Source: Porpolomopsis calyptriformis
Taxonomy: Eukaryota; Basidiomycota; Agaricomycetes; Agaricales; Hygrophoraceae
Assembly: GCA_951640195.1 (NCBI GenBank)
Contig: OX621166.1
Span: 806,001-870,000 of the forward strand
DNA length: 64,000 bases
Direction: 5' to 3'
The position numbers and the translations under genes were made by a program. Numbering within the stretch: the stretch's first letter is position 1; each line of letters starts with the position of its first letter. Shown here piece by piece: positions 1-64,000 of the stretch. The notes below the pieces were generated by a model. That model did not search any database. It saw nothing but the letters and a program-made list of their open reading frames with translations, and was not told the DNA's origin.

Positions 1-618
1 GCCCTCATCAATCTTTACCAAGCTGGACTCGACTCCGAGTTCATTGAATATGCCTACAGACTCCCCGCCGTCCTAACCACACTTCAAGAGTGGAAGGACG
101 CCATGACACGTTACCAACATCAGAAGGACATTCTCGCCTCACAGAAACAATCCTCCACGTCCCGACCCCAATATTCTAATCCCTTTCCTACCTGAGGATC
201 GTACGTAGCTGCAACGACGACCTGTCAAACGTCAGTAGCCCCCACTGTCAAAAGAGAAGAATCTTCTTCTTCTACCCTTACGATCCCATATGGAAACTGC
301 TATTCCTGCGGCCAACCAGGGCACTTCACGAATGCCTGCCCAAATCGTGTCGCCGGTGATGCGAAGAATTTACCCGATACCTCTTCCTCACGTCGAGGAG
401 GATACTTTCGAGGCAGAGGCAGTTACCGAGGATGAGGATGAGGACGAGGTCGTGACGTACGTGTCGTTACCACTGAGCTCCACATGGAGAATGTCACCTC
501 ACCCGCTACACTGGCAACGAGTGAGACTCCGTCGGATATGGCAAAATCTGGTATACGCAATTGGTTGGATGATCGAAAGAAGAGGCTGGCAGCAGACTTG
601 AAGTCCCAGGGTTTTTAA
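1..618 (+). pseudogene. gag: gypsy G1 gag, C-terminal part (nucleocapsid)
   Basis: Frame 1 encodes the end of a retrotransposon Gag. It has a CX2CX4HX4C zinc knuckle at 298-336 (C-Y-S-C-G-Q-P-G-H-F-T-N-A-C), then an Arg-Gly rich stretch around 395-460, and ends in TAA at 616-618. Gag packages the element RNA and forms the virus-like particle. The N-terminal capsid region lies upstream of the window. In-frame TGA codons at 193 and twice in the RG box sit where Arg (CGA) is expected, so this copy is dead. Pol lies in the -1 frame and starts exactly at the gag stop. The 103-aa ORF beginning at 290 is out of frame with the knuckle and is not the gene. Confidence 0.88.
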
Positions 619-651
619 AAGGTTCGGATGATACGCTCAATGTTACGGACC
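607..651 (+). promoter_or_regulatory. putative -1 ribosomal frameshift site, G1 gag/pol
   Basis: The zero-frame codons are GGT TTT TAA. The run of five T lets the Phe tRNA on TTT re-pair one base back, and reading then enters the pol frame. Possible weak hairpin arms GGTTCG (621-626) and CGGACC (646-651) follow. G2, G4 and G3 have the same arrangement of homopolymer codon, stop and -1 pol. The mechanism is inferred. Confidence 0.6.
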
Positions 652-3600
652 ATACCACTCGATGTACCATTACCCCATGCAATCTATTTCGAACTCTCGG
701 TACTATCGAAAAGGGCGATTCAGGACTTATGATGGACATTTGGATCAAAGCTTCAGACAGTGGCCGACGTGTCCCCGCCACGTGTCTTATTGATAGCGGA
801 GCTTCTGGAAACTTTATGGACAAGAATTTCGCAACTCGTCACGAATTTACTCTTCAGGATTTGGAAACCCCAATCCCCGTACGGAATGCCGATGGGTCAG
901 AGAACCGAGGAGGCCCAATCGTTTTTGACACAGATGTCTGGATAGAAGCTCCAGGTGGACACACCGAAAGGATCCGTTTGGAAGTGACCGACCTCGGATC
1001 CAAGTTTGATATTATCCTCGGCTACCCATGGCTCAGAGCTCAAAACCCTAGTATCGATTGGGAGAAGTCAACACTGGCTCTCGGAGGCAAAGAGACTTCT
1101 CGTCGGTATTGTAGCGGCGAAGCAGAGCCCTCTGTGGTAGAATCGGTCTCGCTGGCGATAACAAGTATTTCAAAATCGGACGAATCTCGAGCCAGCACGG
1201 TGGAGGAAGATATGCGAAAGTTTGTACCGGAGGTCTATTGGAAAGACTATGCTAGTGTCTTTGCCAAGGAGTCCTTCAATTGCCTTCCACCTCATTCCGA
1301 GTTCGATCACATCATTGATCTTAAAGATAACTTCGTACCCCAAAATGACGTGACTTATCCAATGTCCCCTTGAGAGATAGACTTCCTAGAGAAGTTTTTG
1401 GAAGAAAACGTGGCTACTGGATGGATATTTAAGGGATCCTCACCTCAAGCTGCTCCCTTCTTCCTAAGCAAGAAAGCTGAAGAAATCAACGCGAAAGGAC
1501 AAAACGCTGGATACAGACCAATCGAAGACTACCATTACCTGAATCACTTTACCGTTCCTGATCGATATCCCCTACCACTCCTCCATCAAATCATTCAGCA
1601 ACCAAAGTTACGATCTGCTGCACTATTCACAGTCGTGGATATCCGATGGGGATTTAACAATATTCGAATCAGAGAAGGTGACGAATGGAAAGCTGCCTTC
1701 AACATGGTCAAGGGACTCTATGTTCCAAGAGTAATGTTTTTTGGTCTGCGAAACTCTCCAGCTACGTTCCAACGAATGATCGATATGTGATTCGCTGAAG
1801 TATTGAAATCAGGTTGTGTTTTTATCTATATCGATGATGTTCTCATCTGCAGAGATGATCTAGAAGAACTGCATTATTGGACGTTCAAAACCCTTGATAT
1901 CATGAAGAGAAACAAACTCTCCTGCAAACCTGTCAAATGCCAATTCGAGAAGGAAGAGGTGATCTATCTAGGAATGACCTTGACAAAAGGTCATATCGGA
2001 ACCAACCCCAAGAAGATCAAAGCCATTGCCGAATGGCCTGAACCTCGAACGGTAAAACAACTCCAATCCTTTCTCAGAAGCGCGAATTTCTGGAGAAAAT
2101 ACATCAAGGACTTTTCGAAGATCGCTCAACCACTTAACCAGTTACTCCGCAAAGATACTATATGGGAATGGACTCCCAAACGACAACACGCCTTTGACCA
2201 ATTGAAAGATTCCCTCACGAATGCCCCTGTCCTCGAAGTACCAGACCAAGACCTACCATACTGCTTGGAGACTGACGCCTCTGGCTTTGCCTTAGGAGGA
2301 ATACTGTCTCAGCTACATGAAAACAAATAGAAACCTGTAGGCTTTCACTCAAGATCTTTAACCCCTGCTGAAAAGAAATATCCAACTCACGACGCCGAGC
2401 TTTTAGCGATAATAGACTGTCTTAAGGCGTGGCGGCATCTTTTAGAAGGTTCATGACATGACCTTCTGATTCGTACCGACAGCCTCGCCCTCAAGTATTT
2501 CAGTATTGCTCATGTGTTATTTGGAAGACATGCTCATTGGTCAGAAATTTTATCAAGATACGAATACAAAATCGAGTACGTCCCGGGGAGAAAGAACAAG
2601 GCCGATGGGTTATCTAGGCACCCAGATTATTTCGATGAGGGTAAAGACGAGGTGGAAGATGAGGTCTTAATCGCAGATGAACATTGGATCAATTCGATCG
2701 TCAAACTTTCAGAACTGGACTTTTTCGCAAGATTACGCTTCAAGTTACCAATACTGAACAAGATCTCACAGAAAATCGAGGATGCCTCACTGTTTTGGGA
2801 CCAAGCCGATGGGTTGGTTCGCGATGTTGAAGGTCGAATTGTGGTGCCGGAGGAAGTATCTTTGCGCACAGACATAATACGACTGTCCCACGCCTACCCC
2901 CATGCTGGACACCCAGGCATTGAGAAGACGAAGGAGCTGGTGCTCCGAAACTTTGTTTGGGATGGCGTCTCTCAAGACGTTATCAACTATGTACAGTCCT
3001 GCCCTGCTTGTCAGCAAAACAAGAATTACCCTTCGAAGCCGACAGGACTCCTACAACCTATACCCCCCGCTACCGAACCATGGACTGAGATAACCATCGA
3101 TCTCATTGTTCAACTACCTGACTCGCTTGGATACGATGCCGTGATGGTAGTCATCGATCGCTTTACAAAACGTGCCCACTTTATTCCGACGACTTCCAAT
3201 CTCTCATCAGAAGGCGCTGCTCGACTGTTCCGTGATCACATCTGGAAACATCATGGATGGCCAAAAAAGATCATTTCTGATCGTGGAGTCCAATTTGCAT
3301 TGAAATTCACTGAAGCCCTCAACAAACTCCTAGGAACCATTTCTGGACTATCTACTGCTTATCATCCTGAGACTGATGGTCAGACCGAACGAACGAACCA
3401 GGAACTCGAAGTCTACCTACGGTTCTACACCAATTTCATGCAAGACGACTGGTCTGAATGGCTGGCTTCTGCCGAATTCGCTTACAATAATTGACAACAC
3501 TCTGCCACATCACAATCACCCTTCTATTTAGAATATGGCCGTCACCCTCATTTACCGATCACAATCGAATCCCTGAGTAACGTCCCCGCAGCAAACACCT

Positions 3601-4151
3601 TCCATGAACGTCTCACGCGTGCTCAGAAGAGTGCTGGCGAATCACTATCACACGCCGCAGAATCAATGAAGAAATATGCCGATCGAAAACGGAAACTCTC
3701 TCCCTCCTTCCGAGTCGGAGATTTGGTTTGGTTAGATACCAAAAACATCAAGACGACTCGACCCACCAAGAAATTAGATAACAGAAGAACTGGACCGTTC
3801 AAGATCCTGAAACAAGTATCAGATCTTGCGTATCTTATCGATATCCCCGGAACTTGGAAGCTCCACCCAGTTTTTCATGTATCACTCCTGAGACCGAACG
3901 TTGAAGATAAGTTACTCCACCCTGATATTACTGATACATCTCGACCTCCCCCAGATCTGATCGAGAACGAAGAAGAATATGAAGTCGAATCTATTCTTCA
4001 ACACTCTGGAGCTCAACGCCGATGAAAATATTTGGTCAAGTGGAAAGGTTATCCGATCGAAGAAGCTACTTGGGAAGAATGATCGAACGTCTTATGACAC
4101 GCCAAGGAGATTGTGAAGACTTACGAAGACTCAATTCAAACGGCGACTTAA
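615..4151 (+). pseudogene. pol: gypsy G1 pol (PR-RT-RNaseH-IN-chromodomain), nonsense-broken
   Basis: One continuous frame encodes the whole pol. The aspartic protease has DSGASGNF near 801. The reverse transcriptase has Y-I-D-D near 1830. RNase H has the ETDAS motif near 2268. The integrase has an HHCC zinc domain near 2890-3015 (HX3HPG...CPACQ), then the catalytic core. The chromodomain lies near 3970-4110 (E-Y-E-V-E ... V-K-W-K-G-Y). The polyprotein would copy RNA to DNA and insert it. There are eight in-frame stops, TGA at 1371, 1788, 2454, 3492, 4023, 4080 and 4095 and TAG at 2328. Comparison with G2 and G4 shows most were CGA, and the TAG was TGG. No frameshift is present. Confidence 0.93.
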
Positions 4152-4313
4152 CTCGTTTGTCATCATTCCGGCTGTCCATTTTTTGAATTCTATTTTTAGG
4201 TCGAGTTGGCATTTATAAACCCAGAATCGTTGATACGATTCCATCCAGTCTTTTCCTACCTTCGACGAACCTGCCCAACACTAGTTCCCAACATCGTTGA
4301 ACCATCGCTCATA

Positions 4314-5051
4314 ATGCCTGCCACTCGATCTCCCTCTCCTCAAGTCGCCATTCGATGCGCTGGACGAATCCCCTCGTCCGCCGCCATCCGTTCCCCTACT
4401 CCCGGTCCCTCCACCTCTTCCTCCTCCACTCGACAGTTACGTCGACAAGCTCGCGCACGCGCGGAAGATTTCTTCAAAGAATACCCTATGGAGACCCCTC
4501 CTCCCGAAGACCCCACTGTCACCATCTCGCGTCTCACGGTTCACAGTAATAGCGTCAGTAACTGGAACCGAGAACTTCATCAAGAGCGCGAAGTCTTAAA
4601 AGCTGAGCTCAAGGCATCAGAAAAGAGCACCCTGTTTTGGAAGAACCGCTGGGACGAAAGTGAGCTCAAAGTTTGGGAGCTCTAACGACAAAAGAAACGA
4701 ACATGGGTCGATTGCTACGACGTCACCACCCGCGCCATCATCGTCAAGCTCGTAGAAGAGAGTCATCGAGCTGAACGACTCTCCCGAGAAGATTTTCTTC
4801 GGGCCCAACAAGATCTCGCGACGACGGAGACTATAATCAACTATGGTGCATCAGTCAAGTACCCCATCAACCTTGACTTGGAATATCCAGACGAAGACGA
4901 CATCGCGACAGTCCAAGCCCCTTCCCCCATCGAAGCGGCCTCGGAAGTTACCCCCATCGCTTCCCTCTCAGTGGCCATTGAGGCCTCCGCCACTGAGGAA
5001 ATCCCGACTCAGGCCTCAGAGGACGAAACGACCGACACCGCCCAAGTTTGA
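4314..5051 (+). pseudogene. downstream accessory ORF of gypsy family 1 (G1 copy)
   Basis: A separate reading frame between pol and the LTR, starting at ATG 4314 (MPATRSPSPQ) and ending TGA at 5049. It is about 245 codons with one internal TAA (4683-4685) where the G4 copy has Gln. The N-terminal 60 residues are basic and Ser/Pro rich. A charged heptad-like stretch (E-V-L-K-A-E-L-K ... W-D-E-S-E-L-K) suggests a coiled coil. The tail is acidic and rich in Pro, Ser and Thr. I do not recognise a domain. It is too well kept between G1 and G4 to be chance. By position it is an extra gene of the element, expressed after pol or from a subgenomic RNA. The function is unknown. Confidence 0.75.
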
Positions 5052-5085
5052 AATTCGGGTCGAATTTCCTGAAAAATGAGGTGTA

Positions 5086-5559
5086 TGTCACGGATGTAAA
5101 TTTTCATTTCCTCTCTATGTTAGTCATTACTGCTTAGTCGGATAGGTCTTATCTTTGCTTGGGATTCCCCACAGTTTCGTATCTTTTCATATACCCTAGA
5201 TAGGACACATTTCATTTCCGACAATCATGTTTCATCCTTTCACATGCTCTGAGTCCTTTATCATGCTTCTCTCTACTTGTCGCATGTATTCCTCGTGTTT
5301 ACACTGACTCATCTGCAGTAGCGTAGTCAGTATATAAACGAGGAATACATGCAACGAGTAGAGATAAGCATGATAAAGGACTCAGAGCATGTGAAAGGAT
5401 GAAACATGATTGTCGGAAATGAAATGTGTCCTATCTAGGGTATATGAAAAGATATGAAACTGTGGGGAATCCCTGGGGAATCCCAAGCAAAGATAAGACC
5501 TATCCGACTAAGCAGTAATGACTAACATAGAGAGGAAATGAAAATTTACGTCTGTGACA
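5086..5559. repeat. LTR of G1 turned into a near-perfect fold-back palindrome
   Basis: The left arm (5086 to about 5310) reads as the LTR from TGTCACGG. The right arm (about 5325-5559) is its reverse complement, ending TCTGTGACA. The centre contains ACTGAC and GTCAGT around a loop of about 20 bases, next to TATATAAA. The arms are over 200 bp, with a short duplicated GGGGAATCCC stretch in the right arm as the main difference. G4's LTR reads straight through this region, so the palindrome is a rearrangement and not the normal LTR. It probably arose by self-primed DNA synthesis. Confidence 0.85.
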
Positions 5560-5569
5560 GACATTGCTG

Positions 5570-8350
5570 TACTCATTTAGGAAGACTACCCGACGAATCG
5601 CGTGTCTCAGCGATCCGAAACCAGGGCCCTTGTAAAGACCTCACCAAAGTTCGAGCCTTCCTTGGCACTATTGGCGTTGTTCAGATATTCATTTGCAACT
5701 TCGCACATTGAGCGCACAACCTAGTCAAGCTCACTAGGAAAGATATACCCTTCGAATTCAGTCCCGATCAGCTCGCCACTCAAAAAGACTTAAAACAAGC
5801 CCTTCTAGAATCACCCGCTCTACGAGTTCTCAATTATACTTCTGACACCCCTGTTATACTTGCCATCGACACCTCCTATATCACTGGTGGCTTTCACTTG
5901 TGCCAATGCGATCCTGACGACCTGAAGAAATAGTACTATAATCGTTTCGGTTTGATCACGTTGAACGATCGAGAAAGAAGGTTCTCTCAGCCGAAACTCG
6001 AAATCTACGGTCTCTATTGAGCCTTGCGATCCCTCCGACTCTACCTCATTATAGAAGTCGATGCCCGATATATCAAAGGAATACTAGCGAACCCAGACAT
6101 TGCGCCTCAAGCTAGTATTAACAGATGGATTATAGTGATCCTCACATTCCATTTTACCTTAGTACACGTTGCTGGTTTGAACCATGGTCCTGACAGTCTC
6201 TCTCGACGCCCCCGACAGCCTGATGACCAAAACAATGAAGAGCTGATCGATAAAGACTTCGACAATTGGATCGATCGCATTTACAGATTAATGCACCATA
6301 TTAATGATTCGCCCGTGCCCCGAATGAAAACCCTCCAAATGCCCACCTCAGTTTACTTGCAGAGTAAACATTTCAGTGAGGAGGAGGAGGACCCTATCCA
6401 CCCACATACCAATTCCTATAACATCGTTCCGCAATCGGAAGCAGCTCAGCAAGATGATCAATGACTTATCCTCATTCAGAAATGGCTCTCAGATCTCAAA
6501 CAACCAAGCAACATGCCCAACAATGACTACGCGAGCTTTATACGATACTACGAAGAGTTCTTTATCGACAACAACTGACTATGGCAAAAAGATAGACAAG
6601 GTGCTCATAAATTAGTCATCAATCTGGATCACCGATTAGCAATCATGACAGAACTTCACGATCGAACAGGCCACAAGGCTATCTTCACTACCCAATTGAT
6701 AGTTTCCGAACATTTTTGGTGGCCTTATATGGCCCCCGACATAGTCTGGTTCATTCAGACGTGTCATACCTGTCAGGTTCGTCAAACCACGCAAGCCCTC
6801 GTCCCTCCAACCATCTCCACGCCAGCTCCCCTATTCGCTAAAATCTACATCGACACTATGCACATACCCTGATCTGGTCCATTTCGATATATAGTCCAAG
6901 GGTGATGCTCCCTCACCCACTATCCTGAATTTTGAATGCTTCAATCGGAAACAGCGAAATCAATTGGCGAATGGATCTTCAAGGATATAATCTGTCAATG
7001 GGGCTCTCTTTGAGAAATCATCATGGACAACAGAACAGCTTTCTTAGGAGCCATAGATTACCTCACCAAGCACTATCGGATCAACCACATTCGCATCAGT
7101 GGATACAACTCTCGCATGAACAGAATAGTCGAACAATCTCACTTCAATGTACAACAATCCCTATTTAAAGCTGTCAATGGTGATCAGAAGCAATGGTCGA
7201 TTGGAGACTACTCTGTATTCTGGGCTGAGTGCGTCACTACCTGAAAGTGATTGGGATGCTCACCCTACTTCACCATCACTGGATCTCAGCTATTGCTTCC
7301 TTTAGATATTTCTGAAGCAACATATCTCCTTCCCACTCCAGATTCGGTTCTCTCGACAACTGATCTAATTTCACAATGTGCAATCGCTCTACAGAAATGA
7401 GACGCTGACTTAGAGCAACTTCAATCAAAGGTTCTCACTGCTCATCTATGATCCACCGTTCGATTCAAGAAGAGATACGAGAAGACCATTCGCGACTACG
7501 ACTTCAAGACTGGCAATCTCATACTCATTCGGAACACGAAAATTCAGAAGTCTCTCAATCAGAAAATGCATCCTCGATACCTAGGACCTATCAGAAATCT
7601 TGAACCTGATACCTTGCGCCATCTGAACACACTCATTTCGCGCACCTTTGGATGATGTCATATCACCTTGCGCGATCTGAGTGTACTCATCCTGCGCACC
7701 TTTAGATGATGTCATATCATCTTGCGCGATCCAAGCGTACTCGTCCTGCGCACTAAACCAAAGATAACTCAAGATCTACTGATCGGATTCATTCCAAAAT
7801 TGGTTCGTTGGAATCCCTAAAGCCATGCGCCATCCGAGTGCACTCAACTTGCGCACTCTGAGCCACTCCACCATTCAGACCATCCATAATGGTCCCTTTC
7901 TTCCCTTTCTACTTTTCATCCCATACATTCTGTTAGAGTCCCCTTTGAAGGCTATATTGTAGATGACTTCCCCTTACATACAAGGTCCTTATGACCCTTA
8001 GATGTTCGTTCCTCTTAGTCCTTCATAAAATCCCTTTATTTGCTATGCATATATAACATACGCATTTTATAGTAGACTACTCTAGTTTTGACTTACTTGA
8101 CTACATACTGTGGTTCTGTCTTGAATCCAACTGCTCTTTGGAATACTTGTCAATCCTAGACTGTGTCGTGTTAGGCCCAGAGAACCCCCTTGGAACCTTG
8201 GTCCTGACAGGACCCCTAGTTGTGATATCTCGAAACCTAGGGAAAGCTTATATCATTGCAGAGCTCGACGGATCCATCTTACATCACCTGATTGCAGCAT
8301 TTAGAGTCATCCCATACTTCGCTCGAAGGTCAATCGCAATTCCCAAATGA
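5570..8350 (+). pseudogene. pol: gypsy G0 pol remnant (RT end, RNase H, integrase)
   Basis: Broken frames encode the RT thumb (V-R-A-F-L-G-T-I-G near 5645), an RNase H-like region near 5860-6060, a linker with the motif G-P-D-S-L-S-R-R near 6190, an integrase zinc domain (H-D-R-T-G-H ... C-H-T-C near 6655-6775) and catalytic remnants to about 7240. The pol tail (R-Y-L-G-P) is cut at 7588 by a solo LTR and resumes after 8209 with V-V-I-S-R-N ... A-E-L-D-G-S, ending near 8350. Several TGA codons and at least one frame change make it non-functional. No YxDD motif is left because the 5' half is gone. Confidence 0.78.
7589..8209. repeat. solo LTR (family 3) inserted in G0 pol, TSD GGACC
   Basis: A 621-bp block bounded by TATCAGAAATC (decayed from TGTTAG) and GGTCCTGACA, with GGACC repeated on both sides (7584-7588 and 8210-8214). 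Removing it rejoins the G0 pol reading. A second copy is split between 36791 and 51659. It contains near-duplicate units with the theme TTGCGC-GATC-GAG between about 7615 and 7760, so the short ORF there is spurious. No internal domain accompanies either copy, so both are solo LTRs from LTR-LTR recombination. Confidence 0.85.
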
Positions 8351-8573
8351 TTCCTTGATATATCGACTTCATGACTTAGAGAGATAGAATGTTCACTAGT
8401 TAGTGAACCACTTGATAGCGTTGCGATCGAGGACTTGTAACCTGCCGTAACGCATCACTACGCACTTTCTTTTCATTCCAAAGTCTTTCTTTCATTTTTT
8501 TAGAAACAGAAATACAATTTTTAAAAAGAAAAAGGACTAAAGGCTACAAAAATTATACAAGACAAGTAAAAAG

Positions 8574-10180
8574 CTACAATTGGTCCAAGACCATTTCCTC
8601 TTCCTTTTCTTCCAACCCCTTGTAAATCTCCTTGAGAACGACGATCTGCGCCTTTACTCATGCTTTCTCCTCTGCGATTGCCACCAAAATCTCCTACGAT
8701 TTCTCTTCATTGGCTGCCTTTACCTTTGCCTTCCCTTTCTGACCCACGATCGGCTGTGTCGTTTCCTTCAAGCCTTCGCCCACCGTCTCCTCGGGGTTTC
8801 ATCAATATAAACTACAGGACCTGAAAAAGAACTAGTTAGAAAGAATAAAGACAATGATAGAAAAAGAAACACTTTCGAGACATGGCCCTTGCCGATTTCC
8901 AAACCCCCTTTGAGGATTCTCCTGCCATCGCCAACTTGTTCGCACCCTTTGACTCCACCTTGGGCTGTGGATTGTACTTCTTCCCCAGACAAGTCTCCCC
9001 CTTCCAATAACACCCACGCTTATCTGTTATGCACTTGGCGTATAATGGATTGGCAGGGTCGATCTTGCACTCTGCGCCAACCTTCTCACAGAAATCACAC
9101 TATGAAATAAAAAGAGTCCATTAGTAAAAACAAAAATAAGGGAAAAAGAAAAAGAGAGACTTACTTTGCCCTCGACCAGGTGCAAAGTCTCCTCCATCGC
9201 TTTTCACTTGCGGTACTCCCGCATCGTCATCACCAGAAGGGAGTGTCCCTTCTCTGCCATCTGCTCCCAATACGCCGCCTTCGACCGCTCAACCAGTTCT
9301 TCTGCAGTCAGCGATTGCGCTGCTGCCGCTGATTCATCTTTGCCATCTGGGGGCTGGTGCCTATCCTCCATCGTCGCCCCCATCATCTCCGTCATTGCCC
9401 CCATTGTCTCCATCATTGCCCCCGTCATGTCTGGCGTGTCTGCTGACACCTCCGCTGCCTTCATTCCACCTTCGCCCACCACCTTTTCCATTTCTCAATG
9501 GAATTCCTCCTCGTCAATTTTGCCATCCATAAGCAATTGGAGGAGCCTCTTATAGGTCTCCTCCACCCACTTCCAATCCTCCACGTCCCATTCCTCCTGT
9601 TCTCGTTCTTCTCGCTCCTCTCACTCCTGCTTCTCTCGCACCTCCCGTTCCGCCCTCTCAACCCACTTGCACTCCTCTCGCTTCTCTCGTTCCTCATGCT
9701 CTGCTCACTCTCACTCCTCACGCTTGACCCTCTCTCGTTCCTCCCGTGCAGATGCCTCCACCCTCTCCCTCGCCTCGCATTCCTCTTCCGCCCTTCGCTC
9801 TCGCTCTACCCTCTCCACCTCTGCTTTCTCCTCAACCTCCTGATGCACCACCTCTGCCAGCCTTGGCATCAGCAACTCCCCCACCTACTCCAACCATTCC
9901 TGCTCTTTGAAAATGTTGAAAGTCTCACAGGCCTCCTTTTGCCACGTGATGACTTTGTTGTCTGTCGAGGTTTCTTTAAGGGCCTTCACGACCCAATTAT
10001 ATGCAATCTAAAAAATGGATTAGTAAAAGAAAATAATTAGAAAAACAAAAAACTCACCAGTAGTTTGCAAAACTGTTGCCCCCAGATTTTATAATCTTTG
10101 GGTTCGGCAACTCCATCCAGGAGTGACCTCATCTGGTCACAAATCTTCTGTTTTGTGATAGTGATAACATTCTTCGACAT
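8574..10180 (-). pseudogene. spliced antisense gene of gypsy G0: coiled coil plus cysteine cluster, unknown function
   Basis: Read on the minus strand from ATG 10180 (MSKNVITITKQKI). Exon 1 ends at 10058 before GTGAGT and exon 2 starts at 10007. Exon 2 encodes a very Glu/Arg rich coiled coil with in-frame TGA codons, then Met/Ala-rich sequence, and ends at 9165 before GTAAGT. Exon 3 starts at 9099 with a cysteine cluster (C-D-F-C, then C-K, then Y-A-K-C, then G-C-Y-W) that resembles a zinc-binding module. A last exon starts after CTTTTTCAG near 8821 and ends in TAG at 8574. The gene lies tail to tail with G0 pol, before the 3' LTR. G3 carries a gene of similar design at the same place. I do not recognise the protein, and the nonsense codons say this copy is dead. 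Confidence 0.62.
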
Positions 10181-10346
10181 CTTGAATGACTTGACGCAGT
10201 TTTCTTGGTGTTGTGGTATGCGATTTAAAGATGGTCATGTCTGAAGATGAATGTGACACACTGGTCACACTTATAAACACACCTTAGCAACTACCAGCAA
10301 ATCACATGATTGACTGAGGACAGTCAACATTTCAGTGAGGAGGAGA

Positions 10347-10889
10347 TGATATGACCCCTCCATCCCCTGAGCACCGTATATTCAACTATATGAATACTAG
10401 ATGCCTATCAAGTCTTTCGAACATGAACTCAAACCCTCTGAATGCTCCTGATAGCTCCTGAACATCCTGAACGACTTCGAGAATCATCGAACACTCCAAA
10501 CACGATCGAAGCTTTCCGAACGTGAATGAAAGTTTATATATCAAAGGGAAGACACTATTCAAAGGCATCAGTTCTCTTCTATTTCTCCCTTTTCATTCGA
10601 TTCCTTCATTCCCATTCACTACTTTCCCCTTAGATCATTAGAGAGGCTCCCCTTTTATCATATACACTCAAAGGGATCCTTGTACTAGAAGATATATATA
10701 CTGTATGTTGTAGCTAGTGATCCAACAAGTTAGATATTCACTTCTCTCTTGCTCTCGAGTCTAGATCCTCTCTAGATCTTCTAAGACTTCCTCTTTCGAT
10801 CTTCCGATCCTTCTAATTCCCTGATTAATCTCATTCGTGAATGATCGAAGACTCCCTTTTCACGATCATCGATTATAGACTGTGTCAAG
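10347..10889 (+). repeat. probable 3' LTR of gypsy G0
   Basis: Starts TGATATGACCCC directly after the purine-rich AGTGAGGAGGAGA (polypurine tract). It contains TATATATC near 10538 and another TATATATA near 10713, and is followed by copia gag sequence. The 3' edge is uncertain, set at the last TCA before the copia reading. No second copy is in the window to fix its ends. Confidence 0.5.
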
Positions 10890-11761
10890 ACTCTTTATAG
10901 TTGTCCTCGCACCTTGTTCTATGTTTGGTTCTCATACACAAAGCAGATGTATCACCGCTCATTATTGAACAACATGCTAGCAGCTGTCTCAGCTTAGGAC
11001 AGGTTTCTGTCCTTTCTTTGGAGCTCCAGCTCCAGGCACTTGCTTCGGAAGTGACCTCATTTTCCGCACTCAAAACAGGTTATGTCATTCACTTTCTCAA
11101 TCCATGCATGCATCGCAGCACCCCTGGGTACGTTGATATCATCAATTTCTTCTTTCATGCTAACTGTGTCCACTTTTCTCCCCTCCTCGTTCCGTAGCCA
11201 CACGATTACGCTTTCTAGGTCTACCTAGTCTGTCGGGATTCCATCAATGGCAATGACAACCACCTCATATGCCATTGGGAGCCCATTGGTCAGGACAAGG
11301 ATAACGTCCTCATCATGAACATCCACACCCACAGCCTTGAGTTCCATCCACAGTGCTTTCACATGCGCAATCCACGCTGACATCCACTCATCCACAGCCA
11401 TCCTCGCATTCCAAAAATGTTGCTGGTTTGTGAGTCTTGAGGCAAATCCTTGTGCACGATGCACACGTGCGAGTTCATTCCAAATGACTGTTGGGTCCCG
11501 GTCAACCATGTGTAGGAGTTGCATGTCGGAAACTTTTGCAATGAGTCGTGAGCATGCAGTTGCCTTCTTGTCCCAGAAATCCATATTGGCGCTCTTTTGC
11601 TCTGGGGTATTACCCTTTGGTTCTACAACTAACCCATCCACATACTTCCACAGCTTCTACTCTATCAAATCGGCCTCCATTTGCATTGACCAAATGGGGT
11701 AGTTTCCATCATCTAAAATCTTGAGGACTGACCTTTCGATGTCATAGATGGAGTGTGACAT
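10890..11761 (-). pseudogene. gag: Ty1/Copia gag remnant (copia C)
   Basis: Minus-strand reading from ATG 11761 (MSHSIYDIERSV) shows the copia Gag fold. There is an N-terminal W-S-M-Q-M element, a central helical region (A-R-V-H-R-A-Q-G-F ... W-M-E-L-K-A-V-G) and a CX2CX4HX4C zinc knuckle near 11030-11075, with a TGA where Arg is expected inside it. Further stops fall near 11655 and 11222. No protease, integrase or RT of this copy follows, because the G0 LTR abuts it near 10889. It is a truncated fragment of a third copia lineage. Confidence 0.75.
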
Positions 11762-11959
11762 GGTGCTGTAGATTCCCCTATAGCTGGTAGACCAATTTCT
11801 ATTGAGATATTTGATGGATGGCACATGGCGTTATAGTTTCGGAGCCTGGCCAGAGCCACTTTGATGAACACGTCATTAGAAATTGGTAACGATACACTAA
11901 GCTCGAAAAACTATGTAACCCAGGTCACATGATCAAACATGGGAGCCCATCAAATTCCA

Positions 11960-12098
11960 ATAAAGGGGACCTCTTGTACATATCAGACCTTAAGTCTAAT
12001 TCCTCATTAGCTACCCAATAACAAGGACTTGGAACCATACCTTATCTCTTGGGATAGAACATCTGAAGTAAAATGTGTTCCAAACAACTGGTTTATAA
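11960..12098 (+). repeat. LTR fragment related to the G4 LTR end
   Basis: This stretch (GTACATATCAGAC ... CTGGTTTATAACA) matches the reverse complement of 55614-55740, the distal part of the G4 LTR, with scattered transitions. It ends at the same TATAACA terminus. The upstream part is not recognisable. Confidence 0.65.
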
Positions 12099-13680
12099 CA
12101 ACACCTTCACATAATCATCCTATACAGATCTCTCTGCCAGACCTATGTTGGCTCTGCGATCAAGGTCCCAACTAAAACCAGACTAAGATAAAAGGCTTTG
12201 AATAGTCTGGAATGTTTCTTTAAGCTGTAAGGTGCAAGATATCAATAAATATTCATGAAATATAACTTGAGATTACCTTGGCCCATTTATTCCTGCATGA
12301 ACTTGGGGATTTCTGTTGGAGATATTTCAGAAGCCTAATGGAAGTGTGACCAGTGGCAGAAATAGCTCATGGATGTTGTGGCTACATATTATATCATGTA
12401 AAAGCATAACTGTACAATAGCATAAATACCTCAGTAGCTACACAGCCACAGATGTATTGTATATATAGTGTACAGCGATAGGGTGGATCCCTATCAGAAT
12501 ACATAGTGTATACCAGGATATCCATCCTCTGCCAGATTACTTGATCTATTCCAGCATTTGCTCATTATGCAGCTCCTACCCTGCATTCTGACCTGACATT
12601 GTTGAACCTATTTCAACAATTTCGCAGCTCCCTGGTAAGGCTACATAGCCATCTCTGTTGCAGCAGAATTCTAGATCATTTGTTTGAAGTTTACACCATC
12701 ACCTGCCTCAGCCCTATACTCTGTAAGGAAAAGCAATAAGGGCCTTCTCATCCTCAGTCATCCAATTTACGAGATCCATTTGAACTTTCACAAGTCTTGA
12801 AGAGTGCCTCACCTTCATGCATATGTGTGGGTCCATTTTCCTAGAGGTAAATCATCTCTGCTTGAATACAGCACACTTGGCCTCCGCATTCACATATCTG
12901 ATGCTACTGCCAACCTGGCAATGCTGAATTGCTGTCCAAGCTCTATAATTGTCATTATCCTGTTTGCAACAAGGTTATATTCAGATTACACCAACAAATT
13001 GAATCTTGCATCAACACTTTATGTGATTTTTTTTTCATGCAAGCAAGGTTTGTGCTGATGGTGGCCCTTCCTCTAGTATATCAATACATATTATGAAATA
13101 AATAACTCGCCCCACAATACCAACCATCACTTGGGAATAGCACCATATTAAGCTGACCCAGTAGAATCAGGTATGCATTCACATATAGTGATAAGCTCTA
13201 ACTACAAAGGAAAGAACTCATCTGGCCAAATCCCAACATCCCAGTGAGGATGACAAAGAGAATTACACAAGATTGATGAAGAGGCCCATCACTACCACCG
13301 CAATGGGCACAGAAATTTGTTGGGATGATGACAATATGTGGAGAGAGGTTGTCTATATGTGGTGGGATACAGTACAACAGGGGTAAAAAAGTCTGATCAG
13401 CAAGTGAGACTGCAGGATAGAAGAAGTCAACTGACATTTTTTTCAAGTTGGGGACAGTCATTTTCACCACACCCAAGGTGATGGTTGGCTGCTGCAATAG
13501 CTGGCAGGCCAGTGTTAGCAGGCTTAGGAGCAGGGGTGGAAGATGTGCATGCTAGTGAGATTGAAATCAGTGGGTGAGTCAGTGAGATAGAGTGAGGGCG
13601 CACTGATAGAAAGTGTGGAAAGAGTGAGGAGAGTGATGTAATAGAGTCATGTACTATACATTGGATGCGAAAAGTAGTGA
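12099..13680. other. no gene recognised
   Basis: AT-leaning sequence with no convincing reading frame. A 99-codon minus-strand frame (13497-13198) has C-A-H-C-G but no supporting context. This is probably decayed repeat or old intergenic DNA outside the Plavaka transposon. Confidence 0.4.
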
Positions 13681-13709
13681 CATTAGCAAAAGTGCAATAA
13701 CAATGTCAG
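13681..13709 (+). repeat. left terminal inverted repeat of the Plavaka transposon
   Basis: Contains AGCAAAAGTGCAATAACAA. It pairs with 27576-27604 and differs at two positions. Confidence 0.88.
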
Positions 13710-14012
13710 CCTGGTAAAGGCCAACCATTTTGGTCAAGCATTGTCTTGCCTTGCATTTGAGAGTCAAACTTGAGATCGTTCGACAAGGTAATACCATGCA
13801 ATCTCATGTTGGGATCTTCTCGGCAAGACTAGGCAATGTGTCTACCAAGGTTGTCTGCACAAGGGATTGTTGTCACCATGTAGGTCGCTCACTTGGAATT
13901 CATTACATTGTACAGTACACATAGATATGACAATACATAGTCTGAAAATGCTATCTAATGTGCCAGAGTTCATACCAATGCTGAGGCAAAGACAAAATGC
14001 ATTAGTGCAAAG

Positions 14013-17000
14013 TTACAATAGTGCATATCCACTGTAGACATCCCCCTCATCATCAGACCACCCCTCCTCCCCATCCTCTGGGCCCAACTCACTGCCATCG
14101 CCATCACCATCACCATTATCACCAACATTCTCATCAACATTCTCCTCACCCATTTCACCTTGGAAGTAGCCATAATCATCCTGAAGGTCGTCGCGGTCCT
14201 CAGCCTCCTCATTGTCAGTTGCATCTTCATCTTCACCGTCTTCCTCTTCCTCTTCATCCACTTCTCCACCATCATCCACTTCTTCTGTCCCAAGGGTACC
14301 AAGTCCATTGTCCACCAAATGCCATGTCGCTTTATGGCCAACACCACCACCCATGTACTGCATTATTAGATCTCATTCAGCAAACCTTGACTGCTGATCA
14401 GTTTACTTGACAAGTGTGAAGAATTGTAGTATGTAACATACATGTTTACATAGTAATAAATCCAGTCTTCACTGTTTTCATCTTGCTGCTAAGTGATTGA
14501 TGGTCCAAGAAGATCTGCTGTTCATCCATGTGCAAATGCCAGTATCAGATGGACCCCTTGAATGATGTCATTTGGGTCCAAGAAGCCAAAAGCTTCTGGT
14601 GCATCAGGGTTATAAACTGCTGGAATAAATCCAAGATGGTGGAGTCATTTTGCTCCCCAACCTGCCTTGTAAGATAACTCATGGCTGAACCATCTTACCC
14701 ACAAGAACTCGATTTTTTGAGGCCCATAAATCTTTTTTGTGCTGGGATCAATGTAGCGAATTTGAGCGTGAAAAATCCCGATGATGTGGGCATACCAGTA
14801 GGCATGCTCATCAGCATCAGATTGATCTTCATGTGATAGCACCATAACGTTAGTGTATGTGTGGGGATTCAGCAAGTCTTGCAAGCGCAGTATATTGTAA
14901 GTTATATAATTGATACGAACGACCTTGTGTTGAAAGATCCTGTTATTGATGAAAGAAATAGTCTGTCTTTCCTCTTCAGGGAAAGTCTCCTCATTGCTGT
15001 CGTATCTCTTTCCATGGAGATGATGAAGGATATGATCCTCCAGTTTTGGAAGGAAGTCCTATGATGCAAAGTCAAAGATAGACATAGATTATACTGGAAT
15101 CATACTTACTTTAGTAGCCGGATCATCCATATGAGCTGAGAGCCAATGAAAAATATTTAATGGGAATCGGACTGAATCTGAAATGTGGTAGTGAATGGAA
15201 GGGGAAGTATAAGGGAGCGGATCTTGCTCATTGAAACCCAAGGCCGCCGTTTCATCATTGTCTTGGGCAGATCCTTCTTCAGCCTCAGCAGCTTTGCATT
15301 GAACATGAATATTCCTTAGGATTCTTTCGTGTTGCTGATGCTTGCTGATTTGTTAGGTAAACTGGAGCTTGTTTGTCTGGATGTAAAAGTGTTTGACCCT
15401 GCGGTGTTCAAGTTCCCCCTGGAGAAGTAATGGTTAATAAAGAAGAGGAACTTGTAGATAAAGTTATTACTCACCACTTGGGTGTTGTAGTTATCCATCG
15501 TACTATAAAGCTGAATCATCTTGACATAATCACCAAGCACATAAAGTTTGTATGTGGAAAGGTTGAAGTGTTTTTTCCGTTCTTTTGAGTGACCAGTAGC
15601 CTTTCCCTTCCCTTTTGCTGTGCTTGCTGTAGAATGTCGTTCTCATGCAGCAGCCTCCTGTGGTAATTATCACGTTGCAAATATGGCACATGTTATTTTT
15701 TGAAATTTCCGCAAGATTTGTCCAAGCTGTGAAGTTGTCATATCAAGAAATCCAAGGGTTGTTTTGGTGTGAAGTCAAAGCTTGGCAACTCCATGCCAAG
15801 TTGCAAGAGTGAAAAGGAGATCAAGTATGATCTCTTTATGAGGAGTTGGAAGGAGACATTCGAAAACCAGCAGTGAGCACTACAAAGACATAAATAGCTG
15901 TCGGATAGTGATTGAGAAACCCCCACACACCTGTAATAAGTCTTCATAATCCTGTGCAGCTAGTTTCTTCATTTCTGAGGCATTGTTACTGAATCACCAT
16001 ATTGTGCTTCATCCAAATGTAGGTACCATCCGAAATCTGTCTAAAACATCAGGTAAGACTCTCTCATTATTTGTGAATAGTACTAACTGTCTATTAAGTT
16101 GCTGGGTTGCATTGCCCTTCACTGTTTCAAGGATTTGCATGAGATGTATGAAGACCGCCTTCCATACACCGAGTTCAAACTCGTGTAGGAGGTCAGGGAT
16201 GAACATCAAATAATAATTGAAGTCCGTCCCAGCGAATGCGTTTGAGAATGCATTCTGGATCAAGTTGGATTAATTACTAATGTAATAGGAGGCAGGACTT
16301 ACCCATATAGGGACCAAAGACCTTGTGCTAAGGATGCAATGGATTGCTTTGCTGGTAAGTGCATACCCCTTCTCAAATATCCAGCTACAAGTCATTTTGA
16401 TGTTATTTCATAGGTAGTTGCTGTCTTGGCGTATATTGTTCCAACAGCGAATATCTGATTTTGTGCCCAGAGATGAGATTTGATCTTGTGTGATAAAACA
16501 GTGTGGGCATGGGCATTGACCCAGAGACTTGATAGATGCAAGAAGGACTCTATAAAAATGGTGAATAGGTTGAACTTGATAATTATATAGATACTACTTC
16601 TCTGGATAATCAGCAGAGTATGTGAAGAATCTCAGGTATACTTGCCACTTGATCCTATCTGAGAATTTGATAACAATGCCGTGATGATACGCATGTATAA
16701 TGTCGCCGTTGAGAATGAGAGACCAAATAGCATGGACAAGTTCTCATTTCAATTGAGTGAGAACTACAGGTGTTGCCCCTTTACCAAAAATCTCCTTGTA
16801 TGCATCTTGAAGTGTGTCGGGAAGCTGTAAGCATTATAAGTGAGTATATAGTGGTTATAATCATGTTCAGTGAAAGTCAAAAAACCATAGGGATGTAGGC
16901 TACATGGTGAGCTCCAAAGGAAGTCGGTTTACTATGTGAATACTTAGATTGATTCCCAAAATATAAATATATCGGCCATAAGGATGCCATCCTGAAGTTG

Positions 17001-17672
17001 GCAAGATGTGTAGCATCAGACCATAGCATCAGAGCTGCAATTACTTGCTCTCGATCACATTCAGGTTCTGGAGGCTGGGATTGGATCTTCACGTGTTCAT
17101 TCAAAAAGGCATCAGAATTGTAGACTTCATAGATAATGTGTTTGGGTGGTGTGTTGTCAGATCAGCGCCAAAACAATTGGAAAGGGGTGAAGTGAAAGGA
17201 CTTCACGGCTGCTTCTTGAAATGCAGACTTGACCACTTCAATTATTTGATGGTAAAAAACACCTTTCACTTCAAATTTGGGTGCTGCATCTTCTGATGCA
17301 TTCTTGACATCCTTAGCAGGAAGGGGAATGAAAACAGACATCTCCTTCCATCCATCCTTTACTGAAAATCCTGCACTGGTTTGATGGTCATCAAGACGCT
17401 TGAGCTCTCACGCTGCACTGAAGCCCATGAGGTCATTGAAGTTGAAATCCTTTGAGAGGAGAACATTATTGACAAGAGTATCAAGGTCAGCATTTGATTT
17501 CATTGTGGAGCCATTGTAATACCAGTTCATTAGGTTAAAAACTGTCCCATTGAGGAAAGGCTTGTAGATATTATCTGTGATTGCCGAAAATGATGTCCCA
17601 AGTCCAGACCACCAGTTCCCAAGTCCACGATTGCCAACAGCAAGTCCAGGAAAATCACAAAAGGCATCCAAG
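14013..17672 (-). pseudogene. Plavaka transposase, central and C-terminal part
   Basis: Multi-exon minus-strand gene. Family landmarks appear in order: A-D-L-D-T-L-V near 17480, G-N-Q-S-K-Y ... K-P-T-S-F-G-A-H-H near 16930, L-L-H-E-F-E-L-G-V-W-K-A near 16175, G-E-L-E-H-R-R-V-K near 15420, F-L-W-V-R-W-F near 14700, then G-G-G-V-G-H (14350) and a long acidic tail ending at 14013. These match what I know of Plavaka transposases of Agaricomycetes, which cut and paste DNA. Introns with GT-AG ends separate the blocks. Some TGA codons at expected Arg positions suggest it is dead. The reading continues without a frame change into 24348-24911 once G2 and one CCAAG are removed. Confidence 0.85.
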
Positions 17673-18042
17673 TGTCACGGACACTTTTTTCTTTTTCCTT
17701 TTAGTCATACTTGATTAGTCTCCATTCCGTTCATCCTTCCGCTTTACCGTTTTATATATAGAGACTGATCACACATACCTTCCTTCCGACTCTTCACGAG
17801 TCACATTCCGTTTCCGCTATTCTTTTTGTGACTCTTCACTAGTCACATTCCGGATTCCGCTTTGTAATCGTACATACGACTGACTCATGGCGACTCAGGT
17901 AGTTAGTATATAAAGCCTGACCTCTAGTCAGTAGGTTAAGTTCGATTCCTAGTTAGCTCCCCCACTCTTTAGTCAAATTCCATTTCCCTCATCAGCCCCT
18001 CCAACACGAGAAGTAAAACCCTTCGATTACCGACTCATAACA
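17673..18042 (+). repeat. 5' LTR of G2
   Basis: Starts TGTCACGGAC, ends CTCATAACA. TATATAAA lies at 17907-17914. It is 370 bp, the same length as the 3' LTR. Confidence 0.96.
17907..17914 (+). promoter_or_regulatory. TATA box of the G2 LTR promoter
   Basis: TATATAAA in the LTR. The likely RNA start (AAGTTCGATTCCT, 17938-17950) begins 31 bases downstream. The start is inferred from spacing and from its complementarity to the primer site. Confidence 0.65.
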
Positions 18043-18054
18043 AGAATCAAACTT
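18042..18054 (+). promoter_or_regulatory. putative self-priming primer binding site of G2
   Basis: AAGAATCAAACTT at the LTR edge is complementary to 17938-17950 at 11 of 13 positions. The two mismatches are consistent with G-to-A change in the site. In Tf1-type elements the RNA 5' end folds back to prime here; that use in G2 is inferred. Confidence 0.55.
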
Positions 18055-18217
18055 CCTTCTTGCGCATCAAACTACTTCCACTCTGGATCCTGCCGAAGAC
18101 TTAACAAGGTCAATCTTCTCATCCGCAGATTCAGATACTCCCTTTCAACCCATAGCATTCCAAACCCCTACACAATCCATCATCCCCCTTTCCCCCTCGT
18201 CATCACCACTAACATCA

Positions 18218-19639
18218 ATGTCTCAACAAGAGTATGAAGCCGATCAATCCGTTCCCGCACCCGGACCCAGCAACATCCCCCCTACCATTCAAGAAGAAGA
18301 AGAAGTCGTCGTCCCATTTAACATGGAACAAGAGCTCAGAGATCTAAGAGCACAAATCGACCAGTTCCGTGGTTGGTACTACAGCAAAGTCGACGTCAAT
18401 GACGAACTCCGAAAGGAATTAAAAGCTCTCAAAGAAAGTCGACGAGAAGACTCAGAACCAGCCACCCCTCCCCCACAACGACGATCTGTACTTCGGGGAC
18501 CTGGACTTTCCCCCTCGAATCCTTTCGTTTACCCTGCGAGAAGAACCCAATCCGTCCAACCTCCTCTCCCATCGACCTTTCCCACTCAACTACCTACCCA
18601 GACAACTGCTCCCCCTACACTTCCAGCCCCCACCAAAATCAAAATCGCCAATCCAACTGAATATGATGGAACTTCAGAGAAGCTTGAAGATTTCATTCAT
18701 CAATGTTGACTCAATTTTGTGGTCAAGGACTACAACGACAAACAGAAAATCATCTATATGCTCTCTTATCTCAGTGACGGCAATCCACGGGCTTGGGGAC
18801 GACTGTTCACAGAAGGAGTTGATAGGACGAGGAATTTCATATGGGACTACGCAACATTCTTGGACGATTTCAGGGAAGCTTTCGGAAGGATTAACCCAGC
18901 AGCGAAGGCGTGGATCGAGCTAGAGAAAGTGAAGATGACAGGAACGATTGAAGACTACAACCTTCGATTCATGCAACATGCAGCAAGAACTGAGTACAAC
19001 GAGGCCGCCTTACTTCGGTTTTACAAAGCCGGACTCCCCCAGCCAATCCGAACGCGGATTTATTCAATGGACAACATGCCATCAACCTTGCTGGACTGGA
19101 CGACGAAAGCGGCCCAATTCGAAGAACAGTACCAGGAGCAACGAGCTGAACAAGCGTTGTGGTCAAGTCGAGACCAAAAAGGAAAGAAGTCTGAAGCCAA
19201 ATCGAATCCCCGAGGAAACCCTTCCCGCTCCACCACCGCCACCACTTCATCCCCGATCAAACAAGAATCGAGAGAAGCCTCTCTCAAGACAGCGAAATGA
19301 GACAACTCCTCCATCACTTGCTACAACTGTGGCAAAAAGGGACATTACGCCAACGAATGTCGAAGCCCATGTGCTGAAGACGTTCCGGCACGTCAAGAAT
19401 CCTCAACTTCTACTTGAGGAAAAGGAGGAAATCGCGGTCGAGGCAGAGGACGAAATGTCCGAATGATCAATCGGGTTGATACAGAAGAATTGGAAGCGCA
19501 GATAGAGGAAGTACCAGAGGATGACGAAAAGGAAAAAAGCACGGCTAAAGACGACCTGAAGGATATGGGAATCGCGAATTGGGACAAGGAGAGACGGGCT
19601 GCGCTAGCTCGAGCGTTAAAAGAGCAAAAGGATTTTTAG
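18218..19639 (+). pseudogene. gag: gypsy G2 gag
   Basis: Starts ATG 18218 (MSQQEYEADQ) and ends with TAG at 19637-19639. The N-terminus is acidic with a heptad-like segment. The capsid-type Retrotrans_gag region spans about 18640-19130 (D-G-T-S-E-K-L-E-D-F ... W-I-E-L-E-K-V-K). A CX2CX4HX4C zinc knuckle lies at about 19320-19360 (C-Y-N-C-G-K-K-G-H-Y-A-N-E-C) and an Arg-Gly box near 19430. Three in-frame TGA codons (18707, 19298, 19415) replace Arg codons. Gag would build the particle and bind the RNA. The start was chosen because it is the first Met of the open frame and follows a leader of about 175 bases after the LTR. Confidence 0.9.
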
Positions 19640-19673
19640 TCCGGCCAAGTGCTAAATGCCCGAGCACTTTGGC
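19631..19673 (+). promoter_or_regulatory. putative -1 frameshift signal of G2 with hairpin
   Basis: Zero-frame codons are GAT TTT TAG on a run of five T. Pol is open in the -1 frame from here. A hairpin follows, with arms GCCAAGTGCT (19644-19653) and AGCACTTTGGC (19663-19673), ten pairs with one bulge and a nine-base loop, about five bases after the stop. This is the usual shape of a -1 stimulator. Confidence 0.7.
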
Positions 19674-22600
19674 TGAGTCCCATGTATGTGTACTATCATC
19701 TATGAAAAGTTTTCGTTTTCTTGGCACACTTGAACAGGGCAAAGGCGCTCTCGAATTCTATCTTTGGATCATGAGTGCCGACAATCTTCGACGAGTGGCT
19801 ATCATAGCACTCATTGACTCTGGCGCCTCAGGGAATTTTATTGACGGAGCATTCGTTCGTCAAATGGAGATATCGACCTATCCGTTGGATGAGGTTATAC
19901 CGGTAAGAAACGCTGATGGTTCCGAGAACCGAGGAGGTCCCATCACGCATGACACAGACCTGTTTATCGAGGCACCAGATCTATCTTTTCGAGAACGAAT
20001 CCGGTTGGAGGTCACCAACTTAGGAAAAAAGCAACAGGTCATCCTCGGCTTCCCATGGCTCTTGCGACACAACCCCACCATCAATTGGACAAAAGGCACC
20101 TTAACCTTTGCATCTGGTGACACACTGTTCAGTAGTATGCGAGTCGGAGTGTTGCCCCCACAGGAAGAACTCTATGTCTTTGATTCGAGTCTGAAACATG
20201 ACTCCTTTATCCGTTTGGTCGGAGTTGACCACTCCCGACCAGTTTCCATCGAGGAGGACATCAAATCCTTCATTCCCAGTCGTTATCACAATTTCTGGCG
20301 TGTTTTCCATATCGCAGAATTTGACAAACTTCCTCCTCGACGTCCCTTTGATCATGCGATCAACCTCTACCCGAACACCAAATTTCAAGTCAGAAAACTC
20401 TATCCCCTTTCCCCCTATGAACAGGTGGAACTTAATAAGTTTATTGATGAAAATCTCAGAACAGGTCGGATACGTCCATCGAAATCACCACAAGCTGCTC
20501 CTTTCTTCTTTGTGAAAAAGGCTGAAGAGATCAATGCCAAAGGTCTCAGTGCTGGTCTACGTCCCATCCAGGACTATCGCTACATCAACTCGAAAACCAT
20601 TCCTGATCGTTATCCCCTCCCCCTTCTATCGGAAATTCTCCAAGTGCCGAAGCTTGCTACTGCTTCGCTCTTCACTGTCATCAATATTCGATGGGGATTT
20701 AACAACATATGACTCAAGGAAGGCAACGAGTGGAAGGCAGCTTTCATCACCAATCGAGGACTCTTTGAACTGACTGTCATGTTCTTTGGACTACGAAACT
20801 CCCCGGCATCCTTTCAACGAATGATAGACATTCTCTTTAAACCCGTTCTGGACTCTGGCTGTGTTCACATCTATATTGACGACATTCTCATTATAGGCGA
20901 CACCCCTGAAGAAATCCGCCACTGGACCGACGAGACCCTCAAACTCATGGAGAAGAATCAACTATCCGCCAAACCCGTCAAATGCTAAATGGAGAAGACC
21001 TCTGTTACATACCTTGGTACGATCATCAGCAAAGGTCAACTCACTATCAACCCAAAAAAGGTAGACGCCATTATCAATTGGCCGACACCCCAAAAGCTGC
21101 GAGACCTCCAATCCTTCCTTGGCACCACCAACTTCTGGCGTCGTTATATCAAAAGTTTCTCCTCAGTCGTTCGTCCCCTCTGTGGCCTTTTACGGAAAGA
21201 CCAACCTTAGGATTGGTCTCCTTTGTGTCAAAAAGCCTTTGAACAGCTCAAATATCTCGTCACTACAGCTCCTGTCCTTCTTACCCCACGGCTAGACCTT
21301 CCTTACCTCTTGGAGACCGATGCCTCTGATTTCGGTATTGGCGCGGTCTTATCTCAAAAACACAACAATGGTTGGCACCCTGTTGGCTTTTTCTCGAAGT
21401 CCCTACTCCCTGCCGAGTACAACTATCCTACCCATGACCTGGAGATGCTTGCGATCATCACTTCCCTCAAATATTGGCGCTATCTTTTAGAGGGCGCAAG
21501 GGATACTGTATTGATAAAAATGGACAATTTAGCGCTCAAGTATTTCATGCAGAACAGATCCCTCTCCAGACGACAAGCACGTTGGATGGAATTCTTAGGC
21601 AGATTCGACTTCAAGATCGAGTATTCCCCTGGAGTCAAGAACAAAGCCGATGGACTCTCCCGCCGACCCAACCACCGTTGTACAGAAAAGGAAGAACTAG
21701 AAGGCAAAGCCCTCCTCCCCCCCGAACGTTTCATCAATGCTATCATTTCCATGTCCGAACCCTCTTTCATGTCGAGACTTCGCTTCCCCGACTTCAATCA
21801 AATCCCAGAGGACATTCGCATCAAATTATCCGATTCCTCTTCCGGCTACTCCTTCACTGACGGAATTGTGAGAGATGCAGGAGATCGTATTGTCGTGCCA
21901 GCGGACGTATCGCTACGCACAGAGATAATTCGATTGACCCACTCCCTACCCCATGGAGGCCATCCCGGAATCGAGAAGACATGTGAACTTGTGTTGCGGA
22001 ACTACACCTGGAGTAGTGCTGCCCCTGACATCCGTGTATTCGTATCGTCCTGTCCGACCTGCCAACAAGTCAAGCTCTATCCTTCAAAGCCTGCAGGTCT
22101 CTTGGAACCCATTCCCCCTTCGTCTCAACCTTGGGAAGAAATCACCGCCGATCTAATCGTGGAACTCCCCCAATCATCTGGCTACGATGCTGTCTTAGTC
22201 GTTGTCAATCGCTTTACCAAACGCGCTCACTTTATCCCGATGACATCAAATATTTCTGCAGAAGGAGTCGCAAAACTCTTTAGGGACAATGTATGGAAAC
22301 ACCACGGTTGGCCAAAGAAGATCATAACCGATCGAGGGACTCAATTCACTTCCAAATTCGCGAAAGCTCTCAACACTCATTTGGGAATCATCTCCAGTCT
22401 ATCCACCGCTTATCATCCCCAAACTGATGGTCAAACGGAACGCACCAATCAAGAACTTGAACAATACCTTCGTTTATATACAAACTTTATGCAAGATGAT
22501 TGGTCCAACTGGCTATCCCCAGCTGAATTCGCGTATAATAACCGACAGCACTCCTCGACGAAACACACTCCCTTCTACCTTGACACTGGCTAACATCCCT

Positions 22601-23199
22601 TCATCCCATCTATCCCCGCGACCCCTACTTCCAACCCTGCAGCAGATGCCTTCCGCGATCATCTCACAGAAGCCCACGAAGAAGCCACAAAAGCTCTAGA
22701 AACAACAGCTGAAACCATGAAACGCTTTGCAGATTGTAAACGGAAAGATACCCAACTCCAAATAGGTCAATTTGTTTATCTTGATACCCGTAACTTAAAA
22801 ACAGGTCGTCCAACCCTCAAGCTTGATGTCCGACGTACTAGACCATTCAAAGTTCTAGAAAAAATCGGAAAAGTCTCTTATCGCCTGGCCCTTCCCTTAT
22901 CATGGAAAATACACGACGTCTTTCACGTTTTACTCCTGAGACCCGCTAACATTAACTCCGATCTCCACCCAGAGGAAGTAAATGATAATCTCCGCCCACC
23001 TCCGGATATCATCCAAGAGAAGGAAGAATATGAGGTCGAACAAATTCTCCAACATCACGGGTCCACCCGATGTCGTACGTATTTGGTCAAATGGGTCAGC
23101 TATCCCATTGAAGAAGCAACTTGGGAGCCGAAGAAGAACCTCCTCCATGCGAAAGAACGAATTCTAGAATACGAACACTCAATTCAAACGGCGACCTAA
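19636..23199 (+). pseudogene. pol: gypsy G2 pol with chromodomain
   Basis: A single frame through protease (L-I-D-S-G-A-S-G-N-F near 19815), RT (Y-I-D-D near 20875), RNase H (E-T-D-A-S near 21316), integrase zinc domain (H-G-G-H-P-G ... C-P-T-C-Q near 21955-22065) and catalytic core. The chromodomain (about 23022-23170) keeps the aromatic cage positions Y (23029), W (23092) and Y (23101). Four nonsense codons break it: TGA 20710, TAA 20986, TAG 21208 and TAA 22591. Family comparison shows the originals were CGA, CAA, TGG and probably CAA, all C-to-T or G-to-A. There is no frameshift, so death is recent. Pol is expressed from the gag frame by -1 slippage. Confidence 0.93.
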
Positions 23200-23318
23200 T
23201 CATTCTTTCACGGTATCAGCTCCCCTCGTTTATATTTTCACTTTTGTCACCTTTCCAAACTCCGACTTGTCCTTATAATCTCTTTCATCTCCGTCTTTCA
23301 CTAGGAATCGACATCGCT

Positions 23319-23897
23319 ATGCCCGCAGAACGCTCACACCAAACTGCTCGCAAGTCTACTGGTGGTCGTCCACCCCGCGCTCCTCGTATGTCCACTGGAG
23401 GACAACCCCCTCACCGCGCTCTCCCTCCACTCGCTTCCACCTCCTCCGCCTACGGTGAAGCTGAGCTCGCCGGACAACTCTGGCAACATAACCGTCGCGC
23501 GCGTAACCGGGACCTTCCTATATGGCCAGAAGAAATCGTCGCGCCACCCATCCCACCCGAGCAAATCATCGAGTCATTGCAGAAGGACGTCAAATACTAC
23601 AAAGACGAAATCGCGAGATTGAATGAAGAATTGTATAATCAAGGAATGAGCTTGGATGGAAAGAGAAGAGCAAGTGAGTATTGGCAAGAACAGGCCAAAC
23701 ACTGGGAGACGAAATATGAGGAAGTCGCAAAGGTACTTCCCCATCTTGATTCCCCGGCTCCTCCAGTTTTCCCAGGTCTGCTCATCGTTCCCCCCGGTTC
23801 GTCGTCGAACCCCATCACCATCCCCGATGACGACGACACTTCCCCGGCCGACATTATTTCCTTGTCAGCCACCGTCTCCAACAAGGACTTAGTTTAG
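23319..23897 (+). CDS. gypsy family 2 accessory protein with histone H3 tail-like N-terminus (G2 copy, intact)
   Basis: An intact 192-aa ORF between pol and the 3' LTR. Residues 8-16 are QTARKSTGG, identical to histone H3 residues 5-13, and continue R-P-P-R where H3 has K-A-P-R. A second piece, T-G-G-Q-P-P-H-R at about residues 26-33, recalls the H3 segment T-G-G-V-K-K-P-H-R. The mimic lysine (residue 12) equals H3 K9. Residues about 85-145 are charged with heptad-like spacing (coiled coil). The tail has P-I-T-I-P-D-D-D-D, acidic and slightly like a SUMO-interacting motif. I know no family with this design. Pol of the same element ends in a chromodomain, which usually binds methylated H3K9. 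The ATG at 23319 is used because the mimic starts just after it and G5 has the same start and length (579 nt). Confidence 0.8.
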   Translation: MPAERSHQTARKSTGGRPPRAPRMSTGGQPPHRALPPLASTSSAYGEAELAGQLWQHNRRARNRDLPIWPEEIVAPPIPPEQIIESLQKDVKYYKDEIARLNEELYNQGMSLDGKRRASEYWQEQAKHWETKYEEVAKVLPHLDSPAPPVFPGLLIVPPGSSSNPITIPDDDDTSPADIISLSATVSNKDLV

Positions 23898-23977
23898 TCC
23901 TTCCCCTCCTCCGCACCCGTCAACACTCTCGAAGCCGCCTCGAATTTTGGGACGAAATTCCTTTTAGTGTGGGTGTA

Positions 23978-24347
23978 TGTCACGGACACTTTTTTCTTTT
24001 TCCTTTTAGTCATACTTGATTAGTCTCCATTCCGTTCATCCTTCCGCTTTACCGTTTTATATATAGAGACTGATCACACATACCTTCCTTCCGACTCTTC
24101 ACGAGTCACATTCCGTTTCCACTATTCTTTTTGTGACTCTTCACTAGTCACATTCCGGATTCCGCTTTGTAATCGTACATACGACTGACTCATGGCGACT
24201 CAGGTAGTTAGTATATAAAGCCTGACCTCTAGTCAGTAGGTTAAGTTCGATTCCTAGTTAGCTCCCCCACTCTTTAGTCGAATTCCATTTCCCTCATCAG
24301 CCCCTCCAACGCAAGAAGTAAAACCCTTCGATTACCGACTCATAACA
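23978..24347 (+). repeat. 3' LTR of G2
   Basis: Starts TGTCACGG at 23978 after GGGTGTA and ends CATAACA at 24347, followed by TSD CCAAG. It is 370 bp and differs from the 5' LTR at about four A/G positions. Confidence 0.96.
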
Positions 24348-24911
24348 CCAAGGATATGTCTTGGTCTGGTTGATATGTTGGGAAGTTGGGATATCACCGG
24401 TAAAGTCCAAATTTGTTTGGTTCAGTTTCAAAGAAAGTGTGATTGGAGGGATTTGGGGAATTGGGAGGGTTGGGAGGATCAGGGATATGTTCAGACTCAG
24501 AAGCCTGAACTTCATTGTTCCATGATAGCAGCACCCGGGTAATAGGAGGGGGCATATGGGGTACTTTGGTTGTAGATGATAGTAGGTAATCATTATATTG
24601 TTGAGGGAATTGTCGGATGTAGCCAGAAGAGGTTGGGGGGGGGACATGGGCTTCAACATGATGATCGATAGCAGCTTGAAACTATTAAATATTATTTGTA
24701 TGAACTGACAATGTTTGCTAAAAAAAATAAGATGTACCTCTACATTTGCGTGATCATCAGGACCTTCCGAATATCCCAGTTCCTCTGCAATATCTCCTCC
24801 TGACCTCTGGGCAATTTTAGCTACTCGTTCAACTTCCGAATGCTCCTGATCTTTCTGGGCAAAATGAGAGATCCTTTTGACAACCTCTTTGCATGAGTTC
24901 CAGTGCTTCAT
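24348..24911 (-). pseudogene. Plavaka transposase, N-terminal part
   Basis: Minus-strand coding from about 24911 (M-K-H-W-N-S-C, the end of an N-terminal zinc-finger-like segment) through an exon ending near 24738. An intron of about 50 bp ending in AATAG follows, then an exon running to the G2 insertion point. The last residues before G2 (N-K-F-G-L-Y-R then Y-Q-P-D-Q-D-I-S-L) join in frame with D-A-F-C-D-F-P-G on the far side. This is where Plavaka proteins carry the conserved F-G-L-Y-R segment. The true start may lie a little upstream (to about 24950), where the frame has TGA codons. Confidence 0.75.
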
Positions 24912-25190
24912 AAGTCTGTGGTTGTTTCAAAACTGTCACCTGCATCCTGAGCACACCACAGCCATTACGAGGATGAAATACAGCTGAAGTAGTTTCATGA
25001 GAGGGGACTTAGTGAATTTTGCATGCTAAGTTTATCTCTGGTTACTTCCATGTTGGGTGTATATTACCCTAAACCCTAAGCCTCCCTCTTCCACTTCCCA
25101 CCATCTAGATGCGTCCTCCCCAAGCTATGTGTCATCCCCCACTTATGCGTCTCCACTCTGTCTTACGCATCATCCGCTCACATCTTCACC

Positions 25191-26999
25191 ATGCCAGTGC
25201 CTAATGCCTTATCCAATTACCACAACGACACCTCTGAACAAGAACAAAGCTACGAGGCCACAGTCCCTAAACAGCGGTAAGCTATTGCATTGAAATAATG
25301 GCGCATGTTGTTACCAATTTTCTTTTCAGGCTTGTGGGCTATGTTCCATTCATGAAGCTTGCCCGTTGGGTTGCACGCAGTTACAACCCTTTTCTATATT
25401 AGTCTCTTGTTTTTGATGTTGGACTACGTGGAAACTCCCCAGATCAGAATGACAACAGTGAAGATGAAATCAAGTATGTGCCTTTCCATGTTAATATTTA
25501 TATATTGATATTATGATCACAGGATGGAACCGGAGCGCTACACAGAGCTTCTCAATGCATACAAGATCATTCTCAAATCATCACCCAAATTCAGGGATAA
25601 CAAACAAACATATATTCGGGAGCTAGGAAGGATTGAAGGGATTTCAAGAGCGGTGTGTCCATCATAGATATCTCGCGCTGAAATCTCATTATCATTTTAC
25701 CTCAGATGAATCAAGGGTCTGGCGCGGCACGCTCTGACAACATTAGCAGTCTGCGCAATGATGGACTCGCCTATGTTGCACTCGATCTTCCAAACAAAAT
25801 GCTTGAACCAGCTATCCCAGCCAAAAGCGCTAAGGTGACTACATGAGGATTCAACCACAAAGTCCTTGGTCGACTCCTGTGTCTGATCAAATACTTGAAG
25901 GACTTCGCAGATCCCACTAAGAAGTAGGTTATTTCACAGCGTTTTAGCTATTTATTCTAATATAATGATTCTAGTATTTTAATGAAGCTTGCTGAGGGCA
26001 AGCTAACAGTCACTGCGAATGATCTTCCCATGTTTCTCTTTGAGAATCCAGAAACATGGGATTGGAATAACATGGAGAAAGGTTTGTGCCAAGAACCTCT
26101 TCTTGTTCGGGTGAGTTCCCCTATATCTATATTCCCTTTTCTTCACTTATTGCTTTCTAGGTTTGGCACCATATCTTCATATCCCCTTTGTCGGCTGTGA
26201 AGGAAGTATACAGTCCCATATGCACAAAAGCCGGCCAAGCCAAACTCAATGATTTGGAGTGTGTCACCAGACATACCATTGCTTATGCTGTGCTACAGGT
26301 ATGTACATACATTTTGCTTTATGTTTTATACACATTTAATGGCATCCGCAGATGCATTGGCTCCTGTGTGCTGAGGATAACTGGAAACTTGAAGATGGAC
26401 AATTCGAGAAGGAATTCTTTTTCAACATGATCGTCAAGCTTTTCAAAGCCAATCTGGATGACAAGTGGGTTGTTGAGACCCTCAAGTGGTGGAATGCGTA
26501 ACTAAAATCTTACTTCTTGGTTTGTCTAACCCTTATTGAAACTTCCCGCAACAGTACAGTTTTTATGGGGATGATGCTGCAAGCCCAACAAGAACAGGAG
26601 TCATCTACATCAAATGACATCTCAGACTTGTTTGCGCAACATCACATGCATCAAGAAGCTGCCGCAAAAACCCGGGCTGCCAGTGAAGCCAATGGGATGG
26701 ATGACACTGGACCTTCCCAAATGCAATGTGAAGCCTCCCCATGAGTGGACCTAGAAGGATCCCCACAGATGCAGCGGGGAACCTCTGCAGAACACCGCTC
26801 AAGAGAATTCGAGAGGTGTGCATCTTCTCCACTCAGTTCTAATAACGATCGGATGGATGAACCTCAAGGCTTAAAGCACGGATGGGATACTGACAGTGAA
26901 GAAATAAATAATGCTCCCACTCATCGTCGCACTATCACTTACAAGGCTGCTGGCAAAAAGAAAGCCCCTCATTGCAAATCAGCCAGGCAGGCTAACTAA
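25191..26999 (+). pseudogene. DUF6698-like gene carried by the Plavaka transposon
   Basis: Eight exons with GT-AG ends: 25191-25276, 25330-25473, 25523-25652, 25706-25923, 25975-26110, 26161-26298, 26352-26497 and 26555-26999. They sum to 1443 nt, an exact multiple of three (480 codons plus stop). The middle carries landmarks I associate with the basidiomycete DUF6698 family: A-R-S-D-N, G-R-L-L-C, F-L-F-E, H-H-I-F-I-S-P-L-S-A-V, H-T-I-A-Y-A, and a final W-W-N. The C-terminus is basic and Ser-rich. Three in-frame stops (near 25400, near 25845, and 26742) are nonsense changes; splice sites are preserved. The function is unknown. It lies inside the transposon ends, divergent from the transposase, so it is probably a second transposon gene. 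Confidence 0.75.
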
Positions 27000-27575
27000 C
27001 CACATTCTCACTTCTCACTGCACCTCTAATGATTTTAGATTCACGCTCTTGCCTATATCATTCACTGTCTGCATCAATTGTTGATGTATTCTTCGACTTA
27101 TCAGTCTAATATTTCCCCTGGGATGTTGTCTTCCATTCCTCGCTTTCACTGTTTTGTTGCATACCGCTTGCATACCACTAGAATTCCTACATCAGCAACC
27201 CCACTGTAGCAACAGATTTCGGACCTCATTGACTGCATTGTCATTGTGTACCCTGATAACAATAGATTGCATTGTACCACATTAAATTGAACTTGCCAGC
27301 TTTGTCATTGTATGTCTGGCAATGTATGAAGACCTTGCCTTCCCCCCAATCCATAGGAAGGTATGGCCTGGCATTGCCTCACAAGTTTGTATGCACCATA
27401 CATGTGTGCCCCATCTTTTGCGTAAGGGATGGGTTTGCATTACCTTGCCATTGATAAATAAATTGTCATTTCATAGCTACATTGTCATTTTTCATCTGGG
27501 TTTCGTGCAAGGTATTGTCAGACCAGAATTGCGAACCTTGCCGCAGATTGTGCCTAAGGTATTGCATTACATGAC
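27000..27575. other. Plavaka right subterminal region
   Basis: No gene. Short motifs recur in both orientations, such as CCTTGCC, AAGGTA, TTGCATT and ATTGTCATT. The left end (13700-13870) has similar ones. They may be transposase binding sites. Confidence 0.45.
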
Positions 27576-27604
27576 CTGACCTTGTTATTGCACTTTTGCT
27601 GATG
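27576..27604 (-). repeat. right terminal inverted repeat of the Plavaka transposon
   Basis: Reverse complement of 13681-13709 with two differences. It contains TTGTTATTGCACTTTTGCT. Confidence 0.88.
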
Positions 27605-27784
27605 GAGACGGTAAGGGCGGGGTGGGATAAGAGGCCTGCTTGGGAATGGGTGGAGGTAGGTAGTCCTGGTAGCTTTTTATATCAAATCCAAGGATTGACG
27701 AGAGCATTGTTGATAAAAGTACAAGATCGAATGGGAGTAACCTTGTAAGTGAGTACAAAACCAGTCTTATACCAATGTGCTAAA

Positions 27785-28697
27785 TTAGGGTATTTGCCTT
27801 ATTTTGGCAGCCACGTTGTTTCTCCAAGCATCGACAAAACCACAGGTGTGGTGAAAATGTGGGGGTAAGTAGAAAGTTTTGTCCAACTCCTTCAGTGACT
27901 TTACTTGCCCTCCAAGGCGATGAGCCATCGACCAAGCATTCACAGCCCATTCACAGTTGGGGATCCCACAATACCCAGCGTCATGGTAACTGTAGGCCCG
28001 ATGGTGCGCATAGCCCAATACATCCAACCAGCGCTCAAAGTATTTGACCTAGACGAGCATCAGACCGTTATTCAGGACCGCAAGATGGGACAGGCTATTA
28101 TACATACCCACATAACAAATGTTTTGGGTGAGAGATGCTTTGCTGCTTCTTTTATTTCAAGGCCGACCGATTCCACAGCAGCTGCATCCATGGTTTCAGT
28201 ATGATTATGCTTGAAAGCATACTCCAATACTTGGAGGGAATGATGGGGAATGGCCACCCTGTGAGTCTTTAGCTCAATTCACCTTATGCTTTAATCAATC
28301 CTGGCGAAGATTCACCTCATACTGGATGCGCAAACTTCAATAGCAGGATACATTTCATATTTCTCCGCCACTTCTGCGACTCCGGCAAGAATTTCGAAGT
28401 TGAGAGATGCTAAGTCGGGATGCTTTTGGGGCATCATGAACTGCAGCAGAACATCAAGGATTTCTTCTGTTTCCGCAAGATCAATGGTGTCCACAGCCAT
28501 AAACTCTTCAGTCACAGCAAACACTTCGGAATGGACCTCTAATCTCTTCCTGGAGAACTTGAACAAGATTCCATCACTTGACCGGAGTGTGATGTCTGCC
28601 TTAGGATCGCAAACTGACCAGATTTATATCTTCAACTTTGTTCAGCAGGATTGTATGGAGACTTACATCGCTTAGAGATGGTCTGCGGTGGGTCCAT
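27785..28697 (-). CDS. BTB/POZ domain protein, four exons, intact
   Basis: Exons on the minus strand: 28697-28667, 28613-28316, 28258-28108 and 28048-27785, all GT-AG. The coding length is 744 nt, giving 247 aa. The protein starts MDPPQTISKRF. The BTB/POZ fold covers roughly residues 11-110 (A-D-I-T-L-R-S-S-D-G, then F-K-F-S-R-K-R-L-E-V-H-S-E-V-F, then L-L-Q-F-M ... A-E-K-Y-E-M-Y-P-A-I). The C-terminal half has helical repeats and Cys/His pairs. BTB domains mediate protein-protein contacts, often in transcription or ubiquitin ligase adaptors. This short type is expanded in Agaricomycetes. It has no internal stop, unlike the surrounding repeats, so it is likely a working host gene. Its partner is unknown. 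It is divergent from TRAPPC11 and its 3' end lies 180 bp from the Plavaka end. Confidence 0.88.
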
Positions 28698-29157
28698 ACC
28701 AGCAAACGGGATGAAGGAAATTGTGAAGGATTAATTGATTGTGACTCATATATGGGTGTCCACGAGCCTTATCAACTGTGATCACTATCGATGTTCTCTG
28801 CTGCGCTTGGGCTAGATCGTATGCAAGTGGCGCAATTTATGAAATAAGCATGCATACCTGTGTTTTGTGTGATAATCGAAGCGAATGTTGGGGGATCGCA
28901 ACCTTGAGAGATTCCGAAATTGTGTGTACTTCACGTTTCATGTCCGCAAGGCAGGATATACTTTATACGTCTCTATTGTTCCGGTTAGCGGTGGTTGAGA
29001 GGTAGCGAACTGAGCAAGATGTCAGGTCTTTCTGTCATTGATAAACTGTCATCGATAAACAATGTGCAATTATCTCACCTCTCGCACTGAACCTCAGGAG
29101 CTTCCAAACAACACGCCGTCGCTGGACTGGAGGTAAAATCGCTGTCATAACGGGATC
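28698..29157. other. intergenic region between BTB and TRAPPC11 genes
   Basis: No convincing coding frame. It probably held a shared bidirectional promoter. The LINE insertion at 29171 has pushed the TRAPPC11 start 1.9 kb away. Confidence 0.5.
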
Positions 29158-29170
29158 GAGTTGATCACGT

Positions 29171-30783
29171 CAGAAACCTCTGTGAACGGCCTGACCATGC
29201 TGGCAAACACGGTATGAGGCCTGTCACCAACACACCTCCGACAACTCTACAAATCATGCGTCATCCCAGTAATGACCTATGCCAGTGCTACCTAGTGGAC
29301 AGGCAAGAAGTGTCACATAAAGGAACTGGCACGCATACAGCACCGAGCACTCCGCCTCATCTGCGCAGCCTTCCGAACCTCCCCAATCCAAGCACTGGAA
29401 ATAGAGGCATCAATCCCACCAATCCACCTCACCCTCAACCTGGAAAAAAGAAGAACCGCAATCCGCTTTAACAAGCTCAGTACAAACAACCCGGTCATAC
29501 AGCGCCTCGACAACTCGTGGCGCGCAGGAGTCCCCCCCTCAGCCCCACCACCAATACAGTGGAACCACGCCCATCACCCAAAGAAAAAACCCCCCCAACT
29601 ACAACAAGTTGCATACCTTACGAGCAGTAACAACGAACGACTCTTCCCATTCCTACTTCCCCCATGGCGCCGCCTACAGTCAGACTTTGGCCAACACCTA
29701 CAGGTCTCAGGAGAAAACCTGGCGAAAGGCAAGAGAGCCGCAACAAGAGAACATATTCAGCAGACCGACAAACTAGCCAGACACCCATCAAACCTAGTTG
29801 TATACACAGATGGATCGCTAAGACTCGTACACCAAGTCAGATGTGTGGGTGCAGGAGTAGCCATCTACCACAAAGGACAAGAGATATGCACCCGAAGCAT
29901 AGGACTAGGATCCAATGCAGAAGTCTACAACGCTGAACTGAGCGCGCTCATGCTAGGCGCAAAAATGGCGATCAGAATAGCGGCCACCAACCCAATCATC
30001 ACAAACCTCCACTTCTATGCCGACAACTCATCTGCCATCCAATCCATCCTCAACCCCACACCCAGCCCCAGCCAATTAACGGCATACACCTTCTACCAAG
30101 ACATAACACACTTCCTCGACACCAACCCAACTCACTCTGTATCACTCAAATAGACCCCAAGCCATAGCAATATTACTGGCAACGAGAAGGCCGACCAACT
30201 TGCCAAGGAGGGTGCCAACTTAGAGAGTGCCCTGCCAACAACCGGCACATACTCAAATGCACGTAGACGCGCCAAGGAGAGACTACAAAAGGACTGGATC
30301 TGCCTATGGAAATCAACCCCACAAACTGGCTGCTTTGCCCCAGCCAACCGCTTTGAACCAACAACCAAACCATCCAAATGACTTGTACAGCTACAACAAA
30401 AGAGGGAACTCTTTGGACGTGTTACGCAATGCCGCACAGGCCATGGATACACAGGAGAATACTACTCAAGATTCGTACCGACAGAGGACACCAAATGCCC
30501 CTGCGGGGAACCTCTACAAACGCGAGAACACATTATACGTGACTGCCCTCAATACGATGACCACTGCAACCTACTACGGAAAGCATCAAGAAACATCTCA
30601 CTGCCCGAGATTGTGGGGACAATCAAAGGCGTAGATGCCCTCATCACATTCGTACTCAAATCCGGAGCATTCACCAAATCAGGCAAACCATACGCCAAAC
30701 CTAAACCCCCCACCTTCGATGAGGAGCCCATAGTTACGGTTCAACTGGACGACAACGAAGGAAACCTGACCCAAGAAGACTAG
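29171..30783 (+). pseudogene. LINE ORF2 C-terminal part: RT thumb, RNase H, CCHC
   Basis: Broken frames encode the end of a non-LTR reverse transcriptase (Q-L-Y-K-S-C-V-I-P-V-M-T-Y-A near 29240). An RNase H domain follows, with Y-T-D-G-S near 29805, A-E-L-S-A near 29935 and A-D-N-S near 30020, and with D/H-type residues in T-P-S-H-S-N-I-T-G-N. The C-terminus has C-P-C-G ... H-I-I-R-D-C-P. Stops include TAG at 30151 (Trp expected) and TGA at 30378 (Arg expected). Some frame changes occur near 29290 and 29700. The 5' endonuclease and RT fingers are missing. RNase H plus CCHC is typical of fungal Tad-clade LINEs. Confidence 0.85.
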
Positions 30784-31053
30784 GTCAATGGTTAGGAACA
30801 CGGCGCTAGGATCCCATATTCTCTTAAATACCGAAAACAGTGCCAATCGTGCACAACAAGACACCCCCCGACGTAACCCAAAACTCACGAAACTCACTGT
30901 GTCACCCAAAGCCCTGGGGCCTAACCCCCCACACGCCCACGACCAAAGCAGCAGGGTTAGCTACAAGTATTATAGAGTTAACCACCGCGTCTTAGCACAT
31001 TTGTTTGCTTGTTGCGGTATATAAATGCTGAATACAAAAAAAAAAAAAAAAAA
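29171..31053 (+). mobile_element. 5'-truncated LINE (Tad-like) with poly(A) and 13-bp TSD
   Basis: The block ends in 18 A (31036-31053) and is flanked by GAGTTGATCACGT at 29158-29170 and 31054-31066. It holds the RT C-terminus, RNase H and a terminal zinc knuckle. A long TSD, a poly(A) tail and 5' truncation are hallmarks of target-primed reverse transcription. It lies about 20 bp upstream of the TRAPPC11 ATG. Confidence 0.95.
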
Positions 31054-31085
31054 GAGTTGATCACGTGCTAAACACCTCATCCAAG

Positions 31086-34000
31086 ATGAATTCATACCCT
31101 GCCGAGCTGCTCACACAGCTGGCTCCCGTCATGTTTGTCGCTGGCCTGGATGTTTCCTCAGAGAAACAGCAGGATCAATTCACAGTTCTAATCCATCGCC
31201 TTCGTGATGCTCTCCTTACTCGCAAGCCCGCAATATATCAGCCCGAAAAGTCAAAGTCTTTCCATGTCGTATTCGTTGACAAGTCCGTTCGCTTTCCCCC
31301 GCGAAAACTCATCCCAGATGACCCGCAGTACCTTACGGCACACTCTCCCTTGTCTCCACTGACCCCAACGTCACCCCTCTTCCCTGATGGCCTCATCGCC
31401 CCCATCTGGATCCGCAAGCACACTACGCTGGTACCAAGCGTCTTTGTCCTTTTCCTTCGTATATTTGAGCTACCATCTGTTACTCCTCGTTCACCTCTTG
31501 ACCCGCCAGATCCAGACCGAGAACGCGAAAGGGCAGACGAGGAGCGGCGTAAGGACTCTGAACTCTCAGCGGAGATTGCCTTGCGCAAGAAGAGCACAAG
31601 TGAGCGTGGCATAAAGCTCACAGTTGTTCTTACTGCCACACGACGCATGCTAGGTGAGTTCCTGTTGCTTCTCTTCAGTATATTCACCTCATTGCCAATA
31701 GACGACCCGTTACTGGATGCACGTCTCACTTACATCCGGCGACAGAGCGGCCTTGATTCACGCGCGGCGCTCTTTGTCCTGAGCCCAGTAAGCCCGTCAG
31801 AACTCGGTGATTTCGTACAGAGGTACGCCTCTTTTCATTTGCAACCATCAATTATGCGACGAAAGTGCACTGTTTCCCTATCATGTCACCAAAACTTTTG
31901 CGTTTTTATTGTCGAACGATCAGTACAAACCGTATTGTAGCTTGCAGCAGGCCTTGTACGAACCCGCGCTGGAGTACTACACCAATCACTCGAAACGTGT
32001 ACGCCGGAAACGAAACCGCCACGCACAGGCGGGATCTGGCCATATCTCAAACACACCTCTTGGGACGGCAAGGCCGCTACGTCCTGAGGGGTGGACTGTG
32101 CGCTATGAGTACAAGATGGCATGCTTTGCAGAATTTCGAGGCGAAGACGAGGTTGCACTCAAGTACGTGTTATCTTCTTGTTCCTTCTCTTCCCCCTTTA
32201 CCAGAGTTCAGACATTACCAGGATGCATACGCAATGCTTATTGTCATGTTTGGCTCCACGGCGATTCTCCCACCTCGCACGAAACGTTGGGCGGAGGCCA
32301 AGGTACTTGCAGATTGTATTAACGTGAAGGTAAATCCCTCTATCTAGAAATCTCGGCCTAAAATTTAGAACGTCCTCGAAAATTCTCATCCGATCTCAGG
32401 TCTCAAAGCTCTATCTTTACAATAACGAGCACACGCTTGCGCTCTCGCATCACAATACCCACGTCCGCCGCTTTGCCGACTTTTCGCGTGGTTGGGGGAT
32501 TGGTGAAGAGACGTACGAGTTTTGGAGCTGGATGGCAAGACAGTTGCGTATCATCCTTTCCTCTTCACTCCTCAAGTTTCAAACAGTATTTTCGATACTC
32601 CAGATACCGTGTCTTTGCCGAATTACTCGAGCAGGGCACGCAATCCACACTCACCATCCCATCTCATCTCCCCGCCCCTGTATCCTTATCCTCCACCTCA
32701 CGCTCTTCCGTACCTTTGACCATCCAAGCCAACGCTGGGATAAATGCGAGTCATGCATTGCAGCATCCTGGGTACTATTATCACATGGCAGCTCGGTACA
32801 CTGAATTTAGAAGGGAACGTTTTCTGGCCGCTCTGAAGATGGAGGTAAGCATGCAAATATCGGACAATGTCTGGTTGATCTGATTATGGTGCAGGCCCTG
32901 CAGACTTCCCCCGGATTCATGAACGAGAAGAAGGTGGATCATCTAACGATCATCTTGGAGGTCCGTATCATCCTCTTGGCCAACTCATTGCGCAGCCGGT
33001 TCAAAGACAATCGCCCCTGTTTTTTCCCTCGTTGTCAACTGCAGCTATACACAAAGTCATACGAGTTATTCAAAAAGTACAGTCCGATAAACGGGCAGAA
33101 TCAGAGCCAAGGCCGGCTGACTATGTGGATTGCGTACCGGATTGCCCAGACTTATTACGAAGCTGGCAAGTTTGACATGGCCGTCAGGTACATCCTTATT
33201 TTCTCTCGGGGAGAATTGAAGCATAGAGTGACTGTCGCCGATCAGGTTTTTTGAACGCATCGCCAAGACCTATCGTCGTGAACAATGGGCTCATATGCTG
33301 AGGCCGTTACTCGCAACCTGGCATTCCTGTGCCCAACGGCTTGGGGACGTGGAGTTGAGCATTCGGTTACTTGTTGAGATGCTCGGCCACGGTCTGTGTT
33401 CATCCTTGTGGTTGAGATTTCCTCCTTTTCTCTGATATTTTTTTGTTGCCTGTGGTATGGCTGGTTTACAGGGTTGGCTGATGGAAAGGATGCGGGTAAT
33501 TTGGAAAGCAAGTTAGTGTCTGTGCTGCAGGTACGAGTCTCATGGTTCGTCCTGGCATTCTTCCTTATAGGTATCGTTTAGAATACGGTACCTGCAAATC
33601 CAGAACATCCTTTAGTCGTTGATCTCTCTGAGGCATTGCCAATATGTAAGTTCGCCTTTCCTTACGAGAATAACAAATCGTTGTGTTCATCTTACATGTT
33701 ACTTCTGTCCTGAAACTGAACTCATACAGTTGACTCTACTGTGGCATTCTGGACGCCGGAGGTCCACGTGGGTGAGCGGGCAGCTTTTCAATTGTCGTTG
33801 ACTGCTCCAAGGAATGCCACGATATCTGCACTACCGATCTCAGAATTGAAGGTGCTGTTTGGGGAGGGTGTTAATCCAGTGGTGATTAAACATGTGCCCC
33901 GAGATTTTGAAGAAGCTGTACGAACCGTCAACTTGGGTCACGTTAGCCCATCGGAGGCGGAGCATGCGGGGGAAACGCGAGAGTTGGAGACGTGTTTGCG

Positions 34001-35868
34001 ATGGAAACCTGGCGATGTTGTAGTCTTTACGGGAACGATGTCATCTAATGTGCCAGGCTCATTTAAGGTATGCGTCTTTTCGTTTGACGATGAATTGACT
34101 TGACTTGGTCGGTTTAGATTTCGAAAGTGGTTCTGATTTTGAGGGAGAATACATGGTATATTGAGATACCATTCCAACCTCTTAGCTCGCGTATGGGAGT
34201 AAGGACAGTCGCGAGATGGTTGAGCTCACTGGATCCGATCCGTTTCACCGTTGTAAAGAGGGATGATGTTTCCACGTTATTGTAGGTGCATTGATGACTC
34301 GCATTGAATTCCACGTTTTTTAATCAGCGTTTTCCATGCACTAGGGTTCGACATAGACCGCATCATGTGCTGATGTCGCTGGATCATCAGAATCCAGCAT
34401 ATCTGGACGAAGAGTATCCCATCTCCATCAATATTACAAATGCCGATAGCCAGGATCTGGAAATCGTCGTTGACGTGCTTCTTCAGCCCACTGACATTGA
34501 CCACGCTGGTCCGTGTTACCCATTCCGCGTCATGTTATTTGGTGCTGATGAGACCCTTCAGTCAACTACATCGTTATGGGTGGTGAACGTTCGTCGGGCT
34601 TAATTAAGGGCGCACCACTTGGCGTAATTGCGCCAGGAGTGAGTGTCATTAAGACATTGTATCTGTTTAATTCAGGCGCTCCTGGGAACCGTATGATCGA
34701 CATTTCGATCAGATCCCTTTCTACGGCGACATCTCTAGAATCGATGACAGAGGGCTCGATGTTGAGCGAATTAGCGGATGCGAGTGAGATTCTGCAGACG
34801 CTAGTTGTCCAAACGGTGGAGCCAATAAAGGTGGTCTTTGACGTCGTGTATAGGAGGGCTCTGGGTCAGCGGCATGGATTAGCAGATCTGTCAACATTCG
34901 AGGACACATTTTGGGATGACGGAGAAGGTGGGGAGGCCATTGTCGATGCAAGGATGGAGTGTGTTGGACCTTGGAGGTTGGAGGCGGCTGGCATGCGACT
35001 AACCAAGGAAGTAAGCGAGATGAAGCATTTTCAACTTGATTAATTCTTACGTCATGTTAAGGACGGAAATCATGCCAAGGTCGTAGAGAATTTCATTGCG
35101 GGGAAGGAAGCCGACATGTTTCCGGCTGGTATGTTGGTTCTTAATGCTGACTTCGGATATTGATCTCTTTGCACGCGGAATAGAATATTTACCGGGGGAT
35201 GAGTTTTGCGACATGTGCCGGATCACGCTGGCTCCCGAGAGTGGCCAAGACTTTGATCAAGTACCCATTCCGGGTCCTGGAAAGTACGAGATCAATTGGC
35301 GAAGGTGAGGATAGAGAGTTGCCTATTGATGAACTTGAGTATCGATATTCACAGAATCATGCCCAACGGTGAGCGCGGCCCCCTTTCTACGACTCGGCGA
35401 CCCCTGCCTGCATTACGACCACCAACGGCCGGGTTGGTAGCGCATCTGAGTGTTCCTCCAATTGCAAAACTGCACGTTCCCATATCCATGCTTCTCACAA
35501 TCCGTAACCAACATCCAACGCGATCTGCAAACGTCACTATCCAACTCGAGCCTGACTCGTCGGACGGATTCGTGGTGGCAGGATTGAGAGTGGGCCGTGT
35601 GCCGATACTATTGCCAGGAGCGGAAGAACAGCTGAGCTGGAGGCTCGTTCCTCTTGACTGCGGGTATGTCAATGTCCCACGGTTGAAAGTAGTTGATCAG
35701 AGGAAGGCGATCGCGAGTTCACAAGGGATTGAGGGAGCTAATGCAGAAGTTGATACTGTGGGAGAGGCGGTGGGTGTCGTGGATGTGAGACGAGATGAAA
35801 GAGATGGAATGGGCGGAGAAGTAAGGAATAATAGCCTCGGCATGACTACAGTTTTGGTCTTGCCTTAA
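31086..35868 (+). CDS. TRAPPC11 homologue (Gryzun / Foie-gras trafficking protein)
   Basis: Intron-rich gene from ATG 31086 (MNSYPAELLTQLAP) to TAA 35868. Early exons: 31086-31653, 31702-31822, 31941-32162, 32212-32329 and 32400 onward; introns keep the frame and have GT-AG ends. The Foie-gras domain is recognised by Q-D-A-Y-A-M-L-I, W-G-I-G-E-E-T-Y-E-F-W-S-W, Y-R-V-F-A-E-L-L-E-Q-G and H-P-G-Y-Y-Y-H-M-A-A-R-Y. The C-terminal half is beta-rich, as in the Gryzun region. A 51-bp intron near 34511-34561 joins two frames there. TRAPPC11 is a subunit of a TRAPP complex that acts in ER-Golgi transport and autophagy. No nonsense codon was seen. The LINE lies in the presumed 5' leader. TRAPPC10 was considered, but the Foie-gras motifs favour TRAPPC11. 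Confidence 0.88.
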
Positions 35869-36109
35869 TGTTTATCAGATAGACCTGACCTTCAAATATT
35901 AGAAGACTAGATCTAAGGATAATTTATGAACTCTCGGTCTCCTAGGGAGGATACAAGGTCTAAACATGATAGAACATCCACTTGGAGTCCCTCTGTGGAC
36001 CTTCTGAGTAGACCAGGGGAAACCTAAAATCAACTGATGCAATTGCTAAGGGCCTGTTTGGAAACACTTTCACACTAGAAAGAGACAGCTGAAATATTCA
36101 GATTATATC
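35869..36109. other. TRAPPC11 3' flank, no gene
   Basis: AT-leaning DNA up to the copia A LTR. GGGCCTGTTTGGAAACAC at 36051 resembles the ends of some hAT-type elements, but no partner is visible. Confidence 0.4.
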
Positions 36110-36236
36110 TGTTAGGAGTAGTACTTCGGATTCTTAATAAATCATCATAACTGTAGTCAGCAGCAGCTGACATTTCCATACTCATGAATACATGGTATAA
36201 TGACTAATGGGATGTAGTACAATTGCTATCTCTACA
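36110..36236 (-). repeat. 3' LTR of copia A
   Basis: Starts TGTTAGGAG and ends TCTCTACA on the plus strand. It borders CTCCCTCTCAATT, the reverse complement of a polypurine tract. This is the same layout as the copia B LTR. Confidence 0.65.
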
Positions 36237-36790
36237 CTCCCTCTCAATTGGCACATAGTCCAAGTTTGTCATGAAAGAAGTGGAATTTTGGAGATAGCAG
36301 TGGTTTGGTAGAGATGTCCACAACATTCTCAGCAGTTGGGACATATTGTATGTCTACCTAGCGGTCCAGTACAGCTTCTTGGATGAAATGGTATCTAATG
36401 TTGATATGTTTTGATTGGGCATGATACTTGTTGTTTTCAGCAAGAGCAATAGCTCCTTGATTGTCAGAGAACATGGTGGTTGGTTCAGAGAAGTTGCCAA
36501 TGAGTTCACTGAGGAATTGACGTATCCAGAGTACTTCCTTGAGTGCGTGCATTTGGGCTATATACTCAGACTCGGTTGTTGATAGTGCTATAATGGGTTG
36601 CTTCTTTTAAGCTCCAGGTCACTGCACCCTTTCCAATCATCATGGCATAACCAGAGATGGAGTAGCAATCCACCTGAGATCCCCAATCAGCATCTATGTA
36701 GGTTTTCGGTTCTACCTCTTTCTCTCCCCCCAGAGTCAGCCAGAGATCTTTCGTTGATCCCAAGTATGAGATCAGTTTCTTAAGTGCATC
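36237..36790 (-). pseudogene. pol: copia A RNase H, C-terminal part
   Basis: Minus-strand reading from 36790 continues A-L-K-K-L-I-S-Y-L-G, D-A-D-W-G-S (catalytic Asp region) and S-I-S-G-Y-A. After a frame break it continues A-L-K-E-V-L-W-I-R-Q-F-L, S-D-N-Q-G-A and H-I-N-I-R-Y-H-F-I. It joins the 51660-51793 segment (P-G-I-S-H-W-D) once the nested block and one GCATC are removed. Confidence 0.85.
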
Positions 36791-37347
36791 TGTTAGAAAT
36801 ATCTGCACCAAATGAGCACACTCGTTTTGCGCACTCTCAGGTGACGTTGTGACACCTTGCGTGAAACGAGCATACTTGTTCTGTGCACCTGTTATAGTGT
36901 TTATACCAAAATCACTAAAGAGACCGTAACTCAAGAACCAGTGATTGGATTAACTTCAAACTTGGTTCACCGGGCTCCTTGAAAGCTGCGCCAAACGAGC
37001 ACACTCGTTTCGCACACTCTGAGCTACTGTGCCACTCGGATCATCCATGACGGTCCCTTTCACCCTTTCATTTCACTTCATTCTGTACTCTTATTGAACC
37101 CCCTTTAAAAGACTATATTGCGGACCATTATCCCTTACATATCAGGTCCCTATGGCCTTCAAACACTTGTCTGTTATAGTCCTTCATATATTCCCCTTTT
37201 ATTACTTCATATATAAAGATACACTTTTTCATAGTAGACTCCCTAGTTTTAACTTACTTGTCTACATACTGTGGTTCCATCCTGAATCCAACAGTCCCTT
37301 TGGATCACTTATCAGCTCTATATTGTGTCGTGCTAGGCCCAGAGAAC
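36791..37347. repeat. solo LTR family 3, first part (TSD GCATC), split by copia B
   Basis: Begins TGTTAGAAATAT after GCATC (36786-36790) and aligns with 7589-8180. It is broken at AGAAC (37343-37347) by copia B. Its last bases lie at 51636-51659 and end CCTAACA, followed by the second GCATC (51660-51664). TGTTAG and CTAACA are exact inverted ends. Confidence 0.88.
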
Positions 37348-37459
37348 TGATGAAGTTGGTTGGGTGAAAAATGTCAGATTAAGGAAAATACTAAAGATTA
37401 TGTAATCAACATATGCATACATTTGTATCAACTGAGTCGTGATTGTATATATCCCAACA
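37348..37459 (-). repeat. 3' LTR of copia B
   Basis: 112 bp, TGATGAAG to CCCAACA on the plus strand. It borders CTCCCCCTCAATT, the complement of the polypurine tract. Confidence 0.92.
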
Positions 37460-37466
37460 CTCCCCC

Positions 37467-40400
37467 TCAATTACAACGTAGTCCTAGTTTGTCGCGGAAG
37501 TACATAAACTTTGGGGCCGGGAGGGCTTTCATGAAGATGTCAGCGATGTTTTCGGAGGTAGGTACATAGATGATTTCGACATCCTTGTTTGTTACCGATT
37601 CCCTGATGAAATGATATCGGATGTCAATGTGCTTGGATCGAGCATGGAACTTGTTGTTCTTCGCGAGGGCGATTGCGCCTTGGTTATCCGAGTAGAGAGT
37701 AGTCGGGTTCGTGAATTTTGAGGTGAGTTCTCCCAAAAATTGTCGTACCCATAACAGTTCCTTCAGGGCATGGGTTTGCCCAACGTACTCGGATTCCGTA
37801 CTTGAGAGGGCCATGATAGGCTGCTTCTTCGAGCTCCATGTGACAGTCCCTTCTCCCATCTGCATCACATATCCAGATATTGAGTGTCTATCCGACTGGG
37901 ATCCCCAGTCGGCATCAGTGTATATTACTGGGTCTGACCGTTCACCCCCACCCAAGACCAGCCATAGGTCCTTCATTAAGTTGAGGTATATAATGAGGCG
38001 TTTTAAGGCCTCCCAGTGTGCCATTCCTGGGTTTTTAACGAATTGGGCAAGCTGCCCAACTTGGAATATCGCATCCGGCCGGGATATCATAACTGGCCAG
38101 AGAACATGACCTATAGCCTCAGCATAAGGTACATCCTGCATCTCACTTATCTGATGTGGTGTAGCAGGTAATTGATCTGCAGATAGCACCTGACCAGGCA
38201 GAGCCGGGAGATTTACAGGTTTGGCATCTAATAGTCCGAACCTTGTTGCCATTGCCTCTATATAGGCTCATTTGTTGATGGAGATGGTCCTCATTGCTCT
38301 GTCCCTTCTTATCTCAAATCCTAGGAACCAGTGGATATCTCCCATATCTGCAATCTCGAAGTGGGTTCGAAGCCCTCGTTTGAATCCATTTACGGCTCAA
38401 ATAGATGACCCGGCAATAGCCATGTCATCTGTGGCTACAGCAACAATGACGGATTCATGGGCATTGCGTTTGAAGAATACGGAGTGGTCCATGCTTGATC
38501 GTTGGTATCCAAGCTTGTAGAACACGGCAGAAAGTGTTTCATACCATTCATGCCTGGCCTGTTTTAGTCCATACATTGCTTTCAGCAGACGACAGACCTT
38601 CCCTTCCTCTCTGGGTTTCAGAACTCCTTTGGGAGGCCACATATAGACCTCCTCCTTCAGTGGGGCATTGAGGTAAGCACTCTTGATATCTACCTGGTGG
38701 ATTTCCCAGTCAAGTTGAGCAGCTAAAGAGAGGATGACTCGGACAGATGGCATCTTTGCAGCTGACGAGAACGTTTCCATGTAATTTACACCATATGTTT
38801 GGCAGTGTCCACCAGCAACTATGCGAACCTGACATGTATCCACAACGTCATCCGCATTCCGTTTCTCCTTCAATACTTCAGAACATGGGATTACGGGTTT
38901 TCTGGGAGGTAGGTCAACAATCTCCCAAGTCTGGAGTTTCTGGAGTTGACCTATCTCATATTTCAGAGTAGTATCCCATGCCTTTCCATGTGGGCCCTCA
39001 AGCGCTTCAGTCATTGAGTGCGGTTCTAAGCCCATGGATCCCGCTATCGCATAAAGCGGGTTAAGGGTGTCATTATCGGAATCGAAGTTGAGTGGGATTA
39101 CTCCCCCTAGTTCATCACCACTCTCCAGATTGAGATCACAGATGAATGCCTCAGCATATGCTAGGGCAGCAGGTTCATAAACACCCTTTGCCATATCCCA
39201 GTAGGATCCCGGGGGTAGATGTGTACGCATTCCACATCCAAAGGTAGGTGCCAATTCCGGGATTTCTGGGTTAAGTCCCTGGGTTTCTGGGATTTTTGGA
39301 GTTTCCGGAACAACTTCGGAATTGGGTGGTAGGTGTGTAGGTTCATCGGGATAGCGCTGGATGACTTTATTCTTCTCCCCTTCATCCAGGGTATCTTCAG
39401 GGATGATAATACCTTCACCCTGAAGCAGATGTAGGTCTTCCGGGTTGAACACAACATCCTGTTCGATACTGATGGTTCGCTTATCAGGCCAGTAAATCCA
39501 GAACCCTTTGCTCTCGGAATCGTATCCAACAAAGCAGGCTTTCCGTGCATGTTCATCAAGCTTTCCAGCATACAAGTCTTTCACATATGCGGCAGCTCCA
39601 AACTCATGGATCCCACCCAGAAATGGTTTCCGGTCACGTACCATCTCATATGGGGTCTTTCCATTCAGTGCTCGGGTTTCAGTCGGGTTCTCTAGCCACA
39701 CACAGTGGTGCATAGCTTCAGCCCAAAGGGATCACGGTAATCCCGACGCAAAAAGGAGGCCACAGGCATGTTCAGCATGGGTATGCATACCACGTTCGGA
39801 GACTCCATCCTGTTGAGGAGAGTCATGGACAGTAAGTTCACGTTTTGTCCCTTTTGTATTGAGGTGGTGATCAAAGTCATTACTCAGGAATTCTCCCCCT
39901 CAATCACACCGGAGGTATTTGATCCAGGCACCATTCTGTTGAGTATTAATGGCTGCCTCATCCTTCTTGTAGGCATTGAGAGTTTCACTTTTCTTCGTGA
40001 GGAAGTAGACTTGTGTCTCACGGGAGTAGTCATCTTTCCGGAAGGCAGCATAGTGCTTTCCACCTAGGCTAGATGTTGAAGCAGGTCCCCAGAGATCCCA
40101 ATGGACTCGTTCACCATATTGTGTCGCTCGGGTAAGTGACTCTTTCGGAAATGGTTTTCACACTGCCTTTGCCTTTACGCATGGCTCACAAAATTCTTCC
40201 TTGGACAATGGGTCAATCTCGATACCCAATATCATTCCATTTGACACCATATGCTTTACTGTCGACACAGCAATATGGCCCAACTTCCGGTGGGCCTCCA
40301 TCAGCGTCATCTTGGTAGTCACGGCATTCACATGATCACACCAGGTTTCAGTTCCAGCTGTAATCCTATATAGCCCTTGGAATCGTGGAATCTTCACTAT

Positions 40401-41151
40401 CACATGTCCATGAGGGTGAGTAACAATTGCGTGGTCTTTTCCGAAGACCACAGACTTAGCAGCTTGAGCTAGTCGGCTGACAGAAACAAGTGTGAAGGCT
40501 AAATCCGGTGTGTACACACAGTCCTTCAACATCACTGATGATGATGAACTGCTGTTAGGTAGCTCAATCCTTACGTCTCCAGTTCTGATTGCCTTGAACG
40601 TCCTTCCATCGGTGGTTTTGATTTCTCAGTCAATCGGTACGTAGGTTTCAAACCTTGCCCTATCTAGGCAAAAGTGACGACTGGCACCACTATCGAGGAT
40701 CGTATCGCGACCCAATCCATCCAACCCGAGGTTAGATACGATGGCTTTAAAGTCCGAGGTGCATGTGAATGCAAACAAGTCATCGTTTTCTGATACTTTC
40801 GCTACATTAGCCACCTCAAGTTTCTTTTTCACCTTCAGTTGATGGGGACCTTGCCCCTCCATGCCGCCTCCTGGGGCATAACACGTTGCCTTCAGGTGAC
40901 CAACCTTTTGGCAGTTATAGCAAGTTTTAGTCGTTGCGGACTTCTTTTCTGTACATTTCGATCCAGATCCTCGGGAACCTTGCAAGGCAAACATTGCTGC
41001 CTCAGCAGCCATTTCTTGCCCACTGGCAATCAAGCGGTGTTCTGCTTCCTGGATGAAAATTGATGCTAGGTCATCAGGCTGGATAGATTTTCCAGTGACC
41101 TTCATAGTGGTTTCGACCATCTGCACAGTGGCATGGTAAACCTTGAGCCTA
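37467..41151 (-). pseudogene. gag-pol: copia B gag C-terminus and pol
   Basis: One minus-strand frame from 41151 to 37467. Order: gag end with CX2CX4HX4C zinc knuckle (C-Y-N-C-Q-K-V-G-H-L near 40915), protease (D-S-G-A-S-R-H-F near 40690), a GAG-pre-integrase motif (H-R-K-L-G-H near 40285), integrase core (G-G-E-F-L near 39900), RT (Q-V-D-I-K-S-A-Y-L-N near 38685, then A-T-D-D-M near 38430) and RNase H (D-A-D-W-G-S near 37905). The order with integrase before RT defines Ty1/Copia. In-frame stops are six TGA codons (40626, 40158, near 39905, near 39735, near 38400, near 38262), all at positions where Arg CGA is expected. No frameshift was found. Confidence 0.92.
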
Positions 41152-41584
41152 TTCAGCCAAGATAGCAGTGAACTACAGTGAAATGAACTTGCTATATAGC
41201 GGTGTTTCTCGGTCTACCGATCTTCGGCCGAAAATACATATATAGCTGATGTACACTGAAGCGCTGAAATTTATATATAGTAGTGAAATACATCTCCACT
41301 AAAAGGCAGGTATGCCAGTACACTACAGGGTAGCCAAGAGTGATAAGGGAGATACACTAATGGGCCGAAGATAGTACTCACCAAAGACTATGGAGGGGCC
41401 GAGAAATGGATGTATATGTATATGGCTCAGCCGAGATATAGATTGCTGATAACTACCGATGGGCCGAAGGTGGTTTCTACTATATATACAGGTTGGCCGA
41501 GATCGGTATGCTATACTACACCTTCAGAGATGTCCACTGATGCTGAGAATGGCTCGGCTGAGGGGTAGCAGTTGCATCGGTACC

Positions 41585-41841
41585 TGTTACATCCCAGTTC
41601 CGATGAACTCCGATGAATTCCAATGAACTCCGATGAACTCCGACAACTCCGAACACTCCGTACTTTTCACATGTTTCTTACTTATGACGTCCTCTGTTGT
41701 CACTATGTCTCAGATATAATTATCTAGCAGGTATATAAGTACTGCATTTTTTCCCTGTATCTGTAGACAGAATATCGACTAAGTCCCATCGTTTATTTAT
41801 CTCCGATCTCTGAATTCAACTCCGAAACTTCAGACATAACA
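41585..41841 (+). repeat. 5' LTR of G3
   Basis: TGTTACATCCCAG to GACATAACA, 257 bp. TATATAA at 41732-41738. Probable RNA start at 41765. Confidence 0.95.
41732..41738 (+). promoter_or_regulatory. TATA box of the G3 LTR promoter
   Basis: TATATAA, 33 bases upstream of AGACAGAATAT (41765-41775), the predicted 5' end of the element RNA. Confidence 0.65.
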
Positions 41842-41843
41842 GT

Positions 41844-41854
41844 ATATTCTGTCT
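41844..41854 (+). promoter_or_regulatory. self-priming primer binding site of G3
   Basis: ATATTCTGTCT begins two bases after the LTR and is the exact complement of AGACAGAATAT (41765-41775), which lies at the predicted RNA start. Tf1/sushi-type elements prime reverse transcription with the first 11 bases of their own RNA. No tRNA 3'-end match is apparent here. Confidence 0.75.
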
Positions 41855-41876
41855 CTAGCTCGGGTTTTTATTCACG

Positions 41877-43103
41877 ATGACACAACGTACTCTTGAACGT
41901 TTTACGGGATTTTCAACTAGAGGTCGATTATCTCTGACCAACTCCGAGACAAGTCCTGTGTCTCCGACTACGCATATATCTGAAAGGCTTCCTACTGCTT
42001 TTCATGATCGAGAAAATCCATTACAACCCGTAACTCCGCGGACTACTCAAGGTCAAGCATCAACTTCGGTTGAAGAGACACCGCAAGTCCAGCCAGCTCA
42101 GGAAGCTCCGGAACAGGAGACAGCTGAAGAGAGATTGATCATGGCTTTTCAAAATATTGCCACCATCGCTCAAGCTTCTTCTGGAGCCAAACCCACAAAA
42201 TCTAAAGTCCGAGAGCCTGACCCTTTTGATGGCTCTGATCCGATGAAACTCCGACCTTTCCTGGTTCAACTTCAATTGAATTTCAAGGATAGGCCTTCTG
42301 CGTTTACTTCTGATGAAGCTAAGGTCAATTACACTATGTCATTTCTGAAGGGAATGGCGTTATCTTTATTTGAACCTTATCTTTTGGAGACTATTCCTAA
42401 CCCTCCATTGTTCCTTTCGGACTTCTCGGAGTTCTGCTCCGAGTTACAGGACCAATTTGGACCTTTGGATCCAATAGGAACTGCTGAAGCGGAATTAGAA
42501 TCCTTGAAGATGTTCGATAATCAACGAATCGCCAAATATATTGTGCATTTCAATAGGCTAGTGGTTCAAGTCCAATGGGACGTTGGAGCACTGCGGCATA
42601 TCTTTTACCGTGGTCTTCCAGATCGAATCAAGGATCAAATGTCTCAAGTTGGAAAACCAGCCACGTTGGTAGCTATGAAGGAGTTAGCTCAAACGATTGA
42701 TGCTAGGTATTGGGAACGTAAAGGGGAGCTTAAGCGTGACTCTGGTCATGCTCCTGCACCTCCGACGAATGCTCCTAAACCACCTTCAACTCCAACAACA
42801 CCTTCTACTTTCAAGAAAACTCCTATGAAATCCACTCCGACTACCTCAACTCTGAAGCATCCTAACCTCTCCGATAAGCTTGGAAAAGACGGGAAGCTTA
42901 CTCCGGCTGAACGAAAACGTCGTTTGGATAATAACTTGTGTATGTTTTGTGGATCCCCAGGTCATATGGCAAAGGAATGTCCAAAGTCTGGTTCCTCTGC
43001 TTCAAAGAAGGCTTCTGGACGTGCCACTGTTGTTGCTGATCCACCCACTCAGGAATCCCCTACTCCTATTCCGAGCGCCCCTCCGGCTGCTCCGGAAAAA
43101 TAG
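41877..43103 (+). CDS. gag: gypsy G3 gag, intact frame
   Basis: 408 codons from ATG 41877 (MTQRTLERFTGF) to TAG 43103, no internal stop. The capsid-type region lies at about residues 115-290 (R-E-P-D-P-F-D-G-S-D ... F-Y-R-G-L-P-D-R-I-K). After a Pro/Thr-rich linker, a CX2CX4HX4C knuckle (C-M-F-C-G-S-P-G-H-M-A-K-E-C) lies near 42942-42983. Gag forms the particle and binds RNA. It ends with Glu-Lys-stop at an A-run where pol continues in the -1 frame. It is the only intact gag in the window. The leader is short, 35 bases after the LTR. Confidence 0.93.
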   Translation: MTQRTLERFTGFSTRGRLSLTNSETSPVSPTTHISERLPTAFHDRENPLQPVTPRTTQGQASTSVEETPQVQPAQEAPEQETAEERLIMAFQNIATIAQASSGAKPTKSKVREPDPFDGSDPMKLRPFLVQLQLNFKDRPSAFTSDEAKVNYTMSFLKGMALSLFEPYLLETIPNPPLFLSDFSEFCSELQDQFGPLDPIGTAEAELESLKMFDNQRIAKYIVHFNRLVVQVQWDVGALRHIFYRGLPDRIKDQMSQVGKPATLVAMKELAQTIDARYWERKGELKRDSGHAPAPPTNAPKPPSTPTTPSTFKKTPMKSTPTTSTLKHPNLSDKLGKDGKLTPAERKRRLDNNLCMFCGSPGHMAKECPKSGSSASKKASGRATVVADPPTQESPTPIPSAPPAAPEK

Positions 43104-43138
43104 GAGGCAGTCCGCATAAGATGCGGAATGTGGACTGC
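43095..43138 (+). promoter_or_regulatory. putative -1 frameshift signal of G3 with stem-loop
   Basis: Zero-frame codons are GAA AAA TAG. The A-run (43096-43100) allows slippage by one base into the open pol frame. Four bases after the stop codon a stem begins: GCAGT (43107-43111) with ACTGC (43134-43138), enclosing CCGCAT (43112-43117) with ATGCGG (43121-43126) around an AAG loop. Confidence 0.75.
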
Positions 43139-46100
43139 GTTGAAACCGTTCCTGCGTCTTCTATTGTAAAGCTCAACGCTTCCATTCCTTGCTCTGATTC
43201 CTTTTTGATCACTTTATTTATCGATTCGTTATCTATTCCAACTCTTATCGATTCAGGATCCACGCACTGTTTCTTGGACTTTGACTTTGTCCATCGAAAC
43301 AAGCTCCAAACATCTCTGCTTCCTCCGAAGCAACTCCGATTATTTGATGGATCTCAAGGGAGAACCATTGATATGGGAGTTATCCTCCCTGTCCAATTTC
43401 CATCTGGAGAAACTCTAAATATTGAGTTTTTGGTCACTCCGTTGGATGCATCTTGTTCTGCTGTTCTTGGATTCAACTGGCTTACCTGCTACAATCCGTT
43501 GATTGACTGGGTTACAAGCAGTATTTCATTTGGGACACCAAAACCGATGTATTCGTCTTCGTTGTCGACACCTATGCCCTCCGAGGCAACTCCGCTTGAC
43601 CCTCCAGCTCCAACTCCAGCTCCGACTTCACTTCCTCCTGTGTCCATTATTTCGGCAGCTGCATTTGTACATGCTAGCAAGCAAGAAGGATCTCAATCAT
43701 TCGTTCTTCAAACTGCTGATATTGCGAAAGCATGTTCTGTCGACATCTCCGATGTTCCTCTGGACCCTACATTTTATGTGAAAGTTCCTCCAGAATATCA
43801 TGACTATGCTGATGTTTTCAGTGAAGGAAAATCTAAATGTCTTCCTCCTCATCGTTACAGCGATCACCATATTGATCTAGAGGAAGGTACGACACCTCCA
43901 CTGGGACGCATCTATTCTCTTTCTGTTGCGGAACAAGAAGCCCTTCGTATATTCTTGGATGAGCATCTTAGAAAAGGTTGGATACATTCCTCCGGATCTC
44001 CGGGCAGTGCTCTGATCGTTTTCATCCACAAGAAAGATGGTTCCTTATGATTATGCGTAGACTATCGAGGCATCAATAAAATCACCAAGAAAGATCGTTA
44101 CCCACTTCCGCTCATCTCCGATCTCCTGGACTGTGCCAGCAAAGGTCGTATTTACACCAAAATCGATCTATGAATTGGATACTTCAATGTACGAATCACG
44201 GGAGGGGATGAATGGAAAACCACTTTCCATACCAGGTATGGTGCTTTCGAATTATTGGTTATGCCCCTAGGTCTATGCAATACCCCATCAACATTTCAAC
44301 GTTTTATAAACGAGATTTTCTCCGACCTCTCCGATATCTCCGTTGTAGTATATCTTGATGATATCCTTATCTACTCGGATAACGTTGCGGATCACCGGAG
44401 ACATGTCTGCGAGGTACTCTGAAGACTCCGACTTAACAGTCTTTTCAGAAAACTGGAAAAATGTTTCTTTCATCAAGATACAATTGAATACCTTGGATTT
44501 ATTCTTTCCCCTGGTGGAATTACCATGGACCCCGCCAAAGTTCAAATTATCCTGGATTGGCCAGAACCATGTAAAATCAAGGATGTCCAGTCATTCTTAG
44601 GTTTTGGAAATTTCTATAGGCGTTTTATCAATAACTACTCAGGATTGGTATCTCCGCTTACGCGACTGACCCGGAAGAATGTTCCGTGGAATTTCGATAC
44701 TCAATGCAAGTTCGCATTTGAATCTCTGAAGCGGGCCTTCACTTCCGCTCCTGTTCTTGTCAATTTCACTCCAGGATCACATCTGGTAGTAGAGACAGAT
44801 GCCTCCGACTACGCCATAGCAGGCATCTTATCAACTTACGCTGATGATGAATCATTACATCCCATTGCGTTCTACTCTCGGACTTTAACTCCGCCGGAGT
44901 TGAACTACGATATTCATGACAAGGAACTGTTAGCCATTCACAATAGTTTTTGCAACTGGCGTCATTACCTTGAAGGCTCTTCTGACCCAGTCGACGTTGT
45001 CACTGATCACAAGAATTTGGTATACTTTTCTATGACCAAACTCCTGTCACGGCGTCAGGCTCGTTGGTCTGAATTTTTGTCAGGCTTTAATCTGGTCATT
45101 CGTTTTCACCCTGGAAAACTCGGAGCAAAACCGGACTTCTTAACACATTGGTATGACATAAACCCTAAAGAGGGAGATAGCAACTACGCCAGTATCAACC
45201 CTCAGAACCTCCGACCGGTTTTTACCTCAGAGCAACTGGCTTCGTCCCTACGAGCTTTATCCTTATTGGATCCAGTGTTAAAGGCTGCATTCATTATGGA
45301 TGTGGACTCCCTCCACTCGAAAATTTGGAATTCACTCTGTGATGATCCAGTGGCTATGGAGCATCTGAAGGTTGCAGAGTCCAACTCCGAGGCCAACTCC
45401 GATGCCAACTCCGATCTCCGATGGACTATCAACACTTCTGGTTTCCTTCGTTATAATGGTCATATCTATGTGCCCAATGTAGATGACTTACGACTTCAAA
45501 TTTTGTGTATGAAACATGATCATCCAATTGCTGGTCATTTTGGTCAAAATAAAACGCTTGAATTGATCCAACGAGAATACACATGGCTGGAACTTCGGAC
45601 CTTTGTAAAGGACTACTGTAACTCCTGTACTATGTGCGCTAGGTCCAAAGTCCCTCGCCATCGACCTTATAGTTTGCTCAAGCAACTCCCAATTCTGGAG
45701 AAACCTTGGAATTCCATCTCCATGGATTTCATCGAGCAACTCCCTAACTCCGATGAATTCTCTGCTATTCTTGTCATTGTTGATCGATTCTCCAAACAAG
45801 CTATTTTCATACCAACCTTCAACACCATCACTGCTCCTCAACTCGCTCAACTTTTCCTTGTCCATGTATTCTCCAAACATGGAGTTCCCTCACATGTCAC
45901 CTGTGACCGAGGCTCGGAGTTCGTCTCCCGCTTTTTCCAGTCATTGGGTAAAGTCCTTGACATGCGTCTCCATTTTACCTCCAGGTATCATCCGGAAGGT
46001 GACAGACAAACTGAACGAGTTAATCAAACCTTGGAGCAATACCTACAGATGTATTGTAACTATCAACAGGACAACTGGTCCCATCTCCTGGCTATTGTGG

Positions 46101-46798
46101 AATTCGCATATAACAACGCTCCAAATGCTACTACTGGGATATCCCCTTTTTTCGCTAACAAGGGTTATCATCCAAATATTTCAGTACACCCTGAGCGTGA
46201 CCTTACTTCCGTTCAAGCCAGAGAACTAGCTGTTGATTTGGACGAACTCCACTCTGAACTCCAAAATACCATCTCCGAAGCTCAAAAGCGTTATCAGCAC
46301 TACGCTGACTTAAAACGCATTCCAGCCCCTGATTTCGAAATAGGAACTCAAGCCTTCGTAAAGGCCAAGTTTTTCTGAACTACCAGACCCTCCAAGAAAC
46401 TCTCGGAGAAGAACTTAGGTCCTTTCAAGGTCATTGCCTGAGTTGGAACCCATTCCTATACTCTCCGTTTGCCTAGTTCCATGAAAGCTATCCATCCTGT
46501 CTTTCATGTATCACAGTTGGAACCAGCCTCACCAAATACGATTCCGAACCGAGTACAACCTCTGCCTCCTCCGGTAATCATAGACAGAGAACCGGAGTTC
46601 GAGATCTCCGAAATCCTAGACTCGAAAATTGATAATAGGCGTCGCTTATGCAAATTATTGTATTTGGTTCGTTGGGAAGGCTATAAAGGTACCGACGAAG
46701 AAACCTCATGGATCCTCGCTACTGAGCTAGGACATGCTTCAGAACTCATCTCGGAGTTCCACTCCGCTTATCCGGAGAAACCCGGACCTGACTATTGA
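43100..46798 (+). pseudogene. pol: gypsy G3 pol with chromodomain
   Basis: A single frame through protease (L-I-D-S-G-S-T-H-C-F near 43247), RT (Y-L-D-D near 44350), RNase H (E-T-D-A-S near 44793), integrase zinc domain (H-D-H-P-I-A-G-H-F-G ... C-T-M-C near 45510-45640) and catalytic core. It ends in a chromodomain near 46580-46740 (E-F-E-I-S-E-I-L ... Y-L-V-R-W-E-G-Y). Five TGA codons (44048, 44171, 44420, 46376, 46439) are all at positions where CGA is likely. There is no frameshift. The ATG at 43121 lies inside the frameshift stem and is not the natural start. Confidence 0.93.
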
Positions 46799-46847
46799 TT
46801 TCTTTCGCTCTTATTTATTCTTTACTTCAATTCAAAAAATTCATTAT

Positions 46848-47633
46848 CTATTCCAAAGGGACTATTTCTACATCCCTTATGGGCATTTCCTCCTCCAACA
46901 TCTCCGACTCCTCTGACATCTCCGAACTTTCTCCACTTTCTCCACTATCCTTATACTCCCCATCTAACAACTCCTCAGTCCTCTCCATGAACTCCCTCAT
47001 TCTCTTCATCTCCATCCTCATCTTCCTCATCTCCCCCCGAACTCCTTGCAGCTCCTCCCTCAAAATCGCCATCTCCGACAACTCCGCATTTCCCTGTCGC
47101 CTTTTTCCGCCGTGCTCCGGTTCCTCCATGGTGTTCCGGACGTGCTTTCTTTTTGCTGGTTCTTCCCTAACCCAGCATTTGGCCTTCACCTGTTGGCAGG
47201 CAGTACAACTCCGGGCCTTCCCTTGTCCGGTCGGCCACACACACCCCTCTGCGCTCCCTTTCTTGATGCAAGGCTCACACAGAGCCCTCCTAAACGAACT
47301 CTGGTCAACTCCGGAATAAAGCGGATAATAAAAAGAAAGTACTTATGGTTGTCTGATCAAGGCCTCTTGCCCTGATCTTTCCTCCGCCGCCATCTCTGCC
47401 TGCTCCACTGGCTCCGCTATTTGAGCCACCTCCTTCGCCCTCCTTGCTGCCTCCTTTTTTGCAGCCTTGGCTGCCTTTCTGGCTGCTCGTCGTTCCTCTG
47501 CCAACTGACGCTCTTCCTCCACCCTCCGGGCCTCCTCCGCTTGCTCCACTTCCTCACGCTCTCATTGTTCTTCATTTTCAAGCAGGACTTGGAGCTGTGC
47601 GAGTTGAGCTTGGATTTCTTCGCGAGTGGGCAT
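46848..47633 (-). pseudogene. antisense spliced gene of gypsy G3: coiled coil plus Cys cluster
   Basis: Minus strand, exons 47633-47343 and 47300-46848 with a 42-bp GT-AG intron. Exon 1 starts MPTREEIQAQ and is an Ala/Glu/Arg-rich coiled coil. Exon 2 begins with a cysteine cluster (C-E-P-C-I-K-K, G-C-V-W, then C-T-A-C-Q-Q-V-K-A-K-C) that resembles fungal zinc-cluster modules. A basic stretch (R-K-H), a Met/Arg/Glu coiled coil and an acidic Ser-rich tail follow. Two nonsense codons are seen: TGA for Arg in exon 1, and TAA as the last exon 1 codon (CAA expected). The gene converges on pol, whose stop lies 50 bp away. It may bind nucleic acid or regulate the element; this is inference. The G0 element has a gene of the same plan. 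Confidence 0.68.
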
Positions 47634-47802
47634 TGTTAATGAAGAAAGGTGGTCCGCCGGACCTTATTATATATGTTCCGATTTCAAACTCCGACGATTC
47701 TCCGAAATCCGCCACATTCCAAAACTCCGATTTCTTGGTCATTACCAAATATGGTCAAGTCCAATATGCGGTCTCGAGGGCTCGCCCTTAAGAGGGAGAT
47801 AC

Positions 47803-48059
47803 TGCTACATCCCAGTTCCGACAAACTCCAATGAATTCCAATGAACTCTGATGAACTCCGACAACTCCGAACACTCCGTACTTTTCACATGTTTCTTACT
47901 TATGACATCCTCTGTTGTCACTATGTCTCAGATATAATTATCTAGCAGGTATATAAGTACTGCATTTTTTCCCTGTATCTGTAGACAGAATATCGACTAA
48001 GTCCCGTCGTTTATTCATCTCCGATCTCCGAATTCAACTCCGAAACTTTGGACATAACA
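47803..48059 (+). repeat. 3' LTR of G3
   Basis: TGCTACATCCCAG to GACATAACA, 257 bp, preceded by the purine tract AAGAGGGAGA and followed by TSD GTACC. Confidence 0.95.
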
Positions 48060-48870
48060 GTACCCTATAAATATGTGTATAGTAGATATAAATATATATT
48101 GCGAATAATTAATTGCTTCAGCTATAAACAACTTTGCTGATAATTGTATACTTTAATCCACCTTCAGAGAGGTCCGCCGATGCCGAGAATAGCTTGGCCG
48201 AGGGGTGGCAGTTGCCTCAGTACCCTATACATATGCATATAGTAGATAGAAATACATATTGTCAATAATTAATTGCTTTGGCTTTAGATAACTTCACTGA
48301 TAATTGCATGCATTAATCCACCTTCGGAGAGGTCCGCCGATGCCGAGAATGGCTCAGCCGAGGGGTAGCAGTTGCCTCGGTACCCTATACATATGCATAT
48401 AGTAGATGGAAATACATATTGTGAATAATTAATTGCTTTGGCTTTAGATAACTTTGCTGATAATTACATGCATTAATCCACCTTTAGAGAGGTCCGCCGA
48501 CACCGAGAATAGCTCGGCTGAGGGGTAGCAGTTGCCTCAGTACCCTATACATATGCATATAGTAGATAGAAATACATATTGTCAATAATTGATTGCTTTG
48601 GCTTTAGATAACTTTGCTGATAATGGCATGCATTAATCCACCTTTGGAGAGGTCCGCCGATGCCAAGACTGGCTCGGCCAAGGGGTAGCAGTTGCTTCAG
48701 TACCCTATACATATGCATATAGTAGATAGAAATACATATTGTGAATAATTAATTGCTTTGGCTTTAGATAACTTTACTGATAATTACATGCATTAATCCA
48801 CCTTCAGGGGGGTCCGCCGACACCGAGGATGGCTTCGCCGAGGTTTCACAGCTGCCTTGGTAACCTACAC
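48060..48870. repeat. left-arm tandem repeat, about five units of 160 bp
   Basis: Units start near 48061, 48221, 48381, 48541 and 48701. Each contains TACCCTATACATATGCATAT, AATAATTAATTGCTTTGGC and a GC-rich GGTCCGCCGATGCCGAGAA stretch. They are mirrored at 49510-50190. Confidence 0.88.
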
Positions 48871-49505
48871 TCCATGGATAATTTATTAATATAACTTCTA
48901 TAGAGATGTAAGACTATCTATCTTAGAGTAGTGCAATATACTTCCTATTTTATTTCTATCTCAATAGTGAGGTATTCAATGTTTAGTTGTTACTCTCTAC
49001 TAAAATGCAACGTCAAATTTCAGACTTGATAAATATGCTTGTAAAAAATCCAGAAATATTTGTACCACTTGTATATGTACTTCATATTCTATTAATACTA
49101 TGTGCCTAATACTGAGTAGTCTACTATGTTTGAATGTAATGAAAAAACTCTATAGATTTATATAGTAACCTATACTGTGATAGTGTAGAGTAACATCAAA
49201 CATAGGTTAATCTAACACAACATTTTCTACACAGTTTACTTATACTAGTGCACCCTGTCAGGCACATCAAATAAATGTAATATAGAGTATATAAACAAGT
49301 GGTACAAATATTTCTAGATTTTTTACAAGCATATTTATCAAGTCCGAAATTTGACGTTGCATTTGAGCAGAGAGTAACAACTAAACATTGAATACCTCAC
49401 TATTGAGATAGAAATAAAATAGGAAATATGTTGCACTACTCTAAGATAGATAGTCTTACATCTCTATAGAAGTTATATTAATAAATTATCCATGGAGTGT
49501 AGGTT
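48871..49505. repeat. centre of the fold-back element, inverted arms with short spacer
   Basis: 48880-49070 and 49290-49505 are reverse complements (for example ACTCCATGGATAATTTATTA against its complement). The spacer of about 220 bp is AT rich and non-coding. Confidence 0.85.
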
Positions 49506-49509
49506 ACCA

Positions 49510-50190
49510 AGGCAGCTGTGAAACCTCGGCGAAACCATCCTCAGTGTTAGCAGACCCCCCTGAAGGTGGATTAATGCATGCAATTATCAGTAAAGTTATC
49601 TAAAGCCAAAGCAATTAATTATTCACAATATGTATTTCTATCTACTATATGCATATGTATAGGGTACTGAAGCAACTGCTACCCCTCGGCCGAGCTAGTC
49701 TTGGCATCGGCGGACCTCTCCAAAGGTGGATTAATGCATGCCATTATCAGCAAAGTTATCTAAAGCCAAAGCCATCAATTATTAACAATATGTATTTCTA
49801 TCTACTATATGCATATATATAGGGTACTGAGGCAACTGCTACCCCTCGGCCGAGCCATTCTCAGCATTGGCGGACCTCTCCGAAGGTGGATTAATGCATG
49901 CAATTATCAGTGAAGTTATCTAAAGCCAAAGCAATTAATTATTGACAATATGTATTTCTATCTACTATATGCATATGTATAGGGTACTGAGGCAACTGCT
50001 ACCCCTCAGCCGAGCTATTCTCGGCATCGGTGGACCTCTCCAAAGGTGGATTAAAGTATACAATTATCAGCAAAGTTGTTTATAGCTGAAGCAATTAATT
50101 ATTCGCAATATATATTTATATCTACTATACACATATTTATAGGGTACCGATGCAACTGCTACCCCTCAGCCGAGCCATTCTTGGCATCGG
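49510..50190. repeat. right-arm tandem repeat, about four units of 160 bp, inverted
   Basis: Reverse-complement copies of the 48060-48870 units with scattered transitions. Confidence 0.85.
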
Positions 50191-50215
50191 TGGACATCTC
50201 TGAAGGTGTAGTATA

Positions 50216-50640
50216 GCATACCGATCTCGGCCAACCTGTATATATAGTAGAAACCACCTTCGGCCCATTGGTAGTTATCAGCAATGTATATCTCGGCCAA
50301 CCTGTATATATAGTAGAAACCACCTTCGGCCCATTGGTAGGCATTGGCAATCTATATCTCGGCCAACCTGTATATATAGTAGAAACCACCTTCAGCCCAT
50401 CAGTAGTTATCAGCAATCTATATCTCAGCCAACCTGTATATATAGTAGAACCCACCTTCGGCCCATCGGTAGTTATCGGCAATCTAAATCTCGGCCAACC
50501 TGTGTATATAGTAGAAACCACCTTCAGCCCATTGATAGGCATTGGCAATCTATATCTCGGCCAACCTGTATATATAGTAGAAACCACCTTCGGCCCATTG
50601 GTAGTTATTGGCAATCTATATCTCAGCCGAGCCATATACA
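50216..50640. repeat. minisatellite of about 65 bp, six units, in the right arm
   Basis: Each unit contains CCAACCTGTATATATAGTAG and CCACCTTCGGCCCAT. The left arm (41400-41510) has only about one unit, so the right arm expanded. Long open frames on both strands here are repeat artefacts. Confidence 0.9.
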
Positions 50641-50906
50641 TATACATCCATTTCTCGGCCCCTCCATAGTCTTTGGTGAGTACTATCTTCGGCCCATTAG
50701 TGTATCTCCCTTATCACTCTTGGCTACCCTGTAGTGTACTGGCATACCTGCCTTTTAGTGGAGATGTATTTCACTACTATATATAAATTTCAGCGCTTCA
50801 GTGTACATCAGCTATATATGTATTTTCGGCTGAAGATCGGTGGACCGAGAAACACCGCTATATAGCAAGTTCATTTCACTGTAGTTCACCACTATCTTTG
50901 ACTGAA

Positions 50907-51496
50907 CCATGTGAAACCTCCGGCATCGACGCAATCATTATATTGACCTGCATCGGGTCAGAAACAGGTGAGCTAGTCACCCTCAGATACTCCACCCGCT
51001 CTGTCATCTTAGCCAGATGAGCCTTCAGCTCAGCAAGATGTATCTTCAGGTCCGGAGACGATGCGCATCTCATGTTCTGTAGCGCATTAAGCATGTCGAC
51101 CTGGTGAAGAACACTTTTTGTGGTCGCATCTGCTTTAACCATATCCCACATGTCCTTGGCAGTGGTAAGCTTCATGATCTTTTGTGACAAACAAGGTGAG
51201 ACTGTCGAGAGGAGTAGATGTTGCGCAAGATACTCCCGCTGATCAAAGTCAAGCATTTTCTTCTCTCTAGTTTCAATTTGTTCATCAGTGGCATCTTTGC
51301 CATTGTACTGGGGGACACTATTAAGCTTGACCAGGTCCACTGGTCGTTTGGATCATCCATTCAAGTGGGGTACAAGGCCTTTCGAGCCCATCGCTCGCAT
51401 GGCCCTTGGCTCATAATCCGCCTAGTTAGAGCTGTCATCTCAAAGTTTTGGAATAACCAAGGATTGGGAATTGGAGGTGAGTATAGAATCAGACAT
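50907..51496 (-). pseudogene. gag: copia B gag, N-terminal part
   Basis: Minus-strand reading from ATG 51496 (MSDSILTSNSQ). Early stops at expected Arg positions are followed by a good frame from 51340 with K-R-E-Y-like and helical copia Gag features: R-E-Y-L-A-Q-H-L-L-L, K-D-M-W-D-M-V-K, H-Q-V-D-M-L-N-A-L, L-K-A-H-L. It stops at the fold-back element (50906). Its frame matches 41150 downward after removal of that element, giving one gag-pol gene. Confidence 0.85.
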
Positions 51497-51504
51497 TGGT
51501 GAAC

Positions 51505-51518
51505 CAGGGCTCATAACC
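51505..51518 (-). promoter_or_regulatory. copia B primer binding site, half-tRNA iMet type
   Basis: Plus strand CAGGGCTCATAACC directly borders the 5' LTR. It equals the anticodon arm of eukaryotic initiator tRNA-Met (5'-half), so the element RNA can pair with a cleaved initiator tRNA, as in Drosophila copia. This is not a tRNA gene. Confidence 0.8.
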
Positions 51519-51630
51519 TGATGAAGTTGGTCGGGTGAAAAATGTCAGATTAAGGAAAATACTAAAGATTATGTAATCAACATATGCATACATTTGTATC
51601 CACTGAGTCGTGATTGTATATATCCTAACA
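51519..51630 (-). repeat. 5' LTR of copia B
   Basis: 112 bp, TGATGAAG to CCTAACA, followed by TSD AGAAC (51631-51635). Confidence 0.92.
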
Positions 51631-51635
51631 AGAAC

Positions 51636-51659
51636 CCCCTTGGAACCTCGGTCCTAACA
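51636..51659. repeat. solo LTR family 3, second part
   Basis: The distal end (CCCCTTGGAACCTCGGTCC then TAACA) of the LTR that begins at 36791; TSD GCATC follows. Confidence 0.85.
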
Positions 51660-54600
51660 GCATCCCAATGGGATATGCCAGGATTCTTGACGAATTGGAC
51701 TAGCTGACCTACCTGGAAAGCAACATCTGGGCAGGATATAATAGCTGGCCAGAGTACATGGCTGATGGCTTCAGCATATGGAACATTCTTCATTTCAGAT
51801 TGTTCTGCTGGAGTGGATGGGGAGTTGGCATGGGTGAGCAGTTGACCAGGTTAAGCAGGAAGGAGCACTGGTGTTAAGGCGCAGTGATCTTTCGGTTGGC
51901 TTAGTGGTCAACGGGGAGAACAGAGACTCCAGTCAAAGACTAGAGGGGGGTGTCTATGTTGAGATCGAAACTAAGAATACAAACTCTGACTACGCGCTAC
52001 TTATCTACTCTGAGTTTGAATTCTATGACTCAACGATGATCCATAGAATGGCTGACTCAGCTGCTGCGGATGGCTGCGCAACTGCGGATGGTGTTATTGC
52101 CGACCAATAGCAGAAGTCACTCATGTGTGACAGTCACAGGTCACAAGTGATGAGAAGGAAGCGACAGAGGAAAAAGACGAGATAAGGAAGGTGGTGGATG
52201 GGTGAGATAAGATTAGATAGGCTGCGATAAGATAAAACGAAAAAGAAGTGGACGCATCGTAACAACTGGTTTGGCTTTTTCAAGGTTGAATTTGGCAACC
52301 GTAGCATCTATATATGCTCATTGATTGATTGAGATGGTTCAGGCAGGGTGGTCTCTCTTGATCTCAAATCCAAGGTACCAGTGGATCTCTCCCAGATCAG
52401 CAATGTCGAAGTGGGATGTAAGTTGGCATTTTGAATTCAGTGATTGCCTCAAGCATGGATCCTGTGATGGCCATATCATCAGTTGCGACAGCAATAACAA
52501 CATTAGTGGGTTCAGTTTTGTAGAATACAGAGTAGTCAATATTGGATCTTATGAATCCAAGCTGATCAAGCACAGATGTGAGCATTTTGTACTACTCACA
52601 ACCAGCCTGTTTAAGGCCATACATAGCTTTCAATAGATGGTATACCATTCCCTCCTGCCCAGGCTTTAGAACAGTGGGCGGCAGGATCATATAGACTTCC
52701 TCAGTGAGTGGGGCATTAAGGTATGCACTCTTTACATTGATTTGATGGATGTCCCAATCCAATTCAGCTGCTACAGTGAGTATTGCTTGGACAGATGGCA
52801 TTTTTGCAGCACATGAGAAGGTCTTGGTGTAGTTGACACCATAGACTTGTTAGTGGCCCCCTGCAACAATCCATATACATCAAGTTTTGATGTTATCATT
52901 GGCATCAGTCTTTTCTTTGAAGACAATTGAGCAGGGGATGATGGGCTTACCCTGTGGTCTGGGCATAATCTCCCATATCTAGAGCTTCTCCAGCTGCCCT
53001 ATTTTATATTTCAGGGCCTCCCTCCATTCCTCGGCATGAGGACTTTGAAAGGCTTCATTGAGGGATTTGGGCTCATTGCCTATGGAGCCAGCAAGTGCAT
53101 ACATCAACTCTATAAGTGTGGAGTTATGTGACCAGTGATAGTTGATAGCGATAGCCGATTCAGTATTGCTGTCACATTGTATATCACATACCAACACTGC
53201 AGCATCTGCAAGAGATGCTTGAAGGGGTTTCCCTTCATTCAGTGCCCAGTAGGATCCCACAGGCAAGCATGGATGGGTCAAGTGGGTGGGTATGAGCAGG
53301 ATAGCAGAGGTGGAAGTAGGATGAGCAGGCATATATGTGGGGGTTGGGACTGGATTGGAGGTAAGTACCCCAGTCAGCTCTATGTTATCCCTGGGTGCTG
53401 ACTAGTTTCTATGAGTCTCAGGCACTAACAGAGACCCTTCCAGGTTAGTTTTTTGAGATGTGGGGTGAGCGGTGTTACCCTCCCCCTCACCCATGGCATT
53501 GGTGGGGACAATGACAGATTCGTCATTTTGGATGTGTACATCTGCTGGGTTAAATTTTATGTCCCATTCAATACTAACCATCCATTTGGTTGGCTAATAG
53601 ATCCAGTAGCCTTTGCTTTCAGTATCGTAGCTGATGAGTCGGCCTTTGCAGGCATGGGGATCAAGTTTCCTGGCTGTGAGGTCTTTAATGTAGGTGGCGG
53701 TGCCGAATTCTTGAATCCCTGAGAGGTTCAGTCGCTTGCTGTTGGCTATTTGGTATGGCATTTTGCTGTTCAGTGCGCAAGTGGATGAGCAGTTCTAGAG
53801 CTATACACTGTGATGCATTGCTTCTGCCCAGAGGCTCCAAGGCATGCCGGAGGCAAGTAGGAGAGCATGGGTGTGTTCTGTGTAGGTACGCATGCTGCAC
53901 TCAGATATGCCATCTTGCTAGGGGGAGTTATGCATGGTGAGTTCACGTCTGGTACCTTGTTTCATCAGGTGCTCATTGAACTCTGTACTAGTAAATTCTC
54001 CTCCTCAATCTGAGTGCAGGTGCTTGATTTTTGCACTGTTCAATTGGGTATGGATTAGGGCCTCATCTTTTTTGTAAGTGTCAAGCATCTCACTCTTTTT
54101 GGATAGAAAGTATATTGCAACTTCTCAGGAGTGGTTGTCTATTTGGCAGGTAGTATAGCTTTTACCACCTAGGCTTCAGTACTTGGAGGGTCCCCATAGA
54201 TCCCAGTGGATGCATTTGCCATAGTACGTAGCTCTCATTGTGGATTCCTTTGGGAATGGTTTGCAAGCTGCCTTGGCTTTGGCACATGGTTCACAGAATT
54301 CTTCCTTAGAAGTAGGGTTGATTTCTATTCCTTCCACAAGTTTTGCATTAACCATATGCTTTACAGCAGCACAGGAGATATGACCAAGTTTGCGGTGAGC
54401 TTCCATTAAGCTCATTCTCATTGCTGAGGTATTGGCATATGTTTTAGTGTCATTGGAGGGGAGAAATTGGTAGAGGCCATTAGAGTATGGTGCTTGTGCT
54501 ATGGTATATCCTTTCAGGTGGTTGATTAAGGCATGGTCTTTGTTAAAGATCACATTCTTTGCCTCCTGGGTTAGTCTACTAACCGATATCAGGGTGAACG

Positions 54601-54892
54601 CAAGATTGGGGGCGTAGATGCATTCCTTCAGGAGGACTGGCATTTTAGATGTCCCATTTTAGAGGGTCAAGGGGATGTCACCCATACCAAGGGCTTTGAA
54701 TGTATGGCCATCAGCAGTTTCAATGTTGTTGTCGATGGGGTGGTAGTTTTGGAAGCGGGAGCAGTTTAGGCTGAAGTGGTGGCTAGCACTGCTGTTAAGG
54801 ATGGCATTGACCTTGGATGGGTTGGTGTTGTGATCTGCTGCAAGGGATTGGTAGTCCGATGTACAGAAAGCAAACATCTCCTCCTCACACTG
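51660..54892 (-). pseudogene. pol: copia A protease-integrase-RT, decayed
   Basis: Minus-strand reading from about 54892. It shows a protease remnant (N-S-S-A-S-H-H-F near 54785), the GAG-pre-integrase H-R-K-L-G-H near 54385, integrase G-G-E-F near 54005, RT pieces in several frames (I-N-V-K-S-A-Y-L-N near 52735, A-T-D-D-M near 52475, H-W-Y-L-G-F-E near 52360) and an RNase H start (P-Y-A-E-A-I-S-H-V-L-W-P near 51780). Many TGA/TAG codons and frame changes are present, more than in copia B. The reading is interrupted by a solo LTR at 51872-52264 and ends at the nested block. Confidence 0.85.
51872..52264. repeat. solo LTR in copia A, TSD ACTGG
   Basis: 393 bp starting TGTTAAGG and ending CGTAACA, with ACTGG at 51867-51871 and 52265-52269. 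Removing it joins copia A (K-P-V and P-V-L-L-P). It contains TGGCTTAGTGG near 51897, similar to a pol III A box, but no good B box. It is unrelated to the other LTRs here. Confidence 0.82.
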
Positions 54893-55613
54893 CATGCAAA
54901 AAACCATGTAGCTGACTAATTAATTGTTTAATAATATAAATTCAAAGTCAGAATTTGCACAACCTCAAATCAGTTTCTTCATTTTATATCTGACAACAGC
55001 TTTTGACTGATCTTTCAAGACTGCAAAATTGGTACCCACATTTTGCCTTTAAAGAAAATTAAATACAGAATTCAGAAATTTACCTTGTTTTGTATTTGGA
55101 AGTGGACAAATATTATTAATAAAGACAAAATCTGCTTTATTTGAAATTATACTTTGAATATGAACTCACTCGAATAAAAATCCAGATATATATTGCAATA
55201 TCAAATGTAAGGAAATTTACTTTATTTACTCAACTTTAAATTCACATTTAAGATACATTTGAAATATGTTTTCCCCATTATATATTCAGAAATACCTATC
55301 TAAATACCTGCTTGCAATAAAACTTGGGATACTTATTTGAGAACTATTAAATAGTAGCAAAAATATTGAATTTGGCAATGTATTTCCAAATGTGTAAACA
55401 TAATAGTGCACTTATTGCCATTTGCAGAGGAGTTTGCAGAGCATGAACTCTATTATAAATGTGGCAGATATTATATATGATCAATAACTCAAGAAATACT
55501 TGATGGATTTTTAAGATTTTATAATGGAAAAATATATATTTACAAGGGCTAGGTGCCCCCATAGTTATCTTGGAGGATCTTAGCATTTGAGAGAAGTTAT
55601 AGATATGTATTTA
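54893..55613. other. AT-rich block without genes
   Basis: About 720 bp, clearly richer in A and T than its surroundings, between truncated copia A and the G4 LTR. No coding frame, inverted ends or repeats recognised. Confidence 0.45.
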
Positions 55614-56012
55614 TGTTATAAACCGGTTGTTCAGAACGCATTTTACTTTGGGTGTTCTGTCCCAAGAGATGAAGGTATGGTTCTAAGTCCTTGTTATGAG
55701 TAGCTAACGAGGAATCAGACTTAAAGTCTGATATGTACAGAAGGTCCTCTTTATATACTGACTACTTATCTGTGTGAGTCAGTGCGACATAAACATGAGT
55801 CAAAGATAAGGATGAGTCATTGTGATTGATGATGAATCATAAGGGGTTGAAACATAGATGGAAATGAAAGTGTCTGCATATGGATAGAGTGGTGGGGAAT
55901 CCCTGAGAAAGGTAATGGGGAATCCCAACGAAGAAGTGTGGGGAATCCCAAGATGAGGACAGGTTTGCATACGATAAGATAAAGGAAAGAAAAGAAAATT
56001 ACGACTGTGACA
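55614..56012 (-). repeat. 3' LTR of G4
   Basis: On the minus strand it starts TGTCACAG and ends GGTTTATAACA. It has several GGGATTCCCC stretches and TATATAAA near 55754. A fragment of the same LTR type is at 11960-12098. Confidence 0.82.
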
Positions 56013-56047
56013 TACACCTCACCTTCAAAGGAAATTCGTCCCGAATT

Positions 56048-56788
56048 TCAAACTTGGGCGGTGTCAGTCATTTTGTCCTCTGAGGCCTGAGTCGGGATTT
56101 CCTCGGTGGCGGGGGCCTCGATAGCCACTGAGGGGGAAGCGATGAGTTTGACTTCCAGAGTTGCTTCGATGGGGGAGGGAGCTTGGACTGTCACAATGTC
56201 GTCGTTGTCATCGGGATACTCCAAGTTGAGATCGATGGGGTATTCGACCAACTCTCTGTACTCGATCAATGTTTCCATTGTCGCAAGGTCCCGTTGAGCC
56301 CAAAGGAAGTCTTCCCTGGTGAGCCGTTCACTTCGATGACTCTCTTCTACGAGCTTGGCGATGATGGCGTGGGTGGTGATGTTGTAGCAGTCAACCCATG
56401 TTCGTCTCTTCTGTTGCTGGAGCTCCCAAACTTTCAACTCACTCTGATCCCAACGATTCTTCCAAAATAAGGCACTTTTTTCTGATGCCTTGAGTTCGGC
56501 TTGTAATACCTCGCGCTCTTGACGAAGTTCACAATTCCAGTTGCTGACGCTGTTGCTATGGACCGTGAGGTGGGAGATGGTGACAGCGGGATCTTTGGGG
56601 GGAGGAGTTTGAGTAGGACTGAAGAAATCTTCCACGCGTGCGCGAGCTTGTTGATATAATTGTCGAGTGGAGGAGGCAGAAGTGGAGGGACCGGGAGTAG
56701 GGGAGTGGATGGTGGACAAAGGGATTTGTCCAGCATGTCGGATGGCAACTTGAGGGGAAGGGGATCGTGTGGATCGTGTTGCGGGCAT
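56048..56788 (-). CDS. downstream accessory protein of gypsy family 1 (G4 copy, intact)
   Basis: 246-aa ORF without internal stop, starting MPATRSTRSPSP. It aligns with the G1 copy over its whole length. The N-terminal 55 residues are basic and rich in Ser, Pro and Thr. Residues about 85-130 form a probable coiled coil (R-E-V-L-Q-A-E-L-K ... W-D-Q-S-E-L-K-V-W-E-L-Q-Q-Q). A Trp/Cys/Tyr segment (T-W-V-D-C-Y) and an acidic, Ala/Pro-rich tail follow. No known domain is recognised and there is no H3-like stretch. It stays open although the pol of the same copy carries many stops. Same position and general plan as the family 2 protein, so probably a functional analogue. Confidence 0.78.
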   Translation of the reverse strand: MPATRSTRSPSPQVAIRHAGQIPLSTIHSPTPGPSTSASSTRQLYQQARARVEDFFSPTQTPPPKDPAVTISHLTVHSNSVSNWNCELRQEREVLQAELKASEKSALFWKNRWDQSELKVWELQQQKRRTWVDCYNITTHAIIAKLVEESHRSERLTREDFLWAQRDLATMETLIEYRELVEYPIDLNLEYPDDNDDIVTVQAPSPIEATLEVKLIASPSVAIEAPATEEIPTQASEDKMTDTAQV

Positions 56789-56903
56789 GATGAAGTATTT
56801 GTTGTGAAGGAAAGTGGAGATGTCTTTGCAGTTTATAAGGAGTGATTCTAAAAATAGAGGTCAATTCTTGGCAGACGGGATGATGACAAACAAATGAATA
56901 GAA

Positions 56904-59900
56904 TCAAGTTGCCATTTGAATTGAGTCTTCATATGTCTTCACAATTTCCTTGGCATGTTGTAAAATGTTTGATCGATCTTCCCAAGTGGCTTCTTCGATC
57001 AGATAGCCTTTCCATTTGACTAGATATTTTCATCGTCGTCTAGCTCCGGAATGTTGTAATATGGATTCGACCTTGTATTCTTCTTTGTTTTCGATCAGAT
57101 CAGGAGGAGGCCATGATGTGTCGATGACATCAGGATGGAGCAATTCATTTCTGACATTGGGTCTCAGGAGTGAAACATGAAAGACTGGGTGTAGTCTCCA
57201 TGTTCCGGGGATGTCAATCAGATAAGCAAGGTCCGATATCTTCTTCAAGACCTTGAATGGTCCGGTCCGTCGATTGTCAAGTTTCTTCGAGGGTCATGTT
57301 GTCTTGATATTTTTGGTGTCCAACCAGACTAGATCTCCTTCTTTGTAGGAGGGTGAAGGTTTCCGTTTGCGATCAGCATATTTCTTCATCGATTCCATTG
57401 TCTTCTGTAAAGATCGTTCGGCATTTTGCTGTGCGCGTGTGAGGCATTCGTGAAAGGTGTTGGCTGCGGGCACATTGCTTTGATCCAGAATAGTCATGGG
57501 GAGGTGGGGATGATGTCCGTATTCCATATAGAATAGTGATTGTGAAGTTGCAGAGTGTTGTTGATTGTTATAGGCAAATTCTGCAGAAGCGAGCTATTCT
57601 GACCAGTCATCTTGCATAAAGTTGGTATAGAAATGTAAGTAAACTTCGAGTTCTTGACTAGTACGTTCCGTTTGACCATCTGTTTGGGGATGGTATGCAG
57701 TGGAGAGACTGGAGATGATTCCTAGGGAGTTATTGAGGGCTTCTGTGAACTTTGACGTGAATTGTACTCCACAATCAGATATAACCTTTTGAGGCCATCC
57801 ATGGTGTTTCCAGATGTGATTCTGAAAGAGTTTCATAGCACCTTCTGATGAAAGATTGGAAGTTGTTGGAATGAAATGGGCTCGTTTAGTGAAACAATCC
57901 ACAACGACCATTACAGCATCATAGCCTTGTGACTTAGGGAGTTCGATGATAAGATCGATGGTAATCTCTTTCCATGGTTCCATGGAAGGGGGTATGGGTT
58001 GGAGTAATCCTGACGGCTTCGAAGGGAAGTTCTTATTTTGTTGACAAGCGGGGCAGGATCGAACGTAGTTGGTGATGTCTTGTGGGGCACCATCCCAGAT
58101 AAAGTTACGAAGAACGAGTTCCTTCGTCTTCTCAATGCCAGGGTGGCCAGCGTGGGGGTAAGTGTGGGACAGTCGTATAATGTCTGTGCACAAAGATACT
58201 TCCTCTGGCACCACTATTCGACCTTCAACATCGCGAACAAGCCCATCGGCTTGGGTCCAAGCAAGTGAGGCATCCTCGAGTTTATCTTGGATCTTCTGTG
58301 GGAGCGGGATTTTGAAGCGTAACCTAGAAAGAAGACTTGAATTTGACAACTTGACAATCGAATTAATCTATCAGTCGTGTGCTATTAGAACTTCATTCTC
58401 CACGTCAGCTTCAACACTGGGTAAGTAATCGGGGTGCCTGGACAGGCTGTCGGCCTTGTTCTTCCTACCTGGAACATACTCGATTTTGAATCCAAATCTG
58501 GACAGATACTCAGACCAATGAGTCTGGCAATTCGATAAACGAAGATTCTTGGAGAAGTATCATAAGGCCAAACTGTCTGTTCTGATGAGAATATTGTGTC
58601 TCGCTCCTTCGAGAAGATGGCACCATTGTTTGAAGGAATCAATGATCGCCAGGAGCTCCAGATCGTGAGTTGGATAGTTCTTTTTAGCAGGGGAAGTAGA
58701 TCTTGAATGGTAGCCAACAGGTTTCCAGTGTCCGCCGTGAAGCTGGGAGAGTATTCCTGCGATTCCAATAATAGAGGTGTCAGTTTCTAGACAGTAAGGG
58801 AGATTGCGATCAGGAATATGAAGGACAGGTGCATTCGTCAAAAGGGATTTGATGTTGTCAAAGGCTTCTTGTCTTCGAGGGGTCCATTCCCACACAGTTT
58901 CATTGTGTAAGAGTTCGTAGAGAGGGGTAGTGACCTTGGAGAAACCCTTGATGTATCTTCGCCAAAAGTTTGCACTGCCTAAGAAGGATTGGAGTTGTTT
59001 CACCGTTTCTGGAATAGGCCAGGACATAATAGCGTCGACCTTCTTCAGGTTGGTGGTGATTCATCCTTTGGATAAGACGACTCCTAGATAAATGACTTCT
59101 TCCTTCTCGAATTGGCACTTGACAGGTTTACATGAGAGACCGTGTCTCTTCATGATATCCAGAGTTTTGAAAGTCCAGTATCGCAGTTCCTGTAAATCAT
59201 CTCCACAAACAAGCACATCATCGATATAGATGAAAACATTCCCAGAGTTCAGGACTTCTTTGAACCTTGTGTCGATCATCCATTGAAAGGTGGCTGGGGA
59301 GTTCCATAAACCAAAGAACATAATAGTGGGTTTGAAGGCGCCTGCTTCAGTGATGAAAGCAGCTTTCCATTCGTTGCCTTCCTTGATCCTGACATTGTTG
59401 AATCCCCATCGGATATCCATGACCGTGAATAAGGATGCTGTTAAGAGTTTTGGTCGTTTGAGGATTTGATGAAGTAGGGGAAGGGGATAATGGTCAGGGA
59501 CCGTGTGTTCATTGAGGTAGTGATAGTCTTCAATAGGGCGTAGACCAGCACTTTTTCCTTTAGCGTTTACTTCTTCAGCTTTCTTTCCAAAAAAGAACGG
59601 AGAGACCTGTTTTGACTTAGAAGTTCATATTCATCCAGTAGACAAGTTTTTGTTGATGAACTTGTATAAGTGATCCATCTCAAGAGGGGACATTGCGTAT
59701 TTCATGCCTTTGACTAGTTTGAAGGTTTCATCCAGTTCTATGGTGTGGTCAAATTCTGAATGCGGTGGAAGGCAGTCGAAGGATTCTTTGGCAAAGATGC
59801 TAGAATAGTCTTTCCAGTATACCTCCAGTACAAACTTTCGCATATCTTCTTCCACAGTGCTGGCTCAGGATTCATCCGACTTCGATACACATCGATTCAT

Positions 59901-60449
59901 GGCCAGCGTGACCGATTCCATTCCTGGTGACTCCGCATCATCGACTATCCATCGTGGAAGAGGGAAATCTTTGCTATCCAGAGCCAGTGTTGCCTCTTTC
60001 CAATTGATGTTGGGGTTGTGCTTTTTGAGCCACGGGAAGCCAAGGATAATATCTGTCTTAGATCCGAGATCGGTCACTTCCAATCAGATCCATTCATTGT
60101 GTCCTCCAGGAGCCTCTAACCAAATGTCAATATCATTCTCAATGGGTCCACCTCGGTTTTCAGATCCATCGGCATTCCATATGGGGATTGGGGTTTCCAA
60201 TCGTGTTAGAGTAAAATTGTGGCGAGTTGCGAAAGATTCATCCACAAAATTTCCAGAGGCTCCACTATCAACTAGAGCAGTGGCCAGAACACATTGACCA
60301 GTGTTGGTAGCTTCAATCCAAATGTCCAAAATGAGTCCGAGATTGCCTTCTTCAATAGTACCAAGAATTCGGAATAGATTGCATGGGGTGATGGTACATT
60401 CTTGAGTAGGTATGTCCATAATGGCAGGCAAAATGTTTGGACTCTCTAA
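56904..60449 (-). pseudogene. pol: gypsy G4 pol with chromodomain
   Basis: One minus-strand frame from 60449 to 56904. Protease D-S-G-A-S-G-N-F near 60260, RT Y-I-D-D near 59230, RNase H E-T-D-T-S near 58790 (Ala to Thr against the relatives), integrase zinc domain near 58165-58035 (H-A-G-H-P-G ... C-P-A-C-Q) and chromodomain near 57090-56980 with a stop inside. In-frame stops include sites near 60083, 59873, 59631, 59061, 58560, 58380, 57294 and 57030; most are TGA at expected CGA. No clear frameshift. Confidence 0.9.
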
Positions 60450-60456
60450 AAACCCT
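60415..60456 (-). promoter_or_regulatory. putative -1 frameshift site of G4
   Basis: Minus-strand codons CAG GGT TTT TAG, with pol open in the -1 frame. A small stem GTCCA / TGGAC follows. Same layout as G1 and G2. Confidence 0.55.
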
Positions 60457-60717
60457 GTTCTTTCAGTTCCTTGACAAGCTGAGCTTTTCTCTCCTTTGGC
60501 CAGCGATCGATCCCGCAGTTGTCCACCACTCGAATAGTTTCCTCTGTAGTAGCTGGGGAAACCATCTCGTCAACTCATTCCGTCTCGATACTTCGAATGT
60601 TTCATCCTCGACCTCGCCCTGTGTTTGGTCTTCCTCGTTGTCTGGCAGGGGCACTACTCGATGGGTGCGCTGACAAAGAAGAGGCAAGAGGGGAATTTGG
60701 ACATTTGTTCGCCCAAT
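60446..60717 (-). pseudogene. gag: gypsy G4 gag, C-terminal remnant
   Basis: Begins in the middle of the zinc knuckle (W-A-N-K-C-P), followed by an Arg-Gly box and K-E-L-K-E-Q-G-F before the TAG. One TGA replaces Arg. The knuckle's first half is lost at the G5 LTR junction. Confidence 0.82.
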
Positions 60718-61084
60718 TGTTATAATTCGGTAGTCGAAGGCTTTACTTCTCGCATTGGAGGGGCTGATGAGGAAATAGAATTCGACTAAAGAGTGAGGGA
60801 GTTAACTAGGAATTGAACTTAACCTACTGACTAGAGGTTAGGCTTTATATACTAACTACCTGAGTCGACATGAGTCAGTCGTATGGACGATTACAAAGCG
60901 GAAAACGGAATGTGACTAGTGAAAAGTCACGAAAAGAATAGTGGAAACGGAATGTGACTTGTGAAGAGTCGGAAAGAAGGTACATGTGACTAGTCTCTAT
61001 ATACAAAGCAGTAAAGCGGAAGGGTAAACGGAATAAAGACTAATCAAGTATGACTAAAAGAAAAAGGAAAAAGTATCTGTGACA
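60718..61084 (-). repeat. 3' LTR of G5
   Basis: Family 2 LTR on the minus strand, TGTCACAGAT to ATTATAACA, 367 bp, colinear with the G2 LTR. Confidence 0.9.
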
Positions 61085-61165
61085 TACACCCACATCAAAA
61101 GGAATTTCGTCCCAAAATTCGAGGCAGCCTTCGAGAGTGTTGATGGGTGCAGAGGAGGGGAAGGA

Positions 61166-61744
61166 CTAGGATAAGTCCTTGTCAGAAATGGCAGTCGACA
61201 GGGAAATAATGTCAGCCAGGGAAGTAACGTCGTCATCGGGGATGGTGATAGGGTTCGACGACGAACCGGAGGGAATAATGAGCGGACCTGGGAAAACAGG
61301 GGGAGCAGGGGAATCAAGATGAGGAAGTACCTTTGTGATTTCCTCATGTTTTGCTTCCCAATGCTTGGCCTGTTCTCACCAGTACTTGCTCGTTCTTCTT
61401 TCTCCATCCAGACTCAACCACTGACTGTACAGTTCTTCATTCAACCTCGCGATCTCGCTCTTATAGTAATCAACATCTTTTTTCAATGACTCAATGATCT
61501 GCTCGGGTGGGATGGGTGGTGCGACAATTTCCTTGGGCCATATGGTGAGGTCCCAGTTTCATGCACGTCGGTTGTGTTGCCAGAGTTGTCCAGCGAGCTC
61601 GGCTTCACCATAAGCGGATGAGGTGGAAGCGAGAGGAGGGGGAGCGCGATGAGGGGGTTGTCCTCCTGTGGACATATGGGGAGCATGGGGTGGACGACCA
61701 CCAGTAGACTTGCGAGCAGTTTGGTGAGAGCATTTGGCGGGCAT
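61166..61744 (-). pseudogene. family 2 accessory protein with H3-like tail (G5 copy)
   Basis: Same start and exact length (579 nt) as the intact G2 copy. Residues 8-16 are again QTARKSTGG (61723-61697), followed by R-P-P-H, and later S-T-G-G-Q-P-P-H-R. Two TGA codons break it, after R-R-A near 61560 and in the coiled coil near 61380. The H3-like core is unchanged while flanking residues differ (A-K-C-S-H against A-E-R-S-H; A-P-H against A-P-R). This suggests the core was under constraint when the element was active. The number of changes is small, so this is only suggestive. Confidence 0.8.
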
Positions 61745-61868
61745 AGCGATGTTGACTTTTGAGGGGAAAGATGGAGGCGAAAGAGGTTATAAGGATGAGT
61801 CGGAGTTTGGAAAAGGTGATGAAAGTGAAAAGTTTCAAAAGAGGGGAGTTGATACCATGAAAGAGTGG

Positions 61869-62280
61869 TTAAGTCGCCATTTGAATTGATCGTTCATATT
61901 CTAGAATTCATTCTTTCGCATGAGAAAGGTTCTTCTTCAGCTCCCAAGTTGCTTCTTCAATGGGATAGCCGACCCATTTGACTAAATACGTGCGACATCG
62001 GGTGGACCCGTGATGTTGAAGGATTTGTTCAACCTCATATTCCTCTTTTTCTTGAATGACATCTGGAGGTGGGCGGAGATTATCGTCTACTTCTTCTGGA
62101 TAGAGATCGGAGTTAATGTTAGTGGGTCTCAGGAGTGAAACGTGAAAGACGTCGTGTATTTTCCATAATAAGGGGAGGGCCAGGCGATAAGAGACTCTTC
62201 TGATTCTTTCTAGAACTTTGAATAGTCCTGTGCATCGGACATCGAGTTTGAGGGTTGGACAACCTGTTTTTAGGTTACTG
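61869..62280 (-). pseudogene. pol: gypsy G5 pol C-terminus with chromodomain
   Basis: Minus-strand reading N-L-K-T-G-C-P-T-L-K-L-D-V-R, then W-K-I-H-D-V-F-H-V-S-L-L-R-P and the chromodomain (E-Y-E-V-E-Q-I-L ... Y-L-V-K-W-V-G-Y). One TGA near 61908, then the end at 61869. It is colinear with G2 22800-23199. Residues before N-L-K-T-G belong to other DNA. Confidence 0.85.
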
Positions 62281-62940
62281 TCACAACTGTAGTTGCAAGT
62301 CTTTTTGTTAATCACAAGGCAGGCCTTGGAGCTCAATAAGTCTAGAAGGATGTAGAAAAAGGTTCTGACAGGAACATCTTCGTAAAGGGTAATGATTCCT
62401 TCTGAATGGATTTTGACTTCTACAAAGAAGTTCTGTTGTGGGTTAAATCTGTTCCTTGCCTCTGCTGAGAGTTTAGGGAATATAGGCATGAACAGTCAGT
62501 TCAATAGTTTCGAGTTTATGTTTCTCTTTCCTTAGTCTGATGGGAAAGAAGTCTGATGATTCTGATTGCGTTCGTGCTACTACAAGTAATCTCATAGGAG
62601 GACGAAGTAATAATCTGCTTCGCCCTCAGGGTTTATATAGTATTTCTAAAATAGGAGTCATTATTTGTCAGCCTCTGTAGTCACCCCATTTTCTATTGTT
62701 CACAGCCTCCAGTTTAAGGTTTGCCATTGTTCCTAGTCATACTGTGGAAGGCTGTGTGCTTCTGTTGACTCAATTCTATTGGGCACTGCCTTCCGCAGCA
62801 TTTAGGCTGTGTTGTCTCATGACTGGTTCCTATTGTTCTTCTGGTTATGAGATCGCCATTGTTTCTATCTCTTGTCTGGCGTATCGGGTTTCTCTTCTTT
62901 GACTGAGGAACCTTCTTTTGGTCCTCCCTTAGTTCCTAGA
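62281..62940. other. unassigned region upstream of the 62998 gene
   Basis: A minus-strand frame begins ATG 62489 (MPIFPKLSAEARNRFNP) and runs into G5, but I do not recognise it. TTTATATAGTATT near 62631 looks like a core promoter or LTR remnant. Nothing else can be supported. Confidence 0.35.
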
Positions 62941-62942
62941 TG

Positions 62943-62950
62943 TATAAAAG
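62943..62950 (+). promoter_or_regulatory. TATA box of the 62998 gene
   Basis: TATAAAAG, 55 bases upstream of ATG 62998. Confidence 0.55.
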
Positions 62951-62997
62951 GTGTGGAGTTGTATCCCTATGCTTCAGTTCAATCCTTGTCAATCATC

Positions 62998-63829
62998 ATG
63001 ACTCCCTCCCACCAAGGCTACTACGTTCGATTCTTCAAGCAGTCTGGAGTGGTGCACCACACTGCTCCTGTCTTTCTCGATTGCGATTCATTTCATTACT
63101 ACCTCCAGCGCATCCCCTCCGATGCCGACCTCTGTTGGTCTTCCTTCTCCTGCTTTGCTTGCGGTGGCAAGCACAAAGTCAAGAAGTGTCCGTTTGTTCG
63201 CTGGCGAATTCAGCATGCTTGCGGCTTGATGGAGGATCCGCTTGGTGAGTACTTTGTTTTGTCTTTATTAGTCTGTGTTTGTTGATAATGGGCTTTCCCT
63301 TTCTTAGCTTGGGATGATGAAGCCCCTCCCCCTACTTCCCAGCTCCCTTTGGAGGAGCAGGTTAATTGGGGGTCCGACAAGTGGGCTGACTCCCTTCCTT
63401 CTATCAGGAAGGAGGCAGTTGACCAGGCTGCCAGTCCCCCTTTCCGTCCTTGGACCCCTGGTCCATTAAGTCCCTTATCTAGTGGTAATGCTCTCAACTC
63501 TCTTGCCCTCTTCATAACTGCTGATCTCTTATCTCTTAGTTGAAGATTTGTCCTTGTCATCAACCAATGTTAACGTCAAGATTGAGGAAGAGGAAGTTCC
63601 TCCTAGTTTGTTGTGGAGTCCTACCAACGATTGGCTGGGTGAAGAGGCGAGGAAGATTGCAATGGGTTTTGTCGAGGGGAAGGCCGCTGAGTTGCAGGCT
63701 TCTGGTGGAGATACCAATGGGGCAATCTATTGGGGTAATAAGTTGGCCGCATTAGATGGTCAAGTGGTTTCTAGTTTCATAGAGTTCTTGAGGGATAGTA
63801 TGGTGCAGGAGATTGCCAAAGTGGACTAG
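62998..63829 (+). CDS. three-exon gene of unknown function with zinc-knuckle-like motif
   Basis: Exons 62998-63244, 63308-63484 and 63540-63829, introns GTGAGT...TTAG and GTAATG...TTAG. They total 714 nt, exactly 237 codons plus stop, with no internal stop. The first exon starts MTPSHQGYYVRFFKQ and has C52-X2-C55-X3-H59-X4-C64, close to a zinc knuckle. Exon 2 is Pro/Trp rich. Exon 3 is acidic, then helical (W-L-G-E-E-A-R-K-I-A ... E-F-L-R-D-S-M-V-Q-E-I). TATAAAAG stands upstream and AATAAA at 63887 downstream. I do not recognise the family. It could be a host gene or, given the Cys motif and the repeat context, another transposon-borne accessory gene. Confidence 0.68.
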
Positions 63830-63886
63830 TTTAGATAATCAGTCGGACATGGACTTCCCCCTCTTGTATAAATAACTTCTGCCATC

Positions 63887-63892
63887 AATAAA
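63887..63892 (+). terminator. polyadenylation signal of the 62998 gene
   Basis: AATAAA, 58 bases after the stop codon. Confidence 0.5.
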
Positions 63893-64000
63893 GACAGCCC
63901 CTTCCAAAGAGAAAAAGATATGAAAACAGGAAAAGATAATGAGAAGAGAGGATTTTTAAGAGAGTGAACGCCGATTTCATGACAGTTACAGGTATCAAGG

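Follow-up and report, generated by a model that had tools for sequence, protein, structure and literature searches.

A chromodomain-bearing gypsy retrotransposon of Porpolomopsis calyptriformis encodes an accessory protein with a histone H3-like tail, a candidate H3K9 mimic

Introduction

Methylation of histone H3 at Lys9 marks silenced transposons, and the residues around this lysine are the contacts of both the H3K9 writers and the chromodomain readers. Histone mimicry is known from viruses, as in influenza A NS1 and SARS-CoV-2 ORF8, and from host enzymes. In the case of NS1, a short C-terminal stretch resembling the H3 tail, described for the K4 mark, has been proposed to act on proteins that recognize that tail (PMC12937675), and the automethylated H3-like motifs of G9a and GLP create binding sites for HP1 (PMC9768651). 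Among the fungal chromoviruses of the Ty3/Gypsy class, the chromodomain of MAGGY binds H3K9me2/3 and has a cage formed by Y24, W45 and Y48 (PMC3350952).

Here we analyze a stretch of 64,000 nucleotides of the basidiomycete Porpolomopsis calyptriformis (the window; GCA_951640195.1, contig OX621166.1, positions 806,001 to 870,000). It contains a gypsy element, G2, which shares with chromoviruses such as MAGGY the LTRs, protease, reverse transcriptase (RT), RNase H, integrase and a chromodomain with a Y-W-Y cage, but differs from them in having an extra ORF (ORF3) between pol and the 3' LTR, which starts with an H3 tail. No such ORF is described for chromoviruses among the literature matches listed; likewise, no transposon-encoded H3 mimic was found among the matches listed from the literature searched, a body of work from which subscription journals mostly fall out. 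ORF3 has in common with the viral mimics a short H3-tail-like stretch in the protein of a parasite, and is distinguished from them by nine identical residues spanning the K9 site, by their position near the N terminus, and by its occurrence in a chromodomain-encoding LTR retrotransposon. With G9a and GLP it shares H3-like lysine sites, which in those proteins serve as substrates of H3K9 enzymes and as ligands of HP1 (PMC9768651); however, these are host enzymes, whereas ORF3 would be a predicted mimic encoded by a mobile element.

Architecture of the element

The chromodomain-bearing element G2 (17673-24347) is about 6.7 kb in length and has the organization of a chromovirus: two LTRs of 370 bp each are flanked on both sides by CCAAG, pol runs in the order protease, RT, RNase H, integrase, and the C terminus of the integrase bears a chromodomain with a methyl-lysine cage predicted from its sequence (Table 1). 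In the window copy both gag and pol are interrupted by in-frame stops, and the pol pieces were therefore scanned separately; ORF3, which begins 119 bp after pol, is open. Two pieces of the gag region gave no Pfam match to a retroviral gag family, and a CCHC knuckle is visible farther downstream in the same frame.

Table 1. Features of the gypsy element G2 and of the ORF3 copy in element G5 (window coordinates)
Feature	Position	Strand	Remarks
Target-site duplication CCAAG, left	17668-17672	.	From sequence
5' LTR (TG...CA)	17673-18042	+	366/370 identical to 3' LTR; repeat pair
gag region	18218-19300	+	In-frame stops in window copy
pol piece, aspartyl protease (PF08284)	19579-20712	+	Pfam
pol piece, reverse transcriptase (PF00078)	20713-20985	+	E 1.6e-13
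pol piece, RNase H (PF17919, PF17917) and integrase (PF17921, PF00665)	21223-22593	+	Pfam
Integrase C terminus, with a Tf2-1-like SH3 domain followed by the chromodomain	22717-23199	+	
Chromodomain (PF00385)	23023-23175	+	E 4.3e-12; HP1-type cage Y105, W126, Y129 (numbering of ORF 22717-23199)
Pyrimidine-rich leader between pol and ORF3	23200-23318	+	Possible internal promoter (inferred)
ORF3, 192-aa accessory protein: H3-like tail and predicted helical (coiled-coil-like) body	23319-23897	+	
H3-like segment, ORF3 residues 4-20 (ERSHQTARKSTGGRPPR)	23328-23378	+	
QTARKSTGG = H3 5-13	23340-23366	+	K12 codon 23352-23354
Second STGG unit, residues 25-34	23391-23420	+	Read as tandem duplicate of residues 13-22
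Predicted helices 80-107, 112-144	23556-23750	+	Residues 81-161 homologous to ORF-B
3' LTR	23978-24347	+	
Target-site duplication CCAAG, right	24348-24352	.	From sequence
ORF3 copy in G5	61172-61744	-	83% identical; 2 stops in ORF; QTARKSTGG kept (L075)

The H3-like tail of ORF3

The N terminus of the ORF3 product is MPAERSHQTARKSTGGRPPR. Its residues 8-16, QTARKSTGG, are identical to residues 5-13 of H3 and are followed by R-P-P-R, with K12 as the equivalent of H3K9. Aligned over residues 4-20 with the host H3 (ARTKQTARKSTGGKAPR), ORF3 has 10 identities and one conservative substitution (S for T) in the 13 positions up to the second glycine. H and R stand at the positions of H3 K4 and K14, and K12 is the sole lysine in the first 88 residues of the window copy and in residues 1-80 of 57 of the 61 copies examined. 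The initial annotation, which had singled out this ORF as starting with a copy of the H3 tail, proved exact on re-reading in its coordinates, frame, nine-residue identity and K12 register; the core is also preserved in the G5 copy, as it had stated, alongside the two stops of that ORF. A phmmer search of residues 1-40 against PDB chains agrees with its reading of the N terminus: it gave 126 hits at E<=1, the best at E 0.007. Every one of the 60 listed is histone H3 or a peptide of it, and R5-S6-H7 of ORF3 falls opposite R2-T3-K4 of H3. The expected number of chance nine-residue identities to H3 1-40 is ~1e-8 per protein of the length of ORF3, under uniform composition, and 0.004 over all six frames of the genome (33.5 Mb in 17 contigs). 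By this calculation a chance origin is excluded in practice, and the identity, which is beyond chance, lies at a modifiable lysine. The histone fold (PF00125) gave no Pfam match to ORF3 at E<=1, and by sequence it is only the tail that the two proteins have in common.

A weaker second match, T-G-G-x-x-P-H-R, which had been likened to H3 32-40, did not survive closer comparison. Of 87 copies, 52 have R at residue 32 and 25 have H there, and the segment MSTGGQPPRRAP, which comes after the H3-like stretch, repeats STGGRPPRAP (STGG-Q-PPR-R-AP for STGG-R-PPR-AP of the first unit). Hence, an internal tandem duplication is a better reading than a relationship to H3 32-40.

A single-sequence AlphaFold model of low confidence (mean pLDDT 53.7) has helices at residues 45-62, 80-107 and 112-144; residues 1-44, modeled like the rest with no alignment, have no secondary structure and low pLDDT.

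Conservation and selection across the genomic copies

A search of the genome with ORF3 at E<=0.01 recovered 130 stretches, some of them fragments or distant relatives. Ninety-eight of them reach residue 9 or earlier; 88 loci were fetched and 11 further ones were not, and 87 of the 88 were aligned, L096, which starts at residue 21, being left out. A DNA pattern for ARKSTGG has 70 occurrences genome-wide, of which 67 lie within copies of ORF3 and three in host H3 genes, and is thus restricted to ORF3 and H3; a reversed control pattern has two. All 67 places in ORF3 sit at the expected offset (63 at 27 bases and four at 36 bases). ARKSTGG is therefore kept in 67 of the 98 matches that reach residue 9 or earlier, so that the stretch, within this genome, is neither variable nor absent in most related elements, an outcome in favor of the initial proposal, which had named the opposite as grounds for its rejection.

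The full QTARKSTGG is intact in 62 of the 87 aligned copies. Eighty-five copies retain K12, and 4-5 stops are found in the two that do not; 86 retain S13. The R11 codon is changed in 19 of the 25 copies that lack the intact motif. Within the 55 copies used for dN/dS estimates (those with an ATG, no stop and fewer than five gapped codons, compared in pairs from different clusters), all nine residues are kept in 46; in the other nine, R11 has become H or C (seven copies) or a G has become S (two copies). Both changes of R11 are CpG transitions of its CGC codon; even so, the loss of the equivalent of H3 R8 in seven of the 55 stop-free copies counts against a reading of the tail as a mimic. The diverged subfamily represented by L080 (75% identical), which did not pass the filter for the dN/dS set, preserves QTARKSTGG behind a three-residue insertion. 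At the position of H3 T3, seven of the 87 copies have T; all are at most 74% identical to the window copy and decayed, some with insertions at that place, and this hint of a greater closeness to H3 in older copies is given no weight. In older copies, moreover, many Arg residues with CpG codons have become Cys or His, as would be expected if cytosines of silenced elements are methylated.

For residues 8-16 dN/dS is 0.040, against 0.154 for the whole of ORF3; other parts give 0.057 (81-140), 0.314 (21-47) and 0.390 (141-191), and the chromodomain of the same elements 0.160. No non-synonymous difference occurs among the stop-free copies at Q8, T9, A10, K12, S13 or T14, and the codons of T9, A10, K12, S13 and T14 differ often, in each case only synonymously. 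This per-codon comparison draws on 1403 pairs that are not independent of each other, and is given with no P value. The motif ranks sixth of 183 nine-codon windows by low pN, the five ahead of it being two that overlap it and the windows that begin at 138, 119 and 100. In a ranking of 182 windows by the proportion of copies that keep the commonest residues it comes 16th; hence, it is among the most constrained parts of ORF3 and not the only one. The combination of synonymous codon differences, constant residues and low dN/dS indicates that ORF3 is probably translated and that its tail is probably under selection, i.e. that the H3-like stretch has been kept by selection in a mobile element.

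These observations bear on the possibility that the ORF3 frame is untranslated, or read only as a frameshifted extension of Pol, in which case the H3-like stretch would be no N-terminal tail. In the window copy the frame indeed stays open upstream as far as 23121 and overlaps the final part of pol. However, the dN/dS over ORF3, the retention of the ATG in 83 of 87 copies, and stop-free copies with an open frame of just 197-206 aa, i.e. with a stop 5-14 codons before the ATG, make this reading highly improbable; a frameshift fusion as the main route was rejected. The pyrimidine-rich spacer that separates pol from ORF3 has TTATAAT in 13 of 15 copies inspected and resembles a small promoter. A spliced subgenomic mRNA was also considered: CACTAG and a pyrimidine tract precede ORF3 in the window copy, but the AG is missing in four of the 15 (L021, L060, L071 and L080), and a fixed 3' splice site was therefore dropped in favor of a putative internal promoter or reinitiation.

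Origin of the tail

The host H3 is encoded at three places, C2:3412919, C5:691287 (+) and C5:682829 (-), the two on C5 lying about 8.5 kb apart in opposite orientation. In all three genes an intron begins within the codon for the second glycine of STGG. The C2 gene has another intron just before Q5, with MARTK as its exon 1 and an exon 2 of 25 bases, which specifies QTARKSTG and the first base of the next glycine codon; these exons were inferred from GT...AG and the H3 reading rather than from transcripts. A single H3 exon thus matches the nine identical residues of ORF3; the likeness on both sides of them is weak (R-S for R-T, and P-R), and their right end coincides with the exon boundary in all three H3 genes, their left end in the C2 gene only. 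The small exon and the intron positions fit exon capture, and we consider the tail to have probably been captured from a host H3 gene, although similar edges could also arise if selection acted on QTARKSTGG alone. Taken with the conservation, the purifying selection and the register, the exon boundaries leave the original proposal of a capture or mimicry of the H3 tail well supported.

At the nucleotide level the window copy matches two of the three host H3 genes at 22 and 24 of 27 positions (P 0.25 and 0.05 for random synonymous coding). The best copies reach 26 and 25 of 27 (P 0.0003 and 0.010 for one draw, the copies having been chosen among many variants). The idea that the nucleotides prove capture was therefore dropped, synonymous matching to H3 being suggestive at most. 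This is also what favors the view that the tail is simply the Arg-rich end of a nucleic-acid-binding accessory protein, H3-like by convergence or as a historical leftover and with no H3-specific function. Such an account seems to us improbable in view of the nine identical residues in register, their constancy through synonymous divergence, and the position of K12 as the sole lysine of residues 1-80 in nearly all copies examined, which generic basicity would not require.

Another gypsy element of this genome has, in its ORF-B, a homolog of ORF3 residues 81-161 (30% identity, E 4e-10); ORF-B is found at 19 places at 82-100% identity. At the locus L080, where it was read, ORF-B sits downstream of an integrase C terminus and has this core in common with ORF3; unlike ORF3, it has no H3-like N terminus, and the adjoining integrase piece at this locus gave no match to the Chromo domain. 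Hence, judging from this one comparison at one locus, the tail seems to have been added to an accessory core in a chromodomain family. L080 (G000 C1:519700-523300) is itself of chimeric makeup, with an ORF3-like ORF followed, about 1.1 kb downstream, by the chromodomain-less gypsy integrase end and ORF-B. By position, this arrangement recurs at seven places, on C1, C2, C4, C5, C9, C11 and C12, which suggests a recombinant element that spread.

The chromodomain, the host H3K9 machinery and a proposed function

Aligned with HP1 (1kna), the G2 chromodomain has Y105, W126 and Y129 at the three cage positions (as defined in PMC3350952), and these are kept in 68, 67 and 68, respectively, of the 69 copies, out of the 87 loci, that had enough upstream DNA for this count (47 have a chromodomain free of gaps and stops). 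This HP1-type domain, which lies directly upstream of ORF3 in the same element and was absent from the initial annotation, is a second possible partner of the tail. On the side of the host, there is one match in the genome to the Pre-SET domain, in an open frame of 505 aa; Pre-SET marks the SUV39-type H3K9 methyltransferases. The chromo shadow domain of HP1 was not detected in the host genome by a search in which the positive control gave no match either.

We favor, with somewhat more confidence than doubt, the reading that ORF3 is an element-encoded mimic of histone H3K9 that acts on the H3K9-methylation pathway, either that of the host or through the element's own chromodomain. On this proposal ORF3 would consist of a flexible N-terminal tail, with a host H3 exon as its probable source, and a helical body; the body is likely to oligomerize and so would present several H3-like tails together. 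With H and R at the equivalents of K4 and K14, K12 would be left as the only lysine of the early part of ORF3 and may be methylated by the host Pre-SET enzyme, after which the tail could occupy chromodomains; alternatively, it might occupy the H3K9 methyltransferase itself. The predicted effect would be either that H3K9 silencing by the host is diverted away from the element, or that ORF3 becomes coupled to the chromodomain-bearing integrase.

A variant of this mimicry would be aimed chiefly at the element itself: the tail would be a ligand for the element's own integrase chromodomain, and a methyl-dependent complex of ORF3 and integrase would shield or deliver the integration complex. The chromodomain with a complete cage directly upstream, and the lack of a tail in the homologous ORF-B beside an integrase piece with no chromodomain match, are in its favor, but the contrast comes from a single pair of families, with ORF-B and its neighbor read at L080 alone, and a host methyltransferase would still be required. 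Moreover, the 150 chromodomain places scored among 718 candidates in the genome all come from other families (as judged by comparing coordinates by eye), whereas the ARKSTGG pattern is limited to ORF3 and H3; chromodomain elements in general are thus without an H3-like tail. We regard this variant as possible and clearly less probable than the broader proposal. We would put forward equally tentatively the notion of a closed reader-ligand pair, made up of an integrase chromodomain that reads H3K9 methylation and an accessory protein with an H3K9 tail derived from a small H3 exon. Here methylation by the host would make ORF3 a competitor of nucleosomes for both the element's integrase and host HP1, and this competition might set where and when the element inserts and damp its silencing. 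As to the other chromodomains in the genome, the places from other families number at least 150, several of them in open frames of over 1000 aa, and point to several largely intact chromodomain element families.

The tail could instead have been taken from H3 as a nuclear-import signal, recognized by an importin of the Kap123/importin-4 type, that brings ORF3 and its partners into the nucleus, with the chemistry of Lys9 being incidental. Residues 1-28 of H3 are a known nuclear localization signal recognized at K14 and K23, in which K14R has a minor effect on import (PMC5677370), and the tail of ORF3 is Arg-rich, with R at the K14 position. However, the import consensus calls for two lysines spaced by six or more residues (PMC5677370), and the window copy has one before residue 89; further, R17, R20 and R23 are more variable than Q8-T14 with R11 left aside. 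With the second import lysine missing, the first replaced by R, and the constraint centered on K12, this explanation is the weaker one, and we hold it to be unlikely.

Distribution

No relatives of ORF3 were found at E<=0.01 among 5.8 billion proteins, with either the single sequence or a nine-sequence alignment as query, and none in viral contigs. In contrast, the RNase H-integrase piece, used as a positive control, recovered 3393 proteins at E<=1e-20 among the 7994 scored, the best match at 68% identity and some of them named from Agaricomycetes; the set includes pol relatives at 56-73% identity, with the upper value reached over part of the query. Given that relatives of pol are present in the protein set and those of ORF3 are absent, possible explanations are a restriction of the feature to one lineage and a lack of small ORFs in the set.

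Implications

The sequence evidence suggests that this element imitates the very tag that is used to silence such elements, carrying as part of its own protein the tail of the histone that, when methylated at Lys9, marks silenced transposons. If true, this would be direct evidence of a counter-adaptation by a retrotransposon at the histone level, and the ORF3 tail would offer a natural peptide for testing the choice of sites by chromodomain integrases.
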